Shown here: positions 1-64,000 of the stretch, piece by piece
Numbering within the stretch: position 1 is the stretch's first letter
Layout of the letters: each line of letters begins with the position of its first letter
Notes under the pieces: model-generated
Told to the model about the DNA's origin: nothing
Seen by the model: only the letters and a program-made list of their open reading frames with translations
Databases searched by the model: none
Assembly (NCBI GenBank): GCA_903910585.1
Contig: CAIWAH010000376.1
Span: forward strand, 1 to 64,000
Direction of reading: 5' to 3'
Origin: an uncultured Verrucomicrobiota bacterium
Lineage (GTDB): Bacteria; Verrucomicrobiota; Verrucomicrobiia; Limisphaerales; UBA9464
DNA length: 64,000 nucleotides
Translations under genes and position numbers: made by a program

Positions 1-695
1 GCCATCAGGCTCTGGCCGATGGGCGGCGCCACGAGATTCGTTTCCAGCCAATGGCCAACCGGGAAAATCCAGCGGTCAAACAGTTTGACCGAACCGGTCT
101 TGAACTGGCGGCTGCCGAGGACGCGGAAGACCAGCCACCAGCTGAAGTAACCGATCAGGTTGAAGTATTTGACCTTCACGTCGGTGAAGCCGGCGTTCCG
201 GAGTTTTGCCTCGAGCTCGGGCCGGATATAGCGGCGGTGATGGCCGAAATCCTGGTCAATCGGCGCGTAGATTTCCGGACGGGCGGGCACGAACAGGCAG
301 AGGGTGCCCCGACGCGGGGTCAGCAGGCGCACGTAGCGGCGGAGTTCGGCTTCGTCCTCCAGGATGTGCTCCAGCACGTTGACACTGACAATCGAGTCGG
401 CCGCCGGAAGCGGGCACTGTTCGAGGGTGCCTTCGGTGACACCCACTTTCGGCAACCGGGAACGGAGAGCCTGGCAAAAACTGGAGTCCGGTTCCACGGC
501 GTGGACGCTGGCCACACCGGGTTGCTGGGAGATCAATTCGGTGATCTGGCCGATGCCGGCGCCCACCTCAATGACTTCGCGGCCGAGGTGCGGTTGGAAG
601 TGGCGGACCAGCGCGTGCCGGTAGTTGACGGCCTGGTTGAGCGCGTCGAATTCGAAGCTGGCGTTGGTCGCCGCGGAATTGGGGCGTTCGCTCAT
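1..695 (-). CDS. Class I SAM-dependent methyltransferase (partial, C-terminus outside window)
   Basis: The reading frame begins at the ATG complementary to 693-695 and stays open to the window edge, giving about 231 residues. The N-terminal half shows a Rossmann-type SAM-binding signature: VIEVGAGIGQITELI around residues 40-54, an acidic VEPDS further on, and a post-I segment SIVSVNVLEHILEDE. This resembles Methyltransf_11/12 proteins. Later residues (LIGYFSWWLVFRVLG) are hydrophobic and may contact the membrane. The start lies one base after the stop of the upstream glycosyltransferase (TGA-C-ATG), so the two are probably co-transcribed and translationally coupled. A role in modifying a lipid or glycan product of that glycosyltransferase is inference. 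The substrate is unknown. Confidence 0.85.
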   Translation of the reverse strand, partial: MSERPNSAATNASFEFDALNQAVNYRHALVRHFQPHLGREVIEVGAGIGQITELISQQPGVASVHAVEPDSSFCQALRSRLPKVGVTEGTLEQCPLPAADSIVSVNVLEHILEDEAELRRYVRLLTPRRGTLCLFVPARPEIYAPIDQDFGHHRRYIRPELEAKLRNAGFTDVKVKYFNLIGYFSWWLVFRVLGSRQFKTGSVKLFDRWIFPVGHWLETNLVAPPIGQSLM

Positions 696-696
696 G

Positions 697-1455
697 TCAG
701 CGCAGGAGTCCGTATTTGAGGATGCACCAGATGGCGCGGAAGCCGTCTTTCCAGCCGATCTTTTTCCCTTCGGCGTAGGTCCGGCCGTAATAGGAGATGG
801 GCACTTCGTAAATCCGGACGTTCAGTTTGGCCACCTTCGCGGTGATTTCAGGCTCGAAGCCGAACCGGTTCTCCTCGATGCGGATGCCCTGGATGATCTC
901 CCGGCGGAAGACCTTGTAGCAGGTCTCCATGTCCGTGAGGTTCAGGTTGGAGGTCATGTTGGACAGCGTGGTCAGCACCTTGTTGCCGACCGAGTGCCAG
1001 TAGTAGAGCACGCGATGGGACGAGGCGCCGGAGAAGCGGGAGCCGAAGACCACATCGGCCTTGTCCGTCAGTATCGGTTTCAGCAGCAGCCAGTATTCGG
1101 TCGGGTCGTATTCAAAGTCGGCATCCTGGATGATCACGACGCCGCGGGTGGCCAGGCTGAAGCCCGTGCGCAGGGCGGCGCCTTTTCCTTGATTGACCTC
1201 ATGATGGTGCAGCCGGATCACGGCGTCCCCGGGGGCGTAGCTCAGCATTCGCTCCTGCACGAGCTGTCGTAGAACCTGGTCGGTGCCGTCCGTCGAGCAG
1301 TCGTCCACGATGATCAGTTCGGCGACGGGCGACTGTTCGAGCACCTTGGCGATGATTTTCGCGACGGTCTTGGCCTCGTTGAAAACCGGCATCACCACGG
1401 ACGCGCAGGGCGCGATGTCCGTGTTGGCGCGGATGAAATCGGGGTGGGTGACCAT
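697..1455 (-). CDS. GT2-family glycosyltransferase (DPM1/DpgS-like)
   Basis: A 252-residue GT-A glycosyltransferase. Family 2 hallmarks are visible: [14 protein letters not shown] near the N-terminus, the nucleotide-binding [12 protein letters not shown], a [11 protein letters not shown] loop, and the metal-binding QDADFEYDP (DXD-like). ADVVFGSRF and CYKVFRRE follow, as in dolichol-phosphate-mannose-synthase-like enzymes. No C-terminal transmembrane segments are present, so it is likely a soluble or peripheral enzyme using a polyprenyl-phosphate or lipid acceptor. I chose the ATG giving MVTHPDF; an in-frame upstream extension to 1653 is arginine-rich and non-conserved in character. It is the first gene of a minus-strand pair with the methyltransferase. 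The sugar donor cannot be read from sequence. Confidence 0.9.
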
Positions 1456-1580
1456 GGCCAATTCGTTCCGGAGGCTGCGGCGGCGCGGATTTCCGCAGCA
1501 AGCCCTTTTCCGCAGGGACTTGTGCGGGCGTCCGGCGTCCGGACTTAAAGTCGCTCTCCGGCAGGCCGATACAACTGCAT

Positions 1581-1943
1581 ATGTCCACCGCCGACAGCAT
1601 TTCGACGGCGATCTCCGCGCATGGGGCTTGGAAGCGAAGGCTGGCGGACGCAATTGCCAACGGGCGATCGGAGTTCACTGCCGCAACGGTGCGGGCGGAC
1701 CGCCAATGTGAATTCGGCTGCTGGCTCTATGGCCTGCCCGCGGGCGAACAGCGGAAGCAGGAGTGCGTCAGGGTCCGGGAATTTCACGCGAAGTTCCATC
1801 AGGAGGCCGCCAACACGCTGGCTTTGGCCCTCGCCGGGAAAAAGGCGGAAGCGGAGCGGAGCATGGCTTTGGGAGGTCCCTTCGCGGTCGCCTCGTCGGC
1901 CCTGACGATGGCGATGATGGACTGGCGTCAGAAGGTGTCGTGA
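1581..1943 (+). CDS. Stand-alone CZB (chemoreceptor zinc-binding) domain protein
   Basis: A 120-residue protein with little besides a CZB domain. The zinc-ligand pattern is visible: His in [12 protein letters not shown] (about residue 14), Cys in [11 protein letters not shown] (the CxFGxWLY core, about residues 43-52), then the histidines of [11 protein letters not shown] (about residues 69-73). CZB domains in chemoreceptors and diguanylate cyclases bind zinc tightly and respond to zinc or hypochlorite. Here no receptor, PAS or GGDEF domain is fused, so it would act as a soluble single-domain zinc sensor or partner; that role is inferred. It diverges from the glycosyltransferase/methyltransferase pair, with a 125-base spacer. 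Confidence 0.8.
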
Positions 1944-2024
1944 GTCGGGGCGCTTCGGCGGGCCAAACTTTGGCTTCTGGCGGGCGAAGTTTGGTGCAAT
2001 ACAGGCACGGTCACGCTCGTCCGA

Positions 2025-4436
2025 ATGCCACCCATGAGGCGTCAGATTCTGATCCTGTTGGCCCTGCTTTCCGCCGCCTTCGGCTCCGGATGGCTGGCGT
2101 TTGCCCGCAAGTCCGGGGCGGCAAACCTGAGGCGTCCCAGCTTGGATACGGCCAAAGCCCAGGCGGCACTCCACAAGGACGTGCTGCCCCTGTTGAACCG
2201 CTACTGCTGGGACTGTCACGCCGACGGGGTTTCCAAGGGGGATGTGTCGCTGGAACCCTTCACCAACGTGACCGCGGTATTGCAGGACCGACGGACTTGG
2301 GAACGGGTGTTGAGGACGGTAGCGTCCGGCGACATGCCGCCGAAGAAAAAGAAGCAGCCCACCGAAGCGGAGCGCGGCCAGCTGACGGGCTGGATTGAAA
2401 AGACCCTTTTCCCGGTGGATCCCGACAATCCCGACCCTGGCCGGGTGACTCTGCATCGGCTGAACCGGGTGGAATACAACAACACCATCCGGGACCTGCT
2501 CGGGGTGGACTTCCAGCCGGCCGAGGATTTTCCGCAGGACGACATTGGCTACGGCTTTGACAACATCGGCGACGTGCTTTCGTTGCCGCCGGTGCTGCTG
2601 GAGAAATACCTGAAGGCGGCGGAACGAATTCTCGACGAAGCGCTGGTGACCGGGCCTCGGCCGTCCCCGGTGAAGCAGATTGACACGGCCCGGCTCGAAG
2701 GCGGGGAAGATTTGGGACCCGTCCGGGGGCGATCCTCCAGCGGCGAAATCCGGATTCCGGCGAAGTTTCCGGTGGCTGGCAAATATCGCCTTTCCTTTGA
2801 GGCTTACGGCGATCAGGTGAAACCCGACCCCGTCAAGATTGCCGTCCGGCTCGACGGCCGGGACCTCAAGGAGTTTGAGGTTCCTGAGCGAAAGGGAAGT
2901 CCGGGGAAATTCACGGTGGAATTTGAAGCTAAGGCCGCGGGAGAGGCGAAGCTGGCCGTGGCGTTCCTGAACGACGTTTACGAAAAGCGGGAGGTTGAAA
3001 AGGAGGTCGGACGGGGAGAACGGAAGCGCAAGGTGAAGGAAGCCGTGGTGGAGGACCGCAATCTCTTCACCCAGAAGTTTGAGCTGGCCGGGCCGCTGGA
3101 TGTGGAGTTGCCGCTGCCGGAATCTCACAAACGGGTTTTCTTCAAGCCTGCCAAGCGCGGCAAAGAGGAAGCCGTGGCCCGGGAACTCGTAGGTCGATTT
3201 GCCGACCGGGCCTGGCGGCGGCCGGTGGAGAAGGCCGAACTCGACCGCCTGATGCTGCTGTTCGACCAGGCGAACAAACAGGGGGAGAACTTCGAGGCCT
3301 CCGTGAAGCTGTCGCTGACCGCCGTTTTGGTGTCCCCGCATTTTCTCTTCCGCGGCGAACTTCAGCCCGAGCCCGACAATCCGGCCCGTGTTTATCCGGT
3401 GAACGAGTGGGCGCTGGCGTCCCGGCTCAGCTATTTCCTCTGGTCTTCGATGCCGGACGAGGAGCTCTTCTCGCTGGCCGCGAAAAACCGGCTTCGGAAG
3501 AACCTGGGAGCCCAAGTGAAACGGATGCTGCTGGACCCCAAGGCCAAGGCGCTGACGGATAACTTTGCCGGCCAGTGGCTCCAGCTCCGCCTGCTTGACC
3601 TCATTGAGCCGGACCGAAAGCAGTTCCCTGAGTTTAGCGATGAGCTGCGGCAGGCCATGCGCACCGAAACCCAGCGCTTCTTTGAGCACATCATCCGCGA
3701 AGATCGGCCGGTCAGCGATTTCCTGCTGGCCGACTACACGTTTGTGAACGGCCCGCTGGCGAAGCACTACGGGCTGCCCGGAGTGGAAGGCGACGAGTTC
3801 GTGAAGGTCTCGCTCGCGGGATCCGCCCGGCAGGGGGTTCTGACGCACGGCAGCATCCTGACGCTCACCTCCAACCCCACCCGGACTTCGCCGGTGAAGC
3901 GCGGCAAGTGGGTGTTGGAGAACATTTTGGCGACTCCGCCCCCGCCGCCCCCGCCCGGCGTCTCGTCCTTGGAAAGTCAGGCGAAGCTGAAAGGCACGCT
4001 GCGCCAGCGCATGGAACAGCATCGGGAGAATGCCGTGTGTGCGAGTTGCCACGAAAAGATGGATGCCATCGGCTTCGGCTTTGAGCATTTCGATGGCGTT
4101 GGCGCCTATCGGGACAAAGACGGTCCGGATCCGGTGGAGACTTCCGGTGAAATCCGGGCCGGAGAAGCATTCAAGGATCATCGCGAGCTCAATGCCCTCC
4201 TCGTGCAGGCGCGCCGGGCCGACTTTTTGCGGTGTATGACGGAAAAGATGCTGACGTATGCCTTGGGCCGGGGCCTGGAGTATTACGACAAACCGGCGGT
4301 GAACGGGGTGATGGAGCGGATGGAAAAGCAGGGACTCAAGTTTTCCTCCCTGGTGATGGGCGTCGTGGAGAGTGTTCCGTTCCAGCAGCGTCGCGGCGAC
4401 GGCGATCCGTCCCAGCAGGCGAGCATCGGGAAGTGA
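2025..4436 (+). CDS. DUF1592-family planctomycete-type cytochrome c protein
   Basis: A 803-residue exported protein with the composite architecture typical of PVC bacteria. An N-terminal membrane anchor or signal (LILLALLSAAFGSGWLAFA) is followed by a planctomycete cytochrome c motif CWDCH (C61, C64, H65), a DUF1587 block (LHRLNRVEYNNTIRDLLGV), a carbohydrate-binding-like middle region (about residues 220-330), DUF1595 (RELVGRFADRAWRRPVEKAE), DUF1592 (SPHFLFRGE to FAGQWLQLR), DUF1588 (QGVLTHGSILTLTSNPTRTS) and a C-terminal DUF1585. A second haem motif, CASCH, lies near residue 673. Such proteins are thought to be periplasmic redox or polysaccharide-degradation factors, but no activity is established. 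The DUF1552 partner usually found next door is absent here. ATG 2034 is an alternative start. Confidence 0.92.
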   Translation: MPPMRRQILILLALLSAAFGSGWLAFARKSGAANLRRPSLDTAKAQAALHKDVLPLLNRYCWDCHADGVSKGDVSLEPFTNVTAVLQDRRTWERVLRTVASGDMPPKKKKQPTEAERGQLTGWIEKTLFPVDPDNPDPGRVTLHRLNRVEYNNTIRDLLGVDFQPAEDFPQDDIGYGFDNIGDVLSLPPVLLEKYLKAAERILDEALVTGPRPSPVKQIDTARLEGGEDLGPVRGRSSSGEIRIPAKFPVAGKYRLSFEAYGDQVKPDPVKIAVRLDGRDLKEFEVPERKGSPGKFTVEFEAKAAGEAKLAVAFLNDVYEKREVEKEVGRGERKRKVKEAVVEDRNLFTQKFELAGPLDVELPLPESHKRVFFKPAKRGKEEAVARELVGRFADRAWRRPVEKAELDRLMLLFDQANKQGENFEASVKLSLTAVLVSPHFLFRGELQPEPDNPARVYPVNEWALASRLSYFLWSSMPDEELFSLAAKNRLRKNLGAQVKRMLLDPKAKALTDNFAGQWLQLRLLDLIEPDRKQFPEFSDELRQAMRTETQRFFEHIIREDRPVSDFLLADYTFVNGPLAKHYGLPGVEGDEFVKVSLAGSARQGVLTHGSILTLTSNPTRTSPVKRGKWVLENILATPPPPPPPGVSSLESQAKLKGTLRQRMEQHRENAVCASCHEKMDAIGFGFEHFDGVGAYRDKDGPDPVETSGEIRAGEAFKDHRELNALLVQARRADFLRCMTEKMLTYALGRGLEYYDKPAVNGVMERMEKQGLKFSSLVMGVVESVPFQQRRGDGDPSQQASIGK

Positions 4437-4510
4437 TATGCCGGCCGGCTTCGGATCCACCGGCAACGGCTTGTTGCCCATGCCGGGAGCGATTACTGTG
4501 GCCGCGGCGC

Positions 4511-4990
4511 ATGAAATTGCTGTCCCGCAACCCAGAGGCCTTGGTCTTCCGCATCTCGAAGCGGGAGCACGAAGCCCTGCTCGTGGCCTTGCGCCTTCGT
4601 TCCCACCTTTCCCGCTCCCGCCGGCCCATCGCCAGCGATACACCGCGGGAAGACCGGGTGCGCACGGCCGAGGAAGACTTGGCGGAAGCGATGAAGGAGC
4701 ACCGTCAGGAACTGACCCAGGGCACGGAAAACCTGCTGGCGGATGCGGAAAAGTGCGTTCCGCAGAAGGGGGGCGGTTACCACCTGGAACTCAATCCGGC
4801 CGATTCCGAAATGCTCCTGCAGGCGTTGAACGACCTCCGTGTAGGTGCTTGGGAGAAGCTGGGGCGGCCTGACATTGAGGGCGGTGACCGGCCCGAGCTG
4901 AATGACGAGAATTTCCTCTGTTTTTGGGCCTTCCAGGTCACCGACCTGTTTCAGGGCGAGTTGCTGGCTGCGCTTACTGGGGAGGAGTGA
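4511..4990 (+). CDS. DUF2017-like protein, coupled to aat
   Basis: A 159-residue, mostly helical, charged cytosolic protein without signal or membrane segment. Its C-terminal part has a leucine-rich LQALNDLRVGAWEKLG motif followed by LFQGELLAAL. This resembles the 'LNDLR...LG...LQE.LV..L' ending of DUF2017 proteins, which in Actinobacteria sit beside the N-degron adaptor gene clpS. The stop codon overlaps the aat start (TGATG), so the two are translationally coupled. A role in the N-degron pathway is inference from both contexts. I start at the ATG giving MKLLSRNPEALVF because the upstream in-frame extension overlaps the preceding gene and has no conserved look. Confidence 0.65.
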   Translation: MKLLSRNPEALVFRISKREHEALLVALRLRSHLSRSRRPIASDTPREDRVRTAEEDLAEAMKEHRQELTQGTENLLADAEKCVPQKGGGYHLELNPADSEMLLQALNDLRVGAWEKLGRPDIEGGDRPELNDENFLCFWAFQVTDLFQGELLAALTGEE

Positions 4991-5646
4991 TGGTAGCCCT
5001 GCTGGATGATGGCCTGTGGTTTCCGGATCCGCGGAAAGCCCGCTCCGACGGCTTGGTGGCGGTGGGAGGCGACCTGTCTGTGGAGCGGTTGTTGCTGGCA
5101 TATCGCTGCGGCGTGTTTCCGTGGAGTGCGGAACCCATCACCTGGTGGTCCCCGAGTCCGCGCGCCATTTTTGACCTGGACCACATCCACATTTCCCGAA
5201 GTTTGGCGCGAACGTTGCGTAAAGGTTCGTTCGAAGTAACTTATGATGAGGATTTTGAGGGGGTGATCCGGGGGTGCGCCGATGCTCCGCGAAGGGAAGG
5301 TCAGACTTGGATTTCCCCGGAGTTCATCGCGGCCTACACCCGTCTCCATTACGCGGGACACGCCCATTCCGTGGAAGTCTGGCACGAAGGCCAGTTGGCC
5401 GGAGGGATTTACGGGGTGGCCGTGGGCGGGTTGTTTGCCGGTGAGTCGATGTTCCACCGGGTCACCGATGCCTCCAAGATCGCCTTGGTCCACTGCGCCC
5501 AACGCCTGCGCGAACGGCGGTTCACGCTGTTTGACACCCAGATGGTGACCAATGTCACCTCGGCCCTGGGCGCCTTTGAAATCGGCCGCAACGAATATCT
5601 GACCCGCCTCTCCAGCGCGGTGTTCCGGAACTGCGACTTCGTGTGA
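4990..5646 (+). CDS. aat: Leucyl/phenylalanyl-tRNA-protein transferase
   Basis: A 218-residue enzyme that transfers Leu or Phe from aminoacyl-tRNA to proteins with N-terminal Arg or Lys, creating bacterial N-degrons for ClpS/ClpAP. Family signatures are clear: LVAVGGDLSVERLLLAY.CGVFPW near the N-terminus, ITWWSPSPRAIF, SVEVWHEGQLAGGIYGVAVGGLFAGESMF in the acetyltransferase-like core, and FDTQMVTNVTSALGAFEIGR near the C-terminus. Length matches the family. The ATG overlaps the stop of the preceding DUF2017-like gene (ATGA-type overlap). clpS and clpA are not in the window. Confidence 0.96.
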   Translation: MVALLDDGLWFPDPRKARSDGLVAVGGDLSVERLLLAYRCGVFPWSAEPITWWSPSPRAIFDLDHIHISRSLARTLRKGSFEVTYDEDFEGVIRGCADAPRREGQTWISPEFIAAYTRLHYAGHAHSVEVWHEGQLAGGIYGVAVGGLFAGESMFHRVTDASKIALVHCAQRLRERRFTLFDTQMVTNVTSALGAFEIGRNEYLTRLSSAVFRNCDFV

Positions 5647-5678
5647 AATCTCCTCCGGTTGGTGGGGGGCATTGGGAC

Positions 5679-5698
5679 TTTGTGAAAAAAATCACAAA
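5679..5698. promoter_or_regulatory. CRP/FNR-type palindromic operator upstream of the nuo operon
   Basis: A perfect inverted repeat TTTGTGA-N6-TCACAAA with an A6 spacer lies in the 127-base gap between aat and nuoB, about 75 bases before the nuoB start. The TGTGA-N6-TCACA core is identical to the E. coli CRP consensus half-site arrangement. A CRP/FNR-superfamily regulator of complex I expression is therefore plausible. The regulator is not in the window and I could not place a convincing -35/-10 pair. Confidence 0.6.
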
Positions 5699-5773
5699 TG
5701 CCACTTGCCGCTCCGGCGGACCGATTCCAATCTCCGCCCGCCGGCGTGAATCCACGTCGGTGCCGTTGTTTTT

Positions 5774-6370
5774 ATGGCCAATCCTGTCACCGCCACTGCC
5801 CCCAACGTCACCGAGTTCGGTTACAACTCGAAAGTGGAGGGGGAAGTCATTCACACCACGGTGGATGCGGCAATCAACTGGTTCCGGAAAAACTCGCTCT
5901 GGCCCATGCCGATGGGCTTGGCGTGCTGCGCCATTGAGCTGATGGCGGTGGGGGCGAGCCGCTTCGACATCAGCCGGTTTGGCTCGGAGGTCATGCGCTT
6001 TTCGCCGCGCCAGTCCGACGTGATGATTGTGGCCGGCACGGTGACCTACAAGATGGCCCTCGCGGTCCGGCGCATTTACGAGCAGATGGCCGAGCCCAAG
6101 TGGGTCATCGCCATGGGCGCCTGCGCCTCGACGGGCGGCATGTATCGCAGCTATGCTGTGCTTCAGGGGGTGGACAACATCGTTCCGGTGGATGTCTATG
6201 TGGCCGGCTGTCCGCCGCGCCCGGAAGCGTTGCTGGATGCTCTGATGAAGCTTCAGGGGAAGGTCGCCAAGGAGCCGTTCTTGCGTGATTGGAAGCGCGA
6301 CGCCGCGCCCGAGAAATACGGCCGACTGGGCCTTGAGCTCGGCGAAAAGGGCGAAGTCGTTCACCGCTAA
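5774..6370 (+). CDS. nuoB: NADH-quinone oxidoreductase subunit B
   Basis: A 198-residue peripheral-arm subunit of complex I that binds cluster N2, the last iron-sulfur centre before quinone. Its four cysteine ligands are all visible: the adjacent C51-C52 in [11 protein letters not shown]117 in MGACAST and C146 in [12 protein letters not shown]. It is the first nuo gene on this strand, with aat upstream and nuoC 12 bases downstream. nuoA, normally just before nuoB, is missing from the window. The CRP-like palindrome at 5679-5698 may control the operon. Confidence 0.98.
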
Positions 6371-6382
6371 CCCGCTGTCATC

Positions 6383-6964
6383 GTGCCCACTCCCCTCGAA
6401 CTGGCCCAGCAACTGCGCGACAAGTTCCCGGAACTGCTGTCGGCACCCGGAGAATTCCGCGGCGAAGTCTCCCTGACCGTGGCCGATGCGGACCGAATCG
6501 CCGATGTCTGCCGTTATGCCAAGGCGGAGTTGGGCTTCGACCTGCTGCTCGACCTGAGCAGCGTGGACAACTACGGCGACGATCCCCGCTGGACGGTGGT
6601 GTATGAGCTCTACGGTGTCGCCCATGCCTGCCATTTGCGACTGAAGGCGAGCGTCAGTGAGGAGAAGTCGGAGCTGCCGACCGTTTCGACCGTCTGGCGC
6701 ACGGCCGATTGGCATGAGCGCGAGGCTTACGACATGATGGGCATCCGGTTTTCGGGTCACCCGGATCTCCGCCGGATCCTGATGTGGGACGGCTACCCGT
6801 ATTTCCCCCTGCGGAAAGACTTCCCGTTGGCCGGCAAGCCGACCGAATTGCCGGAAGTCGCCTTCACCCGGCCGGCGCCGCTGGAAGGCGGACCTTTCAT
6901 CACCACGGCCAGCAATGACGGCTCGATGCAACGCGAGCCGCGGGCGAGGACTCCGGAGGAATAA
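6383..6964 (+). CDS. nuoC: NADH-quinone oxidoreductase subunit C
   Basis: A 193-residue 30-kDa-type subunit of the complex I connecting module. The diagnostic segment WHEREAYDMMGIRFSGHPDL, followed by RRILMWDGYPYFPLRKDFPL, lies in the C-terminal half. The start is GTG (VPTPLELAQQL), 12 bases after nuoB. No in-frame ATG nearby gives a better N-terminus. NuoC and NuoD are separate proteins here, unlike the fused NuoCD of enterobacteria. The stop is 4 bases before the nuoD ATG. Confidence 0.96.
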   Translation: MPTPLELAQQLRDKFPELLSAPGEFRGEVSLTVADADRIADVCRYAKAELGFDLLLDLSSVDNYGDDPRWTVVYELYGVAHACHLRLKASVSEEKSELPTVSTVWRTADWHEREAYDMMGIRFSGHPDLRRILMWDGYPYFPLRKDFPLAGKPTELPEVAFTRPAPLEGGPFITTASNDGSMQREPRARTPEE

Positions 6965-6968
6965 TTTC

Positions 6969-8240
6969 ATGGCTGTTCAGGAAATCACCTTCAAGGACAC
7001 CGCCGCCCGGAGTGCCGTGGGGGCAGCCGACGAGCTTCGCGATCTGGAGGGCGACAAGATGGTCCTCAACATGGGGCCGTCACATCCGTCCACCCACGGG
7101 GTGCTCCGCATCCTGATCGAGATGGACGGCGAGACGATCACCAAGGCGATGCCGGACGTGGGTTACCTGCATCGCGGCGACGAGAAGATCGCCGAGAACA
7201 TGACGTGGAACCAGTTCATCCCCTACACGGACCGGCTGGATTACCTCGCGACCATCGCCAACAACGTCGCCTATTCGCTGGCGGTGGAAAAGCTCCTCGG
7301 GATTCACGACAAGCTGCCGCCCCGGTGCCAATACATCCGCGTCATCTGCTGCGAGCTGGCCCGGATTTCCGCCCATCTCCTCGGCCTTGGCGCCTACGCG
7401 ATGGATGTCGGTGCGCTGACGGTGTTCATGCACACGTTCACGGAACGTGAGAAGATCTACAATTTCTACGAAGCCCTGACTGGCGCCCGGTTTACCACCA
7501 GTTACACCCGCATCGGTGGTGTGTCCCGTGACACTCCGGCCGGCTGGTGTGACCAGATCCGGAAGTTTTGCGACGAAGTGGTCGTCAACTTCGACGAATC
7601 GGAGAAGCTGCTCACCCGCAACCGCATCTTCGTGGACCGCACCCGCGACGTCGGGATCATCTCGAGGGAACTGGCGGTGGATTACGGCCTAACCGGACCG
7701 AACCTTCGCGGCAGCGGCGTGGCCTATGATGTGCGCAAGGCACATCCGTATCTCTGCTACGCAGACTTGGACTTCGATATCCCGGTCGGTTCCGTAGGGG
7801 ACTGCTACGACCGGTATCTCGTGCGCATGGAGGAGATGCGACAGAGCGTCCGGATCATCCGGCAGTGCCTCGACCGGATTCCCGGCGGCTTCGACAACGC
7901 CTCGAAGGAGCCGGTCAACGTGGCCGATGGCAAAATCGTGCTTCCGAAGAAGGACCGGGTGCTGTCCAGCATGGAGGAACTGATCCATCAGTTCATGCTG
8001 GTGACGCAGGGCGTGAATTGTCCGCCCGGCGAGGTGTATTTCGGGGCGGAGAATCCGAAGGGCGAGCTGGGCTTTTACATCAACAGCCGTGGAGGCGGCA
8101 CGCCGTATCGCCTCAAAATCCGGGCCCCGTCGTTCGTCAATCTCAGCATTCTGCCGGCAATCCTGCCCGGCCACCTGATGAGTGACGTGGTGTCCATCCT
8201 CGGTTCGTTCGATTTCGTGATGGGTGAATGCGACCGCTAG
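6969..8240 (+). CDS. nuoD: NADH-quinone oxidoreductase subunit D
   Basis: A 423-residue 49-kDa-type subunit that, with NuoB, forms the quinone-binding cavity. Recognisable blocks are NMGPSHPSTHGVLRILIEMD near the N-terminus (quinone-site His-containing loop), GYLHRGDEKIAE, TWNQFIPYTDRLDYL, LTGPNLRGSGVAYDVRKAHPY and the C-terminal SILGSFDFVMGECDR. The last is the usual NuoD ending and supports the assigned stop. Start is the ATG at MAVQEITF; an in-frame extension would overlap nuoC. Confidence 0.97.
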   Translation: MAVQEITFKDTAARSAVGAADELRDLEGDKMVLNMGPSHPSTHGVLRILIEMDGETITKAMPDVGYLHRGDEKIAENMTWNQFIPYTDRLDYLATIANNVAYSLAVEKLLGIHDKLPPRCQYIRVICCELARISAHLLGLGAYAMDVGALTVFMHTFTEREKIYNFYEALTGARFTTSYTRIGGVSRDTPAGWCDQIRKFCDEVVVNFDESEKLLTRNRIFVDRTRDVGIISRELAVDYGLTGPNLRGSGVAYDVRKAHPYLCYADLDFDIPVGSVGDCYDRYLVRMEEMRQSVRIIRQCLDRIPGGFDNASKEPVNVADGKIVLPKKDRVLSSMEELIHQFMLVTQGVNCPPGEVYFGAENPKGELGFYINSRGGGTPYRLKIRAPSFVNLSILPAILPGHLMSDVVSILGSFDFVMGECDR

Positions 8241-8253
8241 CAAACCACCGCCG

Positions 8254-8745
8254 ATGACTTTTTCCGTTCCCTCCAGCCTAGAAGCCCAGCTCGACGAGTT
8301 GGCCACGCACTATCCGGTCAAACGGAGCGCGTCGCTGATGTTCCTGCACGCGCTGCAGGAACACTTCGGGCACATCACCGACGAGGCCATCGAATGGACC
8401 GCCCGCAAACTCGGGCTTCAGCCGATCAACGTGCTCGAATTGGTGACGTTTTACCCGATGTTCCGGCGGGAGAAGCTGGGGCGGACGCACGTCAAGGTGT
8501 GCCGCACGCTCAGTTGTGCCCTCGCCGGCAGCGGTGAGTTGCGCGAGCACTTCTGCAAAAAGCTGGGGCTGGACCCGCATGCCCACGCTCCCCAGACGAC
8601 GCCGGATGGCAAGTTCACCGTCGAGTTTGTGGAGTGCCTGGCCGACTGTGGCAACGCCCCGGTGGTGTTGCTGAACGACGATCTGCTGCCCAAGGTTTCA
8701 ACGGCACAGGCCGACGAAATCATCGCGAAAGGGAAGGGGCTTTGA
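8254..8745 (+). CDS. nuoE: NADH-quinone oxidoreductase subunit E (24-kDa 2Fe-2S)
   Basis: A thioredoxin-fold [2Fe-2S] subunit (cluster N1a) of the NADH dehydrogenase module, 163 residues from this ATG. Cluster ligands are in VCRTLSCALAG and ECLADCGNAPVVLLN. The N-terminal helix region SASLMFLHALQEHFGHIT is typical. A GTG at 8224, overlapping the end of nuoD, is an alternative in-frame start adding ten residues; neither start has a clear ribosome-binding site. The gene is followed by 132 bases holding an antisense tRNA before nuoF. Confidence 0.95.
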   Translation: MTFSVPSSLEAQLDELATHYPVKRSASLMFLHALQEHFGHITDEAIEWTARKLGLQPINVLELVTFYPMFRREKLGRTHVKVCRTLSCALAGSGELREHFCKKLGLDPHAHAPQTTPDGKFTVEFVECLADCGNAPVVLLNDDLLPKVSTAQADEIIAKGKGL

Positions 8746-8750
8746 AGAAT

Positions 8751-8824
8751 TGGCTGCCCGACATGGATTTGAACCATGACAAGCAGATTCAGAGACTGCT
8801 GTGCTACCGTTACACCATCGGGCA
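8751..8824 (-). tRNA. tRNA-Gln (anticodon CUG), antisense inside the nuo operon
   Basis: Read on the minus strand, the sequence folds as a complete cloverleaf. The acceptor TGCCCGA pairs with TCGGGCA over 7 bp. The D arm is GTGT/GCAC around AACGGTA. The anticodon stem GCAGT/TCTGC has loop CTCTGAA (anticodon CTG, with a T-T mismatch at the base). The T arm is CATGG/CCATG around TTCAAAT. It ends with discriminator G and an encoded CCA. The U1-A72 pair and G73 are identity elements typical of bacterial tRNA-Gln. It lies between nuoE and nuoF on the opposite strand. Confidence 0.93.
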
Positions 8825-8877
8825 GGCCGGAAGCGGGCGAGAAACTAGTGACGTGAAGGTTTGAGTCAAGCATTGCC

Positions 8878-10305
8878 ATGCCGGAACAGCATAAATTGAT
8901 TTTGAAGCACGCCGATTCCCCCGGTTACACGCCGGACATCGAGTGCTACGTCCGTCACGGTGGCTACGAGGCGCTGAAGAAGGCGCTCGGCACGGCGCCG
9001 CGGGAATTGCCCGATGGCAAGAAGCTTTCGGCCCAGGAAGTTGTCCGCGAGGACGTGAAAGCCTCCGGCCTGCGCGGACGCGGCGGTGCCGGTTTCAGTG
9101 CGGGCCTAAAGTGGAGCTTCGTGGACCGCCGCAGCGGCAAGCCCATTTACCTGATTTGCAACGCCGACGAGTCGGAACCCGGCACGTTCAAGGACCGCCA
9201 GATTATCCACAAGGATCCGCACCAGTTGGTCGAGGGCATGATCATCTCGTGCTGGGCCAACGACGTGAAGCTCGCCTACATTTACATCCGCGGCGAGATG
9301 CCTCACGGCGCACGGTTGCTCGAAAAGGCGCTCGCCGAGGCGCGGGCGAAAAACTTCCTCGGGAAGAACATTCTCGGCACCGGTTACGATCTCGAAATTT
9401 ACGTTCATCGCGGTGCAGGTGCCTACATTTGCGGCGAGGAAACCGGCCTGATCGAATCTCTGGAAGGCAAGCGTGCGTATCCGCGCATCAAGCCGCCGTA
9501 TTTTCCGGCTGTGCTCGGGCTCTACATGTGCCCGACCATCGTGAACAACGTGGAGACGCTCTGCCACGTGAAGCACATCGTCACGATGGGGCCCGCCGAA
9601 TACGCGAAGCTCGGCACACCCAACAACACCGGCACCCGCATCGTCAGCCTCAGCGGCGACGTGCAGAAGCCCGGTTATTTTGAGATCGAGGTCGGCAAGG
9701 TCACGTTGGGCCAGTTGATTTTCGATGCCAACTTCGGTGGCGGCCTCAAGCCGGGGCGCTCTCTCAAGGCGATCATTCCTGGCGGCTCGTCCTCGAAGGT
9801 TCTGAAGGCTGGCGAGGTCTTCAAGCTGAACCGCAAGGGCGCCGACGGCCAGATGACCAAGGTGGATGTGCCGCTGCTGGACCTCCCCTACGATTTTGAT
9901 TCGCTGCAGGGGGCCGGAACCATGTCCGGTTCGGGCGCCATCATCGTGATGGACGATTCCCGCAGCATGGTGGACACCTTGGCCAATCTCTCGGAGTTCT
10001 ACGCGCACGAAAGTTGCGGCCAATGCACGCCGTGCCGCGAAGGTTCGCTGTGGATGGCCAAGGGGTTGCACCGGTTGGCGCACGGGGACGGGCGCAAACA
10101 GGATGTCGAATACCTGTCGCACATCGCCCAAAATATCCAGGGCCGCACCATCTGCGCATTCGGCGAGGCCGCCGCGTGGCCGGTCCTCAGCTTCGTGAAG
10201 AAGTTCAAGGACGAGTTCGTGGCCCGGGGCGAAGCCGACGAGGCCGCCAAATCGGCCGGTCCCAGCCGCGAACTCAAACTGGCCGCCAGCCCGAACCCGC
10301 ACTGA
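8878..10305 (+). CDS. nuoF: NADH-quinone oxidoreductase subunit F (51-kDa, FMN/NADH-binding)
   Basis: A 475-residue subunit that oxidises NADH and passes electrons through FMN to cluster N3. Visible signatures are the glycine-rich SGLRGRGGAGFSAGLKW (FMN/NADH site, about residues 62-78), CNADESEPGTFKDR, AYICGEETGLIESLEG, and the [4Fe-4S] motif ESCGQCTPCREGSLW with the fourth cysteine in RTICAFGEA. The C-terminus carries a short charged extension (EADEAAKSAG). It follows the antisense tRNA-Gln gene, and its stop is 11 bases before nuoG. Confidence 0.97.
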   Translation: MPEQHKLILKHADSPGYTPDIECYVRHGGYEALKKALGTAPRELPDGKKLSAQEVVREDVKASGLRGRGGAGFSAGLKWSFVDRRSGKPIYLICNADESEPGTFKDRQIIHKDPHQLVEGMIISCWANDVKLAYIYIRGEMPHGARLLEKALAEARAKNFLGKNILGTGYDLEIYVHRGAGAYICGEETGLIESLEGKRAYPRIKPPYFPAVLGLYMCPTIVNNVETLCHVKHIVTMGPAEYAKLGTPNNTGTRIVSLSGDVQKPGYFEIEVGKVTLGQLIFDANFGGGLKPGRSLKAIIPGGSSSKVLKAGEVFKLNRKGADGQMTKVDVPLLDLPYDFDSLQGAGTMSGSGAIIVMDDSRSMVDTLANLSEFYAHESCGQCTPCREGSLWMAKGLHRLAHGDGRKQDVEYLSHIAQNIQGRTICAFGEAAAWPVLSFVKKFKDEFVARGEADEAAKSAGPSRELKLAASPNPH

Positions 10306-10316
10306 TTTCCGCCAAC

Positions 10317-12032
10317 ATGTCCAACGCCGCGACAACTGCCCCCGCGCCCGCTGCGCCGCCGCCGGTCGAGAAGATCCGGATCAAGGTGGACGGCCGTGAC
10401 GTCGAGGTGCCGAAGCTGCTGCCCAACTGGCAGGGCAAGCTGGAGCCCACCACCATGCTCCAGGCCATCCAGATCGCGGGTGGCGAGGTGCCGCATTACT
10501 GCTACCACCCGAAGCTGCCCGTCGCCGGCAACTGCCGCATGTGCCTCGTCGAGTTCGGCACGCCGATGATCGGCCCGGACCGCAAACCGGTGCTCAACGA
10601 GGACGGCTCGCCCAAGATCGCCAAGTCCGTGCTGCCCTACGAGCCGTCCACGCCGCGCGGGGCCATCGCCTGCGCGACGCCGATCTCGCCGGGCATGGAG
10701 CTGTATCCGAATTCGCCCGCGACCAAGCAAATGCGCGAGGCGGTGCTGGAATCGCTGCTCATCAACCATCCGCTGGACTGCCCGATCTGTGACCAGGCCG
10801 GCGAATGCAAGCTGCAGGAATACTCCGTGCAGCACGGCCAGGCGACCAGCCGCTTCGTGGAAGCGAAGGTTCACAAGCCCAAGGCGGTGGACCTGGGCCC
10901 GCGTATCGTGCTCGATGACGAACGCTGCGTGCTGTGCACCCGCTGCATCCGGTTCTCGAAGGACATCGCCGGCGACGACGCGCTGGGCATCGTGAACCGC
11001 GGTTCCTACAACACCATTGCGGCGTGGAAGGAGGGCGCATTCGACAACAACTACACGCTCAACACCGTGGACCTCTGTCCGGTGGGCGCGCTGACCTCGA
11101 AGGATTTCCGCTTCAAGATGCGGGTCTGGTTCCTCAAGGAAACCAAGAGCGTCTGCACGAGCTGCGGCACCGGCTGCAACATCACGGTGGGTTCCCGCGA
11201 GGGCGCCATTCACCGCTATGAGCCGCGCGAGAACGACGCGGTCAACGGGCCGTGGATGTGCGATGCCGGCCGGCTGAACTACAAATGGGTGGCCCGCGAA
11301 GATCGCCTGAAGGACGTCCTGATCCGCGGTGCAAAGGCTGGTTGGAACACGGCCCTGAAGGAGATTTCCGCGAAGCTGGCCGCCGCACCGCAAGGCAGCG
11401 TGGCGTTGATCGCCAGCGCACGGCAGACGACCGAGGAACTTTTCCTGCTGGGCAAACTGGCTCGGAAGCTGGGCGCGCTCACAGATTCCGTGCCGCGCCT
11501 GGGGGAAGGGGACCGTCTGCTTGTGAATGTGGACAAGAACCCCAACATGAACGGGGCCTGGCTGACCGGGGTGGCCGCGGTTCCGGCGGCCGGCGGCCGC
11601 CTTGGGCTGATCGCGGAGGCGATTCGCAGCGGCCAGGTGCGGACGCTGATCGTGTTCGGCGAAGACGTGACAAAGTGCGGCATCGGAACGGACCTGCTCG
11701 CAAAGCTGGAGACGCTGATCGTCAGCGACATTTTGCCCAGCGCTACGACTGCCACCGCGACCTACCTGTTGCCGGGCTGCGCGCATGCCGAAAAGCGGGG
11801 CACGTTCGTCAATGCGAAGGGCCGCGTGCAAAAGTTCATGAAGGCGGTCGAGCCGAAGGGCGACGCCCGCGCCGAGTGGGAGTTCCTGCACGAGTTGGTT
11901 CACAACGTCACCGGCCAGAACGGCTTCAGCACCATCGAGGGGCTGTTCAACCAGATGGCCGCCGAGGTGCCGGCGTTCAGCGGACTCGAATGGGCCAAGC
12001 TCGGGGACACCGGTGTCACCGTGCAGATTTAA
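10317..12032 (+). CDS. nuoG: NADH-quinone oxidoreductase subunit G (short form)
   Basis: A 571-residue iron-sulfur subunit. It holds a [2Fe-2S] site (C62, C73, C76, C119), a His/Cys [4Fe-4S] site in HPLDCPICDQAGEC, a second at C204-C207-C210 with C254, and an N7-type set C280-C283-C287 with C315. The molybdopterin-oxidoreductase-like tail runs only from about residue 330 to 571, much shorter than the roughly 900-residue E. coli protein. An Ala/Pro-rich N-terminal leader (about 17 residues) precedes the ferredoxin fold. I start at MSNAATTAP after the nuoF stop. Confidence 0.95.
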   Translation: MSNAATTAPAPAAPPPVEKIRIKVDGRDVEVPKLLPNWQGKLEPTTMLQAIQIAGGEVPHYCYHPKLPVAGNCRMCLVEFGTPMIGPDRKPVLNEDGSPKIAKSVLPYEPSTPRGAIACATPISPGMELYPNSPATKQMREAVLESLLINHPLDCPICDQAGECKLQEYSVQHGQATSRFVEAKVHKPKAVDLGPRIVLDDERCVLCTRCIRFSKDIAGDDALGIVNRGSYNTIAAWKEGAFDNNYTLNTVDLCPVGALTSKDFRFKMRVWFLKETKSVCTSCGTGCNITVGSREGAIHRYEPRENDAVNGPWMCDAGRLNYKWVAREDRLKDVLIRGAKAGWNTALKEISAKLAAAPQGSVALIASARQTTEELFLLGKLARKLGALTDSVPRLGEGDRLLVNVDKNPNMNGAWLTGVAAVPAAGGRLGLIAEAIRSGQVRTLIVFGEDVTKCGIGTDLLAKLETLIVSDILPSATTATATYLLPGCAHAEKRGTFVNAKGRVQKFMKAVEPKGDARAEWEFLHELVHNVTGQNGFSTIEGLFNQMAAEVPAFSGLEWAKLGDTGVTVQI

Positions 12033-12038
12033 CGCGAC

Positions 12039-13133
12039 ATGGATTCGATCAAGTATCTCGACCCCACGACGCAGTTCGTGCTCTTCAGCATCCTGAAGGT
12101 GATGCTGGTCTTCGCCGTGGCGATGACCGGAGTGGCCTATTCGGTGCTGGTCGAGCGCAAGGTGTCGGCCTGGATTCAGGACCGGCCGGGTCCCAACCGC
12201 GTGGCGCCGTTCTTCGTGGAGTTCATTCCGGTGATCGGCCCCTGGCTCACCCGCCTGGGCATCTTCCAGCCGATGGCGGACGGACTGAAGTCTTTCCTCA
12301 AGGAGGACTTCACACCCAGCTACGTGCGGAAGGTCTATTTCTGGCTCGCGCCGGCGATCGCCTGCGTGCCGTCGCTGATGACCTTGGCCGTGATTCCGTT
12401 CGGTTCGACGCTGGGCAATGCGGCGAACAAGATGGTCATCGCGGACCTCAATGTCGGCATCCTCTACTCGTTCGGCATCGTGTCGCTGGGCGTTTACGGC
12501 ATCGTGCTGGCAGGCTACGCAGCCAACTCCAAATACCCGTTCCTCGGCGGCATCCGTTCGAGCGCCCAGATGATCTCCTACGAGATTGCGATGGGCATGA
12601 GCGTCGTCGCGGTGTTTCTGCTGGTGGGCGATCTGAACCTCTCTTCGGTGGTGGACTACCAGCGCGGCGGACTGCACCAATGGCTGATCTGGAAGCAGCC
12701 GCTGGCGTTCGTGATCTTCATGATTGCGGCCTTCGCCGAAACGAACCGCCTGCCGTTCGATTTGCCGGAGTCCGAAACCGAACTCGTCGGCGGCTACCAC
12801 ACGGAATACAGCTCGATGAAGTTCGCCCTGTTTTTCATGGGCGAATACGCCGCGATGATCGCCGCTTCCGGCATGATGGTGACGCTGTTCCTTGGCGGCT
12901 GGAGTTCGCCGTTCGGCAGCGAGCCGGCCGGGACGATCCTCGGCGGACTGGTTCATATCGGCTGGTTCCTCGCGAAAGTGGCCGCCCTGATGGTAGTCTT
13001 TATCTGGACCCGCTGGATGCTGCCCCGCTTCCGCTACGACCAATTGATGGATCTCGGCTGGCGGAGGTTCATTCCGCTGGCGTTGGCCAACATCCTCGTC
13101 ACCGCACTGATCGTCGCCTTCACCCACAAGTAA
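12039..13133 (+). CDS. nuoH: NADH-quinone oxidoreductase subunit H
   Basis: A 364-residue membrane subunit linking the quinone cavity to the proton-pumping arm. Family motifs are LVERKVSAWIQDRPGPNRV in the first cytoplasmic loop, FQPMADGLKSFLKED, and FAETNRLPFDLPESETELV followed by GGYHTEYSSMKFALFFMGEY in the conserved quinone-site loop. About eight hydrophobic segments are visible. Six bases separate it from nuoG and from nuoI. Confidence 0.97.
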   Translation: MDSIKYLDPTTQFVLFSILKVMLVFAVAMTGVAYSVLVERKVSAWIQDRPGPNRVAPFFVEFIPVIGPWLTRLGIFQPMADGLKSFLKEDFTPSYVRKVYFWLAPAIACVPSLMTLAVIPFGSTLGNAANKMVIADLNVGILYSFGIVSLGVYGIVLAGYAANSKYPFLGGIRSSAQMISYEIAMGMSVVAVFLLVGDLNLSSVVDYQRGGLHQWLIWKQPLAFVIFMIAAFAETNRLPFDLPESETELVGGYHTEYSSMKFALFFMGEYAAMIAASGMMVTLFLGGWSSPFGSEPAGTILGGLVHIGWFLAKVAALMVVFIWTRWMLPRFRYDQLMDLGWRRFIPLALANILVTALIVAFTHK

Positions 13134-13139
13134 ACCCGC

Positions 13140-13709
13140 ATGAGCACCAAGGTTGTTGATCGCGCGCCGCTGACGTTCTACGAGCGCACCTACCTGCCGG
13201 CCATCCTCGGCGGAATCAAGGTCACGTCGAAACATCTCTTCAACACCCTCGTGAAGGGCAAGGCGGTCACGATGGAGTATCCTGAGCAGAAGTGGGTCGT
13301 GCCCGCCGGCTATCGCGGGGCGCCCTACCTGGTGAAGGATCAGGACGGTGCGACGAAATGCGTGAGCTGCCAGCTCTGCGAATTCGTCTGTCCGCCCAAG
13401 GCCATCAAGATCACGCCGCCCGGTCCCGAAGGCCAGCCCGCCGACCGCGCCAACGCGGAGAAGATGCCCCGAGAATTCGAGATCAATATGCTCCGGTGCA
13501 TCTTCTGCGGCTTCTGCCAGGAAGTCTGCCCGGAGGAGGCGATCTTCCTGCAGAAGGACTACTCGCTTACCGGCCAAAGCCGCGAGGAGATGATCTACAA
13601 CAAGGAGAAGCTCCTGAAACTCGGCGGCACCCATGCCGGTATCCAGAAGTGGAAACACAAGCTGGAGGAGGCGAAGGAACAGGAAACCTTCCCGGTCCCG
13701 ACCCCATAG
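13140..13709 (+). CDS. nuoI: NADH-quinone oxidoreductase subunit I (2x[4Fe-4S])
   Basis: A 189-residue ferredoxin-type subunit carrying clusters N6a and N6b. Two classical 8-iron motifs are present: CVSCQLCEFVCPPKAI and CIFCGFCQEVCPEEAI. Upstream KWVVPAGYRGAPYLVKDQDG matches the conserved 'R..G.P.L' lead-in. The C-terminal tail is longer than the minimal family and rich in Lys and Glu, perhaps contacting neighbouring subunits. It is preceded by nuoH and followed after 9 bases by nuoJ. Confidence 0.97.
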   Translation: MSTKVVDRAPLTFYERTYLPAILGGIKVTSKHLFNTLVKGKAVTMEYPEQKWVVPAGYRGAPYLVKDQDGATKCVSCQLCEFVCPPKAIKITPPGPEGQPADRANAEKMPREFEINMLRCIFCGFCQEVCPEEAIFLQKDYSLTGQSREEMIYNKEKLLKLGGTHAGIQKWKHKLEEAKEQETFPVPTP

Positions 13710-13718
13710 TTTCCCGCC

Positions 13719-14222
13719 ATGCCCGCCCTGACTGACTTACTTTTCTACGGCTTCGCCGGACTAGCCCTCCTGTTCGGGTTCCTGTGCGTTGCGAACCCGC
13801 TCAGCCGCAATCCGGTGACCAGCGCGATGTTCCTCGTGCTGACGATCTGCTCGCTGGCAGGGCTGTTCGTGTTGCTCAACGCCTTCTTCCTCGCGGCCGT
13901 GCAGGTATTGGTTTACGCCGGTGCCGTGATGGTGCTTTTCCTCTTCGTCATCATGCTGCTGGACCTCAAGGAAGAGGAGCGGCGCAAGCTGAACAAGGTC
14001 GCGCTCGGCGCCGGCACCGTGGCGGTGGCCGTCATCGCGGGCATCCTCATCCGGGCGGTCACTTCGGCGAAACCCGCTGCTGACAAGCTGGTGGAAGGAA
14101 CGACCAAACCGCTGGGCCGGATTCTTTTCACCGAATACCTCCTGCCGTTCGAGATCCTGTCGCTGCTGCTGTTGGTTGCGATGGTCGGCGTCATCCTGCT
14201 GAGCAAGAAGGAGCTGAAATGA
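13719..14222 (+). CDS. nuoJ: NADH-quinone oxidoreductase subunit J
   Basis: A 167-residue membrane subunit with five likely transmembrane helices. The conserved [20 protein letters not shown] segment (TM3, holding the functional pi-bulge region) followed by [16 protein letters not shown] is diagnostic. The last helix ([20 protein letters not shown]) ends at the stop, which overlaps the nuoK ATG by four bases (ATGA), indicating coupled translation. Confidence 0.96.
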
Positions 14223-14530
14223 GCCTCACTCCCGGACTTCACCACTTCCTCGTCGTCAGCGCCCTGTTGTTCAGCCTCGGGCTGCTCGGCGTGCTGGCCC
14301 GGCGCAATCTGCTCGTCATCTACATGGGCCTCGAGCTGATGCTGAACGCCGCCAACCTGGCGCTGGTCGCCTTCTCCCGCTTCAACGCCAATCTTAACGG
14401 GCAGGTGATGGTGTTCTTCATCATCACGGTGGCCGCCGCCGAGGTCGCGGTCGGTCTGGCCCTGATCGTCGCGCTCTACCGCAAGCGCCAGTCCGCGCAC
14501 GTCGAAGACCTCACCAGCCTGAAACTCTGA
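14219..14530 (+). CDS. nuoK: NADH-quinone oxidoreductase subunit K
   Basis: A 103-residue, three-helix, MrpC-like subunit of the proton-pumping arm. The functional glutamate-containing [20 protein letters not shown] (TM2) and [18 protein letters not shown] (TM3 with the second conserved Glu) are intact. It overlaps nuoJ by four bases and is followed by a 126-base gap dominated by a dispersed inverted repeat before nuoL. Confidence 0.96.
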
Positions 14531-14537
14531 CTTTTGG

Positions 14538-14639
14538 AACCGCAGATGAACGCAGATAAACGCAGATCAAGGATCGCTGGAACTGGAACGGCCCGGCCCT
14601 CGGGTTTCCATCTGCGTCCATCCGCGTTCATCTGCGGTT
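14538..14639. repeat. Imperfect inverted repeat (30-bp arms) of a dispersed PVC-type element
   Basis: The left arm 14538-14567 reads AACCGCAGATGAACGCAGAT and continues AAACGCAGAT. The right arm 14610-14639 is its reverse complement at 27 of 30 positions. Each arm is built from a roughly 10-bp unit ([A/T]AACGCAGAT) repeated three times. Similar 'CGCAGAT/CGCGGATT' tandem-palindromic sequences are, from general knowledge, scattered through verrucomicrobial and planctomycete genomes; I saw no second copy here. The hairpin would form in the nuo mRNA between nuoK and nuoL. Confidence 0.8.
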
Positions 14640-14656
14640 AAATTCCCTTTCCTGAA

Positions 14657-16678
14657 ATGGACGTCCACGCCGCCCACAACGCCGTCACCGCCGCCGCCCC
14701 GGCCTTCAGTTCGCGGCCGGAGGACATTGCCTGGTTCATCCTGCTGCTGCCGCTCCTCGCGGCGGCCGGCATCACCCTGATCGTGCGCCGGAGCAACTTC
14801 CTCGCGGCAACCTTCTCCATCGCGGCGACGGTCACCGCCTTCGTGCTCAGCTTCGTGCTGTTCCTGATGTTCGGTGTGGGAGATGCCGCCGCGGTCACGT
14901 CGCCGTTTGCGTGGCTGCATGCCGGCGAACTGGCGGTGAATCTCGGTGTGACCGTGGACAAGCTGTCCACGCTCATGCTGCTGGTGGTGACCGGGGTTTC
15001 GGCGCTCGTGCAGGTTTACAGCGTCGGCTACATGCACGGCGACCGCAGCTTTCCGCGCTTCTTCATCGGCCTGAGCCTGTTCACCTTCTCGATGCTCGGC
15101 ATCGTGCTGGCGGACAACTTTGTGATGATGTTCCTGTTCTGGGAACTCGTCGGTGTGTCCAGTTGGCTGCTGATCGGCTTTTGGTATGAGAAGGAATCCG
15201 CTGCTGACGCCGCTAAAAAGGCCTTCCTGACGAATCGTCTCGGCGACTTTGGCTTCCTGCTGGGCATCATCATCATCTGGGCGGCGGCCGGCACGGTGAA
15301 CTTCGCTGAACTGAGCCAGAAGCTCGGGGCGCATCCTGATCTGCTCGGCAGCCTCGCTTCGGTGGCCGGCCTGCTGGTGTTCATGGGCGCGATGGGCAAG
15401 AGCGCGCAATTCCCGCTGCATGTCTGGTTGCCGGACGCCATGGAAGGCCCCACGCCGGTATCGGCGCTGATTCACGCCGCGACCATGGTGGCCGCTGGCG
15501 TTTACATGCTCTGCCGGGTGTTCTTCCTGTATCAGGTGGAGACCGCCTGGCCGGCGGCGTTGGCGTTCTTTGGCAGCATTTCGGCTTTGGACATCATCGG
15601 CGGCATTGGTGCCTTCACGGCCCTGCTCGCGGCGCTGATGGCGATCCAGCAAAACGACATCAAGCGCATCCTCGCCTACTCGACGCTGTCGCAGCTCGGA
15701 TACATGGTGATGGCGGTCGGCTGCGGCGGTCCGGATGCGGCGATGTATCATCTGACGACGCATGCCGGCTTCAAGGCTCTGCTGTTCCTCGGCGCCGGGT
15801 CCGTAATCCATGCCTGCCATCACGAGCAGGACATCTGGAAGATGGGCGGGCTGCGCAAACTGATGCCGAAGACCTTCCTGACGTTCGCGCTGGGCACGGC
15901 AGCCCTGGCCGGACTGCCGCCGCTGAGTGGGTTCTACTCGAAGGATGCCGTCCTGTTGGCCGCCCTCGACAATGGTCATCCGGTCCTTTTCGGGCTGGGC
16001 GTGCTCATCGCGGCGATGACGACCTTTTACATGCTGCGGTTGGTGCTGGTGGCGTTCTTGGGAAGCGGCCGGAGCGAGGCCGCGGGGCACGCTCACGAAT
16101 CTCCCGGTGCCATGACTTGGCCCCTGGTCATTCTCGCGGTGCCGAGCGTCATGCTGGCGTGGGTGCCGCTGGGCGATTATCTGACGCACCATTTCTTCAC
16201 CGACCACGGCCATGTCCACGGCCACGGCAGTGAGGTGATTTCGTTCGGGGCCACCATTTCGGCGGCGTTCGGTCTGGTGAACCACATCCTGTTCGAGCCG
16301 TTTAACCACGCCCCGCTGCCCGCCTTCCTCGGCACCGGTGCGTTGATCATCGGCGCGTGGATTGCGGTGACGCTTTACTGGAATGCGGAACGCGATCCGC
16401 TGCCCAAGCTGTTGGGTTCCTTTGCCCGCGGCATGCGGAACCGCTTTTACTTCGACGAGATCTACGAGGCCATTTTCATCCCGTTGCACGACCTGGTGGC
16501 GCGGTTGGCCGACTGGTTCGACCGCTGGGTGGTCGGCGGACTCGCGGTTCGCGGGGCACATGGCAGCACCGAATTGCTGGGCCGGGCCCTCCGCATTGTG
16601 CAGAGCGGCAATCTGCAGACCTACACCTTCTTCTTCGTGGCCGGCGTCGCGCTGGTCGTCCTGATCGCCCTCAAGTAG
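14657..16678 (+). CDS. nuoL: NADH-quinone oxidoreductase subunit L
   Basis: A 673-residue antiporter-like proton-pumping subunit with about 16 membrane helices. Recognisable blocks are FFIGLSLFTFSMLGIVLADN, the Glu-containing MFLFWELVGVSSWLLIGFWY, GKSAQFPLHVWLPDAMEGPT and VSALIHAATMVAAGVYMLCR, and the lysine-bearing QNDIKRILAYSTLSQLGYM. The C-terminal part carries the long amphipathic (HL) helix region and a final TM helix (FFFVAGVALVVLIAL). A His-rich loop (HHFFTDHGHVHGHG, around residues 512-525) precedes the C-terminal helices. Confidence 0.96.
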   Translation: MDVHAAHNAVTAAAPAFSSRPEDIAWFILLLPLLAAAGITLIVRRSNFLAATFSIAATVTAFVLSFVLFLMFGVGDAAAVTSPFAWLHAGELAVNLGVTVDKLSTLMLLVVTGVSALVQVYSVGYMHGDRSFPRFFIGLSLFTFSMLGIVLADNFVMMFLFWELVGVSSWLLIGFWYEKESAADAAKKAFLTNRLGDFGFLLGIIIIWAAAGTVNFAELSQKLGAHPDLLGSLASVAGLLVFMGAMGKSAQFPLHVWLPDAMEGPTPVSALIHAATMVAAGVYMLCRVFFLYQVETAWPAALAFFGSISALDIIGGIGAFTALLAALMAIQQNDIKRILAYSTLSQLGYMVMAVGCGGPDAAMYHLTTHAGFKALLFLGAGSVIHACHHEQDIWKMGGLRKLMPKTFLTFALGTAALAGLPPLSGFYSKDAVLLAALDNGHPVLFGLGVLIAAMTTFYMLRLVLVAFLGSGRSEAAGHAHESPGAMTWPLVILAVPSVMLAWVPLGDYLTHHFFTDHGHVHGHGSEVISFGATISAAFGLVNHILFEPFNHAPLPAFLGTGALIIGAWIAVTLYWNAERDPLPKLLGSFARGMRNRFYFDEIYEAIFIPLHDLVARLADWFDRWVVGGLAVRGAHGSTELLGRALRIVQSGNLQTYTFFFVAGVALVVLIALK

Positions 16679-16684
16679 CCCGCC

Positions 16685-18202
16685 ATGTCTCCGCTCACCT
16701 CGCTGCTCCTGACCCCGTTTCTCGGCGCCCTGCTAATTGCGATTGTGCCGGGCAACTACCGGGTCGTGCATCGCGCCCTCGCGCTGTTCACCGGACTGCT
16801 GATGCTGCTCCAGGCGCTCGTCATCTTCGCCGGGTTCCAAGGCGGCGGGACCGGACTGCAGTTTGAGCAATTCGCGGAATGGATCCCCTCGGTCGGGCTC
16901 AATTACCACGTCGGCGTGGACGGGCTGAATGTCGGCTTGGTCCTCATGGCGGCGATCGTCTCGTTCGCGGCCATCTGCGCCGCTTGGGAGGTCGAACGGC
17001 AGGTGAAGCTGTTTTATCTGCTGCTGCTCTTGACCACCGGCGGCGCCATCGGGGCGTTCATCTCGCTCGACCTGTTCTTCCTCTACTTCTTCAATGAACT
17101 CGCGCTGGTGCCCACCTTCCTGATGATCGGCATTTGGGGCCGCGGCGAGCAGCGGAACTACGCGACCTTCCAGATCACGCTCTACCTGACGCTCGGCGCG
17201 CTGGTCGCGCTGACCGGCCTCATCGCGCTCTACGTGACCTCCGGCGTGAACACCCTGGATGTCGTAGCACTCAAGGCCGTTCTGGCCGAGAAGCCGCTCG
17301 CGGAATCGGCGCAGAAGCTGATTTTCCCGCTCCTGCTGCTCGGCTTCGGGACGTTGGTCGGCCTCTGGCCGTTCCATTCGTGGGCGGCACCGGGATATGC
17401 CGCCGCTCCGACGCCGACTGCCATGATGCACGCGGGCGTGCTCAAGAAAGTCGGCCTGTATGTGCTGATCCGGGTCGCGTGGCCGTTCATGCCGGTCGGC
17501 GTGCAGGAATGGCTGCCCGCGCTGGCGCTGCTCTGCCTCGGCAACATCCTTTACTGCGGCTGGGTGGCCATGCGGCAGCGCGACTTGGCCCTGCTGCTGG
17601 GCAATTCCAGCCTGGCCCACATGGGTTTCTGTTTCCTGGGACTGGCCAGTCTGAGCGTCGTGGGCATCACCGGCGTGGTGCTGATCATGGCGGCGCACGG
17701 CCTGTTGGCCGCCCTGAGCTTCGCGCTGAACGGCTACCTGCACACCCGCTGTGGCACGACCGACATGGACAAGCTCGGCGGACTGCTCCGGCAAATGCCG
17801 TTCATCGGCACCGCGATCGTGATGGCGTTCATGGCCGGGTGCGGCTTGCCCGGCTTCGCCAATTTTCCGGGCGAACTCAGCGTGATGTTCGGCGCCTGGA
17901 AGACGCTGCCTTGGTTCGTGGTTGCCGCAGCCTGGGGCGGACTGGTGATCGGCGGCGTTTACATGCTGCGGGCCATCCGGGCGGTCGTTCACGGGCCGGC
18001 GAAGGCTGACTTCAACCATGTGGGTGATGCCAACTACTGGCGGCGTCTGCCGTTCCTGGTCCTGCTGGCGGCGCTCATCTGGTTTGGCATCCGGCCGGAT
18101 TCGCTTGCCACCTCCATCCAGCCGGTCGTCGCCGAGATTGTGAAGTCGGCGGCTCCCACCCAACCGACGCCGGCGCCCGCTGCGGTGGCCGCCACCCACT
18201 GA
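16685..18202 (+). CDS. nuoM: NADH-quinone oxidoreductase subunit M
   Basis: A 505-residue antiporter-like subunit with about 14 membrane helices. Typical segments are NYHVGVDGLNVGLVLM, FISLDLFFLYFFNELALVPT with the conserved Glu, LLLLGFGTLVGLWPFHSWAA, APTPTAMMHAGVLKKVGLY, and FMAGCGLPGFANFPGELSVM near the C-terminus. Family 'P.HTWLPDAH'-type residues are replaced by PFHSWAAPGYAAAPT, a common NuoM variant. It lies six bases after nuoL and twelve before nuoN. Confidence 0.96.
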   Translation: MSPLTSLLLTPFLGALLIAIVPGNYRVVHRALALFTGLLMLLQALVIFAGFQGGGTGLQFEQFAEWIPSVGLNYHVGVDGLNVGLVLMAAIVSFAAICAAWEVERQVKLFYLLLLLTTGGAIGAFISLDLFFLYFFNELALVPTFLMIGIWGRGEQRNYATFQITLYLTLGALVALTGLIALYVTSGVNTLDVVALKAVLAEKPLAESAQKLIFPLLLLGFGTLVGLWPFHSWAAPGYAAAPTPTAMMHAGVLKKVGLYVLIRVAWPFMPVGVQEWLPALALLCLGNILYCGWVAMRQRDLALLLGNSSLAHMGFCFLGLASLSVVGITGVVLIMAAHGLLAALSFALNGYLHTRCGTTDMDKLGGLLRQMPFIGTAIVMAFMAGCGLPGFANFPGELSVMFGAWKTLPWFVVAAAWGGLVIGGVYMLRAIRAVVHGPAKADFNHVGDANYWRRLPFLVLLAALIWFGIRPDSLATSIQPVVAEIVKSAAPTQPTPAPAAVAATH

Positions 18203-18214
18203 CCCCTTTCGCCG

Positions 18215-19688
18215 ATGAACTACTCGCTTCTGACCATCGAGATTCTGGTGACGCTGCTGGGCCTGGGCGTCCTGCTGGCTGACCTGTGGGTGCCGGCCTC
18301 GTTGCGGCGTCTGATTGGCTACGGCGCTGCCACAATGGCGGGAATCATCCTGACCTACGCCATCGGCGGGGCTGCCCCGGAAGATGGCACGGCGTTCGGC
18401 GGCATGTTCGTTGTGGACGCCATGTCCAACCTCTTCAAGGGCCTGTTCCTGCTGGCGGCGGTCGTCGTGCTGCTGCTTTCCCTCGACTGGTCGGAAAAGC
18501 TGGTCGGTTATGCTGAATACTGTGCCCTGACCCTGTTCGCCCTCGTCGGAATGCTGTTCGCGGCCTCGGCCAACGACTTCATCCTGATGTTCGTCGCGCT
18601 CGAGTTGATCACGATCACATTCTACATCCTGGTCAGCTTTCAGCGGAACAAGGCCGGCTCCATTGAGGCTGGCGTGAAGTATCTGATCCTCGGGGCGGTT
18701 GCCTCGGGCTTTATGGTCTTTGGCGCCGCGCTGATTTTCGGGGCTGCGAACACGACCAACTTCTTCTTGATCGCCGCGAAGCAGATGGAACTGGCGAAGT
18801 CGCCGCTGTTCCTGACCGGACTGCTGCTCACGGTGGTCGGCCTTGGCTTCAAGATCGCCGCGTTCCCGTTCCAGATGTGGGCGCCGGACGTTTATCAGGG
18901 TGCACCGGCGCCGACCGTGGCGTTTCTGGCCACCGGCTCGAAGGCGGCCGGATTCGTCCTGTTGCTTCGCATCGCCTTCGGCGTCGTGCCGGAACTTACC
19001 GCGCAGTGGAGCAAGCTGTTCTTGGGCTTCGGGGGTGGTGACGATCCTCTACGGCAGCCTGTGCGCCATCCCGCAGCGCAGCGTGAAGCGCATCATGGGT
19101 TACAGCTCGATTGCCAACGCGGGCTATCTCCTGCTCGGCATCGCGGCGGCGAGCCTGAACGGTTCCGCTGCCGTGATGACCTACCTCGGCGGTTATGTCT
19201 TCACCGTGCTGACGGCCTTCGCCGCGATCAGCGTGGTGGCGGCTCACACCGACAGCGATGACATCAGTGCGTTTGCCGGGCTCGGTCAGCGCTCGGCGTG
19301 GCTGGCGACGGCACTGACGGTGGGCATGGTCAGCCTCGCAGGTATTCCGCCGCTCGCCGGCTTTTTCGCCAAGTTCTACCTTTTGCGTTCTGTCGCGGAA
19401 CACGTCGCGTCCGACCGCGCCTATCTGGTCGCACTGTTGATTGCCTGCGCCGGCGTGGTCATCTCGCTTTATTACTATTTTGGCGTGCTGCGGTCCGCGT
19501 TCTTCCCCCGCCAAGCCGTTGACCTTTCCCGCATTACGGTCAGCGGAACGACCAAAGTCGCCATCATGCTGGCGATCGCCGGCACCGTGTATCTCGGCTT
19601 GGAACCCGAGCCGTTGGTGAAGAGTGCGAAACAGGCCGCGGCCGGTCTCACGACGTTGCCCGAAGCTGCGCAGACCGCGGCCAAGTAA
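18215..19688 (+). CDS. nuoN: NADH-quinone oxidoreductase subunit N, interrupted by a one-base frameshift
   Basis: The first frame starts at 18215 (MNYSLLTIEILVTLLGLGV) and carries normal NuoN blocks up to about 19030 (APTVAFLATGSKAAGFVLLL, then LFLGFG). The remainder, VVTILYGSLCAIPQRSVKRI to the end at 19688, is in the +1 frame and contains the conserved VKRIMGYSSIANAGY and SLAGIPPLAGFFAKFYLL. The switch falls at the five-G run 19031-19035. Removing one G restores a 490-residue protein of normal NuoN length with no other damage. A sequencing or assembly indel is the likeliest cause. A real mutation or programmed slippage cannot be excluded. Confidence 0.9.
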
Positions 19689-19759
19689 GCTGAGAGCATC
19701 GGTGGCGCTGTCCAGTTGTGTGCTGGCCGCCAAAGCCGGCTACTTGGGCTGACACTCCC

Positions 19760-20440
19760 TCAGTAAGAGTCATTGCCGGCCGAAGCCCCTTTGACAAGGG
19801 CTACGCCGGCGCTGGTGCCGAGACGGTTCGCGCCGGCTTCGATCATCGCGAGGGCGGTCGCGGTGTCCCGGATCCCGCCGGCCGCCTTTACGCCGAATTT
19901 CGGGCCCACCAGTTCCCGCATCAGTTTCACGTCGGCGATGGTGGCACCCCCGCTGCTGAAACCGGTGCTGGTCTTCACAAACTTCGCCTCCGCCTCCACG
20001 GCCAGCGCAATTGCGCGGCGCTTTTGGTCTTCGGTCAGCAGGCAGCATTCGAGAATCACCTTCACCGGGGCGCCTTGGCCTGCCTCGACGACGTCGCGGA
20101 TTTCACGGAACACGTAGCGGTCGTCACCGTCCTTCAGGCGGCCGACGTTGAGCACGAGGTCAATTTCCTGGGCGCCGAGATCGATGACGTTCTCGGTTTC
20201 GTAACGCTTGGCGTCGGCATCCATCGCGCCCAATGGAAACCCGACCACGGCGGCCACCTTAACGTCGCTACCTTCCAGCAGGTGGGCGGCCTGGACAACG
20301 CGGGAGCCGTTCACGCACACGCTCGCAAACTGGTGGGCGCGCGCCTCCGCGCACAGCGTGGCGATGTCCGCGGCGGTGACGTCGGCCTTGAGAACGGTGT
20401 GGTCGATGTAGCGGGCCAGTTCTGCGGCGGTCAGTTGCAT
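19760..20440 (-). CDS. deoC: Deoxyribose-phosphate aldolase
   Basis: A 226-residue TIM-barrel class I aldolase that cleaves 2-deoxyribose-5-phosphate to glyceraldehyde-3-phosphate and acetaldehyde in deoxynucleoside catabolism. Markers are YIDHTVLKADVT at the N-terminus, VCVNGSRV, VVGFPLGAM, EIDLVLNVGRLKDGDDRYV, KVILECCLLT, the Schiff-base lysine in FVKTSTGFSSGGAT, and the second lysine in GVKAAGGIRD. Start is the ATG giving MQLTAAELARYIDHT. The gene is convergent with nuoN, with a 71-base spacer, and 46 bases downstream of a prepilin-like gene on the same strand. No other deo genes are nearby. Confidence 0.96.
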   Translation of the reverse strand: MQLTAAELARYIDHTVLKADVTAADIATLCAEARAHQFASVCVNGSRVVQAAHLLEGSDVKVAAVVGFPLGAMDADAKRYETENVIDLGAQEIDLVLNVGRLKDGDDRYVFREIRDVVEAGQGAPVKVILECCLLTEDQKRRAIALAVEAEAKFVKTSTGFSSGGATIADVKLMRELVGPKFGVKAAGGIRDTATALAMIEAGANRLGTSAGVALVKGASAGNDSY

Positions 20441-20486
20441 GGCGGCAGGATGCGCCGGAGCGCCGGGCGGGGAAAGTGGGAAGGCG

Positions 20487-21272
20487 CTACTCCGCCGTGT
20501 CCGCCGTCTCCAGCACCCGGAGAATCTTGTCGAACGCCTGCCGGACTTCGCTGAAATCCCGGACGTCCACCGTGAACCGTTCGCTGCGGTTGGCGCGGGA
20601 CACGGCGTGCCCATCGGCGAAGAGAAGATTCGCGGTCCGGCGCCGGTGGTGGGTCTGGGTCCGGACGTTGAATGACTCCAATCCGGGCGGGGCGAGGAAC
20701 TGCGTGTCGAGCACCAGCGCCCGCACCGCGTGACCCAGCCGGTTGGTGCCCAGATCGTCCAAGCGGAGGTTTCGTGGCATCTCGGCAACCGTTGAATTGT
20801 CGAAGAGTTCGGTGTTGCCCGCGTGACGGTAATAATAGCTGCCGCGGGACTGATGCGTGCCCACGCGGGCGAGTTCCACCCCGGCATCCAGCGGTTGGTC
20901 GGCTCCGGGACAGAACAGCACCCGTGGCTGTGAGGCCAGATGCTGGGGCAGCAACAGGCCCAAGCCGACGACCGCGCCGCCCTGCAGCGACAGCAGGCTC
21001 GTGGGCGATCCCGTCGAGGGATAGAAGCTGGCCGGGCTGGTGAAGGGCGGGGCCTTGGGGCCGTAGGGAATCCTTCCGTCGAAGTCCGCCGCGTAGGAGT
21101 GGATGGCGAGCCCGATCTGGCGCAAATTCGAAAGGCACGCCGTGCGTTTGGCGGCCTGATGTGCGGAGGTCATCGCGGGCAGCAGCAACGCCGCGAGCGT
21201 CGCGATGATCGCGATCACGACGAGCAGTTCCACCAGGGTAAACGCCCGCCCGCGCTGGCCGCGCCGGTTCAT
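20487..21272 (-). CDS. Prepilin-type N-terminal methylation domain protein (DUF1559-like)
   Basis: About 261 residues. The N-terminus has a short basic leader ([10 protein letters not shown]) followed by [20 protein letters not shown], the type IV pilin/pseudopilin hydrophobic helix with Glu5. Residue -1 is Ala rather than Gly. The rest is a globular exported domain with [28 protein letters not shown], and near the end [14 protein letters not shown], the 'FADGH' element of the abundant PVC pseudopilin-like families. These families are numerous in Verrucomicrobia and probably secreted or surface-attached; their function is unknown. An upstream in-frame ATG at 21308 is possible. It ends 46 bases before deoC. 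Confidence 0.85.
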
Positions 21273-21326
21273 GGAATGGGAATCTTCCAGCTGCGGTCGT
21301 CCAGACAAGCGGGATTCTCCGGATGG

Positions 21327-22247
21327 TCAGGGCGAATCGGGCGCCGTGACGACCCGGAAAAACGCGCCGGTGTCGGACCAGGGCACAGTGACGCCGAGCT
21401 CTGCGCCAGTTCCTTCCACTGCAGTCCCGGTCGCCGACCAGGCAGCAAAATCCGCCGAGATCTCGACCTGGTAGCGGGTTCCTGCCTGCGAGGGCCAGGT
21501 CAGGCGAAGTCCGGATTCGGTGGCCATGGCATGGGTGGCAAACGGGGTTTCTCCGAGCGCCGTCAGGCGCACCCGGTCGAGATCCCAGTAGCCCCCTTGA
21601 AGTTCTTGGCTGACGGTCGAAAGAAAACGAATCCCGAGCGGGCGGCCGGCCCACGGATCGCCGGGCTGCACGACCGGAGTTCTCAGGCTGAGTTCAGTGA
21701 ATTCGGTCCGGTTCGGAAACTGTTCCTTGGTGAAGACGATTTCCCGGCGAGCGACCGTGAGGGGCTGGTTGCTTTCGTCGAGGGCGTAGAGCGCGGCCTC
21801 GATGGTGACGCCCTCCAGCATGTTGGCCCCACCGCCGACGACGCCAAATGTCAGCTCATAGGCGCGGCCGATTTCAAAGCGGGCGTTGAACGAGTGGGAC
21901 GGTTCGGCATCATTCCAGTCCAGCGAACTGTAGTCCTGAAAGATTCCGACCTCCGGAACAGCGAACAGGTAGAACGCCTGCTCGCCGTCGCAGTTGACGA
22001 GGTGGTCGTTGGCTCCGGCAGGCGGGTTGCGAAACACGCCGGTCAACTGGTCCCACTCATACCCGCCCCCTTCCTGATACCAGGCGGGTTTGGGTGTTTC
22101 CTGCCACTGCTCGACCCGGGTATTGACGAAGAAGGTTGCCGGCAGCTCGAACGATCCGTTGGGCACCGTCACCGGTTCCGCGGCCCCCTGACTGGCCACG
22201 AACAGGGCGAACGTGGCCAGAACAGCCCAATTGGTAACGCGGACCAT
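21327..22247 (-). CDS. Secreted protein, paralogue of the upstream PEP-CTERM-like protein
   Basis: A 306-residue exported protein with a signal peptide (VTNWAVLATFALFVASQGAA). The mature part starts with PNGSFELP and continues through blocks such as WQETPKPAWY, LFAVPEVGIFQD and WAGRPLGIRFLS. These align by eye with NPSFELP, WQQSPQPDWF, FFAVPQVAISQV and AVGKNIGIQLAV of the neighbour at 22280-23023. Instead of a PEP-CTERM tail it ends in a short beta-rich module (GLRLTWPSQAGTRYQVEIS, then DTGAFFRVV) seen in many verrucomicrobial exported proteins. The pair looks like a tandem duplication with exchanged C-termini. Function unknown. Confidence 0.75.
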   Translation of the reverse strand: MVRVTNWAVLATFALFVASQGAAEPVTVPNGSFELPATFFVNTRVEQWQETPKPAWYQEGGGYEWDQLTGVFRNPPAGANDHLVNCDGEQAFYLFAVPEVGIFQDYSSLDWNDAEPSHSFNARFEIGRAYELTFGVVGGGANMLEGVTIEAALYALDESNQPLTVARREIVFTKEQFPNRTEFTELSLRTPVVQPGDPWAGRPLGIRFLSTVSQELQGGYWDLDRVRLTALGETPFATHAMATESGLRLTWPSQAGTRYQVEISADFAAWSATGTAVEGTGAELGVTVPWSDTGAFFRVVTAPDSP

Positions 22248-22279
22248 GGCCCATTTCCGATTTGAGCACCGGCCGATCG

Positions 22280-23023
22280 TTACGACTGACGACGGCAGCG
22301 CCGCCAGATGGCGCATCCCAGCAGTCCGGCGCCGGCCACCAAGGCGTAATCCTCGGGCTCCGGAACCGCGGCAAGACGGACGTTGTCGGCCTCCCAGTAG
22401 GCTATGCCGGCCACGCCGTTCTGCGACGTGACGGCTAACTGGATGCCGATGTTCTTGCCGACCGCGGGATCGCCCGCGGACAACGCGGGGACTTGGACGG
22501 TGATCTCGCTCAGTGCCGTGGCGGTGGCGTAGTCGGCGGTGGCGGTGACCGGGGTTGATGCGACGGTTACCGGGTTGGCGCCGTCGAGATAGAAGAGTCC
22601 CACCAGGAACGTGCTGCCGGCGGTCAAGGCGCCGCCGCCGCGCAGCCCCACGGTCAACGTGTAGGCGACGTCGGCGCTGAAGGTGGAGCCCAGCACCTGT
22701 GAGATGGCGACCTGCGGGACCGCGAAGAAGTAAGCCACCTGATTGCCGTCCGCATTTGTGATGTGCCGCGAATCGCCTTCCGGAGCGTTGGGGAAAATCC
22801 CCGACAGGCTGTCCCACGAGACACCGAAGGAATCCGGATCAAACCAATCGGGCTGAGGGGACTGCTGCCAGATGTCGATCGCCGTGCTCACCCCTGTCGG
22901 ACTGAACGGTCCCGCCGGGAGTTCGAAGGAGGGGTTGGCGACCTCCAGCGCGCTGGCCGGAAGCGTCAGGGCGAACAGGCCGGCGGCGAGCACGGATTGC
23001 ACGAGGGAGTCAGGTAGTGTCAT
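22280..23023 (-). CDS. Secreted PEP-CTERM-like protein
   Basis: About 247 residues. A signal peptide (LVQSVLAAGLFALTLPASA) leads into NPSFELPAGPFSPTG, a jelly-roll-like beta-rich region, and a C-terminal sorting-type tail. The tail is VPEPEDYALVAGAGLLG, then a basic RRCRR end, a degenerate PEP-CTERM (Pro-Glu-Pro, hydrophobic helix, Arg cluster). In this class the tail is cleaved by an exosortase/archaeosortase-type enzyme; none is in the window. The start chosen (MTLPDSLVQS) places the signal directly at the N-terminus. An earlier ATG at 23080 would add 19 residues. It lies 32 bases upstream of its paralogue, probably one transcript. Confidence 0.78.
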   Translation of the reverse strand: MTLPDSLVQSVLAAGLFALTLPASALEVANPSFELPAGPFSPTGVSTAIDIWQQSPQPDWFDPDSFGVSWDSLSGIFPNAPEGDSRHITNADGNQVAYFFAVPQVAISQVLGSTFSADVAYTLTVGLRGGGALTAGSTFLVGLFYLDGANPVTVASTPVTATADYATATALSEITVQVPALSAGDPAVGKNIGIQLAVTSQNGVAGIAYWEADNVRLAAVPEPEDYALVAGAGLLGCAIWRRCRRQS

Positions 23024-23124
23024 GCGCGGGAATGAAGTCGATTTTGCGGCCGCGGCAAATGGATGCCCCAAGAATTTCACTCAGGACCGATCCTTCATGA
23101 CCGGGGCACTTCTCTCCGGACGGG

Positions 23125-23156
23125 AAAACAAAAAGGCGCCCGTGAACGGGCGCCTT
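23125..23156 (-). terminator. Rho-independent terminator after rpmB
   Basis: A perfect 10-bp stem AAGGCGCCCG (23133-23142) / CGGGCGCCTT (23147-23156) with a TGAA loop. On the minus strand the stem is followed by TTTTTGTTTT (complement of 23125-23134). It sits 24 bases past the rpmB stop and separates rpmB from the secreted-protein pair. Confidence 0.9.
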
Positions 23157-23179
23157 CTTGGCTGAAACTGACCGGCGGG

Positions 23180-23461
23180 TTACGCGGCAGCGGCCTTTTT
23201 GGCGGCCAAATAGGCCTTCTGGCGGCCGCGGGGAGCCTTGGTCACAAGCCCCTTCTTGATCACGCTGGCGGCCACCCGCATGGTCTTGACCGTGCCGTCG
23301 GGCAGGAGCACCCGCACGCGCTGGAGGTTGGGATAGAACCAGCGCTTGGTCTTGGCGGTCACGTGCGTGCCGATACCGCCCTGCTTCTTGGCTTTACCGG
23401 AACGCCAGATGTGACGGCCGCGCACGGGGCGCTTACCTGAGATCGGACAAATGCGGGACAT
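23180..23461 (-). CDS. rpmB: 50S ribosomal protein L28
   Basis: A 93-residue, strongly basic ribosomal protein. The N-terminal MSRICPISGKRPVRG, the KTKRWFYPNLQRVRV segment and the TMRVAASVIKKGLV block are the L28 signature. The C-terminus is extended by an Ala/Lys-rich tail. Only one cysteine is present (C5), so this is the C-minus form lacking the zinc-binding CxxC pairs found in some L28 copies. An AAGGCAG Shine-Dalgarno-like sequence precedes the ATG. A strong terminator follows. It appears to be a single-gene unit, divergent from the metallohydrolase gene. Confidence 0.96.
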   Translation of the reverse strand: MSRICPISGKRPVRGRHIWRSGKAKKQGGIGTHVTAKTKRWFYPNLQRVRVLLPDGTVKTMRVAASVIKKGLVTKAPRGRQKAYLAAKKAAAA

Positions 23462-23674
23462 ATGCTGCCTTACGTCTAAAAGGAGCGGCGTAAGTAACGG
23501 TCTTCCTGCGACCCTGCAAGCCCTTATTTCGGAGGCCACGGGCAGACCGGGCCTTTGGCGCCCCGATTGGCCGGCCAGATTCCTTCGGGAAGTGCCGGTG
23601 GCAGATGGCCGATTTCGGGGCTGGCACGGTGCCGGCACTTTGGCAGCCTCAGCAGCAACTCCCGGTTGCCACCC

Positions 23675-25921
23675 ATGAAGAGACTTTCCCTTGGCCTGCT
23701 TGCCCTCAGCGCGTTCCTGACATCCCTCGCGGCCGCCGATGGTCAGGTGCCGGAACTCCAGCCGCTGCGCGCCCAAATCAAGCGGGTAGTGGAGGCCCTG
23801 GATTACGTCGGAACACCATTGGCGGAGGCCCAGCGGGCGACGGTTGAGGCGGCCTTGACGGAGGACAATCCCGAGCTGGCGGTGGCAAAGCTCCACGCTG
23901 CGCTCGCTCCGCGAACCCTGTTCCGTGTGAACATCAACCCGGAGATGCGGGTGAAGGTGGCGACGGGTGAGGCGAAACCGGAGCTGGTGGAAGGCGGTTG
24001 GACGACCTTCCTCGTGCGGGTGGATAACGAGGCGGGCACGACCGCGGAGTTGCGTGCCACCAGCCCCCAGGCCCAGCGCGTCGCGAACTCGCCGGCCGAC
24101 CGGACCGCCGACCTCTGGCTGGACCTTGAGATCTTCAAGGGCCAACCGCTTCGGAAGGAGCTGGGCGGCCTCAGCCTCGAATACCGGCTCATCCAGCTCT
24201 ATTCCCGCGATGCCGGAAAACGGGAGGCGAAGATTTCCTTCAACGTGGGCCAGGGCACGCAGGATCTCGGATTCCGCAGCGAAGCCGACGTGCTGTTCAC
24301 CTGTGCGCCGGCGCACGAGGTCAAGCTGCGCATCCTCGACGAGGCGGGCCAGCCCGTGACCGGCCAGTTGGTTGTCACCGATGCCCAGGGCCACGTTTTC
24401 CCCGCGATGTCCAAACGCCTTGCGCCGGATTTCTTCTTCCACCCGCAGGTTTACCGGGCCGATGGCGAATCCATGAAGCTTCCGGCCGGCAAATACTCGG
24501 TTCAGTTCGCGCGCGGGCCGGAGTCGCTCGTCGAGAAACGCGACGTAGAAGTGAAGCCCGGTGCCAACGAATGGCGCTTCCAAGTCCGGCGCTGGATTGA
24601 CCCGGCGAAGCTCGGCTGGATCTCCGGCGACCATCACATCCACGCGGCGGGTTGCGCCCACTACACCAGGCCCACCGAAGGCGTTCACGCGCCCGACATG
24701 ATGCGGCATGTCCTCGGCGAAGATCTGAAAGTCGGCGCGAACCTGACCTGGGGCCCGTGCTTTGATTACCAGAAACAGTTCTTCACCGGTGTGGACGACA
24801 AGGTGTCGAGGTGGCCCTGGATCCTCCGCTACGACGTCGAGGTGAGCGGCTTTGGGTCGCACCAATCCGGCCATCTTTGCCTGCTGCGGCTGCGTGAACA
24901 GATGTATCCCGGCGGCGATTCGATGCACCACTGGCCGAAGCTCTGCCTCAACACGCTGGCCTGGGGCAAAAAGCAGGGTGCCCTCGTCGGCCCGGCCCAC
25001 AGCGGCTGGGGGCTTGAGCTCAATTCCACCGAATTGCCCAATTTTACCGTGCCGCCGTTCAACGGCATCGGTGCCAACGAATACATCGTGGACGTGACCC
25101 ACGAGGTGCCGGGGCCGGACGGCAAGCTGGTGCCCGCAGTGGACTTTCTGTCGACCGTGGACACGCCGTTCCCGTGGGAGCTGAACATCTGGTATCAGAC
25201 GCTGAACGCCGGCTTCCGCACCCGCATCAGCGGTGAAACCGACTTTCCCTGCATCTACAGCGAACGGGTCGGCCTGGGCCGCAGCTACGTGAAGCTGCCG
25301 GCGAAATGGACCTACGAGGATTGGTGCGAAGGCATCCGCGTCGGCCGGAACTACGTCAGCGACGGCTTCAGCCACCTGCTCGACTTCAAGGCGGATTCCG
25401 CGGTGATGGGCGAAGCCGGCAGCGAACTGAAACTGCCGGCGGCGAAGACCGTGAACTTGAGCGTCCGTGTCGCCGCGCGGCTGGACGAGACCCCGCAGTC
25501 GAACATCAGGCAGCGCAAGTTCACCGAGCATCCCTACTGGCACCTGGAGCGCGCCCGGCTCGACGGCACCCGAACGGTTCCCGTGGAACTGCTACAAAAC
25601 GGGTTCGTGGTCGCGAAGACGAACTTGGTGGCCGACGGCAGTTTCCAGAATCTCACGTTTGCCCACGAGGTCACGCGGTCTAGCTGGTTCGCGGTGCGGA
25701 TTCTGCCGAGTTCGCACACCAACCCGATCTTCGTGGAAGTCGGCGGCAAACCGATCCGGGCGTTCCGTCGCAGTCTCGAATGGTGTCTGAAGAGCGTGGA
25801 CCAGTGCTGGCAGGAGAAGGAGCGCTTCCTCAAAGGCGAAGAGCTCGCCCAGGGCCGTGAAGCCTACGAACACGCCCGCGAGGTGTATCGGCGGCGTTTG
25901 GCAGAGTGCGAGTGGGATTGA
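23675..25921 (+). CDS. CehA/McbA-family metallohydrolase (exported)
   Basis: A 748-residue secreted protein. A signal peptide (LSLGLLALSAFLTSLAAA) is followed by about 300 residues of beta-rich, non-catalytic sequence. A PHP/CehA-type metal-dependent hydrolase domain then opens with GWISGDHHIHAAGC (about residues 318-331), giving the HxH metal-binding pair, and continues through FGSHQSGHLCLL, LVGPAHSGWGLEL and SGETDFPCIYSERVG. The family includes carbaryl hydrolase CehA, but PVC members are diverse and the substrate is unknown. The upstream 213 bases (23462-23674) hold no gene I can support. I start at MKRLSLG since earlier in-frame codons lack a signal peptide. Confidence 0.85.
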   Translation: MKRLSLGLLALSAFLTSLAAADGQVPELQPLRAQIKRVVEALDYVGTPLAEAQRATVEAALTEDNPELAVAKLHAALAPRTLFRVNINPEMRVKVATGEAKPELVEGGWTTFLVRVDNEAGTTAELRATSPQAQRVANSPADRTADLWLDLEIFKGQPLRKELGGLSLEYRLIQLYSRDAGKREAKISFNVGQGTQDLGFRSEADVLFTCAPAHEVKLRILDEAGQPVTGQLVVTDAQGHVFPAMSKRLAPDFFFHPQVYRADGESMKLPAGKYSVQFARGPESLVEKRDVEVKPGANEWRFQVRRWIDPAKLGWISGDHHIHAAGCAHYTRPTEGVHAPDMMRHVLGEDLKVGANLTWGPCFDYQKQFFTGVDDKVSRWPWILRYDVEVSGFGSHQSGHLCLLRLREQMYPGGDSMHHWPKLCLNTLAWGKKQGALVGPAHSGWGLELNSTELPNFTVPPFNGIGANEYIVDVTHEVPGPDGKLVPAVDFLSTVDTPFPWELNIWYQTLNAGFRTRISGETDFPCIYSERVGLGRSYVKLPAKWTYEDWCEGIRVGRNYVSDGFSHLLDFKADSAVMGEAGSELKLPAAKTVNLSVRVAARLDETPQSNIRQRKFTEHPYWHLERARLDGTRTVPVELLQNGFVVAKTNLVADGSFQNLTFAHEVTRSSWFAVRILPSSHTNPIFVEVGGKPIRAFRRSLEWCLKSVDQCWQEKERFLKGEELAQGREAYEHAREVYRRRLAECEWD

Positions 25922-26131
25922 GCTCATGCCTTGCGGCGGGTTTTTGAGCGGGGCGAAAGCGTGCGGAGTCTCGGAACCCTGCGGCATGCACCACGGGGCC
26001 GTCCGGTGGCGTCGGCCGTTCACGGAAGGGAAACTGCCCTGCCCGAAAACAGGGACGGCGCAGGCCGGGCTTGCCGGAGGCGCCGGAAAAACGCGAGCTT
26101 GGCCGGAAGCTGACATCGGGTCGGCCGACGC

Positions 26132-27424
26132 ATGAATCCGCTTTCCCCGTTCACCCGCTGGCTGGCCCGGAGTCCGGTGGCGTTCACCCTGCTCGCCTCG
26201 GCGTCGGCGTTCGGGGCCTACACCTGCATGTATGCGTTCCGGCGGCCGTTCACGGTGGGAACGTTCGAAGGGCGCGAACTGTGGGGCTTCAAGTTCAAGG
26301 TGCTCCTGGTGGTGGCGCAGATGCTCGGCTACGCACTGTCCAAATTCACCGGCATCAAGTTTGTCTCCGAGGCCAAACCCGGAACCCGCATCACGATGAT
26401 CGCCGTGTTGCACGCGGTGGCGTGGCTGGGGTTGCTCATGCTGGCGCTGCTGCCCCCGGAATTCGCGCTGGTGGGGATGTTTCTCAACGGCCTGCCTCTC
26501 GGGATGATCTGGGGCTTGGTCTTCAGCTTCCTTGAAGGTCGTCGGGTGACGGAGTTTCTCGGCCTGGGCCTGAGCGTGAGCTTCATCTTCGCGTCCGGTT
26601 GGGTGAAGTCCGCCGGCGCCACGGTGATGAAATCGTGGCAGGTCGGTGAACTTTGGATGCCGGCCGTGACCGCGGCGTTGTTCGTGCCGCCCTTGGCTTT
26701 GTGCCTGTGGGTGATGAGCCAGTTGCCGCCGCCGGACGAACGCGACATCGCGGAACGCGTGAAACGGGAACCGATGGACAAGGCGGCTCGTCGACGCCTG
26801 CTGCGGGAGCTGGGACTGCCATTGGCCGCATTGGTCGGGCTGTATCTGCTGCTGTCGGTCTATCGCGATCTGCGGGACACGTTCATGGTGGACGTGCTGA
26901 AAGAGCTGGGGCAGACGGTGAAGTCCGATTTCTTCGGCCGCGTGGAGACCTTCGCCGGACTGGGAGTGATCGTGGCGTTGGCCGGGCTGTGGTTCATCCG
27001 CGACCATTGGCGGGCGCTGGGGACCTACCTGGTGATCATCCTTGGGGGGACCACGCTGGTGGGCGCCAGCAGCGCCCTGTTCCGGGCCGGCACGGTGTCG
27101 GCGTCGTGGTGGATCGCACTGACCGGACTCGGCGTTTACCTCGCGTATGTGCCGTTCAACAGCATCCTGTTTGACCGTCTGCTGACCGCCACCCGACGGG
27201 TGGGAACGGCCAGTTTCCTCATCTACGTCGCGGATGCCTCCGGATACGCGGCCACCGTGGCGCTGTATCTTGGACGACTGTTTGGCCTCAAGGGCGTGGG
27301 CTGGACCCAGTTGACGATGATGCTCGCCAGCGGACTGGCCTGGGTGTCACCAGTGCTGCTCGCGTTGGCCTGGATCGGGCTCAAACGCCAGCGGCACGCG
27401 CTCAGCGTAAACCAGTCCGCCTGA
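26132..27424 (+). CDS. DUF5690-family MFS-like membrane protein
   Basis: A 430-residue polytopic membrane protein with about 10-12 hydrophobic segments and an MFS-like layout of two halves separated by a charged loop (DERDIAERVKREPMDKAARR, about residues 206-225). The N-terminal block ASAFGAYTCMYAFRRPFTVG, then VAQMLGYALSKFTGIKFVSE, matches what I recall of DUF5690 proteins of Bacteroidetes and Verrucomicrobia. Transport activity and substrate are unknown. The preceding 210 bases (25922-26131) contain only short frames with no conserved features. It is convergent with the LuxR-type regulator. Confidence 0.75.
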   Translation: MNPLSPFTRWLARSPVAFTLLASASAFGAYTCMYAFRRPFTVGTFEGRELWGFKFKVLLVVAQMLGYALSKFTGIKFVSEAKPGTRITMIAVLHAVAWLGLLMLALLPPEFALVGMFLNGLPLGMIWGLVFSFLEGRRVTEFLGLGLSVSFIFASGWVKSAGATVMKSWQVGELWMPAVTAALFVPPLALCLWVMSQLPPPDERDIAERVKREPMDKAARRRLLRELGLPLAALVGLYLLLSVYRDLRDTFMVDVLKELGQTVKSDFFGRVETFAGLGVIVALAGLWFIRDHWRALGTYLVIILGGTTLVGASSALFRAGTVSASWWIALTGLGVYLAYVPFNSILFDRLLTATRRVGTASFLIYVADASGYAATVALYLGRLFGLKGVGWTQLTMMLASGLAWVSPVLLALAWIGLKRQRHALSVNQSA

Positions 27425-27437
27425 GCGGACGCCCGGA

Positions 27438-27451
27438 GGCGGAGAGCCGCC
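27438..27451. repeat. Short GC hairpin between convergent genes
   Basis: GGCGG-AGAG-CCGCC forms a 5-bp perfect hairpin in the 29-base gap between the DUF5690 gene and the convergent regulator gene. There is no T-run on either side, so it is not a canonical terminator. It could still slow polymerase from both directions or be part of a dispersed element. Confidence 0.4.
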
Positions 27452-27453
27452 GG

Positions 27454-28485
27454 CTACTTTTGGAGGAACTTCATCACGGCCTCGGTGCGCGTGTGGGCAC
27501 CGAGCTTCTCGAAAATCCGCTTCAGGTGCGTGTGGACCGTCTGCGGGCTGATGCCCAGCACACTGGCGATTTCCTTGTCGTGAAGGCCCTTTTGGAGGCA
27601 GCCCAGCACGTCCGTTTCCCGGGGGGTAAGCTGGTAGGGGCTTCCCGCAGGAGCCGCATCGTCGCCGGTGGCGAAAAGATTCTGGAAATACCGTCGAACC
27701 CGGAGGTGCAGGAGCTCGCGGGAATGGGGCAGGGGTTCGTGGGAAAGCCCGAGCGGTTCAAGCAAGTCCAGCGGGTGACGGCGCCGCAGGTAATAGCCTT
27801 CCTGCCCGCCGCCCATCTGGATGAACACATCGTCACTGGAAGGCAGGATGCTGTAGCCGAAGACGGGCACACCCGGAGCGGTCCGGCGCCAGGCTTCCCG
27901 CAGCGCGGCAAAATTGAGCGCGGGCGAGTAGGCGTTGACGAGCAGGACCTGGACGCCGGCCCGGTGTTGGTCCACCACCGGCGCCTGACTGAGGGAAATC
28001 GGGGTGACGCCGGGAATGCGGGCCAGCCAGAAGCAGGCGGCCTGGCGGAGCGCCAAATCGGGTTCCAGCACGCCTACCTTGATTCGGGGAATGTCCCCGG
28101 TCGGAACCGGCGGCGCGTGCTTGTCCGGGTGGGTGCACAGCGTCGTGTAGGTGCATGACTGGGGGCGGTCGAGCCAGTAAACCGACATCGTCAGCTCACG
28201 GGAATATCGCGCGGCGACGGTGTTGAGGGATGATTCCTCGGCCAGCCGGGCCAGTTCACTCGCTCGGCGGGCGGCTATGGACGGCTTGTCGGTGCCCAGC
28301 AGAAAGAACCAGGACTGGCCGCGTTCACCCAAACGGACGGCAAGCTCGCGGTCCCCCAACTGGCGGATGGGGCCGAGGTATTTTCGGCGCACCACCGGCG
28401 AAAGGCTCAGGGGGGGCAGGGGCTCGCCAGGAGCGCTGCCCTTGATGGGGGATTTTCCGTGATTGGAGGGCTCTGTTAGCGACAT
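27454..28485 (-). CDS. LuxR-type DNA-binding regulator with receiver-like domain
   Basis: About 343 residues from MSLTEPSNHGK. The C-terminal 65 residues form a LuxR/GerE helix-turn-helix: LTPRETDVLGCLQKGLHDKE, IASVLGISPQTVHTHLKRIF, EKLGAHTRTEAVMKFL. The middle (IKVGVLEPDLALRQAACFWL onward, with VLLVNAYSPALNF) looks like a degenerate receiver fold; the strand that should end in the phospho-acceptor Asp reads VLLVNA. The N-terminal part contains an unassigned alpha/beta region with CTYTTLCTHPD. Phosphorylation-independent control is inferred. The start is uncertain; ATG 28533 is in frame. It is divergent from a pseudopilin/surface-protein locus that it might regulate. Confidence 0.7.
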   Translation of the reverse strand: MSLTEPSNHGKSPIKGSAPGEPLPPLSLSPVVRRKYLGPIRQLGDRELAVRLGERGQSWFFLLGTDKPSIAARRASELARLAEESSLNTVAARYSRELTMSVYWLDRPQSCTYTTLCTHPDKHAPPVPTGDIPRIKVGVLEPDLALRQAACFWLARIPGVTPISLSQAPVVDQHRAGVQVLLVNAYSPALNFAALREAWRRTAPGVPVFGYSILPSSDDVFIQMGGGQEGYYLRRRHPLDLLEPLGLSHEPLPHSRELLHLRVRRYFQNLFATGDDAAPAGSPYQLTPRETDVLGCLQKGLHDKEIASVLGISPQTVHTHLKRIFEKLGAHTRTEAVMKFLQK

Positions 28486-28603
28486 GAGTGAGGGTTGGGT
28501 GAAGAGTTGATCCGTAGGCTGTGCGTTACACAAACGTCGCTGGTCGTTTCGGTGTCAGTGTCTTAATCCAAGCCCGGGAGTTTTAATCGAACCACGATTT
28601 CGG

Positions 28604-29458
28604 ATGCTTACACCACTGGCCGTATTCACCCAAGGCAAGCCGCGGCCCGTTTCGCGTGAGCGGGGCTTTACCCTGATTGAACTGCTGGTGGTCATTGCGA
28701 TCATCGCGATTCTGGCGGGAATGCTTTTGCCGGCGCTGAGCAAGGCCAAGGAAAAAGCGAAACAAACCCAGTGCCTCAGCAATTTGCGGATGGTCGGGCT
28801 TGGCACAACGATGTATGCGGCTGACAACGTCGAATACTACCACCATCGGCTCGGCGGGTCGGCCTCTTCGCCAGAGTATGGCATCCCCAACGACGGCCAG
28901 TGGACGCTGAACCCGCGGGTGGATGTGCTTTTGCCTTCCGATCATCCGCTGGCCTACTGGGGTATCGCCTACCAGAGCTATACCAAAGGCACTCGAAAAC
29001 TGTTCCGCTGCCCGAGCGCCAAGACCGTGGACGAATGGCGCGAAGACGGCCGGCGATTCCCGACGCCTTGGTGGTTGGACTCAAGCTACGGCATCAGTCA
29101 GTTCGTGGTGAATGGGCTCAACTCCGCCGGGACCGGCACAGTGGGGACGACCCGCCGGAAGATCACCAATTTCAGCAATCCCTCCACCACGATCTTTGCC
29201 GAGGATTCGGCGGAGCAAAAAATGGAGGGACCGGACGACTCCATCGGTCTCTTCCCGGGCCAGACGGAATGCCTGACCCAGTGGAAATATTCCCTCGCCC
29301 CACTTTACGGTGGCTACAAGTTCGAGTTTGAGTGGTTCCGGCATAATCGTCGCGGCAACATCATGTGGATGGACGGCCACTCCTCCACCGCGCCGCTCAC
29401 CAAAAAGGGCGTGGACTACCGCTGGTATACCGGAGAGGCGCCGCTCCAAAATCCGTGA
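28604..29458 (+). CDS. Prepilin-type N-terminal methylation domain protein
   Basis: A 284-residue protein with a 20-residue basic leader ending ...SRERG and then [20 protein letters not shown], a textbook class III signal (Gly-1, Phe+1, Glu+5). The soluble part has [20 protein letters not shown], a SIFAEDS-like TIFAEDSAE segment, and the C-terminal [20 protein letters not shown], the 'DGH' element of the large PVC pseudopilin-like family. It probably sits on the surface or in a type II/IV-like system. It is followed within 20 bases by a small lipoprotein gene and then the large surface protein. Confidence 0.88.
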
Positions 29459-29477
29459 TCCCATGCGAATCCAAATT

Positions 29478-29840
29478 ATGAAGACCCCCATCCTCGCAGC
29501 GATTTTCGGGGTGATTCTGGTCGGTTGCGGCCCCGGGAGCAGTGAGGCCCCAGCCGCCCTGTCGACCGCCGAAGTTCCGCGGACGGTGGAAGCCGCCTTT
29601 GCCACCGCCCCGGCGGAGACCCGCAAGGCGGTGACCGAGATCGCCGCCGACATTTCCACCAATCCCGACATGGCGGTCCAAGGGTTGGAGCAATTCTCGA
29701 AGCGGCCCGACCTCTCGGCCGAACAGCGCGAGGCTACCGCCCAGGCAATGGCTGCGGCCATCGCTGAGCTCCAGAAAGCCGCCGCCTCGGGCAACGCCCA
29801 GGCCAAGGAGGCCCTCGAAGCTCGCGCCGCACGGAAATAG
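29478..29840 (+). CDS. Small lipoprotein of unknown function
   Basis: A 120-residue protein with a lipobox: MKTPILAAIFGVILVGCGPG, where the Cys after LVG would be acylated. The mature part is a short linker followed by an alanine- and glutamate-rich helical region (for example EQREATAQAMAAAIAELQKA). No family is recognised. ATG 29463 (MRIQIMKTP) is an alternative start five residues upstream. It lies 19 bases after the prepilin-like gene and 62 before the 1202-residue exported protein, suggesting one envelope-related unit. Confidence 0.7.
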   Translation: MKTPILAAIFGVILVGCGPGSSEAPAALSTAEVPRTVEAAFATAPAETRKAVTEIAADISTNPDMAVQGLEQFSKRPDLSAEQREATAQAMAAAIAELQKAAASGNAQAKEALEARAARK

Positions 29841-29902
29841 ACTTTTCTCGCTCCTGTCCCCATCTGTCTCCCTCAGTTTCCATACACACACAGTCCAACA
29901 TC

Positions 29903-32900
29903 ATGAAACACACCCAGGCATTTAGCATTCGCTCCTCCTTGCTAGGAGCGACGCTGCTTGGAGTCGCCACGGCATGGGCCCAACAGCCCGTCGGTCAGTG
30001 GGACTTCAACAGCGGCAACCTCAACGGCGCCCCCGGAACGGCTTTGGCCTACCGGGATGGCGTGGGCACCGGGTTCCAGTTCGGAACGACCACCGCGCTC
30101 GGCATCCCGGATATTGGCGGCACTGCTGCCAATGTGCTGAAAGTGCCGGCAGGCGCCGACACGAGTTCCGGGCTCAACATGCCCGTGGCCGCGGCGCCCA
30201 ACGGCGGCAGCGTCGCCGGTTTGGTCAATGACTACACGCTGGTCATGGACGTCCTGTTCCCGGCCAGTGCCGACAAGCTCGTCCGGGGTCTGCTGGACTC
30301 CGACGGCGGCGCAACCGACCCCGACTCTGAAATCTTCATCACCGCCGCCAACACCTTCGGCGCGAAGAACGCCGCGTTCGGCGCGGTGACCACCAACAAG
30401 TGGTATCGCCTCGGCCTCGTCGTTGATGGCACCGGTGGCAAGGTCCGCCTCTACGTGGACGGCGCAGAAGTGGGTTCGGCCAAGCCGGCCAACCAGATCG
30501 ACGGGCGCTATGCGCTGGCGAGCGGTGCTGTCGCCGGCTTGTTCACCGACGACTCCGGTGAAACCGCCATTGCCTACGTCAACAGCATTCAGCTGCGTGA
30601 CGTCGCACTCGCCAAGCCGCAGATGCTGGCCCTGGGCGGCGCGCAGGCCGCGGGCATCCCGACGACTTTGCCCCCGGTCCCTTCGTCCGTGGAGAAATGG
30701 ATTCCTGCGGGCGAATTCGCGAGCCGGAGCACCGATGTCGGCGCCGTCATCAATGTGGGCGACACCACGGTGCAAAACGCCTCGATCTCCCTGAAGCTCA
30801 ACGGCGTCGCGGTGGCTGCGCCGAGCATCACCCGTGACGGTAGTCTGATTACGGTCAAGACCACTCCGGCACCGTTCACCCCCGGAACGGAGCAGACCAT
30901 TGAAGTGACCTACACCGACAGTTTGGCCGGGGTGAAGACCCTGACCCGCAAGTTCGGCGCGGCGCTCTTCTACGAAGACTTCGACGGTTTGGCGCTGGTT
31001 CCCCGCAAGGACGAGAGCAATGCCGCCACGGAGGCCTTCGAGCAGGCTTGGACGAATCGTCCTCCCGCCGGCTGGATCGTGGACAACAGCCAGTTCCTGG
31101 CGACGATCATCAGCGCGGAAAATCCGGACGACGACGCGGATGGCTACGCTGACCTTGACGGCCGCACCGAGTGGGCCGGCTGGAGCTTTGCCAACAAGGA
31201 CTTCTGGCTCGCGGCTGACAACCAGACCCGTGACCAGTTCACCTTGGCTTCCGGCAACGTCGCCATCGCCGATCCCGATGAATGGGATGACCAATCTCAC
31301 CTCAAGGGTCTGTTCAATTCCTTCCTGAAGACCCCGGAAATTTCCCTCACGGGCATCGCCCCCGGCACGGCCTTCCTCAAGTTCGTCTCCAGCTGGCGTC
31401 CGGAAGGATTCGACGACACAAGCCCCGCCGACTCCACCACCGGCCATCCGACCCTGAACAACGACGGCGTAACGGCAATCAACAACCAAACCGCGATCAT
31501 CACGGTGCAGTTCGACAACGGCGCCCCGGCGCAGATCCTCAAGTATGATTCGAAGGACGGCAGCCCGACCTTCAAGCCGGATTCCCAGAATGAGCAGGTC
31601 TTGTTGCCGTTGAACAATCCGGCCGGTGCCACGAAAATGGTGCTGTCCTTTGAAATGCGCGACGCCGCCAACGACTGGTGGTGGGCCATCGACAACGTCG
31701 TGGTCAGCGCGGGCGCGGCGCCGCCGACCATCGCCACCCAGGCAACCGCCATCGAAGCAAATGAAGGAACCGCCGCCGCCCTGACGGTGGTCCCGACCGG
31801 CGACTCGCTGGCCTTCCAATGGTATAAGGGATTTGGGGTAAATCGCACCCTCGTGGCCGGTGCCACCACTGCCACCCTGAGCTTCTCGCCTCTCAAGGTT
31901 GAAGACGCGGGATATTACTCGGTCGAAGTGAAGAACACTGTCGGGACCGTGACCAGCAACCCGACCAAGGTGGCCGTGCTGCCCGTCACCGAAGGCCGCC
32001 TCACGCTGCTGACCGAGGACTTTGAGTCCTTGGTGCTCGGGCCCAATCAGGACGAAACCACGGTGGATGAAACCGCCTGGACTCACACGACTCCCGCGGG
32101 CTGGGTCATCGACAACGCCGGTGTTCCCGGCGCGGGCACGGAAAATGATGGCGTCACTGAGTGGGCCGGTTGGAGTTTCGCGGACAAGACGTTCTGGGCC
32201 GCTGCGGGCGGCCAGAACCGCGCCGCGTTCACCAAGGGCGTGGGCGCAGTCGCCGTGGGTGACAGCGACGAATGGGACGACCAAGGTCATGAAGCCGGCA
32301 ACATGGCGACCTACCTCAAGACCAAGGAAGTCTCCCTTGATGGCGTCAAGGCTGGCTCGGTGATCGTGAAGTTCGATTCGAGCTGGAACCCAGAAGAACC
32401 TCAGAAGGGCAACGTCGTGGTGTCATTCGACGGCGGCGCGCCCGTGGAAATCCTCCGCCTTGAGTCCGGCAAGGACAGCGCCGGTTATCGCCCGGCGGAA
32501 CTCAGCGAGACCATCGCGCTGCGGGTGAACAACCCGGTCGGCGCGAAGAAGATGACGATCACCTTCGGCTACTTCGACACGTTGAACAACTGGTGGTGGG
32601 CGTTCGATAACTTGGTGGTCCTCGGCTCTCCGGCTCCGGTGTTCGCGGAGAACTTCGACGGGCTGGTTCTCGGCCCCAACGTGGAGGAGGGTATCACTGT
32701 CAGCCCGACCCAGCAGTTTACTGCCGTCTGGACCAAGACCGCTCCCGTCGGTTGGGCAATTGACGACACCGGAGTTCCCGGCGTGGGTAATCCGGCTACG
32801 GATGGCGTGACGGAATGGGCCGGTTGGAGCTTTGCCAGCAAGGACTTCTGGGCCAATGCCGGTGGTCAGGATCGGGCCAAGTTCACCAAGGGCACCGGGA

Positions 32901-33511
32901 CAGTGGCCGTTGCGGATTCCGACGAATGGGATGACAGCACGCCGAAACCGAATGCCGGCAACATGGCAACCTTCCTTGCCACGCCGGCCATCAACATTGC
33001 GGGTAAGACCGCGAACTCCCTGCATCTGACGTTCAGCTCCAGCTTCCGGGCGGAGGATCCTCAGAAGGCCTCGGTCAAGGCGTCGTTCGATGGCGGCCCG
33101 GCCGTCGACGTCATCCAGTGGGTTTCCAGCCCCGAAACCGATCCCAAGTTCCACAACAACTTGGACGAGACGGTCACGGTGCCGTTGTATAACCCGGCCG
33201 GGGCCAGCACGGTGAAACTGACGTTTGGCTACTTCGACACCCGCAACAATTGGTGGTGGGCCGTCGACAACATCGAGATCAACGTCGGCGCCGTGGTGAA
33301 TCCGCCCGCTGGCCCGACGGTCAATCCGGCCCCGAACATTCCGGGACTCACCGGTGGGGCATTTACCGATGTCCAGACGGACACGGGTGCCAAGACCATC
33401 TCGGCCAAGCTCCCTGCGACCGGTGATCAGGGCTTCCTGACGATCACGCCGGGCGTGACGGTCAAGAGCGTCCAAATCGTCGGTGACCGGTTGGTCATCA
33501 GCTACGAGTAG
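29903..33511 (+). CDS. Large modular exported protein with three repeated modules and an Ig-like domain
   Basis: A 1202-residue exported protein; signal peptide SSLLGATLLGVATAWA. Residues about 30-240 form a LamG/concanavalin-like domain (GQWDFNSGNLNG...LRDVALAKPQ). A beta-rich linker follows (about 255-350), then three copies of a module of about 200-245 residues beginning with FxEDFDGLxLxP: about 358-603, 705-906 and 913-1125. Each copy carries TEWAGWSFAxKxFW, a DEWDD motif and NNWWWAxDN near its end. An Ig-like domain (about 608-697, VEDAGYYSVEVKN) separates copies 1 and 2. The C-terminus ends VKSVQIVGDRLVISYE. Binding to carbohydrate or surface polymers is inferred from the domains. A terminator follows. 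Confidence 0.85.
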   Translation: MKHTQAFSIRSSLLGATLLGVATAWAQQPVGQWDFNSGNLNGAPGTALAYRDGVGTGFQFGTTTALGIPDIGGTAANVLKVPAGADTSSGLNMPVAAAPNGGSVAGLVNDYTLVMDVLFPASADKLVRGLLDSDGGATDPDSEIFITAANTFGAKNAAFGAVTTNKWYRLGLVVDGTGGKVRLYVDGAEVGSAKPANQIDGRYALASGAVAGLFTDDSGETAIAYVNSIQLRDVALAKPQMLALGGAQAAGIPTTLPPVPSSVEKWIPAGEFASRSTDVGAVINVGDTTVQNASISLKLNGVAVAAPSITRDGSLITVKTTPAPFTPGTEQTIEVTYTDSLAGVKTLTRKFGAALFYEDFDGLALVPRKDESNAATEAFEQAWTNRPPAGWIVDNSQFLATIISAENPDDDADGYADLDGRTEWAGWSFANKDFWLAADNQTRDQFTLASGNVAIADPDEWDDQSHLKGLFNSFLKTPEISLTGIAPGTAFLKFVSSWRPEGFDDTSPADSTTGHPTLNNDGVTAINNQTAIITVQFDNGAPAQILKYDSKDGSPTFKPDSQNEQVLLPLNNPAGATKMVLSFEMRDAANDWWWAIDNVVVSAGAAPPTIATQATAIEANEGTAAALTVVPTGDSLAFQWYKGFGVNRTLVAGATTATLSFSPLKVEDAGYYSVEVKNTVGTVTSNPTKVAVLPVTEGRLTLLTEDFESLVLGPNQDETTVDETAWTHTTPAGWVIDNAGVPGAGTENDGVTEWAGWSFADKTFWAAAGGQNRAAFTKGVGAVAVGDSDEWDDQGHEAGNMATYLKTKEVSLDGVKAGSVIVKFDSSWNPEEPQKGNVVVSFDGGAPVEILRLESGKDSAGYRPAELSETIALRVNNPVGAKKMTITFGYFDTLNNWWWAFDNLVVLGSPAPVFAENFDGLVLGPNVEEGITVSPTQQFTAVWTKTAPVGWAIDDTGVPGVGNPATDGVTEWAGWSFASKDFWANAGGQDRAKFTKGTGTVAVADSDEWDDSTPKPNAGNMATFLATPAINIAGKTANSLHLTFSSSFRAEDPQKASVKASFDGGPAVDVIQWVSSPETDPKFHNNLDETVTVPLYNPAGASTVKLTFGYFDTRNNWWWAVDNIEINVGAVVNPPAGPTVNPAPNIPGLTGGAFTDVQTDTGAKTISAKLPATGDQGFLTITPGVTVKSVQIVGDRLVISYE

Positions 33512-33521
33512 TGGCTGCACC

Positions 33522-33559
33522 GCCTGTCGGAGCGAGTCGCTCCGGCAGGCGACATTTTT
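33522..33559 (+). terminator. Rho-independent terminator after the modular surface protein
   Basis: GCCTGTCGGAGC (33522-33533) pairs with GCTCCGGCAGGC (33539-33550), 12 bp with one G-T wobble and a GAGTC loop, followed by GACATTTTT. It starts 10 bases after the stop codon. The stem sequence also resembles the GACAGGCG/CGCCTGTC palindromes at 48.8 kb. Confidence 0.8.
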
Positions 33560-33656
33560 CCGCCCCTGAGTGGGGGCGGTCACTGGCGGGCTCGGGCGGT
33601 GTAAACCGTGTGTCACCCCCGAGCCCGCCTTTATCTTTTCACGATTTCCCCGAGCG

Positions 33657-35012
33657 ATGCCCTTTCAAGCCAACTGGTCCACCGAAGGCGATGTGAACAC
33701 CGCAGACGCCCGGCGTCAGTGGTCGGCTACCCACGTCGGCGCGGACACCGCGGCGCTGTTGCAGGCGGACTCCGACTGCTTCCTGCATCAGTCGCTTTCC
33801 TCACCGTGCCTGAACGCGCTGTCCGGAGCCGAGGGAGCTTGGCTGATTGATACCGAAGGCCGACGTTACCTGGATTTTCACGGCAACAACGTCCATCAGG
33901 TCGGCTTCGGCCATCCAAAGGTCATCGCGGCGGTCAAGGCGCAGTTGGATGCGCTCCCGTTTTCGCCCCGCCGCTACACCAACGACGTGGCGGTGCGCCT
34001 CGCTCAGGAGCTGACGGACCTGGCTCCGGGCGACCTGAATCGGGTCCTTTTTGCGCCGGCCGGCACCATCGCGGTGAGCATGGCGCTCAAGATCGCCCGC
34101 CTCGTGACCGGGCGCTTCAAGACGGTCTCGCTCTGGGACGCCTTTCACGGTGCCACCTTGGATGCGATTTCCGTCGGCGGCGAAACCCAGTTCCGGCAGG
34201 GCGTGGGCCCGCTGCTCCCCGGGGCCGAGCATGCGCCGCCCTGCGAACACCGTGGCTGCCCGTTCCGTTGCGGCACCGCATGTTCTCTCGCGTGCGCCGA
34301 TTACATCGAATACATCCTCGAACGGGAGGGCGACGTCGCGGCGGTGATCGGTGAAACCATTCGCTGCACTCCGGCCATTCCGCCGGCCGACTATTGGAAG
34401 CGGATTCGCGCCGCCTGCGACAAGCACGGTGCCCTGCTGATTCTCGATGAGATCCCCATTGGCCTGGGGCGGAGCGGGAAGTTCTTTGCCTTTGAGCACT
34501 ACGACGTCGTTCCAGACATGGTCGTCCTCGGAAAGGGTTTGGGCGGCGGCGTGATGCCGTTGGCGGCGGTGATAGCCCGCGAGGAGTTGAACCGCGTCGG
34601 GCCGTCGTCCATCGGGCATTTCACCCATGAGAAGAGTCCGGTCGCCTGCGCCGCCGGGCTCGCAACCTTGGAAATCATTCGGGAACAGGACCTGGTGGGA
34701 CGCGCGGCGCGGTTGGGGGAAGTCGCACTGGCCGGCCTTCGCCGGTTGGCCGAAAAGCACCCGCTCATCGGCGACGTGCGCGGGCGCGGACTGCTGCTGG
34801 GTGTGGAATTGCTGCACGGCCGGGACCCGGCGCGGCCGGCCCGTGAGGAGGCCAACCGCGTGATGTATGCCGCCCTGCGTCGCGGGCTAAACTTCAAGCT
34901 GACCCGCGGCAACATGCTTACGCTGACGCCGCCGCTGATCCTCACGGATGAGGAGTTGGCGTTTGCCCTGAACGTGCTCGACGAAGCGATTGGCGAGGTT
35001 GAGCAGGGCTGA
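33657..35012 (+). CDS. Class III PLP-dependent aminotransferase-fold enzyme (possibly PbfA-like)
   Basis: A 451-residue fold-type I enzyme. The N-terminal stretch CFLHQSLSSPCLNALSGAEG, YLDFHGNNVHQVGFGHPKV and LPFSPRRYTNDVAVRLAQEL, the cofactor segment LLILDEIPIGLGRSGKFFAF and the lysine loop VVLGKGLGGGVMPLAAVIAR are visible. The FHGNNVHQ/SPRRYTN pattern recalls enzymes annotated as (R)-1-hydroxy-2-aminoethylphosphonate ammonia-lyase, but no phosphonate genes are nearby, so the reaction is uncertain. An insert with five cysteines (CEHRGCPFRCGTACSLAC, about residues 198-215) might bind a metal. The start at MPFQANWS is chosen to keep the conserved EGDVNTADARRQW lead. Confidence 0.85.
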   Translation: MPFQANWSTEGDVNTADARRQWSATHVGADTAALLQADSDCFLHQSLSSPCLNALSGAEGAWLIDTEGRRYLDFHGNNVHQVGFGHPKVIAAVKAQLDALPFSPRRYTNDVAVRLAQELTDLAPGDLNRVLFAPAGTIAVSMALKIARLVTGRFKTVSLWDAFHGATLDAISVGGETQFRQGVGPLLPGAEHAPPCEHRGCPFRCGTACSLACADYIEYILEREGDVAAVIGETIRCTPAIPPADYWKRIRAACDKHGALLILDEIPIGLGRSGKFFAFEHYDVVPDMVVLGKGLGGGVMPLAAVIAREELNRVGPSSIGHFTHEKSPVACAAGLATLEIIREQDLVGRAARLGEVALAGLRRLAEKHPLIGDVRGRGLLLGVELLHGRDPARPAREEANRVMYAALRRGLNFKLTRGNMLTLTPPLILTDEELAFALNVLDEAIGEVEQG

Positions 35013-35018
35013 ACCGGG

Positions 35019-36932
35019 TCACTCCTGGATGCTGATCGGTCGCCGGTCGCGCTCGGCGACCAGCCGATTCACCGCCGCAGTCACTGGTTTCCCGGCTGGG
35101 TCGAACAACGCGAGGCCCGCCGGAACCGGCAGGCTGAGGGATTCCCAGTGGCGCGTGGCGCGAGCGCGATCCGCGTCCCGCTGCGGCGCCGGCGCGAGGA
35201 AATCCGTCTTGAATTCGGCGAAGCCCGGCAGCGAACCCAGGGAGCGGGCGCCCACGAACCGAACCGGGCCGTAGTCGTCGTTGAGCAGCTGGGCTAGGAA
35301 GGGGGCCGGCCAGTTGGTCCCCGACGCCTGTTGCGCCGGCGCCCAGCCGAAATGCCAGGCGGTGATGATCCGCTGGGCAGCGTTCCCTTTGAGCAACCAG
35401 AGCAGGGAGGCAGGGATTGACGATTGTTCTGTGGTCAGTGCCGCAGGTGGTTGGCGATACCACTCCGTCAGGCGCTGCTGGGTCCAGTCCAGGGTGCGGT
35501 CGAGGTGGCACAGGTTGCAGGCGTTGGGGACGCCGTGGCGGGCGCTCGAATCGGCCCTCGGAGAATTGATCTGGTGCGACCGGATGCCCTTGAACAGGGC
35601 GTAGGTTGTGTGGGGCATGTGGCAGTTCAGGCAATTGCTGCCGCTGGAACCGGCCGGGTGATGGGTGTGCTCGTTCAACCGGGTGCTGAACCGCTCTTCC
35701 TTGTGACATTGTGTGCACGCCGCAGGACCGTCCCGGCCGCGCTTGAGCTGGTCGTTGGGGTCGCTGTCATGCATCGAATGACACGACAGGCAGGTCATCG
35801 TCCCCCGGGTGTGACAGGGCGTGGCGAGCAAGGCGGTGAATTCGCGTCCACCGGCCAGCACGGTGCCGTCGTCCCACCAGCGCGTGGTGTAGAATTCCTT
35901 GTTCCGCTCAAACTCGGACCGCTGGGCCGCCGTCGCGTTCGTGCCCGGATATTGGATGTAGTAACGGGTGCGGTGGAGGTCTTCACCGGGTTGGTAAAGG
36001 GGGCCGTTGCGGGCGAACTCCAGAGCGAATTCCTCCCGCATGATGTAGTTGCCGTGGCACTGCCCGCAGACCTGGGCGGAGCGCACCGGATCCAGCCGCG
36101 CCGGGTTCACGATGGTGGGGTCGGGCGTGCGCTTGCCTTGTGGGCGGGCGCCAATTCCGGCGGCCTGTTGGTGGGCGACGTGAGTTTGGCCGGGGCCATG
36201 GCAGGCTTCGCAGGAAATCCCCAGTTCACCGACCTTGGTCCGGAGATTGCCTTTGTCGTCGAGACCCGGATTGCCGCCGGTGCTGTGGCAGCGGATGCAA
36301 TGGTGATTCCACTGTGTGACCATGCGCTCCTTGTCGTCGGGAGCCCGTAGGAACGCCGCGTCGCGGGGGATCCACTGCTTGGTTTCGGGCAGGTAAACCA
36401 GGGGCAAGGTCTGCAACAGGCCCGGGTAGCGGGAACTGGTCACCCAGTAGGTCTGGTAGTTGTGCGAGCCGGTCGTCATCACCACCGGGCGCTTCACCCG
36501 GGGAATCTTTTCCAATGCGAGCTTTCGGCCCCCCTGAACGACATACATCAGCACATCCGGGTCCGGCATTTCGGCGACGAATTGGTCACCCTCCTTGAAA
36601 ACCCGGTATGCGAGCCCGCCGCAGTTGACCGTCGAGCCATCGAATGGACCCAGCACCGTTGAGGCAACGGCGGGTTGGGTCATGGTCCTGTGAAACGAAC
36701 GGTGCCAGGACGCGTGTTCGTCGCGGTGGCAGGGTTGGCATGAAGTCGAACCAACATAACCGGTATCCGGACGTGCCGCGGGGAGCTGGTTGGTCAGCCA
36801 GGCTCCGTAACTGGAATCTCCGGTGCTGGGCCGGCTTTCCGCTCCAGAAGCCAGCCACACGAGGCCACCCGCGAGAAAGAGGTGTAGGCAGCCAAACCGA
36901 ACTGCCTTTGCAAAAAGTGACGGCCAGTGCAT
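35019..36932 (-). CDS. Octahaem c-type cytochrome
   Basis: A 637-residue exported cytochrome. A signal peptide (FLAGGLVWLASGAES) is followed by eight CxxCH haem sites in order: CQPCH, CIRCH, CEACH, CGQCH, CLSCH, CTQCH, CLNCH and CNLCH. The first is in YVGSTSCQPCHRDEHASWHR, a lead typical of cytochrome c554-like and TPR-cytochrome proteins of PVC and Acidobacteria. The last about 170 residues lack haem sites and look helical. Role: periplasmic electron transfer, possibly with an oxidoreductase activity; the substrate is unknown. It is convergent with the PLP enzyme (6-base gap). Start is at MHWPSLF; an upstream ATG at 36974 would add 14 residues. Confidence 0.9.
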   Translation of the reverse strand: MHWPSLFAKAVRFGCLHLFLAGGLVWLASGAESRPSTGDSSYGAWLTNQLPAARPDTGYVGSTSCQPCHRDEHASWHRSFHRTMTQPAVASTVLGPFDGSTVNCGGLAYRVFKEGDQFVAEMPDPDVLMYVVQGGRKLALEKIPRVKRPVVMTTGSHNYQTYWVTSSRYPGLLQTLPLVYLPETKQWIPRDAAFLRAPDDKERMVTQWNHHCIRCHSTGGNPGLDDKGNLRTKVGELGISCEACHGPGQTHVAHQQAAGIGARPQGKRTPDPTIVNPARLDPVRSAQVCGQCHGNYIMREEFALEFARNGPLYQPGEDLHRTRYYIQYPGTNATAAQRSEFERNKEFYTTRWWDDGTVLAGGREFTALLATPCHTRGTMTCLSCHSMHDSDPNDQLKRGRDGPAACTQCHKEERFSTRLNEHTHHPAGSSGSNCLNCHMPHTTYALFKGIRSHQINSPRADSSARHGVPNACNLCHLDRTLDWTQQRLTEWYRQPPAALTTEQSSIPASLLWLLKGNAAQRIITAWHFGWAPAQQASGTNWPAPFLAQLLNDDYGPVRFVGARSLGSLPGFAEFKTDFLAPAPQRDADRARATRHWESLSLPVPAGLALFDPAGKPVTAAVNRLVAERDRRPISIQE

Positions 36933-37104
36933 CGAAAACGATAGGCTGCCCGTCGCCGGGCGTCTGGGGAACACTGAAGCATCCGTTTGCCTGAGTCAGG
37001 TTAATTCCCCGAGTCGACCGTAATCTTGGGCTTAAGAATCCCAATTCTGTCTGATGTGCGTTCGCGGGGGCCGTGGCAACTTCGCCGCGACCAGTCGTCT
37101 CACC

Positions 37105-37941
37105 ATGTATCTCGCGCCCATCACCTCGCTTTTCCATCCGACGGACTTCAGCCGCAGCAACGGAGGGGCGTTCGCCCATGCCCTGCGGATCGCTCTCGCG
37201 GCGAAGTGCGACCTGTCCCTGCTCCATGTGGGCCAACGGGGCGAGGAGCACGGATTCGACGGCTTTCCCAGCGTGCGCGAACACCTGACCCGCTGGGGAG
37301 TCCTGCCCGCGGAGGCCACGCACCATGACGTGACCGAACTGGGTGTCCGGGTGACCAAGAGCCAGAAGGTCAGTTCGGATCCGGTGGAAGCCATCGGCAA
37401 ATACGTCGCGGAGCATCTGCCCGACCTGGTCGTGCTTTCCACGCACCAGCGTCAGGGTCTGGCCCGCATTCGCCGGCCGGCCGTGGCGGAGCAGATTGCC
37501 CGGACGGCCCGGGTGCGGACGCTGTTTGTGCCCCGGCGTGTGAACGGCTTTGTGGACGCCGCTTCCGGAGCCGTGCACCTGAAGCGGATTCTGGTCCCGA
37601 TCGACCACGATCCGCGTCCCGCGGCCGCGATTGGCGCCGCGGCGGGATTGGCCCGCATCTTTGGGCTGGGGGAGGTGCACTTCACCCTGCTGTTTGTCGG
37701 TCCGGAGCATGAGTGCCCGTCGGCCGCGATTCCGGAACAGCCGGGCTGGACCCGGGAAGTCGTCTGCGAGGACGGCGACGTGGTCGAGGCAATCCTCAAT
37801 GCCAGCGACGAACGCGAAGCGGACCTGATCGTGATGGCCACCCATGGTCACGACGGGTTTCTGGATGCGCTGCGGGGCACGACGACCGAGCGGGTGCTGC
37901 GCGGCGCGAAGTGCCCGCTGCTCGCGGTGCCGGCGCAGTGA
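37105..37941 (+). CDS. Universal stress protein with two UspA domains
   Basis: A 278-residue cytosolic protein of two tandem UspA folds. The first begins ITSLFHPTDFSRSNGGAFAH and contains VVLSTHQRQGL. The second begins LKRILVPIDHDPRPAAAIGA and ends with the nucleotide-loop LIVMATHGHDGFLDALRGTT followed by CPLLAVPA. The second loop matches the ATP-binding type (HGxxGxxxxxxxGT); the first is degenerate. It is convergent with a three-domain Usp with only 3 bases between stops. Start is at MYLAPITSLF; the preceding 172 bases include an imperfect palindrome (TTGGG-N9-CCCAA, 37026-37044). Confidence 0.9.
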   Translation: MYLAPITSLFHPTDFSRSNGGAFAHALRIALAAKCDLSLLHVGQRGEEHGFDGFPSVREHLTRWGVLPAEATHHDVTELGVRVTKSQKVSSDPVEAIGKYVAEHLPDLVVLSTHQRQGLARIRRPAVAEQIARTARVRTLFVPRRVNGFVDAASGAVHLKRILVPIDHDPRPAAAIGAAAGLARIFGLGEVHFTLLFVGPEHECPSAAIPEQPGWTREVVCEDGDVVEAILNASDEREADLIVMATHGHDGFLDALRGTTTERVLRGAKCPLLAVPAQ

Positions 37942-37944
37942 GCG

Positions 37945-39315
37945 TCAGCGCGCCGGCGATTTCACCACGTGAACGGGCCGATGGCTTTGGGCGACGATTT
38001 CGGCGGCCACGGAGCCGAACATCGCCCGGGTAAGCCCGGTGCGACCATGGGAGCTCAGGCAGATGACCTGGGCGCCGAATTGCTCCGCCTGCCGCAACAC
38101 CGCCGCGGCGACATTCACGGCCGGTTCCACCGCTACTTCCACGCTGACGCCCCGTTGCAGGGCAGCCGACGGAACCAGGGCGCCGAGTTTGCGGCGTGCG
38201 GCCTGACGGAACCGGTTTTGCTCGCCCGGAGAAAGTGCGGGCCTTGAGCCGCTCTGGAGAAACCTCGGCAATGGCGACTGCTTCGGTGTGAGCGCATGGA
38301 AGAGGCGCAGGCGGCCGCCATTGGGGAGGAGGGCACAGGCCGCGGCCACCGCGCGATTTCCCGCCGGGGAAAAGTCCGTCGTGACCAGGACCCGGCGAAG
38401 TTCCGGCACGGCGGACGGAACCGGTCGGGCGCCCCCGGCCGGCACGCAGGCGACGCTCATGGGGGCGTCATTGAGCAAGTCCCTGGAAGTCGAGCGGTGC
38501 CACAGGCGGGTGAATCCGTGATGCTGGTGGGTGCCGGTGACCAGCACGTCGGCCCGGGCGGCTTTGGCCATCTCGATCAGCACAGCAGGCCGGGTCGGAA
38601 GGGCGGCGGCGACGGCCAGCCGCACCCGGGTTTCGCCGAGCACGGACGCGACCTTGTCGCGGAGATCCCGGCGCAAGGCAGTCTCCAGCGCCGAGGAATC
38701 GGCGTCTGCGGAGCGTTCGTCGAGATCCACGCCCAACCGGTCGGCGTCTGCCAGGGGATCGTCGGCGTAGCCCGCGGTGATTTCGCAGGGCCCTACCGCG
38801 GACAACTCACACGCGAAAGCCAGTGCCACCTCGCTGCTGAGCGTGAAGTCGGTGGCCACGAACAGCCGGAGCGGTCGGACCCCGGCGGCCCAGTCGCGAA
38901 AGGCCGCCGGCGAACGGACGACCAACGTGGGCACGGATGCCGACTCCGCGATGCGCTCCGCCGTGCTGCCCAGAAACACCCGGGTCAGCGCCACCCGGCC
39001 CACCGACGAGACCACGATCATCCGGGTATGGCCGGTCCGTCCCAGTTCGCGGAACACCTCCTCCGGAGTTCCCAGTTCCACGGAACCCGAAAGTTTGCCG
39101 CCCGGGCTTCCTGCGTGGGGCAGTTCCTTGGCCAGCCTCTCCTGGAGCTGGAGCAGGGTGGGTTCCCACAACGGGTCCGGCTCGCCCTCGGCGAGCAACG
39201 GTTGGGCGCTGTGGACCACGTGGACGTGATCGTTGAGGCGCCGGGCAAGCGCGCTGGCCGCCTCGATCGCTTCGGCGGAGTTGGGACTGAAGTCGGTTCC
39301 CACCAGGATTCTCAT
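37945..39315 (-). CDS. Universal stress protein with three UspA domains
   Basis: A 456-residue protein with three UspA folds in a row. Domain 1 opens MRILVGTDFSPNSAEAIEAA and closes VVSSVGRVALTRVFLGSTAE. Domain 2 opens LRLFVATDFTLSSEVALAFA and contains VLVTGTHQHHGFTRLWHRST. Domain 3 opens RVLVTTDFSPAGNRAVAAAC and ends CLSSHGRTGLTRAMFGSVAA. Domains 1 and 3 keep the G-9x-GS nucleotide loop; in domain 2 the final glycine is replaced (HRST). Three-domain Usp proteins are rarer than one- or two-domain forms. It faces the two-domain Usp tail-to-tail and diverges from the SIS gene. Confidence 0.9.
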   Translation of the reverse strand: MRILVGTDFSPNSAEAIEAASALARRLNDHVHVVHSAQPLLAEGEPDPLWEPTLLQLQERLAKELPHAGSPGGKLSGSVELGTPEEVFRELGRTGHTRMIVVSSVGRVALTRVFLGSTAERIAESASVPTLVVRSPAAFRDWAAGVRPLRLFVATDFTLSSEVALAFACELSAVGPCEITAGYADDPLADADRLGVDLDERSADADSSALETALRRDLRDKVASVLGETRVRLAVAAALPTRPAVLIEMAKAARADVLVTGTHQHHGFTRLWHRSTSRDLLNDAPMSVACVPAGGARPVPSAVPELRRVLVTTDFSPAGNRAVAAACALLPNGGRLRLFHALTPKQSPLPRFLQSGSRPALSPGEQNRFRQAARRKLGALVPSAALQRGVSVEVAVEPAVNVAAAVLRQAEQFGAQVICLSSHGRTGLTRAMFGSVAAEIVAQSHRPVHVVKSPAR

Positions 39316-39451
39316 GGCAAATTCCTTTCCGGTTCCATTGCGGCTATACGCCCGGAGGTGGCTCCCGCCAATCCCCGATTCATCCCCCAGTCGGAGGCGC
39401 GGACTGAGCCCGGCATTGTCACGATGGCCTGCCTTCCGCTAGCAACGGCCC

Positions 39452-40225
39452 GTGACCGCCGACTATCTCGCCAAGTGCCGTTTGCTGATCGATGCCGTGG
39501 AAGCCCAGGCAACAGCCGTCCAGCAGGCGGCCGATTGGTTTGCCGCTACCATCCTGGCAGGCCGCATGGTGCATGTGTTCGGCTCGGGACATTCGCGGAT
39601 CATGGTCGAGGAGATGTGGCCACGTTACGGCTCGTTTCCCGGGTTCAATCCGATCGTGGAACTGTCGCTGAGCTTCCACAATCTGGTCGTCGGCGCAAAC
39701 GGCCAGCGCCAGGCGATGTTTCTCGAAAACGTTCCCGGCCTGGCGGCACGTATCCTCCGCAACTTCGACCTCGCGCCCGCTGACAGTGCGCTCGTCATCT
39801 CGTCGAGCGGCTGCAACGTCGTGCCGATCGAGATGGCGGAGGAATTTCGCCGCCGCGGCGTGAAGGTGGTGGCCATCATTTCGCGGGCACACAGTGACGC
39901 TTCGACCAGCCAGCGGACGGACGGAAAGAAGCTCCAGGATTTCGCCGATCTCGTGTTGGACACCGGTGCGCCGGTCGGTGACGCGATGGTGAAGATCCCC
40001 GGGCTGGACACACCGGTCGCTCCCGGTTCGACTGTTGGCGGCTGCCTGCTGGTCAACTCACTGAAAGCCGAAGTCGCCGCCCGGCTGACCGCAGCGGGCC
40101 AGCCGCCGAAGGTGCTCACGGCCGGGGCCGTGGTCGGCAAGGCGCGGGCCACGGAGCTGTTTGAAGCGGCCTATGACGAGCATGGACGACGGTTGGCGAA
40201 GCTTTACGAGCGGTTGGGACTGTGA
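39452..40225 (+). CDS. SIS-domain phosphosugar-binding protein (UPF0309-like)
   Basis: A 257-residue SIS-fold protein. The N-terminal helix region is followed by VHVFGSGHSRIMVEEMWPRY, and the second SIS half carries SALVISSSGCNVVPIEMAEE and VVAIISRAHSDASTSQRTDG. These are the serine-rich loops that bind sugar phosphates in this group. It resembles the UPF0309 proteins (sugar-phosphate isomerase-like), whose physiological substrate is undefined; N-acetylhexosamine metabolism is common for relatives. The start is GTG at 39452 (VTADYLAKCRLL); no better ATG exists. It is followed by 433 bases without a gene. Confidence 0.85.
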   Translation: MTADYLAKCRLLIDAVEAQATAVQQAADWFAATILAGRMVHVFGSGHSRIMVEEMWPRYGSFPGFNPIVELSLSFHNLVVGANGQRQAMFLENVPGLAARILRNFDLAPADSALVISSSGCNVVPIEMAEEFRRRGVKVVAIISRAHSDASTSQRTDGKKLQDFADLVLDTGAPVGDAMVKIPGLDTPVAPGSTVGGCLLVNSLKAEVAARLTAAGQPPKVLTAGAVVGKARATELFEAAYDEHGRRLAKLYERLGL

Positions 40226-40658
40226 GGCGCCTGTGGAGTTGCTGATGCCCAGATTTGGAATGCCCGGGTGGCTAACGGAACCCCGGTGCAATTGATTGCT
40301 GTGGCGCCGGCCCCACACGGATCCTTGGAATGACGGGCGCGGTTTTCGGGCCGGCCTGAGGCGGGCACTTCTTGGCAGTGCCATCGTCGGCGCCCCCTGT
40401 CCCACGCTCCGCTGCGGGGAGAGATTCCATAAGCTGCCAAGGCTCGCGGTGGGTGTCCCTGAACCGGCGGTGCGACCGCCGCGAGCAGATTGGGCGGATC
40501 TATTTGCGCCGGTCGGTGCCGCGGGCAGACTGGCAGCCAGTCCCACTGTCGGCTCAAGGGGCGGGAGTTGGAGGCAGTGTCAATGTGCGCCCGTGACGAA
40601 TGTGCCGCTTGCCAGCGGGGAGCGGTCGCGGTCTGGTTGCCGCTGGTTTCCAATTCCC
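40226..40658. other. 433-base intergenic region with a long-range inverted repeat
   Basis: No coding sequence here has convincing features. The only structure seen is a perfect 8-bp inverted repeat CTTGGCAG (40371-40378) / CTGCCAAG (40434-40441). It encloses 55 bases that include a smaller hairpin around CTCC-GCTGCGG-GGAG (40407-40421). This could be a structured 5' leader or small RNA. It does not match tRNA, SRP, 6S, RNase P or tmRNA patterns that I can recognise. Confidence 0.3.
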
Positions 40659-41858
40659 ATGAGTGCCCACGAACTGTTTCGCGCCGGCTCGTTCTCTGCG
40701 GTGGTCGCCGGATTGTGCTCCCTGATCCTGCCGGCGGGCTTGCAGGGGCAGACCGATGATTTCAACGATGGCAACGATTCCGGTTGGTCCCGTTATGAGC
40801 CGCTCAAGTCGTTCGGGGCGGGGGGGACGTTTTCCGCTGCGGGTGGGCTCTACCGGATGACTGCGCCGCCCAGTCCGGCCCCGGCCGACCTGGGTGTCCA
40901 GCGGGTGGGCAGCCTGCGGTTGGAGAAGACCTATGCGCGGGTGCGGGTTGAGGCCGACATCACCGGCTGGCGCGACGACCTGAATCAGGCGTTCGGACTC
41001 ATTGGCCGGGCGGCAGACATGGGGCTGGGAACGACGACGGGCTATACCTACAACTACAACACCCTTTCCGGCTTCCACCAGATCAACCTGGTGCAGGGCG
41101 AGCAGGCCACCCGTCAGGTCAACGAGTCCCCGTTTCGCCTCAACCCTGCGCACCGTTACCGCATGGTGTTCCAGCTCGTGGACACCCTGATGCTGGGGCA
41201 GATGTTCTCCGTGACGAATCCGGCAGTGCCGCTTCATTCGGTGGTCGGGACAGATGACAATTATTCCGCCGGGGTTTCGGGACTGTTCGCCTTCGCGTTG
41301 GCGGCCGATGGCAGATTGGACGTGCAGTTTGACAACTATGCGGCGGCGGCGGCCGGTCCGCTGCGCGCCACCATGCTGGATGCCACTCCGGCGACGGGTG
41401 AGTCGCCGACGGAGCCCATCGCGCAGGTGGACGTGCGGGTGGCCAATCTGGAAACCGACATCGTGCCCGACTCGCTGACCCTCAGGGTGGATGGTGTGAC
41501 CGTGGGCTTCGAGGCCCAGGAGGAGCCGGCCTCTGTGCGGCTGGTGCACCTGCCTGCGGTTCCCTTGGATCCGGCGAAAGCCCACACGGCCCAGCTCACC
41601 TTCAGGGATGCGGTGGGAGAGCAGGTCTTTTCGTGGGGTTTCGGGGCGACGGTGGCAGCGCCGCCGGCGCTGCTGGCAGCGGATGTTCCGGGCGGGCCAT
41701 TTGTGGCGTTGGATGGGGTGGAGCTGAATGGCGGCAGCCGGACATTTCTGGTCCCGCTCACCGGCGACGCGAGGTTTTTTCGGATCAGCGATGCTGTGGA
41801 GCGCCGGGTTGTCGGTGTGGCTCTGCAGGGCGACCGCGTGGCGATCAGCTACCAGTAG
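40659..41858 (+). CDS. Exported protein with LamG-like and PVC beta domain
   Basis: A 399-residue exported protein; signal peptide FSAVVAGLCSLILPAGLQG. The mature N-terminus TDDFNDGNDSGWSRYEPLKS opens a jelly-roll/LamG-like domain (to about residue 225; DVQFDNYAAAAAG). A beta-sandwich region (about 240-330: DSLTLRVDGVTVGF, then HTAQLTFRDAVGEQVFSWGF) resembles the linker domain of the 1202-residue protein at 29903. The C-terminus RRVVGVALQGDRVAISYQ also parallels that protein's ending. Function unknown; probably cell-surface or extracellular. The start chosen puts the signal peptide at the N-terminus. Confidence 0.8.
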   Translation: MSAHELFRAGSFSAVVAGLCSLILPAGLQGQTDDFNDGNDSGWSRYEPLKSFGAGGTFSAAGGLYRMTAPPSPAPADLGVQRVGSLRLEKTYARVRVEADITGWRDDLNQAFGLIGRAADMGLGTTTGYTYNYNTLSGFHQINLVQGEQATRQVNESPFRLNPAHRYRMVFQLVDTLMLGQMFSVTNPAVPLHSVVGTDDNYSAGVSGLFAFALAADGRLDVQFDNYAAAAAGPLRATMLDATPATGESPTEPIAQVDVRVANLETDIVPDSLTLRVDGVTVGFEAQEEPASVRLVHLPAVPLDPAKAHTAQLTFRDAVGEQVFSWGFGATVAAPPALLAADVPGGPFVALDGVELNGGSRTFLVPLTGDARFFRISDAVERRVVGVALQGDRVAISYQ

Positions 41859-41942
41859 CAGTTTTCGGTCGGGACAATCCCGGACGCTGGCGGCAAACTT
41901 CGCTGCGCGGGGGCACCTGTCGGTCGCTTTCCCGATACCTGC

Positions 41943-42800
41943 ATGAAGTCCGCCCCCCATCCCCCGGCCTCCACTGTGCTTCTGGTCCGGTGCGCCGACC
42001 GTCCTGGGCTCGTCCACGGGATCACCGGCGTGTTGTTCCGCCTCGGCGTGAACGTCGTGGGCAATCAGGAGTTCGTGGACCGGCCATCGGGGCGCTTCTT
42101 CATGCGCACCGAGTTCGACGGGGCGGTGAACGGCCCGGAATTGCTGGCGGCGGTGCGGGCGGTGGTGCCGGAGGGCTCCGAAGTCCGGTGGTCGCATCTG
42201 GAGCCGAAGCGGGTCGTGGTGCTCGCTTCCAAGGAACACCACTGCCTCGCGGACATTCTGGTGCGGCATTCGTTCAAGGAGCTGAATGCCCACGTCCTTG
42301 CGGTGATCGCCAATCACGCCACGTTGGAACCGCTGGTGCGGAAGTTCGACCTGCCGTTCCACCACCTGCCGCACGGGGAGCTTCCCCGCGAGGTCCACGA
42401 AGCCGAGGTGCTGACGATGGTGCAGCGCTACCGGCCGGACTACGTGGTGCTGGCGAAATACATGCGGGTGCTGAGCCCGCGGTTCGTTGCTCAATTCCCG
42501 GCGCGGCTGGTGAACATCCACCACAGCTTCCTGCCAGCGTTCGCCGGCGCCCGGCCGTATCATCAGGCCTTTGACCGCGGCGTGAAGGTCATCGGCGCCA
42601 CCGCCCATTTCGTCACCGACGAGCTGGACGCGGGGCCGATCATTGTCCAGCAGGTCGTGCCGGTCGACCACACCCATGCGGCGGAAGACCTCGTGCAGTC
42701 CGGGCGAGACGTGGAGCAGATGGTGCTCGCCCGGGCGCTGCGCCTGGTATTTGAGGACCGCGTGTTCCTTTGCGGAAACCGCACGGTCATCTTCGACTGA
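41943..42800 (+). CDS. purU: Formyltetrahydrofolate deformylase
   Basis: A 285-residue enzyme that hydrolyses 10-formyl-THF to THF and formate, balancing one-carbon pools and supplying formate for purine synthesis. An N-terminal ACT domain (LLVRCADRPGLVHGITGVLF) is followed by the formyltransferase-like catalytic domain with VIANHATLEPLV, FDLPFHHLP, YVVLAKYMRVLSPRF and the catalytic region VNIHHSFLPAFAGARPYHQA, then GVKVIGATAHFVTDELDAGP with catalytic His and Asp. Length is normal. It precedes the BlaI operator region by 43 bases, and no purine genes are adjacent. Confidence 0.95.
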   Translation: MKSAPHPPASTVLLVRCADRPGLVHGITGVLFRLGVNVVGNQEFVDRPSGRFFMRTEFDGAVNGPELLAAVRAVVPEGSEVRWSHLEPKRVVVLASKEHHCLADILVRHSFKELNAHVLAVIANHATLEPLVRKFDLPFHHLPHGELPREVHEAEVLTMVQRYRPDYVVLAKYMRVLSPRFVAQFPARLVNIHHSFLPAFAGARPYHQAFDRGVKVIGATAHFVTDELDAGPIIVQQVVPVDHTHAAEDLVQSGRDVEQMVLARALRLVFEDRVFLCGNRTVIFD

Positions 42801-42843
42801 GCCGACGCACGGCGCCGCCGAAACTCAGTCCTCGGCCCGCATC

Positions 42844-42882
42844 TACGAAGCGCTTCGGTGACAATCTACGAAAGTATTCGTA
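42844..42882. promoter_or_regulatory. Tandem BlaI-type operators
   Basis: Two related dyads lie 23 bp apart, about two helical turns: site 1 TACGAA-GCGC-TTCGGT (42844-42859) and site 2 TACGAA-AGTA-TTCGTA (42867-42882). Both have the TACGAA-N4-TTCG layout. Site 2 is a perfect palindrome. They precede a BlaI/MecI-family repressor gene by 10-50 bases, which is where these repressors bind to control their own operon. Confidence 0.75.
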
Positions 42883-42886
42883 TTAA
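42858..42886 (+). promoter_or_regulatory. Putative sigma-70-type promoter of the blaI-blaR1-like operon
   Basis: -35 GTGACA (42858-42863) and -10 TATTAA (42881-42886) are separated by 17 bases. Operator site 2 lies almost entirely in the spacer. Transcription would start about 6-8 bases downstream, at or next to the GTG start codon (42893), implying a leaderless or nearly leaderless mRNA. The promoter is read by eye against the consensus. Confidence 0.5.
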
Positions 42887-42892
42887 ACGTGC

Positions 42893-43270
42893 GTGCCACC
42901 GAACACCATTCCCAGACCGACCGAGTCGGAGCTGTCCATCCTGCGGATCCTTTGGCGGCGGGGCCCGAGCACGGTGCGCGAGGTCGTCGGAGAACTGGGC
43001 GCCGACACCGGCTACACCACCGCGCTCAAGCTGCTGCAAATCATGACGGAGAAGGGACTCGTGAGCCGCGACGATGCGGAGCGCACCCACATTTTTGCGC
43101 CGGCCGTGCCCGAGGAAACGACCCAGCGCCAGCTCGTGACTGACCTGCTGGATCGCGCCTTTGGCGGCTCCGCCCAGAAACTCGTCCTGCAGGCGCTCGC
43201 CGGCCGCAAGCCATCGAAGGCCGAAGTCACCGAACTGCGCCGCCTGCTGGATTCACTCGAAGGGAAATGA
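42893..43270 (+). CDS. BlaI/MecI/CopY-family transcriptional repressor
   Basis: A 125-residue winged-helix repressor. The DNA-binding domain is typical: PTESELSILRILWRRGPSTV, then REVVGELGADTGYTTALKLL (recognition region) and IMTEKGLVSRDDAERTHIFA. The C-terminal dimerisation helices (LVTDLLDRAFGGSAQKLVLQ, then LRRLLDSL) follow, including the region where BlaR1-type proteases trigger cleavage in known systems. Start is GTG at 42893; no in-frame ATG precedes the conserved domain. The stop overlaps the start of the M56 protease gene (ATGA). Two operator-like dyads lie just upstream, so autoregulation is likely. Confidence 0.94.
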   Translation: MPPNTIPRPTESELSILRILWRRGPSTVREVVGELGADTGYTTALKLLQIMTEKGLVSRDDAERTHIFAPAVPEETTQRQLVTDLLDRAFGGSAQKLVLQALAGRKPSKAEVTELRRLLDSLEGK

Positions 43271-44973
43271 ACATGAACCTGATCCTTGAACTCGTTCGCA
43301 AACCCGCCGCCATCCTATGGGCGGAAGTGCTCCTGCATTTCCTCTGGCAGGGCACCGCGGTGGCAGCGCTCTTGGCCCTGACATTGAGGCGGCTTCGTCA
43401 CGTTTCGGCACATGCGCGTTACTGCCTCGCCTGTGGAGCACTGGCTCTGATGGCGGGGTTGCCGGGCGCAACCTGGCTGGTCCTGGTCACGGGCGGAGGC
43501 TCCGGTTTGTTGGCTTTGCTCGGGGCATTGTTTGGCGCAGTTCCGGCAATTCCCGCGGTCCACCCGCTGAGGGCGCAGGCGGCCGCGGCGGCACTGCCGT
43601 GGCGCGGTTGGCTGATGCTGGTCTGGGGATTGGGAGTGGCTGCCGGTGGACTCCGGCTGGCTGGCGGTTGGTGGCAGGCGCAGCGTCTGTGCCGCCGGAA
43701 CGTCACTCCGTTGGACGAACCCTGGCCGGCCAGACTTCGGGCTCTTTCAGAGCGTCTGGGCGTCTCACGGCCAGTCCAACTGCTGGAATCGGCCCGGGTG
43801 ACTGCGCCGCTCGTGCTCGGTTGGCTGAAGCCGGTCATCCTGGTGCCGGTCGGCTTCGTCACCAGCCTGAGTCCGGACGAGGTGGACGCGATCCTGGCCC
43901 ATGAACTGGCCCACCTGCGCCGGCACGATTACCTGGTGAACCTGTGCCAGCGGCTGATTGAGGCGTTGCTGTTCTATCGCCCGGCGATCTGGTGGGTGTC
44001 GGAACGCATTCGCATCGAACGGGAGAATTGTTGCGATGATCTGGCCGCTGCCGCGGTGGGCGATGGCCGGGTGGTTGCGCGCGCGCTCGTCGCGCTGGCG
44101 GAGCGGAGCGTCGGAATTCCCGCGCTGGCCTTGGCCGCCGATGGCGGTGCCTTGGGTGAGCGCGTGCGGCGGCTGCTGGGCGCGGAGTCCGTTGGCGGGA
44201 AGACCGGGATCGGACGCCGGTTGCTTCAGGTTGCCGGCGTTGGGCTGCTGGTGTTGGGCGGCGTCTGGGCGATTTCCCAAGCCATGGCGCCCAAGCTGTT
44301 CGTGGCGATCGCGAGACTGCGTTTGGATGCGCCCTCGACGGCTGGTGAACCAGGGAAATCCGGAGGTTACGACCCCTACTTCATCCAGACCGAGTTTGAA
44401 GTCATCCGTTCTCAGACCGTTCTGCGTGAGGTGGCTGACCGGTTTGGTTTGGCCAAATCCACGGAGGCGGGTTCGCCGCTGACACCGGAACAAGCCACAG
44501 CATGGCTGCGGGAACGGGTCCGGATTACCCAAATCCGCAATACATCCCTGGTGGAGGTCCAGGTTGCCGCCGGCAATGCCGAACTCGCTGCGAGTCTCGC
44601 CAATGGGGTTGTTGACGTTTACCTCGCCCGCAGCCGGGCTCGGCGGCTGGACCAGGGAGCGAGGGAACGGGAGATCATGGAACGGGCCGCACAACAGCGC
44701 CGTAGCGAGGCGGAGAAGGTCATGGTGCACCGGTTGGAAATCGAGGGAAGGCTCGCGCGACTGGCCCCGTCCGATCCCGAACGTAAGCTCATCGGCGAGC
44801 GCGTCGATAGCCTGCGTCGAGACTACGAAGCCGGCCGGGCAAGCTACGAGGCATTGGCAGAGAGAATTCGTGGGCTGGATCTGGCGCTCCAGACTGCAGG
44901 TGGAGCCGGAGTGGTCATCGATAAAGCGGTGCCTCCGCCCCGCGCCCGCCGCTGGCGACCAGTGCGGGACTGA
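43267..44973 (+). CDS. BlaR1-type M56 metalloprotease fused to a Wzz/GumC-like domain
   Basis: A 568-residue membrane protein. Residues 1-140 hold about four membrane segments. The M56 protease has zinc motif HELAH (212-216, inside DAILAHELAHLRRHDYL) and the downstream ERENCCDD (251-258). A last transmembrane helix spans about 319-340. The sensor position, normally a penicillin-binding domain in BlaR1, instead holds about 215 residues resembling the periplasmic part of polysaccharide co-polymerases: YDPYFIQTEFEVIRSQTVLR, EVADRFGLA, RITQIRNTSLVEVQVAAGNA, ELAASLANGVVDVYLARSRA, a coiled-coil (465-545) and a proline motif VIDKAVPPPRARRWRP. The usual second Wzz membrane helix is absent. It is coupled to the repressor gene; the sensed signal is inferred, not shown. 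Confidence 0.85.
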   Translation: MNMNLILELVRKPAAILWAEVLLHFLWQGTAVAALLALTLRRLRHVSAHARYCLACGALALMAGLPGATWLVLVTGGGSGLLALLGALFGAVPAIPAVHPLRAQAAAAALPWRGWLMLVWGLGVAAGGLRLAGGWWQAQRLCRRNVTPLDEPWPARLRALSERLGVSRPVQLLESARVTAPLVLGWLKPVILVPVGFVTSLSPDEVDAILAHELAHLRRHDYLVNLCQRLIEALLFYRPAIWWVSERIRIERENCCDDLAAAAVGDGRVVARALVALAERSVGIPALALAADGGALGERVRRLLGAESVGGKTGIGRRLLQVAGVGLLVLGGVWAISQAMAPKLFVAIARLRLDAPSTAGEPGKSGGYDPYFIQTEFEVIRSQTVLREVADRFGLAKSTEAGSPLTPEQATAWLRERVRITQIRNTSLVEVQVAAGNAELAASLANGVVDVYLARSRARRLDQGAREREIMERAAQQRRSEAEKVMVHRLEIEGRLARLAPSDPERKLIGERVDSLRRDYEAGRASYEALAERIRGLDLALQTAGGAGVVIDKAVPPPRARRWRPVRD

Positions 44974-44998
44974 GCTCGCGGCAGGGAGTAGTGAGCGC

Positions 44999-45421
44999 TT
45001 ACCGTTGGCTGAGTTTGTCTCGGAGGTCGGGCGCAAACGCAGAAAAGTGCCGCAGGTTGAGCGTATGGATCCGGTCCGCGCCGCACTTCCTGGCCGCCGC
45101 CAGCAGCAGCACGTCGTAGATTGCCCCGCCGCGCGCCCCGACGCCAACTGCCAGGTGAAGAGCAGAGGTGTATTCGGTCGGAGTCAGGGAAACCAAACTC
45201 AGGCGCCGGGCTACGTTGACTTCGACGAGTTCGGCGGCGGTTTCAGGAGCCAGGCGGACGGGCAGTCGGCCGCTGGTCAACGTGGCGAAACACTCGGCCA
45301 ACGAATGGGTGGCGGCATATCCGTGCTCGGCTCCAGAAAGTGCGGCGAGTGCGGCTTCATGGCTGGGATCGTCCTCAACCATGGCGGCCAGCAGGGTGGA
45401 CGTGTCGAAAAATTCCTTCAC
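44999..45421 (-). CDS. PIN-domain ribonuclease toxin (VapC-like)
   Basis: A 140-residue PIN-domain protein: MKEFFDTSTLLAAMVEDDPS with the first catalytic Asp, the internal AATHSLAECFATLTSG with the conserved Glu, and GARGGAIYDVLLLAAARKCG with the third acidic residue, then IHTLNLRHF near the end. It would act as an RNase toxin neutralised by the AbrB-type protein encoded just upstream, whose stop overlaps this start by four bases. It is inserted between the BlaR1-like gene (convergent) and the large fusion lipoprotein gene. The RNA target is unknown. Confidence 0.9.
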   Translation of the reverse strand: MKEFFDTSTLLAAMVEDDPSHEAALAALSGAEHGYAATHSLAECFATLTSGRLPVRLAPETAAELVEVNVARRLSLVSLTPTEYTSALHLAVGVGARGGAIYDVLLLAAARKCGADRIHTLNLRHFSAFAPDLRDKLSQR

Positions 45422-45669
45422 GGGCGCGAGTCACGCACGGCGTTGAGCGCGCCCAGGGCGTCAAAGGGTTTCCCGGAACGGGGCACCACCAACAGGCCGG
45501 ACTTCCGTTTCGGCTTCGGACCGGGAGGTTCCACGGGGGTGAGTTCCAGTCGGTTGCCCACCACGGCTGGCCGGAGGGCGGTGCCGGCGGCGAGGTGAAG
45601 GAGTTTGCGGATTTCCTTCGGGATCACCAACCGCCCGCTCCCGTCCATGGTGATGATGGCATCGCTCAT
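45418..45669 (-). CDS. AbrB/MazE-type antitoxin
   Basis: An 83-residue antitoxin. The SpoVT-AbrB swapped-hairpin domain is visible in ITMDGSGRLVIPKEIRKLLH, then LAAGTALRPAVVGNRLELTP. The C-terminal KPKRKSGLLVVPRSGKPFDA region probably wraps the toxin. Start is at MSDAIITMDG; an in-frame ATG at 45705 would add 12 residues. The gene overlaps the PIN toxin by four bases (ATGA), the standard antitoxin-first order, and likely represses its own promoter. Confidence 0.88.
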   Translation of the reverse strand: MSDAIITMDGSGRLVIPKEIRKLLHLAAGTALRPAVVGNRLELTPVEPPGPKPKRKSGLLVVPRSGKPFDALGALNAVRDSRP

Positions 45670-45737
45670 GGGAAGAATCGTGGCACGAGACATGGCAGGA
45701 TACAAGGCGCCTCAAACATCCCCGTTCGCCGACCCCG

Positions 45738-48700
45738 TCATTGATACACTCCAAACCATCGCTGGCTTGCGTTCGCGGAGCCGGTGACTTCGAGTGCATT
45801 GGTTCCGTCGGGCTTCAAGAGGTTCGCGACGACTTCCAGTTCAAGCACGCCGTTGCTGTCCTGGCCGCCGTTTTCGCGGACGAGGTAGCGCAGCACCGCG
45901 CGGCCGTCGGCGCTGCGCCAGATCGCGTCGTCGAGGGCGACGTTGAAGTCGAGCAGAGGCATGCCGTTGAGCCGGAGCGTGAACTTGCCCGCCGGCTGTG
46001 ACACGAAGCCCATCCCGGCGGCGAAGCGCAGGAGCGCCGTTTTGCGGGAGCCGGCCGGTGCATCGAAGCGGACCGTCAGTCGTGACCGGCCATCGGTCTG
46101 CCGGCAGTAGTGCAGCGGCAGGGTGCCGAGCCAGGAGGCGTAGGGCAGGGGATCGTAGGGCGACTCCAGCGCGGTGATCCTGACCGGCCGCAGACTGGCG
46201 AATTGGCGTCGCGCTTCGGCGGCCTGCTCGGCGCCCGCGCTGCCGAAGGCGGCCGGGGTGGACTTGATCCAGGCGATCAGGTCCGCGAGGTCGGCGGGCG
46301 TGAGTCCCTGCTCCAGGCCCTCGGGCATGAGCGAGTGTGCGTTGGGCGTGAGGCCGGCGAGGTCACCGCGACGGAGCGATTCCGTCTGGCCGCCCGGTTG
46401 AAGCAGCTTCAGGCCGGTGGCCGATTCGTCCCGCACGATGCCCGTGAGCGCACGGCCATCCTTGAGTTCGGCGGTCCACGCGAGGAATCGCGGCTCGATG
46501 GCGGCGTTGGGATTGAGGATGGCGGTGAGGAAATCGCCGACCGGTTTGCCCCGGAACGGCGCGAGGTCCGGTCCCACGTCGTAACCGTGGCCGCGCAGCC
46601 GGTGACAGCTCGCGCAAAGGCGGTCGAAGTGACCGGCACCCCGGGTCGGTTCGCCGGACAGGGGCGTGACCTCGGTGAACTTGGCTACGAGGGCGGCGCG
46701 GTCATTCGTCGTGGCGGGAAACAGCACGGACGCCTTTTCACGGATGGCAGCATTCGCATGTTGGCGGAGTTGCTGGCGCTGGGCCGGGGAAATCTCCGCG
46801 GGCGCGACGGTGCCGGCGGCGGCGGCCGCCAGCAGCGGCAGCGTCCAAACCTCCCGGCCGAGCAGCAGGCCGACTAGTTCGGCGCGCTGGCCGGCCGGGC
46901 GTTGCGGCCAGCCGGCCAGCAACTGGGCGGCGAGCTCCGGCGCTTCCTGCCGGCGCAACCCTGCGAGCAGCGACTGCTGGACGGCTGGGGGCAAGTCAAC
47001 CGTGAGGAGGGAAACGAGCTCTGCGCGTCGCTCGCTGCTGCTGCGCGCGGACTCGGCGAGCAGCGTGACGGCGGCGGCCCGGATGCGGTCCGGTTGCGTG
47101 GTGTCGGTCGCCAAGGCCCGGCCGCGATCGGCGAAACTCCGCCGCCAAGCCGCGAGCACCGGCCCGGCAGCTGGATCGGCTTCCAGCGTGGCGGAGAGCC
47201 CGGGTCGGGATTGCAGGGCCGCGAGCAGGCTGAGCGCTTCCGCGGTGCGCTCGGGCGAACCTGCCGGATCGGGTGCTGCGGGCAGCCAGCGGGCGAGTGC
47301 GGGAGCTTGGTCGGCAGCGATGAACGTCGCGAGCGCGGCGTCACGCAACGCGGCGAGCGCCGGATCTGTCTCGGGAGCCAGCGCAGCGGCGAACGATTCC
47401 GGAGCGGCCAGGGCGGAGCTCAGGATCGCCGCACGGTGCCACGGGCTGGCGGCGTCGCGGCGGGCGAGGGCGACCAGCGCGGGACCGACGGAAGGTTCGT
47501 GATATTCGCCGAGCGAGAGCGCGAGCTGGTAGCGGACGCGGGCGTCAGGGTCGTTGGTGAGTCCGGCCACGGTGCGAAGCCGCGCTTCGGGTTCGGCCAA
47601 GCGAACGGCGACACGCCGGACCTTTGGCTCGCGATCCCGGAGGCTGGTGATCAGAGTTTCGTCTGTCAGCGCGCTCAATTGGGCGAGCACAGCCAACGAC
47701 TGGCCCCGGCTGGCGGGATGACGGGAGGTGGTCGCCACACGCCCGAGAACAGAAGTGGCTGCTTTCAGCATTGTCTGCGCACCCACTTCACCCCGGCCCT
47801 CTCCCCCCGCTAAGGCGGGCGGAGAGAGAGAAACTACTTCGCCGGATGGCTTCACCGACGAGACTTGCCGGAGCAATTCAGTGTTGGTCGAGGCGGCTGC
47901 ATGGTTCTGGACGAGCCACCGATGCGCGAGGTCACGTTCGACACCGTTGGGCGAGTCCAGCACTTCGGCGAGTTGAGGGGGAGATGGCTTGGTCAAGTCG
48001 CGGATGGGGCGCGGCCTCTGACCGGTCGGAAACACCCGCCAGATGCGGCCCAGGTTCGCCCCGGCGCGCGGATCGAGTTCCTTGAGCCGTTCGGCGGGAA
48101 TCCACTTCGGATGCTCCACGACGAAGCGGTAGAAATCCACCACCCAGAGCGCGCCGTCGGGGCCGGTGCGGACCTCGACGGGCCGGAACCAATTGTCGGT
48201 GCTGGCGAGGAACTCCGAGGCCGTCTCGTCCACCGCGCGATGCGTCTTGAAGCTGAGGCCATCAGCTTCGAGCACCGCGCGGCGGACGAGGTTGTGGACC
48301 GGTTCACAGACAAAGGCGTTGCCTGCAAATTCGGGCCCGAGCAGTTCGTCGCGGTAGATTTCCGGGCCGCAGGCGCTGGTGAGGCGGTTGGCGGCGTGCG
48401 GATCGTTGAAGCGGGTCAGCGTGCGGCTGGCCGGATAGACGCGGCCGATGTCCTCGCCGTTTACGGCGGGCAAGATGATACGGGATGACGGCGGGACGAC
48501 GTGAGGATTGCGGCGGGCGTAATGGTCGGGCAGCGGGAAGTGCCAGAGCAAGGTGCTGTTGTCCTGGCCGAACCATTCGCCGAAATCGTCACGGACGCGG
48601 CCCTGCTGGCTCACACCCGCGAGCGGTTCGAACTCGCCGGTGTCGGGCTTGAAGCGGAAGTCGCGGTTGGAGCAGTCGTAGGTCTTCCCAGTTTGCGCGA

Positions 48701-50702
48701 CCGTGATCTTGCCGCCGAACAGACCGCCGGAACCATAAACCCAGCCGTCGAGGCCCCAGCGCATGCCGTTCACGCGGGCCTGGAAATTGTGCGTGGCGAA
48801 GCCGGTGAGGAGCTTGGCGGCGTGCCAGCCCTGCTTGGGTAGTAGGACAGGCGCCTCGCCTGTCTCAAGTGGTTCGGGTGCCCCCGCCCGAACATTGCCA
48901 GGTTCGACAGGCGAGGGCGCCTGTCGGACAGAGACAGCCGGGGGCGGCTGTCCCACTACCTGGCCGCCTTCGGTAACCAATGGACGGATTAACCACACGT
49001 CTGGCGCGGCGCAGACGATGACCCCGTCGCGCCACGTCATCAGTCCAGTGGGAAAGGGAAGTCCGTCGGCCACGAGTTCAGCGCGGTCGAAGCGGCCATC
49101 GCCGTTCGTGTCGGTCAGCACCTTGATGCGTCCGCCGGGCTGGCCCTGGCCGTCGAGGCCGCTGGGGTAGTCGCGCATTTCACAGACCCACAGCCGGCCG
49201 TCGGCACCGAAGTCGATGGCAACAGGCGATTCGATGAGCGGTTCGCTGGCGACCAGTTCGATGTCTATGCCGGCACGGAGTCGGAACGCGGCCTTGGCTT
49301 CCGCCGGTGATTTGGCCGGCGGATTCTCGGCGCGCTTCTGGTCGAACAGGAACGAAGCGGGCAACTGCTCCCGCACGGTGCGGACGATCAGGTCTTCGGT
49401 CTCGGGCGCGAGCTGCTGCGGGCGGTCGTAATACCAGAGCGAGGTTTCCGCCTCGTAGCCGCCTTCGCTCAGGATGCGGCGCGAAGGGATGTAGCAGGGC
49501 ACGTCGTTGGCGTAGGCATTGACCCAGAGGCGGGAAGCGTCCAGTTCGCGTTTCAGGCGCAGCGAGTAGTCCACGACCACTTCGCCCCCGAGGAACACCA
49601 TCGCCAGCTGGTCCCCGAAGCGCCACGTCTGGACCGGATAGGGCAGGGTGGGCGCAGGCGCCTCGCCGCGGTCCAGGCGGGCGAGCCACTTGCGGGCGTG
49701 GTAGCCGACGATGCCGGAGTTGGTGGCGCGGGTTGCCCACTGGGCGCGGGTGAAGTGCGGTTGGAACGGGAGTTGAACGGTTTGCAGACGGCACGTCGGC
49801 GCATTGGTCAGCTCGGTGAGCGTGGTCGCGAGCAGGCGGTTCACCTCGGCGGCAAGGGCGGTTCCATGCTTCTCCACCAGTGCCAATGTGCCGCGGGGAT
49901 CGGGATTGGCATCGGCACCGGCACCGATGGCAACTAGGGCCACGATGCCGGGATGGTCATGCTCCAGCGCCTGCGCGGCAACGCCGGCCCAGTCTCCGTG
50001 CACGGCGTTCAATTCACCTCCGAGGGTCGTGCAGTGACAGGCGTAGCTGGTGAACACGGCCCGGAGAATTCCATCGGGTGAAGTCACCCGTAGCAGCGGC
50101 AGCGCATGGTCCACTGGGCCGCCGGCAGTGCGCCGATTCTTGGCGAAGCCAACGGAACCTTGGCCCCAGGCGAGGCGAGCGGGCCGGCGATCTTCGAGGG
50201 CCCGGGCTGCCGCCAGTTCCAGTTGGTCGATGAGGAAATCGGTGTAGCGGGAAATTCGCTCCAGATTTTCGGCGCTTTGGTCGGCGGCGAAGATGTTGGG
50301 CGCAGCCCCGCGAAGACAGGGGGCGCTGTGGGTATGGGTGACGCTCAACGCAATGCCTTCTGGCGAAATCCCAAACCTCAGCTGGAGTCGTTGGCGGACC
50401 TCCTCGGTTACCTCTGCCGGCAGGATGCAGTTGTCTAGCGTGAGGAGCAGCGCGGTTTGTGGGCCTTCTCCGATTGCCAGAGCTCGGGCGTGAATCCGTT
50501 GGACGATGTTGGTCGGTGCCGGCAACTGGGCCCGGGCGGCATAACCCATCAATCGGACGGGATGAGTCGGCGAAACGTCCACCCGGGCGACTCCGACCAT
50601 CGGCAAGCCGGGATGGCGTGGCCAAATTGCACAACCGAGCAGACACAGGAACAGGGCGGCACCCAGCCAAATGCCGAAAGGGGGACGGGCTGACTTGGTC
50701 AT
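45738..50702 (-). CDS. Giant lipoprotein: ceramidase-like + PVC dehydrogenase propeller + HEAT + haem c
   Basis: A 1654-residue protein. The N-terminal lipobox LFLCLLGC suggests a lipoprotein. Residues about 30-440 resemble neutral/alkaline ceramidases (VGVARVDVSPTHPVRLMGYA, SVTHTHSAPC, CHCTTLGGELNAVHGDWAGV). From about 465, a PVC-type membrane-bound dehydrogenase N-terminal propeller follows (GIDIELVASEPLIESPVAID, FGADGRLWVCEMRDYPSG, DTNGDGRFDRA). HEAT-like repeats span about 960-1330. A C-terminal haem domain has LCASCHRLRGHGYDVGP (C1363, C1366, H1367) and ILNPNAAIEPRFLAWT. The final 200 residues are beta-rich. In PVC relatives these parts are usually separate proteins. Two in-frame palindromic elements lie inside. 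It likely acts in the periplasm; the substrate is unknown. Confidence 0.85.
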   Translation of the reverse strand: MTKSARPPFGIWLGAALFLCLLGCAIWPRHPGLPMVGVARVDVSPTHPVRLMGYAARAQLPAPTNIVQRIHARALAIGEGPQTALLLTLDNCILPAEVTEEVRQRLQLRFGISPEGIALSVTHTHSAPCLRGAAPNIFAADQSAENLERISRYTDFLIDQLELAAARALEDRRPARLAWGQGSVGFAKNRRTAGGPVDHALPLLRVTSPDGILRAVFTSYACHCTTLGGELNAVHGDWAGVAAQALEHDHPGIVALVAIGAGADANPDPRGTLALVEKHGTALAAEVNRLLATTLTELTNAPTCRLQTVQLPFQPHFTRAQWATRATNSGIVGYHARKWLARLDRGEAPAPTLPYPVQTWRFGDQLAMVFLGGEVVVDYSLRLKRELDASRLWVNAYANDVPCYIPSRRILSEGGYEAETSLWYYDRPQQLAPETEDLIVRTVREQLPASFLFDQKRAENPPAKSPAEAKAAFRLRAGIDIELVASEPLIESPVAIDFGADGRLWVCEMRDYPSGLDGQGQPGGRIKVLTDTNGDGRFDRAELVADGLPFPTGLMTWRDGVIVCAAPDVWLIRPLVTEGGQVVGQPPPAVSVRQAPSPVEPGNVRAGAPEPLETGEAPVLLPKQGWHAAKLLTGFATHNFQARVNGMRWGLDGWVYGSGGLFGGKITVAQTGKTYDCSNRDFRFKPDTGEFEPLAGVSQQGRVRDDFGEWFGQDNSTLLWHFPLPDHYARRNPHVVPPSSRIILPAVNGEDIGRVYPASRTLTRFNDPHAANRLTSACGPEIYRDELLGPEFAGNAFVCEPVHNLVRRAVLEADGLSFKTHRAVDETASEFLASTDNWFRPVEVRTGPDGALWVVDFYRFVVEHPKWIPAERLKELDPRAGANLGRIWRVFPTGQRPRPIRDLTKPSPPQLAEVLDSPNGVERDLAHRWLVQNHAAASTNTELLRQVSSVKPSGEVVSLSPPALAGGEGRGEVGAQTMLKAATSVLGRVATTSRHPASRGQSLAVLAQLSALTDETLITSLRDREPKVRRVAVRLAEPEARLRTVAGLTNDPDARVRYQLALSLGEYHEPSVGPALVALARRDAASPWHRAAILSSALAAPESFAAALAPETDPALAALRDAALATFIAADQAPALARWLPAAPDPAGSPERTAEALSLLAALQSRPGLSATLEADPAAGPVLAAWRRSFADRGRALATDTTQPDRIRAAAVTLLAESARSSSERRAELVSLLTVDLPPAVQQSLLAGLRRQEAPELAAQLLAGWPQRPAGQRAELVGLLLGREVWTLPLLAAAAAGTVAPAEISPAQRQQLRQHANAAIREKASVLFPATTNDRAALVAKFTEVTPLSGEPTRGAGHFDRLCASCHRLRGHGYDVGPDLAPFRGKPVGDFLTAILNPNAAIEPRFLAWTAELKDGRALTGIVRDESATGLKLLQPGGQTESLRRGDLAGLTPNAHSLMPEGLEQGLTPADLADLIAWIKSTPAAFGSAGAEQAAEARRQFASLRPVRITALESPYDPLPYASWLGTLPLHYCRQTDGRSRLTVRFDAPAGSRKTALLRFAAGMGFVSQPAGKFTLRLNGMPLLDFNVALDDAIWRSADGRAVLRYLVRENGGQDSNGVLELEVVANLLKPDGTNALEVTGSANASQRWFGVYQ
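47799..47826. repeat. In-frame palindromic repeat encoding SLSPPALAGGEGRGE
   Basis: The stem CTCTCC-CC-CCGC / GCGG-GC-GGAGAG with a TAAG loop lies inside the HEAT region of the large fusion gene (about residues 955-975). The encoded peptide SLSPPALAGGEGRGEVG resembles the 'LSPxGGEGRGE' peptide that arises when a widespread dispersed palindrome is read through in frame. It interrupts otherwise helical sequence. Confidence 0.7.
48842..48959. repeat. In-frame cluster of four consecutive hairpins (118 bp)
   Basis: Four hairpins follow one another: GACAGGCG/CGCCTGTC (48846-48864), GTTCGGG/CCCGAAC (48872-48893), CGACAGGCG/CGCCTGTCG (48905-48926) and GACAGCCG/CGGCTGTC (48933-48952). GTAG and CTAC flank the whole. 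Arms are perfect. The block lies in the propeller part of the large fusion gene and encodes a proline-rich, low-complexity stretch (about residues 581-622, including GQPPPAVSVRQAPSPVEPG) between conserved propeller segments, without breaking the frame. Confidence 0.85.
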
Positions 50703-50814
50703 GCCGCAGGTTGGTTGGGTATTGGGCGACAGGGAAGCGTCAAGCGGCCGAGTTTGGCCAGCCTTCCGATGCGCGCTCGACGCGTCCGCCGAGTGAACTA
50801 GAGTTGGCCCCGAC

Positions 50815-52068
50815 ATGTCTGCGCCTCTGCCGTCCGAAACCAACGGGATCTCCGTCCCAAGAAAGGTGAACTTGCGTCGTCCCGACGTGATGGAGGCGGT
50901 TTCCGCCCAGGTGGTGGCCCACTACCGGAGCGAATTGGTGGAACGTATCCGTGCCAACGGCGGCGTGATTTCCCAAGGAGAGCTCACGGTCAAGTTGGCG
51001 AAGGAGTTTGGCTTTTGCTACGGCGTCGAACGGGCCATCGACCTTGCCTACGCGGCGAGGAGGGTGTTTCCCGAGCCAACCCGGATTTTCCTGCTGGGCG
51101 AGATCATCCACAACCCCGAGGTGAACGACCAAATCCGGAACTTGGGAATCGTCTCAATTCCACCGAAGCCAACCGATGACGAATTGTCGGCGTTGGACCT
51201 GACCGCGGACGACGTGGTGATTATTCCGGCGTTCGGAACCGAAGTCGCCACCCGGCGCCGTTTGGAGGCGATCGGGTGCCAGACCGTGGACACGACCTGC
51301 GGCGACGTGATGAGCGTGTGGAAACGGGTCCGGCAGTATAGCAAGGACGGGGTCACCAGCATCATCCACGGTAAGGCCAAGCACGAGGAAACGAAGGCGA
51401 CCACTTCACAGGCGACAGCCAACGGAACCGGTCACTATCTGGTGGTCTTCAACCTCGCCGAGACCGATTATGTCTGTGACTACGTGGTGAATGGCGGCGA
51501 CCGGCAGGAATTCCTCCAGCGGTTCAAAGGCGCCCATTCCCCCGGCTTTGACCCGGACCTCCATCTTCGGGCGGTGGGTGTGGCCAACCAGACGACGATG
51601 CTGCGCGGCGAAACCGAGGAGGTTCAGCGCCGGTTTCGGTCGGCGATGGAGCGGCGCTTCGGAGCAGAGCGACTGCAAGAGCATTTCCGTGTGTTCGACA
51701 CGATCTGCGGGGCGACCCAGGACCGGCAGGATGCATTGGAAAAGATGCTCCGGGAACCGATGGATTTGCTGATCGTCGTGGGCGGATACAACTCCTCAAA
51801 CACGTCCCACCTGGCGGAAATGGGTGAGAAGGTTCTGCCCACCTACTTCATCAAGAACGCGGCAAAGATGGAGTCAGCCGGCCGCATTGAGCACTGGGAC
51901 CAGCACATCGCGGAAGAGGTTCAGACAGCCAACTGGTTTCCGACCTCGGGGCGGGTCACCGTCGGAGTTACCGCCGGAGCAAGCTGCCCGAACAACCTGA
52001 TCGAAGACACCATCAAGCGACTCTTCGAACTGCGGGACATTCAGCTGCCCCTAAGCAAAACCTCGTAG
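50815..52068 (+). CDS. ispH: 4-hydroxy-3-methylbut-2-enyl diphosphate reductase (long form)
   Basis: A 417-residue iron-sulfur enzyme for the last step of the MEP isoprenoid pathway, making IPP and DMAPP. The three cluster cysteines are in KEFGFCYGVERAID, VDTTCGDVMSVWKR and FDTICGATQDRQDALE. The ending GVTAGASCPNNLIEDTIKRL is also typical. Length and the extended N-terminus and insert match the roughly 400-residue plant/cyanobacterial-type IspH, not the roughly 310-residue E. coli type. It diverges from the large lipoprotein gene and converges with the TPR-like gene (13-base gap). Its product feeds the squalene/phytoene synthase at the window end. Confidence 0.96.
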   Translation: MSAPLPSETNGISVPRKVNLRRPDVMEAVSAQVVAHYRSELVERIRANGGVISQGELTVKLAKEFGFCYGVERAIDLAYAARRVFPEPTRIFLLGEIIHNPEVNDQIRNLGIVSIPPKPTDDELSALDLTADDVVIIPAFGTEVATRRRLEAIGCQTVDTTCGDVMSVWKRVRQYSKDGVTSIIHGKAKHEETKATTSQATANGTGHYLVVFNLAETDYVCDYVVNGGDRQEFLQRFKGAHSPGFDPDLHLRAVGVANQTTMLRGETEEVQRRFRSAMERRFGAERLQEHFRVFDTICGATQDRQDALEKMLREPMDLLIVVGGYNSSNTSHLAEMGEKVLPTYFIKNAAKMESAGRIEHWDQHIAEEVQTANWFPTSGRVTVGVTAGASCPNNLIEDTIKRLFELRDIQLPLSKTS

Positions 52069-52081
52069 GTCGGAGCCAAGC

Positions 52082-53785
52082 TCAGCGGTTGGGCAGGAGC
52101 TCGGCGATCAGCTTGAGCTCTAGCGGTCGCAGCTTGTTGGGCGCGATTTTCTCCGCTTGGAGCCGCGCATCCCGGAACTGGCTGTTGCTGGCGAGGATCG
52201 CCGCGTAGATCGCGCGGTGATGAGGTTCAGCTTGGTTCCAGTCCACCGGCTGCTTTTCGATCAGGCTCAGCGCCTTCTCGGGCTGGTTTTGGCGAAATTT
52301 GGAAAAAGCCAACCCGAAAATGAGGTTGGGAGCGTCTGGATACAAACCGCCTAGACGTTCAAACGTTTGGGCCGCGAGATCGGTTTTCTCTCCCGCCAGC
52401 AAATCCAGATAAGCGTTTTGAGCTTGGATCTCGGCGTCTCGGGGTTGTAGCCGGGCCAAGGCCTTCACCGCCCTGCGTTCAATCTCCGAAAAGGTGGTGT
52501 CGGGAAGCGTTTTGAGGATGCTTGAGGCTGCGGCAAACGCGAACCGGGGTTCGTCCAGCAGCCGGTTCCAAGCTTCCAAGGCAATTCCGACTTGGCCGAG
52601 GTCACTGGCGTATCCGGCCAAGAATTCCAACCTGCGCCAGCGGGTTCCGGCGCTTTCCATTGCCGATTTCAGCTGCGTTGCGACCTCGTCCGCCCGTCCC
52701 TGCCGATGAGCGAGATGCGCCTTGGCACACGCAACCGCATCCGGCGGGTGTTGACGGCCGACTTCCTCAACCAGTTTCGCGGCTTCATTCCACTGCTGGG
52801 CGTCTGCCAAAACTTCGATTCGGGCGAGGAAGATTCCCTCGCTGGATTTCGCGCCCGCGGCCGGCAACAGCGAGTCCGCGATTTCAATCAGTCCATGCCG
52901 CCGCAGCCATCCGGCGACTTCCACCAAATCGCCTTCGGTCTGCTCGGCGCCCAAGAGCCCCTGTGCCTGCTTGGCAATCTCGGATTGCGATTCCGGGATG
53001 GCACTCCACAGAACGTCCAGTGCCCTCAATCGATCCGAAACCAGCGCCCGCTCATCGCTGGCCAGCATTTCGGCCCACGGCCGCCGTTCTGGCACCGGGA
53101 GATGGGTGGCGCTCACAAGCACCCGGAGTGCTGCCAACTTCGCTCCCGGTTGGCTGGCCACCACTTGCTTCAAGGAATCGATCGCTTCCCGGGAATGGTC
53201 GAGATTGGTGCCGGACAATTTTGCCTGCGCCTTGATGATGGTTGCCGGTCCTGACCCCGGGAACTGCTTGAGCACTTCGAGAGCCGCCGCTTCCGTCGCC
53301 TCCAGATCTCCGCTGGCTGCAAGCAGTTCAAGGGCGAATTCCTGGTTCTGCTGGTTGGTCGGATTGGCGCGCAGGAGGTCAACCACTCCCGGCTGGGCGA
53401 TATCGAGGCGATTGAGGTCCAAGGCCAGGCGCACCATTTCCTGTCGGTCGGTCAAAGTGGCGTGACCGCCGGCAATGAGTTGATCCCAATAGCCGAATGC
53501 CCGGTCCTGTCCATTCATCGACAGAAACTTGGCGGCGACCCGAAGGACCGCAGGATCTGCCGGTGCAAATCGAAGCGCGGCCTTGATCTTGTCGGATGTG
53601 GCGACAAACAGGCGCTGGTCCATTGCGGTGTGGGCTTCCGCCGCAGCTTGTCGGGCACGGCTGACCATCGTCCAACGTTTGGCCGGACCGTAAGCCAATC
53701 CTCCAGCGACGCCCAAGAGGACCAAGGCGCCAGCGGCAAGCCAAAGCCATCGGGAACTGTCTCTAAACGCTGGTAATCCGGGCAT
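52082..53785 (-). CDS. TPR-like membrane-anchored protein of unknown function
   Basis: A 567-residue protein with an N-terminal transmembrane helix (WLWLAAGALVLLGVAGGLAY) followed by helical, repeat-like sequence. Recurrent alanine/leucine helices such as DPAVLRVAAKFLSMNGQDRA, NQEFALELLAASGDLEATEA and QTFERLGGLYPDAPNLIFGL resemble degenerate tetratricopeptide repeats. No catalytic motif is seen. It is probably a periplasmic scaffold or exopolysaccharide/PEP-CTERM-associated TPR protein, but nothing adjacent proves this. It diverges from the small PEP-CTERM-like gene. Confidence 0.7.
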   Translation of the reverse strand: MPGLPAFRDSSRWLWLAAGALVLLGVAGGLAYGPAKRWTMVSRARQAAAEAHTAMDQRLFVATSDKIKAALRFAPADPAVLRVAAKFLSMNGQDRAFGYWDQLIAGGHATLTDRQEMVRLALDLNRLDIAQPGVVDLLRANPTNQQNQEFALELLAASGDLEATEAAALEVLKQFPGSGPATIIKAQAKLSGTNLDHSREAIDSLKQVVASQPGAKLAALRVLVSATHLPVPERRPWAEMLASDERALVSDRLRALDVLWSAIPESQSEIAKQAQGLLGAEQTEGDLVEVAGWLRRHGLIEIADSLLPAAGAKSSEGIFLARIEVLADAQQWNEAAKLVEEVGRQHPPDAVACAKAHLAHRQGRADEVATQLKSAMESAGTRWRRLEFLAGYASDLGQVGIALEAWNRLLDEPRFAFAAASSILKTLPDTTFSEIERRAVKALARLQPRDAEIQAQNAYLDLLAGEKTDLAAQTFERLGGLYPDAPNLIFGLAFSKFRQNQPEKALSLIEKQPVDWNQAEPHHRAIYAAILASNSQFRDARLQAEKIAPNKLRPLELKLIAELLPNR

Positions 53786-53923
53786 GGCGATGACTATGTG
53801 AAGGAGTGCCGAAGTGCAAACTCAGCATCCGCCATTTGACATTGGGATTACAAAATTTTTCTTGCTCGCTCGTCGCCCCAAGCCTCTACTCGATTCGCTC
53901 CAAGGGGGAGTCAGCCAAGTTAC

Positions 53924-54328
53924 ATGAAAAAAGTAATCATTTTTGGGGGTGCACTGCTCGGTTTCACGCTCCTAGCTAATGCGGCGTGGGTCCGTGATGG
54001 TAGCGTGAAAAGCACTGAAAAATCGGTGTCGTCGTTGGCGACGCTGGTCGAAGAGCGCAGTATTGTGCTGGGAAGCCTCAAGATTGCTTCGGCGCCGAAG
54101 GAGGCTTCAATTGGGGCTCTCGCCGGCAAGTTCAGTGGGTCGGTGGGGGCCAAGGCTATCTCCACTGTCTGGAAAGACTCTGGTTCAGATATGGCGTCGT
54201 TAGTTGAAGTCGGTGGGTTTGAGGCCAAGCAAGGGCAGCCGTTGCCTGAAGCGGGCACTTGGGCTGCGGTCGGATTTGTTGCGGTGGTCGCCTTTGGAAA
54301 TTGGCGGATGCGACAAGGCCGGAGATAG
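53924..54328 (+). CDS. Small PEP-CTERM-like exported protein
   Basis: A 134-residue protein with signal peptide MKKVIIFGGALLGFTLLANA, a short serine/lysine-containing mature part and a C-terminal sorting-type tail. The tail is LPEAGTWAAVGFVAVVAFGN followed by WRMRQGRR (Pro-Glu motif, hydrophobic helix, Arg-rich end). The PEAGT variant replaces the classical PEPST. The mature part has no recognised domain. Its own strong terminator follows, so it appears monocistronic. The upstream region is noticeably AT-rich compared with the rest of the window. Confidence 0.75.
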   Translation: MKKVIIFGGALLGFTLLANAAWVRDGSVKSTEKSVSSLATLVEERSIVLGSLKIASAPKEASIGALAGKFSGSVGAKAISTVWKDSGSDMASLVEVGGFEAKQGQPLPEAGTWAAVGFVAVVAFGNWRMRQGRR

Positions 54329-54355
54329 GTTTCCAGTTTGAAGTTGTTTTCATTT

Positions 54356-54386
54356 AAAAGACGCCTCGGCGTCTTTTTTTGTTTTT
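54356..54386 (+). terminator. Rho-independent terminator
   Basis: AAAAGACGC-CTCG-GCGTCTTTT forms a strong short stem followed by further T residues (TTTTTTTGTTTTT). It begins 28 bases after the stop of the small PEP-CTERM-like gene and isolates it from the tRNA-Ser gene. Confidence 0.9.
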
Positions 54387-54462
54387 GGAAGGACAAATGT
54401 GATGCTCTCCACGACTCCAACTTGACCTCCGAATCAGCGGCGTGTTTCCTGTCGCCTGTCGC

Positions 54463-54558
<96 letters not shown>

Positions 54559-54698
54559 TACGCTCGGACTTCATCCCCTTTTCCGCTCGGTTCCTGTGCC
54601 GGTTCGACATTTTGGGAGGTATTTGCTGACCAGTTGACAGTGCTTGCCTCCGTGCGGCTCTGGACTTTTTTCACGCGGATTCCGCAATCTCCTTGTGC

Positions 54699-55859
54699 AT
54701 GCCAGCCACCGCACAACGCCTTGCCGGTTTCACCGAATCGGTCATCCGCGGAATGACCCGGTTGGCCAATCGGCACGCGGCAGTTAATCTGGCGCAGGGA
54801 TTTCCGGATTTCGACCCGCCTGAAGACCTGCTGGTGGCGCTTGAACGGGCAACTCGGGGGCCGTTTCACCAATACGCGGTGACGTGGGGGGCGCCGCGTT
54901 TTCGGCAGGCATTGGCCCGGAAGATTCAGCAGTTCTCGGGACTCGAATTGGATCCGGACCGGCACCTCGTGGTCACGTGCGGCAGCACGGAGGCGATGTT
55001 GGTGGCCATGATGACCGCCTGCGATCCCGGCGACCGGGTGATCGTGTTCTCGCCATTTTACGAGAACTACGCGGCCGACGCGATTCTCGCCGGTGCGCAT
55101 CCGGTGTATGTGCCGCTGCGACCACCCCATTTTGATTTCGATCGGGATGAACTGGAGGCGGCGTTCAAGAGTCACAGGCCGCGGTCGATCATAGTCTGCA
55201 ATCCTTCGAATCCAACCGGCAAGGTGTTCTCGGAAGGTGAGCTTCGGTTTCTGCTCGAATTGGCGGAAAGGTTCGACGCGTTCGTGATCACGGACGAGCC
55301 GTATGAACACATTGTCTTCGAGCCCCATGGCCACGTGCATGCCGCGGCCCTGCCCGGGGCGGGCGACCGGGTGATTGTCTGCAATTCCCTCTCCAAGACC
55401 TACTCCATCACCGGTTGGCGCCTCGGCTACGTGCAGGCCGCCCCGGCAGTGATCGAACAGGCGCGCAAGGTTCACGATTTTCTCACCGTGGGGGCGGCCG
55501 CACCATTGCAGGAGGCGGCGGTTGCCGGGTTGGAGTTGCCGATGAGCTACTACTCGGAACTCCGTGACGGCTATGCTGCCAAACGCCGGCTGTTCCTCGA
55601 CCTGTTGGCCAGAACCGGGCTCCGATTCACTGAACCGCAGGGCGCCTACTACGTGTTGCTCGACATCTCCCCGCTGGGGTTTGCGACGGATCACGACGCC
55701 GCCGAATGGATGGTCAGGGAGCTCGGGGTGGCCGGCGTGCCGGGATCGAGTTTTTTCCGGGAACCGGAACATCGATACGTTCGTTTCCACTTCGCCAAGC
55801 GCGAGGAAACCCTGCGGGCGGCCGGGGAACGGCTGGGCCGGCTACGGTTGGGACGGTAG
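54699..55859 (+). CDS. Class I/II PLP-dependent aminotransferase
   Basis: A 386-residue fold-type I aminotransferase. Landmarks are AVNLAQGFPDFDPPEDLL, the GSTEAMLVAMMTACDPGDRV phosphate-binding region, IIVCNPSNPTGKVFS, VITDEPYEHIVF and the PLP lysine in VCNSLSKTYSITGWRLGY. The GFPDF start and this spacing resemble the kynurenine/methionine/glutamine transaminase-like group (YbdL, KAT). The amino-acid substrate is not determined by sequence alone. Start is at ATG 54699 (MPATAQRLAGF). It is followed 70 bases later by an exported propeller protein gene. Confidence 0.9.
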   Translation: MPATAQRLAGFTESVIRGMTRLANRHAAVNLAQGFPDFDPPEDLLVALERATRGPFHQYAVTWGAPRFRQALARKIQQFSGLELDPDRHLVVTCGSTEAMLVAMMTACDPGDRVIVFSPFYENYAADAILAGAHPVYVPLRPPHFDFDRDELEAAFKSHRPRSIIVCNPSNPTGKVFSEGELRFLLELAERFDAFVITDEPYEHIVFEPHGHVHAAALPGAGDRVIVCNSLSKTYSITGWRLGYVQAAPAVIEQARKVHDFLTVGAAAPLQEAAVAGLELPMSYYSELRDGYAAKRRLFLDLLARTGLRFTEPQGAYYVLLDISPLGFATDHDAAEWMVRELGVAGVPGSSFFREPEHRYVRFHFAKREETLRAAGERLGRLRLGR

Positions 55860-55929
55860 CTCGGGGTGGGGAAGTTCCATTGAATTCCCGGCGTTGTCGG
55901 CAGTCGGTTTTCGCGCTACCAACCTGCCC

Positions 55930-57231
55930 ATGAAATTCCTGACTCCAGCGCTTGCTTGCGGAATGGCTGCGTCCGTCCTCCTTCCGGTCTTGGCGGGCGA
56001 CTGGCCCAATTGGCGGGGACCGGAATTCAACGGTTCGGCCCGCTCCGGTCCGCTGCCGGCGCAGGTCACCAAGGAGACTGCCGCGTGGGCGGCCCAACTT
56101 CCGGGCAAAGCCGGATCAACCCCGGTGGTGTCCGGGAAGCGGGTGTTTCTGACGTCCCCCGACGAGGCCAAGAACCTTTCGGCGCTCTGCCTCGATGCGG
56201 ATTCGGGCAAAGTGCTTTGGTCACGCAAAGTCGCGGAGGGTGACAAGGAAGCCGGCCGCAACAATATGGCGTCGCCGTCGCCGGTGACGGATGGCAAATC
56301 GGTGTTCGTGATGTTTGGCACCGGGGATCTGGCGGCTTTCGATTTTTCCGGGACCGAACTCTGGCACCGCAACCTCGCGAAGGACTTCGGCAGTCTCGGC
56401 AACATGTGGATCTACGGGGCCAGTCCGGTCCTCGTCGAAGGGGTCCTGTATGTTCAGGTGTTGCAACGGGACGAAGTGCCGGCGGATTACCCGCTCTTTG
56501 ACGGCAACCCGCGGCGGGAATCTTTCCTGCTCGCACTGGATCCGGCCACCGGCAAAACCCGCTGGAAGCAGACCCGCAAAACCGACTCGACCAAGGAAAG
56601 CCACGAGTCCTACGCCACGCCTTTCCCGTTCCGGGGCAAGGCGGGCACTGAATTGGTCGTGGTCGGTGGCGACCATGTCAGCGGGCACCGCCTGGAGGAC
56701 GGCGCGGAGTTGTGGCGGGCGCGGCTCTACGAGAAGCGCGATGACTGGTATCGGATAGTCACCTCGCCGGTGGCCGCGGATGGCCTGATCTACGCTTCCG
56801 GGCCCAAAGGCCAGCCGGTCGTGGCCTTCCGTGAGGGCGGGCGCGGCGATGTCACCGGGAGTCACCGGGCATGGGAATTTCGGACGGCTCCCACCGATTG
56901 GGCCACGCCTGCGCTGGCGGGCGGGCACCTGTTCGTTCTCGATGGTGGCAAACGGGTGCTGACCAAGCTGAACGCCAAAACCGGTGAGGCGGCGTGGAGC
57001 GGTCGCCTGGAAATTCCCGATACGGTCTGGAGTTCGCCGACCGTTGCGGACGGAAAGGTCTATCTCCTTTCGGAAAGCGGCACCGTGGTAATCTGCGATG
57101 CCGGAGCGGAGTTCAAGGTGCTTTCCAAAGCCGCCTTGGGTGAAGGCCCGGCGAAGTCCTCCATCGCTGTGGCCGATGATGCGCTGTTCGTTCGAACTGC
57201 CAGCCGGCTTTACCGGTTCGGGGTCCGCTGA
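55930..57231 (+). CDS. Exported PQQ-binding-like beta-propeller protein
   Basis: A 433-residue exported protein. Signal peptide FLTPALACGMAASVLLPVLA is followed by DWPNWRGPEFNG, the lead found in the large PVC group of PQQ-like (outer-membrane BamB-like) propeller proteins. Repeated blade motifs are visible: ALCLDADSGKVLWSRKV, AAFDFSGTELWHRNLA, LALDPATGKTRWKQTR, and NAKTGEAAWSGRLEI. No catalytic dehydrogenase residues can be assigned, and neither cofactor binding nor a protein-binding role is proven. The start is chosen at the signal peptide. Confidence 0.88.
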   Translation: MKFLTPALACGMAASVLLPVLAGDWPNWRGPEFNGSARSGPLPAQVTKETAAWAAQLPGKAGSTPVVSGKRVFLTSPDEAKNLSALCLDADSGKVLWSRKVAEGDKEAGRNNMASPSPVTDGKSVFVMFGTGDLAAFDFSGTELWHRNLAKDFGSLGNMWIYGASPVLVEGVLYVQVLQRDEVPADYPLFDGNPRRESFLLALDPATGKTRWKQTRKTDSTKESHESYATPFPFRGKAGTELVVVGGDHVSGHRLEDGAELWRARLYEKRDDWYRIVTSPVAADGLIYASGPKGQPVVAFREGGRGDVTGSHRAWEFRTAPTDWATPALAGGHLFVLDGGKRVLTKLNAKTGEAAWSGRLEIPDTVWSSPTVADGKVYLLSESGTVVICDAGAEFKVLSKAALGEGPAKSSIAVADDALFVRTASRLYRFGVR

Positions 57232-57299
57232 ACGGGTGCCGGCAAATTCCCGTGGCCAGTTCTTGTTCCTGCGGGGAGGTGCCGGCACTGTCCGCGCGC

Positions 57300-58292
57300 A
57301 TGCTGTGGTTGCGCCTGCTGTGCTGCCTGATGTTGGCCTGCGAACTCGCGGCCGCGTCGGCCCCTGTGGCGCGCCGGAGCGAATTCGTCTCGATCCGTGG
57401 CCGGTTGCATGTTGACGCGGGGCGTTGGGCTGAACGCCAGAAGCTTGTGCTGCGCTGGAATCCCGTCTCCGGCGACCTCCGCCTCACCAACCGCTGGACT
57501 CGCCTGATCCTCAAGGCCGATACGGCCCGGGCGGAATTGGACGGGACCCTCATCTGGATGGGGGCGCCGTTGGCGCAGGCCGGCGGCCGCCCACTGTTGC
57601 CGGTTCAGGACGCGGACCGCGTGCTGGCTCCTCTGCTGAATCCCCCGCGCCTGCCCGACGGCCACAAGGTCAAGCGGATCGCGATCAGCGCCGGGCATGG
57701 CGGCAAGGACCCCGGCAACATGGAAGGGGGGCGCAAGGAGAAGGACTACACCTTGAAGCTCGCGTTTGAGTTGGAGCGCCAACTGAAGCGGGCCGGATTC
57801 GACGTGCTGCAGGTGCGCGACAAGGACCGTTACATTCCTCCGGAGGAGCGGCCCGTCATCGCCAACGGGAAGAAAGCCGATCTCTATCTGGCCCTGCACT
57901 ACAACGGGCGACCCACTGCCCGCGGGTCTGCCCAAGGATTGGAGACCTACTGCCTGACGTTTGCCAATGGCGAGTCCACCAATGGTGGCCAGAGCCGAGG
58001 GTTCATGCCCGGCAACCGCCATGACCGCGAGAACCTCACGCTGGCCTACCAGGTCCACCGGTCACTGCTTGGCGAACTCGAATTTGCGGACCGCGGCGTG
58101 CGCCGGGCCAATTTTGCCGAGCTGCGCCTGGCCGAGATGCCCGCGGTGCTCATCGAGGGAGGCTTCATGGATAGCCGGGAAGACGCCCTGAAGATCTACA
58201 GCGACTCTGCCCGCGCCAAGTTCGCCACGGCAATCGTGGATGGCGTGCTCGCCTACAAGCGACTGGTGGAACGCGGGCAGCCGGAGCAGTAA
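57300..58292 (+). CDS. N-acetylmuramoyl-L-alanine amidase (Amidase_3)
   Basis: A 330-residue exported zinc amidase that cleaves the bond between peptidoglycan glycan chains and stem peptides. Signal peptide LLCCLMLACELAAA is followed by an N-terminal beta region (about 95 residues). The catalytic domain has IAISAGHGGKDPGN (zinc His), EKDYTL (zinc Glu), LYLALHYNGR (zinc His) and AVLIEGGFMDS (catalytic Glu). All four functional residues are present. It probably acts in the periplasm in cell separation or wall recycling. It sits upstream of yicC with a 46-base gap. Confidence 0.92.
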   Translation: MLWLRLLCCLMLACELAAASAPVARRSEFVSIRGRLHVDAGRWAERQKLVLRWNPVSGDLRLTNRWTRLILKADTARAELDGTLIWMGAPLAQAGGRPLLPVQDADRVLAPLLNPPRLPDGHKVKRIAISAGHGGKDPGNMEGGRKEKDYTLKLAFELERQLKRAGFDVLQVRDKDRYIPPEERPVIANGKKADLYLALHYNGRPTARGSAQGLETYCLTFANGESTNGGQSRGFMPGNRHDRENLTLAYQVHRSLLGELEFADRGVRRANFAELRLAEMPAVLIEGGFMDSREDALKIYSDSARAKFATAIVDGVLAYKRLVERGQPEQ

Positions 58293-58338
58293 CCGAAAAG
58301 GTTCGCCCGCCTAGCCGGCGCTTCGCCATCTTCCGCCC

Positions 58339-59214
58339 ATGCGTTCAATGACCGGTTATGGGCGGGGAGAACGGGCGGCCGAGGGCGTCCGGGTCACCGT
58401 CGAGATGCGTTCGGTGAACCGCAAACAGGCGGAGATCGGGCTGCGTCTTCCTTCCGAACTGGAGCCGCTGGAAAACCGGATCCGGGAGGAGCTCGGAAAG
58501 GCCGTGGCCCGCGGTCGCGTGGAAGTCGCCATTTCGTTGGAACTTCCGGCCGGCAATGCCAAATCCCTGATCAACCGGGAACTTGCGGCCGCCTTTGCGA
58601 AGGAATTGGCAGCGCTCGGCACGGAGCTCGGATTGGCAGGCGGTGTGACCGTGGATGCCTTGATGCGTTGCCCCGGCGTGGTTCAGCCGACGGCCGCCGT
58701 GACCGATCCGGACCCGTTGTGGCCCGTGGTGTCCGGGGCGTTGGGCGCGGCCATCCAGACGTTCAACGCGATGCGGGGCCAGGAGGGCGCCGTTCTCGCC
58801 GCGGATCTGGCCCAACGGATCCAGTCCTTGCGGCAGGCGGTGGATCGCATCCGGGTGCAGGCTCCGGAAGTGACGCGGCGGTTCCGCGAACAGTTGCTGC
58901 AACGGATCCGGTTGGCGGGCTTGGAGAATGTTTCCGCCGAGGACGAACGGGTGCTCAAGGAAGTTGTTTTCTTCGCCGACCGCAGCGACATCAACGAGGA
59001 GCTGACCCGGCTCGTCAGCCACTTTGAGCAGTTCGAGGGCTGCGTCCGCAGCGGCGATCCGGTCGGTCGCAAACTCGATTTCCTCGCGCAGGAGATGAAC
59101 CGCGAAATCAACACCATCGGTTCCAAGGCCAACGATGCGCTGATCGCCGCCGATGTCGTGCTCCTCAAGACGGAGCTGGAGCGGTTCCGCGAACAGGCCC
59201 AGAACGTCGAATAA
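58339..59214 (+). CDS. yicC: YicC/YloC-family endoribonuclease
   Basis: A 291-residue protein beginning MRSMTGYGRGERAAEGVRVT, followed by VEMRSVNRKQAEIGLRLPSE, the family's N-terminal signature. The C-terminal DUF1732 part has EDERVLKEVVFFADRSDINE, EELTRLVSHFEQF, then KLDFLAQEMNREINTIGSKA, again diagnostic. YicC proteins are metal-dependent endoribonucleases involved in small-RNA turnover in E. coli. The gene is immediately upstream of gmk (3-base gap), the order conserved across many bacteria. Confidence 0.95.
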   Translation: MRSMTGYGRGERAAEGVRVTVEMRSVNRKQAEIGLRLPSELEPLENRIREELGKAVARGRVEVAISLELPAGNAKSLINRELAAAFAKELAALGTELGLAGGVTVDALMRCPGVVQPTAAVTDPDPLWPVVSGALGAAIQTFNAMRGQEGAVLAADLAQRIQSLRQAVDRIRVQAPEVTRRFREQLLQRIRLAGLENVSAEDERVLKEVVFFADRSDINEELTRLVSHFEQFEGCVRSGDPVGRKLDFLAQEMNREINTIGSKANDALIAADVVLLKTELERFREQAQNVE

Positions 59215-59217
59215 GCC

Positions 59218-59832
59218 ATGGCCGCGCCGATCATCCTGCTCATTTCGGCTCCATCCGGGGTTGGAAAGACCACCGTCTGCCAAGGGCTCCTCGGGACGCA
59301 GCCGGGGTTGCAACGGGCCGTGACCTGCACGACCCGGCCACCGCGGGCCGGGGAAGTTCCCGGCGTGGACTATTACTTCCTGTCGGCGGAGGACTTTGGC
59401 AAGCGGGTGGAGCAGGGGGGGTTTTTGGAGCACGCCGAGGTGTATGGGCGGCGCTACGGCACCCTGAAGTCCGAGGTTCGCTCGCGGCTGGATGCGGGCT
59501 TTGACGTGCTGCTGAACATTGACGTCCAGGGGGCAGCCTCGGTTCGGTCTGCTGCCGCCACCGACCCGGTGCTGGCGGCGGCTCTGGTCTCGGTGTTCTA
59601 TACGACCGCGACCCGAACGGAGATGGAGGCGCGATTGCGCGGACGGGCGGCGGATTCCGAGGAAGTGATCCAACGGCGTCTTGCCGAGGCGGGCGTGGAG
59701 GCGGCCCGGTGGCGGGAATTCGACTACCTGGTTCTGAGCGGCTCCCGGGAAGAGGATTTGCGTCGGATGCGGGTCATCTTTGAGGCCGAGAAGTTGCGGC
59801 GGCACCGGTCCGCATTTGAGTTCGGTGGCTAA
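59218..59832 (+). CDS. gmk: Guanylate kinase
   Basis: A 204-residue nucleoside monophosphate kinase converting GMP to GDP. The P-loop is LISAPSGVGKTTVCQ near the N-terminus. The GMP-binding region CTTRPPRAGEVPGVDYYFLS, EHAEVYGRRYGTLKSEV and the LLNIDVQGAASVRS segment are conserved. RLRGRAADSEEVIQRRL is the lid. In many bacteria rpoZ follows gmk; here coaC follows after 17 bases and no omega-subunit gene fits in the gap. Confidence 0.97.
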   Translation: MAAPIILLISAPSGVGKTTVCQGLLGTQPGLQRAVTCTTRPPRAGEVPGVDYYFLSAEDFGKRVEQGGFLEHAEVYGRRYGTLKSEVRSRLDAGFDVLLNIDVQGAASVRSAAATDPVLAAALVSVFYTTATRTEMEARLRGRAADSEEVIQRRLAEAGVEAARWREFDYLVLSGSREEDLRRMRVIFEAEKLRRHRSAFEFGG

Positions 59833-59849
59833 ACCTGCACGCTTCCGCC

Positions 59850-60404
59850 ATGGCTGCCGCCCCTCTGATTGTCCTTGGCGTGACCGGTTCCATTGCCGCT
59901 CACAAGGCGATTGACCTCGCCAGCCTGCTGACGAAGGGCGGCGCGGATGTTCACGCGGTGCTGACCGCGGAAGCGCAACGTTTTGTCCAGCCGCTGCCTT
60001 TCAAGACGCTGACCCGCAACCCGGTGGTCACCAGCCTCTACGACGAAGAGGAAGGCTGGAAGCCGACCCACATTCGCCTGGCAGACGAGGCGGCGGTGCT
60101 GGTGGTTGCGCCTGCCACCGCCAATTGCCTCGCGAAGCTGGCATTGGGGCTGGCCGATGATGCTCTCGGCTGCATCGCCTTGGCCCTGCGGCCGGACGCC
60201 AAGCTCGTGATCGCCCCCGCCATGAACGGGAAGATGTGGCTGCACCCGGCGACCCAGGCCCATGTGGAAACGCTGAAGTCCCGGGGAGCGGAGTTTCTCG
60301 GGCCCGACGGAGGGCTGCTTTCCTGCGGTTACGAGGGAATTGGACGGCTCTGGCCGGTGGAAAAAATCGCCGTCCAAGTCCTGCAAAGTTTGGGCCGGGC
60401 GTGA
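59850..60404 (+). CDS. coaC: Phosphopantothenoylcysteine decarboxylase (single-domain CoaC)
   Basis: A 184-residue HFCD-family flavoprotein of CoA biosynthesis. It has LGVTGSIAAHKAIDLASLLT at the N-terminus, HIRLADEAAVLVVAPATANC with the conserved His and PATAN motif, and VIAPAMNGKMWLHPATQ in the substrate-recognition clamp. SCGYEGIGRL holds the catalytic-type Cys-Gly. It ends there: the CoaB (phosphopantothenate-cysteine ligase) domain fused in the common CoaBC protein is absent and must be encoded elsewhere. It is part of the yicC-gmk-coaC run. Confidence 0.93.
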   Translation: MAAAPLIVLGVTGSIAAHKAIDLASLLTKGGADVHAVLTAEAQRFVQPLPFKTLTRNPVVTSLYDEEEGWKPTHIRLADEAAVLVVAPATANCLAKLALGLADDALGCIALALRPDAKLVIAPAMNGKMWLHPATQAHVETLKSRGAEFLGPDGGLLSCGYEGIGRLWPVEKIAVQVLQSLGRA

Positions 60405-60434
60405 CGTCGGCACGGAAACTGCCAAGCTGAAGCC

Positions 60435-61859
60435 GTGCTGTTGACCGACCTCGGGCGCAAGGCTCGCGAGCTGCTGGCGGCCGTTTCGCCCCCCTCCGAA
60501 GCGGCCGGTCCGGACCTCTCGATCTTTTTGGACCGGGTTCGCTTTGTGGAGCGCGGGCTGGCGATTCCGGTCAAAGTCCTGATCGTTCCCCTGCTGGCTT
60601 ATCTTCTGTTCTTCTCTAACTGGATCGCCGATCCGCTGCCCCCGCGGGATGTGGCGTTGCAGGCGCTGCGTAATTTTTTCGTGCTGTATTTCGCCCTCAG
60701 TGTGGGCGGTGGCCTGATGGTGTGGGGAATGGATGAGGTGTCACCGCGCCTGCTTTCCCGGGTGGTTTACACGGTGGCCATCCTCGACGCGGCCATGCTT
60801 GGCGGCATCACTCTGGTAAGCGGTGGTTTCGACAGCCTGCTGTTCTGGGTCTTTCTCGGCCTGATTGTGCGGAATGCGGCCGTCATCGCCTATTCGGACG
60901 TGCAGATTACGGTCAACCTGCTCATCAGCGTGATCTACGTCGTGGCCGGCATCCTCGACATCGCCCTCGAACGTGCGGAAATCGCCGGTGTCCGGTCCGT
61001 GGGGCTGGGGGAAGTCGCCCGCGAGACGGACGACCTGCCGCCCAACCTGATGGTCGAGGCGCTCCTGCTCCGCGTGCTGCTGCTTCTCCTGATGACAGCC
61101 TGTTCCTACGGCGTGCAGGTGTTGCTGGACCGGCAGCGGCAGAAGGAAAGCGAAGCCAGGGAGTTTGCCATCAAACAGGAACAGCTCGAGGCGGCTGGGC
61201 GCCTGGCGGCCGAGATTGCCCACCAGCTCAAGAACCCGCTGGGCATCATCAACAATGCGGCCTTCAACCTCCAGCGGACGGTCAAGGAGGGCAAGACCAT
61301 CACACAGCAGATTTCGATCATCCGCGAGGAGGTGGACCGGTCCGACCGGATCATCACAGAGCTGATGGGCTACGCCAAGCTGGCGGAAGGGAGAGTGGAA
61401 CGGCTGGCCATCCCGCAATTGCTGGACGAGGCGCTGCAGGAAGTGTTTCCCGTTGCCGCCAAATTCGAGACCCGTGTAACCCATCACTACGACGCTGCGC
61501 TGCCGGTGTTGCTGGGGGCGAAGGTTCACTTCATGGAGATCTTCCGGAACCTGCTCACGAATGCCCGGGAAGCGATGGAGGGCAGGGGGGCCCTCCATAT
61601 CGAGGCAAAGTCAGGACCAGACTTCAGCGTTGAAGTCTCCGTCGCCGACACCGGGCCCGGTATTCCTCCCGAGAACCGCGAGCAGATCTTTGAGCCCTAC
61701 TTCACGACCAAGGCGAAGGGATCAGGGCTCGGCCTGGCCATCGTGAAACACAATGCCGAGATTTACGGCGGCCGGGTGGCTGTCACCTCCGAACTTGGCA
61801 AGGGCACCCGGTTTACGGTCACGTTGCCCGCCCGCTCCCTGTTCCGCCTGCGAAAATGA
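60435..61859 (+). CDS. Membrane sensor histidine kinase (NtrB-like)
   Basis: A 474-residue kinase. The N-terminal region (about residues 35-235) has six likely membrane helices with short loops and no periplasmic sensor domain, suggesting intramembrane or redox sensing. A short coiled-coil leads to the H-box AAEIAHQLKNPLGIINNAAF with H263. The N-box NLLTNAREAM, G1 VADTGPGIP, F-box PYFTTKAKGSGLGL and G2 complete the catalytic domain. Start is GTG (VLLTDLGRKAR). The stop overlaps the start of the sigma-54 response regulator by four bases, so the two form one two-component pair. Confidence 0.92.
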   Translation: MLLTDLGRKARELLAAVSPPSEAAGPDLSIFLDRVRFVERGLAIPVKVLIVPLLAYLLFFSNWIADPLPPRDVALQALRNFFVLYFALSVGGGLMVWGMDEVSPRLLSRVVYTVAILDAAMLGGITLVSGGFDSLLFWVFLGLIVRNAAVIAYSDVQITVNLLISVIYVVAGILDIALERAEIAGVRSVGLGEVARETDDLPPNLMVEALLLRVLLLLLMTACSYGVQVLLDRQRQKESEAREFAIKQEQLEAAGRLAAEIAHQLKNPLGIINNAAFNLQRTVKEGKTITQQISIIREEVDRSDRIITELMGYAKLAEGRVERLAIPQLLDEALQEVFPVAAKFETRVTHHYDAALPVLLGAKVHFMEIFRNLLTNAREAMEGRGALHIEAKSGPDFSVEVSVADTGPGIPPENREQIFEPYFTTKAKGSGLGLAIVKHNAEIYGGRVAVTSELGKGTRFTVTLPARSLFRLRK

Positions 61860-63307
61860 AACTCCCTCCACTGCTCGTCGTTGATGACGAAAAGAACATG
61901 CGGCTTTCCCTCGAGACGGTGCTGGCCGGGGAAGGCTACGGAGTCCGTTCCGCCGATTCCGCGGAAGGCGGCCTGAAGCTGCTCGAAAACGAGGATTTCT
62001 TCATGGTGATCAGCGACGCCCGCTTGGGCGGCATGAGCGGATACGAGTTCCTGAAGGAGGTCCGCAAGCGCAAGCCGGAGCTGCCGGTGCTGATCATGAC
62101 CGCCTACGCGACGGCCAAGCTGGCGGTGGAGGCCATCAAAAACGGCGCGATCGACTACCTGGCGAAACCCTTCGATCCCGAGGAACTGCTCCATGCCGTC
62201 AAGCGGTGCGGGGAACGGCATCAGCTGCTGACCGAAAATGCCGCCCTCAAGGCTCGGGCCGGCGAGTCCTACCGGCTGGAGCAGATCATTGGGGAAAGTC
62301 CCAAGGTGCGGGAACTGCGTGACCTCATCCGCACGGTCGCGCCCACGGACGCTACCGTGCTGATCCTCGGCGAAAGCGGCACGGGCAAGGAGCTCATTGC
62401 CGGCTCCCTGCATTCGCTCAGCCGCCGGGCTGGCGAGGCGTATATCCGTCTAAATTGCGCGGCGATTCCCGAGACGCTGCTGGAATCCGAACTGTTCGGC
62501 CATGAACGGGGAGCCTTCACGGGTGCCCATCGCACCAAACGCGGTTACGTCGAGGAAGCGGATGGCGGCACGATCTTCCTCGATGAGATCGGCGACATGA
62601 GCCGGCCGTTGCAGGCCAAACTGCTGCGCTTCCTAGAGGATGGGACCTTTACCCGCGTCGGCGGGACCCAGGAATTGCAGGTCAATGTCCGCCTGATTGC
62701 GGCCACCAACCGGAACATCGTGGACGCCATCCGGGCGGGCGAATTTCGGGAGGACCTGTTCCACCGGCTGAACGTGATGCAGTTCCGGCCGCCACCCTTG
62801 CGGGAACGCAGCTCCGACATCGTTCAACTGGCCGAGCATTTCCTCAAGCTGTTCGCCTTCCGCCTGGGCAAATCCGTCGGCGCCATCACCGAACCGGCGA
62901 AACTGGCCCTTCTGGCGCATTCCTGGCCGGGCAACGTGCGGGAACTCCGCAACGTGATGGAGCGGGCAGTGATTCTGGAAGCAACCGAGGCCATTCGGCC
63001 GACCAGCTTGCCGGACTTTGAGGTGGAATCCCGCCTGCGGGAGGGCGCCGGCAAGTCCCCCGGGAAATCGGGGCTTCAGCCGCCCAAACTGGAAGGCCCG
63101 GTGTCGCTCGGTGAGGCGTTGGTGCAGTTTGAACGGGAGCTGATTCTGGCTGCCGTCGAGCGGTGCGGCGGCAACCTCACCCGCGCCGCGCAGCAGCTCG
63201 ACCTGTCCCGGCACGCGCTCCGGTATCGCATGAGCCGGCTGAATGTGACCGTTGATGGAACCGTTGACGAAGAAAGCGATTCGTCTTCAAGCTCGTCCGT
63301 CCGATGA
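61856..63307 (+). CDS. Sigma-54-dependent response regulator (NtrC family)
   Basis: A 483-residue transcription activator. The receiver domain has acidic pair D10-D11, phospho-acceptor D54 in MVISDARLGGM and IMTAYATAKLAVEA, then YLAKPF. The AAA+ domain has Walker A GESGTGKELIAG, the sigma-54-contact loop GAFTGA (in HERGAFTGAHRTKRG), Walker B GGTIFLDEIGDM and arginine-finger region FREDLFHRLNVMQF. The Fis-type HTH is ILAAVERCGGNLTRAAQQLD then LSRHALRYRMSRL. All residues required for activity are present. It is controlled by the overlapping kinase; its regulon would have -24/-12 promoters. Confidence 0.95.
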   Translation: MKLPPLLVVDDEKNMRLSLETVLAGEGYGVRSADSAEGGLKLLENEDFFMVISDARLGGMSGYEFLKEVRKRKPELPVLIMTAYATAKLAVEAIKNGAIDYLAKPFDPEELLHAVKRCGERHQLLTENAALKARAGESYRLEQIIGESPKVRELRDLIRTVAPTDATVLILGESGTGKELIAGSLHSLSRRAGEAYIRLNCAAIPETLLESELFGHERGAFTGAHRTKRGYVEEADGGTIFLDEIGDMSRPLQAKLLRFLEDGTFTRVGGTQELQVNVRLIAATNRNIVDAIRAGEFREDLFHRLNVMQFRPPPLRERSSDIVQLAEHFLKLFAFRLGKSVGAITEPAKLALLAHSWPGNVRELRNVMERAVILEATEAIRPTSLPDFEVESRLREGAGKSPGKSGLQPPKLEGPVSLGEALVQFERELILAAVERCGGNLTRAAQQLDLSRHALRYRMSRLNVTVDGTVDEESDSSSSSSVR

Positions 63308-63639
63308 CTGGATTGTCCGCCAATTTGATGCTCGCCGCCCTGCCCGATTTGCCCGCCTCGTCGGCCGGGCAGGGGCTGGATGGACTGGGACACACCTTGG
63401 GCAGTGCCACGATCACCCTGCTGGTGGTGCTGGCCATCGGGGCGGTGTGCGTGATTTGGGCGGTCTTCTTTCGGAAATCGGACCGCAACCCCGGCCGGGG
63501 CGCGTTGGTTGAGAAGACCAGCAGTTCCAACGGTCGCCGCCGCCGGCGCCGGAAGGAACGCCGTCGGAATCCGACCCGGGCGGAAGTGGGCGGCCTGCCC
63601 CCGATCGGCGCCGGCGATTCGTCCAAGACGCCGTTGTGA
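63304..63639 (+). CDS. Small single-pass membrane protein with basic tail
   Basis: A 111-residue protein. About 30 N-terminal residues precede one transmembrane helix (TITLLVVLAIGAVCVIWAVF) and a strongly basic cytosolic tail (GRRRRRRKERRRNPTRAEVG). No family is recognised. Its ATG overlaps the response-regulator stop (ATGA) and its stop overlaps the GTG of the following squalene/phytoene synthase. It is thus translationally coupled on both sides, which argues that it is a real gene. The Arg cluster could bind nucleic acid or acidic lipids. Confidence 0.7.
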   Translation: MTGLSANLMLAALPDLPASSAGQGLDGLGHTLGSATITLLVVLAIGAVCVIWAVFFRKSDRNPGRGALVEKTSSSNGRRRRRRKERRRNPTRAEVGGLPPIGAGDSSKTPL

Positions 63640-64000
63640 GCACCGAGGTCAGTTCGGAGATCACCCGGAAAAGCGCCTCCAACCTCGCGCTGGCCTTCAT
63701 ACTCCTGCCGGCGCGCAAGCGGGCGGCCATGAGCGCCCTGTATGCCTTCTGCCGCGAAGTGGACGACGTCGCCGACGAAGACACGCTCCCAATCCCCGAG
63801 CGCCGCAGCCGCCTGTTGACCTGGCGAAATGACATCCGGGCCACGTGCGCGGGCGAGACGCCGCTGCTGCCGGTGAACCGGGAATTGCAGCCGTTCATCC
63901 GCGAGTTTCAGCTGCCGCTCAACCTGTTCGAGGCCCTGCTGGACGGCGTGGAGATGGACTTGGAGACCTTCCGCTACCCGGATTACGCCACCCTGGAGCG
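63636..64000 (+). CDS. Squalene/phytoene synthase family protein (partial, HpnC/HpnD-like)
   Basis: The reading frame from GTG 63636 runs open past the window end (about 121 residues seen). It shows SNLALAFILLPARKRAAMSA, the substrate Asp-rich motif ALYAFCREVDDVADE and LFEALLDGVEMDLETFRYPD, the first halves of a head-to-head prenyl synthase. The DDVADE motif and size suggest an HpnC/HpnD-type hopanoid squalene-pathway enzyme, but phytoene synthase cannot be excluded without the C-terminus. It uses prenyl diphosphates derived from the MEP pathway, to which ispH in this window belongs. Confidence 0.88.
   Translation, partial: MSTEVSSEITRKSASNLALAFILLPARKRAAMSALYAFCREVDDVADEDTLPIPERRSRLLTWRNDIRATCAGETPLLPVNRELQPFIREFQLPLNLFEALLDGVEMDLETFRYPDYATLE

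Follow-up and report, generated by a model that had tools for sequence, protein, structure and literature searches.

An antisense tRNA-Gln(CUG) gene upstream of nuoF is a conserved, inherited feature of the complex I gene cluster in Limisphaerales

The window analyzed here, a 64,000-nucleotide stretch of contig CAIWAH010000376.1 from an uncultured member of the Limisphaerales (Verrucomicrobiota; assembly GCA_903910585.1), carries a complex I (nuo) cluster on the plus strand comprising nuoB, nuoC and nuoD (5774 to 8240; PF01058, PF00329 and PF00346), nuoE (8224 to 8745, start codon uncertain; PF01257, E 1.8e-42), nuoF (8878 to 10305; PF01512, E 2.1e-46, and PF10589; the same ATG is the start in relatives) and nuoG to nuoM (10317 to 18202; identified by Pfam, the nuoG start being read from the sequence). 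An additional antiporter-like open reading frame (ORF) follows nuoM at 18215. The cluster opens with nuoB behind a leucyl/phenylalanyl-tRNA transferase gene, and a Pfam search of the cluster start (4924 to 5774) did not find nuoA (PF00507); two nuoA matches are located elsewhere, at C376:65579-65860, 1.6 kb past the window end, and at C391:12874-13173. Between nuoE and nuoF, both of which are intact according to Pfam, ARAGORN identified a 74-nucleotide tRNA-Gln gene with a CTG anticodon on the minus strand (8751 to 8824, CCA encoded at 8753 to 8751), 5 bp past the nuoE stop (8745) and 53 bp ahead of the nuoF ATG. Its full-length match to RF00005 (model positions 1 to 71; E 1.4e-10) reaches 60.3 bits, well above the gathering score of 29, which together with the Gln anticodon bears out the preliminary description of a complete tRNA-Gln(CUG) on the strand opposite to nuo, for which covariance scoring had been proposed as a check. 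Among the tRNA-Gln genes found in this 89%-complete assembly, CUG occurs at this single site and the other one, UUG, on a separate contig. Glutamine codons in the nuo genes counted are CAG in 61 cases versus CAA in 14, indicative of a demand for tRNA-Gln(CUG), whose charging and use in translation are predicted. A second tRNA gene within the window, tRNA-Ser(GCT), is found at 54463 to 54555 on the plus strand (ARAGORN).

Using NuoF as an anchor, we examined the region upstream of nuoF for tRNA genes in 70 fetched genomes of the order, namely the 30 best NuoF matches and 40 chosen genomes (G025, G029, G033 and G052, which also have nuoF, were left out of the fetch). An antisense tRNA-Gln(CTG) gene occurs no more than 400 bp upstream of nuoF in 68 of these 70 genomes, representing 29 families, and the remaining two (G036 and G049) end at a contig edge, so that the synteny of the nuoE-nuoF gap, which the preliminary description had proposed comparing in relatives, is the same in 68 of 68 informative genomes. 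Fourteen of 14 further genomes of the order also fit, based on a comparison of tRNA and nuoF coordinates only. The recurrence of the same tRNA in the same place and orientation is far from chance, and the antisense tRNA before nuoF is an old, strongly conserved and inherited arrangement of the order. The tRNA is likewise carried by 76 of 80 named loci; in three of the misses (L105, L106 and L127) the upstream sequence is no longer than 107 bp, and L135, with 267 bp and no tRNA, is a possible exception since gaps of up to 351 bp occur in other members. The nearest named NuoF relatives are Verrucomicrobiota MAGs, some titled Limisphaerales or Pedosphaera, and the titles of some relatives (Akkermansia, Proteobacteria) look like loose labels. 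As the named and unnamed sets overlap, identical stretches were removed to leave 107 distinct loci, one of which (L087) was dropped from the distance counts below because its start codon was not mapped. Two genomes of the same order, G283 and G307 (the latter showing only 26 tRNAs), have neither nuoF nor tRNA-Gln(CUG) and keep tRNA-Gln(UUG); we rejected this joint loss as proof of linkage, as the two absences are not independent and one missing stretch would remove both genes.

The tRNA keeps a narrow distance to nuoF (median 53 bp, interquartile range 51 to 60), 85 of the 106 distinct loci falling within 44 to 66 bp, and a loose one to nuoE (median 35 bp, interquartile range 5 to 129, extremes of -33 and 732 among the distinct loci). 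In relatives, it is the gap between the nuoE stop and the tRNA 3' end (8746 to 8750 in the window) that varies and is prone to insertions: nuoE and the tRNA are separated by 2 to 9 bp in the window and many other members and by 1376 bp at L062, and six loci have no nuoE in reach. Ten long nuoE-tRNA gaps were opened and eight contain an ORF of at least 150 amino acids, all eight in the nuo direction; the ORF inserted in L062 is an acyltransferase with a clear PF01757 match. Later insertions thus recur, and they do so between nuoE and the tRNA. In L026 and L132 this gap holds a 151-amino acid ORF, followed in L132 by one of 55 amino acids; the former, tested for L132, gave a sub-threshold PIN match (E 0.017), the latter gave no Pfam match, and they could represent a toxin-antitoxin pair. 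A related ORF of 187 to 200 amino acids is found at the same place in several lineages (L072, L097, L126, L129 and L138), overlapping a conserved ORF of 63 to 66 amino acids in L072, L097 and L129; the 200- and 66-amino acid ORFs of L072, the two tested, had no Pfam match. In four genomes the cluster is split, nuoD being 265 kb from nuoF in the one-contig genome G302 and on a different contig from nuoF in G044, G198 and G076, with no nuoB to nuoE seen in the 5 to 8 kb next to the tRNA. The tRNA is kept beside nuoF in all four, and these distances and gene orders show its linked partner to be nuoF, not nuoE. A Shine-Dalgarno-like core precedes nuoF in 4 of 106 distinct loci; a loose version is also absent from 9 of 11 other genes checked, and we therefore build nothing on this count.

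The 53-bp segment common to the putative tRNA promoter on the minus strand and the nuoF leader on the plus strand (8825 to 8877) contains a minus-strand -35-like element TTGACT (8864 to 8869), of which TTGAC is present in all 106 distinct upstream regions, and, after a 16-bp spacer, a -10-like element TAGTTT (8842 to 8847) matching the consensus at three of six positions. A GC-rich leader (8825 to 8841, minus strand) extends from the -10 element to the tRNA, and a similar stretch precedes some other tRNA genes of the genome. The pattern TTGACN-N15..18-TANNNT, 5 to 25 bp before the tRNA, was found in 104 of 106 distinct regions (103 with a 16-bp spacer), the two misses being L158 and G076 (L183), and in 0.17% of single-base shuffles, a comparison for which the pattern was chosen after seeing the aligned sequences. 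A stricter consensus promoter scan of 8200 to 9200 returned no promoter-like site and left the window's own TTGACT copy unflagged, and a looser form of the motif was present in 4 of 12 regions examined upstream of tRNA genes of this genome, this tRNA included. In those rows with extra DNA ahead of nuoF in which the motif could be followed, it remains close to the tRNA, as expected if it belongs to the tRNA. Taken with the -35 and -10 elements, a spacer of 16 to 18 bp and a short distance to the gene, all features of a sigma-70-type site, this conservation among relatives identifies the motif as a promoter-like element of the tRNA with a predicted start site. No bidirectional or leaderless nuoF promoter was seen by eye in the 53 bp. 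Longer promoter-nuoF gaps in L116, L120, L146 and L167 are filled by short tandem-like repeats of the CGTTTCAA and AATCGTAA types.

The preliminary description held that nuo transcription would cross the tRNA in antisense and that tRNA transcription would oppose nuo; the geometry is right on the first point, and the tRNA's own opposing promoter-like motif agrees with the second, such that interference between the two would follow from their arrangement. The same description added that nuoF-N expression could be lowered relative to nuoB-E, which is a hypothetical outcome. No plus-strand promoter-like site was found before the tRNA in the window (consensus scan of 8200 to 9200), and a loose plus-strand motif is present in 1 of 52 distinct nuoE-tRNA gaps of at least 45 bp, suggesting that nuoF-N transcription in intact clusters is most simply explained by read-through from nuoB-E; the uniform direction of the long inserted ORFs was counted in favour of this. 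Among the split clusters, G302 and G044 have a nearly identical block of about 50 bp (TTGACT-N17-TTTACT) before the tRNA, pointing at nuoF and set in differing flanks, a candidate known from two genomes of one genus. If this block is the nuoF promoter, the nuoF message there would also carry the antisense tRNA in its leader. We considered and rejected the idea that the antisense tRNA gives the nuo mRNA a structured leader, as the RNA has no excess stability (z -0.13). Behind the tRNA, 102 of 106 distinct trailers have no hairpin plus T-run within 80 nucleotides and four have one; no intrinsic terminator was found in the window at 8200 to 9200, so transcripts of the tRNA may extend in antisense into nuoE before Rho or processing ends them. 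Among the nuoE-tRNA gaps of at least 30 bp that were listed, intrinsic terminators comprise none on the plus strand and three weak ones on the minus strand.

Outside the order, 42 genomes (20 plus 22) of other orders of the class were surveyed, of which 41 are informative, G122 being without a nuoF start. Forty of the 41 have no such tRNA, and in the first 20 genomes nuoE ends at most 91 bp from nuoF in 14. In a NuoF tree of 97 rows, made by a quick method and having moderate supports, the order forms one clade (aLRT 92), and the nearest row to that clade, G075, is without the tRNA. The one positive genome, G076, is the only member of its own order in the set, and its NuoF groups elsewhere in the tree, among lineages without the tRNA. 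In this genome (L228, G076:C26) the tRNA-Gln(CUG) lies before nuoF, the nuo genes are split and tRNA-Pro and tRNA-Arg genes are about 2 kb away. One putative gain in the stem of the order explains the arrangement within it; for G076 a further gain, a transfer or multiple losses must be invoked, and a single origin does not cover everything.

Transfer RNA genes are common integration sites, and the preliminary description suggested that the placement may mark a past insertion. This stands in so far as it refers to a single ancient event, since nuoE mostly adjoins nuoF in other orders and the NuoF sequences of this order form one clade, and fails as a recent integration. Recent integration of a mobile element at the tRNA gene could be argued from the genes inserted beside it in some relatives, but is hardly credible given order-wide conservation, a single NuoF clade, intact nuoE and nuoF, and a search of the 64-kb window (up to three mismatches) for an att-like repeat of the tRNA 3' end, whose single match was the tRNA itself; synteny, the NuoF clade and the absence of a duplicated 3' end together led us to reject it. 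We consider it probable that a working housekeeping tRNA was captured once, when its gene came to lie between nuoE and nuoF in the order's common ancestor, and that it has been inherited vertically since. The tRNA would be transcribed leftward from the conserved motif, towards nuoE, and nuoF-N rightward across it, by read-through from nuoB-E in intact clusters and, in split ones, from a promoter of its own ahead of the tRNA. With opposing directions over the tRNA, each process would briefly block the other, an effect that we guess to be mild. Since the 53 bp would serve both genes, moving the tRNA would cost either its promoter or the nuoF leader, and the arrangement would persist; this "locked in" argument appears to fit the data.

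Two other readings of the site concern its transcription. The tRNA promoter could be a regulatory antisense promoter, its unterminated transcript into nuoE and the attendant polymerase collisions tuning the N-module genes nuoE, nuoF and nuoG to growth rate, as the general lack of a hairpin and T-run behind the tRNA would allow. Regulation is made a fair rival by a case from unrelated bacteria, the conserved, highly expressed antisense RNA of Streptomyces that RNA-seq shows to start inside nuoF and run through nuoE (PMC3765725; PMC8388888) and for which a role as an assembly checkpoint of complex I has been proposed (PMC3765725). Repression by antisense promoters scales with promoter strength in E. 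coli constructs (PMC4731013). We nevertheless regard this reading as unlikely, because several genomes have hundreds of bp or a whole gene between the tRNA and nuoE, the four split genomes keep the tRNA beside nuoF although nuoE has left the site, the sense RNA there shows no unusual fold, and polymerases on translated messages are modelled to survive or avoid about 85% of head-on collisions (PMC4731013). Quite unlikely is its growth-linked form, an antisense valve in which, under fast translation, strong tRNA synthesis would oppose nuo transcription at nuoE/nuoF and so set the NADH-oxidising module relative to the other parts; it would be a tRNA-based equivalent of the Streptomyces RNA, to which it is unrelated. 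Alternatively, the tRNA might be the border of two transcription units, every member having a dedicated nuoF-N promoter close to the tRNA or ahead of it, with little transcription crossing from nuoB-E. The four split clusters, which need a separate nuoF promoter, and the candidate plus-strand block of G302 and G044 make this a tentative possibility, but nuoE often ends within a few bp of the tRNA, plus-strand promoter-like sites were not seen at 8200 to 9200 in the window and are missing from nearly all of the gaps scanned, and every gene inserted in the nuoE-tRNA gap is oriented like nuo.

The nearest parallel that we found is the Streptomyces antisense RNA, whose location coincides with that of the tRNA without its being the same thing. 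In both cases antisense transcription, here predicted, leaves the nuoE/nuoF region in the direction of nuoE and the arrangement is kept within a bacterial group, but the Streptomyces RNA, in the text available from its reports, starts inside nuoF and involves no tRNA, whereas here a tRNA with its motif lies upstream of nuoF and is known from sequence. The opposing transcription through one short stretch resembles that of face-to-face promoters, although those described in the available part of PMC4731013 are synthetic and measured, and the present pair is natural and predicted, with a tRNA as the opposing product. As with bacterial bidirectional promoters (PMC12825309), two genes leave a short common segment in opposite directions; the promoters covered in the accessible portion of that report have pseudo-symmetric common elements, whereas no plus-strand promoter-like element was seen in the 53 bp. 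A literature search that covered few subscription journals found no paper on a tRNA gene in the nuo operon of these bacteria, and PMC3620526 was discarded as a precedent, as "nuo operon", "tRNA gene" and "antisense" occur in unrelated passages of the text available. One would expect a tRNA opposing a core respiratory operon to be costly and soon lost, but this one persists throughout an order. With its tight, spaced and split variants, the arrangement offers a naturally replicated experiment on how head-on transcription is tolerated or exploited by cells, and the antisense tRNA-Gln before nuoF is a ready synteny marker for the order.

Follow-up and report, generated by a model that had tools for sequence, protein, structure and literature searches.

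A BlaR1-type zinc protease with a polysaccharide co-polymerase ectodomain, paired with a BlaI-type repressor, in Verrucomicrobiota

What would a BlaR1-type receptor sense if another domain stood in the place of its penicillin-binding domain? To our knowledge, receptors of this type are known almost solely as beta-lactam sensors. The window analyzed here, a stretch of 64,000 nucleotides from an uncultured Verrucomicrobiota bacterium, encodes one that raises the question. Its gene occupies positions 43267..44973 (+), starts with ATG, and specifies 568 amino acids. A sequence-only reading had placed a HELAH motif at residues 212-216, and inspection of the open reading frame and its motifs bears this out; the frame is a single real gene. 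An M56 membrane protease of the BlaR1 type takes up residues 1-312, and residues 312-568 correspond to the periplasmic domain of a polysaccharide co-polymerase (PCP; Wzz, Wzc, and KpsE) without its second membrane helix. The upstream gene (42893-43270), which overlaps it by 4 nt, encodes a repressor.

The protease half is covered by Pfam Peptidase_M56 at residues 114-259 (4.2e-28). In the family profile, H212, E213, and H216 of the zinc-protease motif (43900..43914, +) align with the HExxH of Staphylococcus aureus BlaR1 (8exs), D221 with Asp210, E253 with Glu242, and D257 with Asp246, and all of these are invariant in an alignment of the homologues (20 of 20). The receptor thus has the M56 arrangement of BlaR1 pairs, namely HExxH, a glutamate as the third zinc ligand, and then an aspartate; the roles of the matching BlaR1 residues in zinc coordination and catalytic support have been described (PMC9834060). 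R301 and R302, nearly invariant among the 20 homologues, stand at the place of BlaR1 Arg293/294, whose role was described in the same work (PMC9834060). They close a near-invariant segment of the alignment, ALAAxGG....RVRR (residues 288-302; 44128..44172, +), which, judging by residue spacing, probably corresponds to the loop at which BlaR1 cleaves itself, together with the Arg293/294 helix. One conserved feature of BlaR1 pairs fails in the window receptor. Tyr261, "near strictly conserved" among BlaR1 proteins, is so important in Bacillus licheniformis BlaR1 that changing it to alanine abolishes induction (PMC9834060). Alignment with 8exs and the homologues places V270 (44074..44076, +) at this position; the other members of family f1, the window's own, which has ten short-form receptors, have leucine, and 9 of 10 long forms have tyrosine. 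By hydropathy and the models, residues 312-339 (44200..44283, +) form the fourth transmembrane helix (TM4) of the M56 part, which serves at the same time as helix 1 (TM1) of the PCP domain. A Pfam scan of the receptor found no transpeptidase or beta-lactamase domain, and NCBIfam blaR1_generic gives it 71 bits, short of that model's 400-bit cut-off. Single-sequence phmmer with the window receptor gave no match in the PDB, where BlaR1 and Wzc were reached by the family profile only.

How firm is the PCP assignment? It is suggestive from the window sequence alone and decisive once the relatives are included. PCP hallmarks had been noted after the transmembrane helix, and they are indeed present in the C-terminal half: TEFEVIRSQTVLREV, SLVEVQVAAGNAELAASLAN, a long helical hairpin, and a terminal DKAVPPPRARRW. 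The alpha/beta base (Wzz_N-like; residues 343-437; 44293..44577, +) is placed by the family profile, the models, and profile-profile comparison. In the C-terminal model, helices 131-191 and 198-236 make up the hairpin (residues 438-543; 44578..44895, +), and the closing strand with its D-x-A-x-P-P motif (44908..44970, +) is also seen in the model, the protein ending where the second PCP membrane helix (TM2) would start. Base and hairpin are thus as in a PCP, and the second of the two helices that bracket a PCP periplasmic domain is absent. The anticipated match to Wzz/PCP profiles is weak for the window sequence by itself (NCBIfam EpsF 0.0019, PRK09841 6e-4), and a single-sequence Pfam scan of the window receptor does not reach Wzz; EpsF is reached by 16 of the 23 aligned family members, with a top value of 7.4e-24. 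Against the PDB, the family profile finds Wzc chains at 7.2e-11, in an alignment that spans the N-terminal base as well as the helical part. When a profile built from the short forms only was compared with profiles for the PCPs of relatives, the alpha/beta base matched with 99.8% probability (E 6e-28), against <1% for the ectodomains of seven other M56 receptors.

The predicted structures agree. An AlphaFold2 model of residues 308-568, made with 23 sequences, has a mean pLDDT of 90.5. Comparison with Wzz structures had been proposed, and the 50 PDB matches listed by Foldseek for this model are all PCPs (Wzc, KpsE, WzzE, WzzB/Wzz-Wzy, and FepE), the best among those listed being Wzc at E 1.7e-9; TM-scores are moderate (0.3-0.6), as expected for long, bending helices. 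For the full-length model (pLDDT 83.1, pTM 0.55), the PDB matches listed are PCPs, BlaR1, and the related protease ZMPSTE24 only. A search of a viral structure library yielded nothing significant. The host genome also encodes a Wzc-like protein of its own (Wzz 1.6e-9, GNVR 6.1e-11, kinase-type ATPase domain 8.9e-16), which matches the C-terminal half of the receptor at 34% identity. Profiles, the AlphaFold2 fold, and gene overlap together strongly support the architecture first proposed from the sequence, a BlaR1-type M56 protease with a PCP ectodomain beside a BlaI-type repressor.

Is the same fusion found elsewhere in the Verrucomicrobiota, as the sequence-only reading asked? A survey of 320 genomes of the host order and a species-level genome collection yielded 20 full-length fusions from separate assemblies in six families of the order, along with partial or broken copies. 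Two of the fusions bear the organism name Verrucomicrobia subdivision 3. Among the best 80 M56 relatives in the species-level collection the fusion occurs in two, both from Verrucomicrobia subdivision 3, and in a sample of 388 genomes from the phylum no fusion was found outside the host order. The M56-PCP receptor is real, conserved, and unusual. It comes in two forms. The short form, that of family f1, measures 532-568 amino acids and stops right at the proline motif. The long form, mostly of 700-770 amino acids, has an extended hairpin and, in several cases (L040, L041, L144, L149, and L151), TM2. The earlier statement that the second Wzz helix is missing consequently holds for the window's short-form subfamily but not for these long-form sisters. 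A single origin of the whole fusion was considered and rejected: on quick trees, the PCP halves of all fusions cluster together and are compatible with one origin (p-AU 0.49), but the M56 halves of the short and long forms reject a single clade (p-AU 0.006). The latter result makes it likely that parts have been re-joined or sensors swapped.

The partner gene (42893..43270, +; GTG start) encodes a BlaI/MecI-type winged-helix repressor of 125 amino acids (Pfam Penicillinase_R 1.7e-24), which phmmer matches to the solved repressor structures 2g9w (4.9e-7) and 1sd4 (1.2e-5). An adjoining, overlapping repressor gene of this family is a feature of BlaR1 pairs. The 4-nt overlap recurs in most relatives, and the fusion genes nearly always sit immediately downstream of a BlaI-type repressor gene. 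Asn101-Phe102, which we take to be the cleavage pair of S. aureus BlaI, is seemingly not conserved in the window repressor when compared by eye.

As in BlaR1 pairs, dyads lie at the repressor's own promoter, and these putative operators are conserved across the order. The upstream dyad, TACGAAGCGCTTCGGT (42844..42859), has TACGAA-N4-TTCG half-sites and keeps its position in nearly all related operons; the core dyad, TACGAAAGTATTCGTA (42867..42882), is a perfect 6-4-6 palindrome found also at the BlaI promoter of relatives. Between them, a consensus reading gives a putative -35, GTGACA (42858..42863, +), separated by a 17-bp spacer from a putative -10, TATTAA (42881..42886, +), which is read directly from the sequence and overlaps the core dyad. 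The arrangement is conserved in relatives, with TTGACA or TTGACT as the -35 between the dyads and a -10 that overlaps the end of the second dyad. Double dyads of the form TACGAA-N4-TTCG(T), spaced 21-23 bp around the -35 and -10, occur in 25 of 27 operons of the window's repressor class, L040 and L041 being the only ones without the pair at the threshold used. The transcript is predicted to start about the GTG of the repressor gene. The predicted -10 stands 6 nt ahead of that GTG (window 42881-42895), which suggests a leaderless transcript.

What else might the repressor control? The first reading had expected a regulon near polysaccharide genes, an expectation that finds no support, as the operator is found only at BlaI promoters and no polysaccharide gene is a conserved neighbor. 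In the 5.3-Mb host assembly as a whole, the perfect dyad is present at a single site. The exact ten-base core, TACGAANNNNTTCG, occurs genome-wide only in the two promoter dyads and inside two coding sequences (a methyltransferase-like open reading frame beside an epimerase-like one, and another of 930 amino acids), and these two sites were taken as chance. A search of the host genome with zero, one, or two mismatches gave no target beyond the BlaI promoter, in an assembly that is 89% complete and in which weak sites could be missed; two-mismatch sites number 45, versus 37 for a reversed-pattern control. Across 21 fusion-bearing genomes there are eight exact dyads, all at BlaI promoters. Since exact operators occur only there, the operon itself is the only target, and autoregulation the only output, that the sequence supports.

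Among the relatives, the receptor has no conserved neighbor besides BlaI. The window gene also differs from typical PCP genes in lying outside a polysaccharide cluster, its neighbors being a formyl-transferase/ACT (PurU-like) gene, a PIN/MazE-type pair, and a gene for a DUF7133/cytochrome protein. The PIN-domain/MazE-type toxin-antitoxin pair (44999-45705, -) adjoins the last of these, a 1701-amino-acid protein (45738-50843, -) with a ceramidase-like N terminus, DUF7133, HEAT repeats, and cytochrome c. In one genus (L124-L127), a second M56 gene, of 639 amino acids, lies upstream of and divergent to the fusion operon.

How might the two proteins work together? On balance, we lean toward a one-component proteolytic switch of the BlaI-BlaR1 type in which a captured PCP domain serves as the periplasmic sensor. 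Gene order and the conservation of catalytic residues and promoter dyads make it a sound inference that the protease would act as a switch on BlaI. The repressor would bind the two dyads over its own promoter and hold the two-gene operon low. From the inner membrane, the receptor would expose its zinc protease to the cytoplasm and its PCP domain to the periplasm; the junction is topologically sensible because TM4 in BlaR1 and TM1 in a PCP cross the membrane in the same direction, from cytoplasm to periplasm. PCP domains form oligomeric rings and contact glycan machinery, so the likeliest input would be how the PCP domain is assembled or occupied, whether its own oligomer or its contact with a resident Wzc/GumC ring or with glycan. 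A change there would move TM4 and open the protease, the repressor would be cut, and the operon would be derepressed. In BlaR1, a change that starts in the ectodomain reaches the zinc site in the cytoplasm, and cleavage of the repressor follows (PMC9834060, PMC7593790). For the window pair we infer repressor proteolysis, autoregulation in vivo, and the signal, and the protease may have substrates besides the repressor. Several observations speak against a proteolytic switch. Having no regulon target but the operon itself is odd for a switch that would answer a change in polysaccharide export. The Tyr261 position holds valine or leucine in the f1 short forms, some family members are broken, and the cleavage pair of S. 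aureus BlaI is seemingly not kept in the window repressor.

Set beside BlaI-BlaR1 and MecI-MecR1 of S. aureus and B. licheniformis, the pair has the same Penicillinase_R repressor next to an M56 protease, the same HExxH...ExxxD, TM4, and extracytoplasmic C-terminal domain, and dyads at the repressor promoter. It differs in its sensor, a PCP where theirs is a penicillin-binding domain akin to class-D beta-lactamases; in having neither beta-lactamase nor PBP2a as a target; in an operator of the form TACGAA-N4-TTCGTA; and in short forms without Tyr261. With the PCPs (Wzz, WzzE, and FepE of PCP1; Wzc, GumC, and EpsF of PCP2; and KpsE) it shares TM1, base, hairpin, and a closing strand with a proline motif, as well as TM2 in several long forms. 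Unlike them, the fusion draws its TM1 from the protease, has no tyrosine-kinase domain, and sits outside a polysaccharide cluster; the window form, moreover, has a shortened hairpin and no TM2. On sequence grounds, the receptor is a BlaI-BlaR1 chassis save for Tyr261; it does not qualify as a beta-lactam sensor, nor, for want of TM2, as a complete PCP.

Could the same switch answer a different input? The PCP domain might sense periplasmic strain, stretch, or peptidoglycan, or provide an oligomerization handle, with no link to a polysaccharide machine. We hold this rather improbable, though not negligible. It would fit the want of a conserved polysaccharide gene beside the operon, the presence of unrelated ectodomains such as secretins in the same repressor/promoter class, and an M56 receptor from G049 (L228, 814-2535, -) that retains the coiled-coil part of the PCP only, its alpha/beta base lost. 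However, the base is otherwise well preserved, as the 99.8% profile match attests, and would be needless for a mere handle, and the PCP domains of the fusions cluster together and remain under constraint.

A second alternative reverses the direction, with the PCP docking the protease on the export machine, the protease degrading one of its components, and BlaI only setting the amount of protease. That the operon is the only demonstrable operator target is easier to square with a protease that limits itself than with a regulator acting on distant genes, and the complete two-helix PCP of several long forms could join a PCP ring. Yet BlaI and M56 make up a classical repressor-receptor pair, and we know of no substrate for such a protease, which also counts against an arrangement that we judge unlikely.

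Are the short forms, the window's included, simply degenerating? Their protease might be weak or constitutive and the operon mainly silent and on its way to being lost. TM2 and the Tyr261 equivalent have both disappeared in the same lineage, and there are broken f1 copies in relatives (G020 without the N terminus, G046 and G048 with internal stops). The fusion is also absent from the sister species in the window's genus, and together with the broken copies this makes it a dispensable trait. Within one genus, dN/dS is higher in the PCP half (0.44-0.79) than in the M56 half (0.13-0.38); the PCP half changes faster than the protease half yet remains constrained, and sensor domains often evolve faster. 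Against decay stand the low values of the M56 half, the intact promoter dyads, the ten short forms of full length, and the retention of the zinc ligands, Asp221, Asp257, and Arg301/302, and we give this explanation a small chance. The sequence-only reading had itself raised an assembly error joining two genes, and this, like a chance coiled-coil resemblance to Wzz, can practically be dismissed despite the failure of the window's single-sequence Pfam scan to find Wzz, as 20 homologous fusions in separate assemblies exclude the former and a PCP fold match at E 1.7e-9, with the alpha/beta base aligned and not the coiled coil alone, excludes the latter.

Other M56 receptors of the order carry ectodomains of a similar kind. 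Large secretin-type ectodomains occur in L212 (2060-4681, -), L213 (1056-5957, +), L214 (965-6217, +), L217 (1899-5000, -), L218 (1118-4573, -), and L231 (490-4692, +), most of these six lying downstream of the window's BlaI class and double-dyad promoter. Secretin (PF00263) was confirmed in L212, L213, L217, and L218, with values of 8e-28 to 9e-40 in L212, L213, and L217. L212, L213, and L217 are among those with this repressor class and promoter, and YscJ/FliF domains appear in their close relatives: L219 (1713-3551, -) has a terminal one (PF01514; 4.3e-34), and L218 carries YscJ/FliF and Secretin on one receptor. All have the M56 part and an ectodomain from an envelope machine, and the M56-secretin receptors share the BlaI class and double-dyad promoter with the PCP fusions; they differ in that the ectodomain is Secretin or YscJ_FliF. 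Tethered as it is to an inner-membrane protease, the secretin domain cannot be an ordinary outer-membrane channel. On contig C141 of the host genome, a more distant M56 protein of 1234 amino acids (L256, 1770-5471, +) carries Secretin_N and Secretin.

PCP domains are also found on other proteins. In two Ser/Thr protein kinases, L255 (810-3629, +) and L252 (1964-5116, +), a membrane helix is followed by a short PCP domain; L255, which comes from the sister species in the window's genus, also matches the SecDF P1-head. A protein of 1391 amino acids (L253, 1595-5767, -) has a PCP base domain followed by VWA/YfbK, its first ~690 residues being without a Pfam match. That Ser/Thr kinases in the same family also carry a PCP is an independent sign that it can serve as an input domain, and the secretin and YscJ/FliF receptors make the use of envelope-machine parts as ectodomains look like a habit of the lineage. 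It is possible, and we offer it tentatively, that a lineage-wide class of receptors carries a part of an export machine (PCP, secretin, or YscJ/FliF), reads machine assembly through the resident paralogue, and cuts a BlaI-type repressor.

The open-access literature searched holds no prior description of M56-PCP or M56-secretin receptors. Because the gene pair recurs in many related bacteria, it has the appearance of a new kind of envelope sensor, in which a protease-repressor chassis is fitted with a part of the polysaccharide export machine and, in sister lineages whose promoters follow the same logic, with parts of secretion machines. If this is true, the proteolytic switch would give a bacterium a direct, protein-level route for monitoring whether its own envelope machines are assembled or active. 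It would also offer a tractable case for how an M56 protease passes a signal through TM4 without a beta-lactam, and a chassis for swapping sensors.

Follow-up and report, generated by a model that had tools for sequence, protein, structure and literature searches.

The window examined here is a stretch of 64,000 nucleotides from an uncultured member of the Verrucomicrobiota. Its minus strand carries an open reading frame of 1701 residues with a TTG start (45738-50843), made up of a ceramidase-like N-terminus, a DUF7133 propeller, HEAT and cytochrome c, all recognized by Pfam (the first as an alkaline ceramidase N-terminus). Forty codons of this frame (48840-48959, minus strand; VVGQPPPAVSVRQAPSPVEPGNVRAGAPEPLETGEAPVLL) come from a palindromic element and encode residues 629-668, VVGQPPPAV...EAPVLL, shortly ahead of the main DUF7133 match (677-939, Pfam). 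The coding strand of the element is free of stops only in the host gene's own phase. The initial annotation had placed the insert at residues 581-622 of a 1654-residue protein; the in-frame insertion holds, and the difference in numbering reflects another choice of start codon. Homologues of the surrounding 600 residues were found by tblastn in 54 of 58 relatives, with the matches interrupted at the insert, and alignment shows the position to be a loop of variable length. The comparison of orthologues that had been suggested was carried out, and the 40 residues are missing from all the aligned homologues; homologues carrying the insert peptide were sought by tblastn and alignment and none was found, which argues against ancestral protein sequence. 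No nucleotide-level empty site was found for the window copy, the congener match there being a 47% homologue. The same frame holds a second GC-rich, repeat-like in-frame segment at 47781-47837 (minus strand; VVSLSPPALAGGEGRGEVG), and similar peptides (APTLSPGERENHPP, PLPAGERQGESEP) occur inside the DnaE of locus L172.

The whole element spans 121 bp (48839-48959), as delimited by half-element matches (48839-48893, plus strand; 48905-48959, minus strand), and has the order GTAG-A-B-B'-A'-CTAC, in which B' and A' are inverted. A left-end GTAG tag (48839-48842, plus strand) is followed by hairpin A (GACAGGCG-CCT-CGCCTGTC, 48846-48864, plus strand) and hairpin B (GTTCGGG...CCCGAAC, 48872-48893, plus strand), then, given as plus-strand letters, by B' (CGACAGGCG-AGGG-CGCCTGTCG, 48905-48926, minus strand) and A' (GACAGCCG-GGGG-CGGCTGTC, 48933-48952, minus strand); the right-end CTAC (48956-48959, minus strand) is the GTAG tag of the opposite strand. 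The four hairpins first noticed are thus all present and perfect, with GTAG/CTAC at both outer ends of the element. Of the limits originally given, 48842-48959, the end stands, since CTAC ends at 48959, and the start moves three bases earlier to the GTAG at 48839. The description as an in-frame palindromic element of compound architecture was right, the insert comprising 40 stop-free codons and A-B-B'-A' hairpins. Hairpins of the form GACAGSCG..CGSCTGTC occur three times in the window against 0.01 expected from shuffles. The two strands, each taken as single-stranded DNA, have folding energies of -41.9 and -40.8 kcal/mol (z -6.7 and -7.4), and no shuffle matched them.

The element belongs to a dispersed family that is nearly restricted to the genus. 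A DNA search with the 118-bp query gave 20 matches in the window's own genome. The genome-wide palindrome search proposed in the initial annotation succeeded in part: exact copies (GACAGGCG-N4-CGCCTGTC) are few (four places) because the stems vary, so that a covariance model was needed, whereas copies with variable stems are dispersed and some are in frame. This model of the 55-nt, two-hairpin half-element (R1) gave 24 matches in the own genome, 14 in the congener G001 and, in the other 56 relatives, three in G050, two in G020, one each in G042 and G055 and none in the remainder. At least eight inverted pairs, plus then minus, lie in the own genome on C376, C152, C107, C303, C148, C141, C216, and C150, mostly spaced by 2 or 11-12 nt. 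The stems vary among copies yet remain paired in 98.0% of cells, with changes on both sides in 8 of 17 pairs, a count from nine sequences partly picked for looking paired and so supportive only. Copies are in frame in ValRS (both congeners), CysRS, AlaRS, NIR_SIR (sulfite reductase), and a class-III aminotransferase, and probably in further genes, and others are intergenic. At the sites compared, local divergence of the loops obscures the exact junctions and with them any target-site duplication.

In G001, half-elements of this family (contig C53, 4497-4552, plus strand, and 5181-5236, minus strand) flank an intact REP-associated tyrosine transposase (RAYT). It lies within one open frame, of 1358 residues in the stretch read and 1495 in the contig, which has Pfam matches to UDPGP and Y1_Tnp and holds another four-hairpin element of the window family. 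This RAYT is in frame inside its host ORF, with neither a stop codon nor an ATG start. Because the same tandem-hairpin ends flank it, the window block is very probably a compound GTAG-type REP, a transposase-less derivative of a RAYT-flanking unit that was mobilized by a RAYT; judged from its sequence, it looks like the left and right arms of such a unit minus the transposase. By comparison with characterized REPtrons, a RAYT of the C53 type (TnpA-REP, an HUH/Y1 transposase) would bind hairpins with the GTAG tag in their single-stranded form and mobilize the transposase-less element in trans. The element would have entered the host gene at the variable, tolerant loop in the sole phase that reads through, and may have been retained because it added exactly 40 codons without a stop in the gene's phase; the host protein would still be made and work. 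The low copy number leaves present-day mobility a presumption.

The own MAG, which is 89% complete, yielded no RAYT with window-family ends. Its Y1_Tnp genes on C230, C390, and C398 are flanked by CCCAGGGCAACGCCCTGGG-type or CCGGGGGC-type hairpins and that on C411 by yet another hairpin, and because these flanks differ from the window family none is an obvious mate. Four Y1_Tnp loci of this genome (L029, L030, L031, and L032) have differing hairpin families (CCCAGGGCAACGCCCTGGG, CCGGGGGC, CGCGGCTC), and several REPtron types therefore coexist in it.

When the C53 RAYT was used as a query against 145 relatives, the most similar matches lay almost all in frames of ~650-1560 residues and most of the more distant ones in frames of 200-400 residues, the long frames, as read, having host protein on both sides. 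The hosts are UDPGP-like proteins (L104, L154, L156, L161), DinG-type helicases (L155, L157, L158, L160), PriA (L162, L168), SNF2 (L163 and the own genome's L166), DnaE (L159, L170, L172), N6-methylases, ClpB and, for a different RAYT group, AlaRS (L176-L178). The own-genome SNF2 case (L033/L166, G000:C46) is a RAYT in frame in a 1466-residue helicase ORF, flanked by GTAGGGCAGGCTGNCAGCCTGCCC pairs and with a third in-frame pair farther along the same ORF. An independent set of 80 RAYT loci came from named genomes, mostly Verrucomicrobiota or Kiritimatiellales, with lone MAGs under other phylum labels that may be mis-binned; more than 120 residues are open on both sides of the RAYT at 27 of the 80, and most of the remainder have short ends. 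Pfam places host domains in RAYT ORFs (CarB, PriA, LeuRS, HsdR, Eco57I, PolyA polymerase, MmeI, adenosine deaminase, and others), the RAYT lying within or between them. In the embedded RAYTs, HVH (columns 105-107 of A3) and Y165 are invariant, PF01797 (Y1_Tnp) is matched above cut-off, and profile A3 gives a weak match to E. coli TnpA-REP 4er8 (E 0.0094). Of 43 cases, 33 have hairpins, often with GTAG/CTAC, on both sides of the RAYT and 42 have one on the right; a left control stretch has one in 11 of 36.

Several of these host genes are available with and without the insertion. The SNF2 site is occupied in the own genome, where two matches flank the RAYT in its long frame, and in G022, and is contiguous in G001 (93% identity, 1100 aa) and ~40 relatives; the UDPGP-like site is occupied in G001 and contiguous in the own genome (90%, 1081 aa) and more than 40 relatives. 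The two congeners are therefore reciprocally occupied and empty. A DinG site is occupied in G129, G125, G100, and G082 and contiguous in ~20 genomes. At the SNF2 site the own-genome and G022 RAYTs differ (57% identical), as do their REPs, and the right ends fall at the same codon. At three sites in the UDPGP-like gene the congeners show net length differences of 765, 84, and 108 nt, each divisible by 3, and a 108-nt REP pair makes a precise difference between G001:C53 and G081:C6, whose host sequences are 92-93% identical. By BLAST boundaries the SNF2 insert measures 797 nt; local indels account for this length not being divisible by 3, and the frame is open. L104 (G001:C53) and L154 (G081:C6) share 89-93% identity in both host protein and RAYT, although G081 belongs to another family of the order, reflecting horizontal transfer or a mis-binned contig.

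We tentatively propose, with a probability of about 0.45, that some RAYT transposons form a class whose members reside in frame within host proteins. The transposase would have lost its own start and stop, it would be made only within the host polypeptide, and selection on the host gene, often an essential one, would protect its frame, much as for an intein but without protein splicing; the window element would be a transposase-less offshoot. The RAYT-host fusions would then be translated and their RAYTs able to move.

Almost as probable, the two accounts being near even, is that embedded RAYTs and REPs are survivors of random insertion, of which only the rare in-frame, stop-free events in tolerant loops are seen, with no special lifestyle. 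The insertion sites are indeed variable loops, GC-richness explains the open phase of the element, and the same broad family includes many RAYTs encoded by ordinary genes that stand alone. Survivorship sits less easily with the tree of 45 rows, on which embedded RAYTs cluster, requiring 4 changes against 14.6 in shuffles, at least two of them forced by well-supported branches, and with the finding of diverged RAYTs at the same site of the same gene. Embedded RAYTs also lack a stop and usually an ATG, unlike their stand-alone relatives: an in-frame ATG lies 6-29 codons ahead of LPHW in 9 of 45 embedded rows (two loci being entered twice, L189=L160 and L192=L163) versus 28 of 44 stand-alone ones (Fisher p 4e-5), and in about half of the embedded rows ATG, GTG, and TTG are all missing there. 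The moving form itself therefore seems to be stop-less. A distant RAYT group, which the tree places outside the main embedded one, is likewise in frame, in AlaRS (L176-L178) and PriA (L179), suggesting more than one origin of embedding.

It is unlikely that the hairpins were placed by regulatory selection to act on RNA, as a terminator, stability element or attenuator. Their fold is very stable and transcription of intragenic copies is to be expected, but copies occupy intergenic positions as well as genes unrelated to one another, and their ends are shared with a transposase; such effects, possible as side effects of REPs, leave the spread unexplained. That the long fused frames are artefacts of assembly or binning is improbable in the extreme, even though most genomes are metagenome assemblies and several taxon labels (e.g., Gallionellaceae, Flavobacteriales) could reflect mis-binned contigs, because many independent assemblies show the same architecture, the AlaRS case of G144 is in a single-contig genome, frames and Pfam domains run on both sides within one contig, and the congeners have reciprocal empty sites. 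Least credible is a reading of the 40 residues as a normal low-complexity part of the protein, with incidental palindromes: the segment does lie in a loop of low conservation, but no homologue has it, and the same palindromic GTAG/CTAC DNA is found again in other genes, and in other phases, at many loci unrelated to this one.

Few bacterial repeats are as common as REP elements, and embedding bears on the question of how RAYTs persist at low copy number without being lost. If a RAYT is carried in frame in an essential protein, any frameshift or stop within it would harm the host gene, and long persistence would then have an explanation. Many proteins of Verrucomicrobiota and other bacteria would then hold a transposase insert that is taken for an error in annotation; one large survey of TnpA-Y1 left out proteins that were longer than expected, regarding them as fusions or misannotations (PMC6006769). 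REPs inside genes are already known, whereas we found no description of RAYTs in frame within host proteins in open-licence PMC papers. The initial annotation was made from the sequence of the window only, so that the sister-genome RAYT with the same ends and its in-frame embedding were beyond its view. The wider lesson, as far as the reading frames tell, is that the in-frame insertion can be the transposase itself, lacking a stop codon of its own and, in most cases, an ATG.

Among known systems, inteins are also in frame, recur at sites in replication and metabolic genes and have relatives with empty sites, but here the insert is a transposase and Pfam matched no Hint/intein splicing domain in 23 embedded ORFs. 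The likeness to Rickettsia elements that had been pointed out holds for behaviour, RPEs also being palindromic in-frame insertions in many proteins, and not for membership: the ends here are GTAG/CTAC and there is a RAYT, whereas Rickettsia conorii RPEs end in CGTC, a repeat class with no associated transposase, GTAG being the tag of RAYT-associated REPs (PMC3733652). As in MITEs, the termini are those of an autonomous relative, since the A-B ends flank the RAYT in G001. The four-hairpin unit works like a REPIN, in which inverted REPs form the apparent mobile unit and a RAYT is the presumed mover in trans (Bertels and Rainey 2011, PMC3116915), but it differs from the two-REP form in having two hairpins per arm and in being intragenic and in frame, with mobility here presumed. 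The embedded RAYTs share HUH and tyrosine motifs, the Y1_Tnp match and GTAG hairpins on both sides with the RAYTs of REPtrons (PMC8266576, PMC6006769), but have no stop of their own, mostly no ATG, and continue into host protein on both sides. The closest match is the GTAG-REP superfamily, including the intragenic REPs described in 2013 from, among others, Opitutus terrae, whose clusters encode 43-82 residues with a bias to repair genes (PMC3733652). Shared with it are a GTAG tag beside a palindromic stem (8-9 bp, within the 5-13 bp of the superfamily), covarying subfamilies, dispersed copies often in inverted pairs, dimers or clusters inside ORFs that encode tens of residues, enrichment in DNA repair and tRNA-related genes and the association with RAYTs; what sets the window family apart is its fixed four-hairpin A-B-B'-A' unit and a matching RAYT unit that is itself in frame in a host gene.
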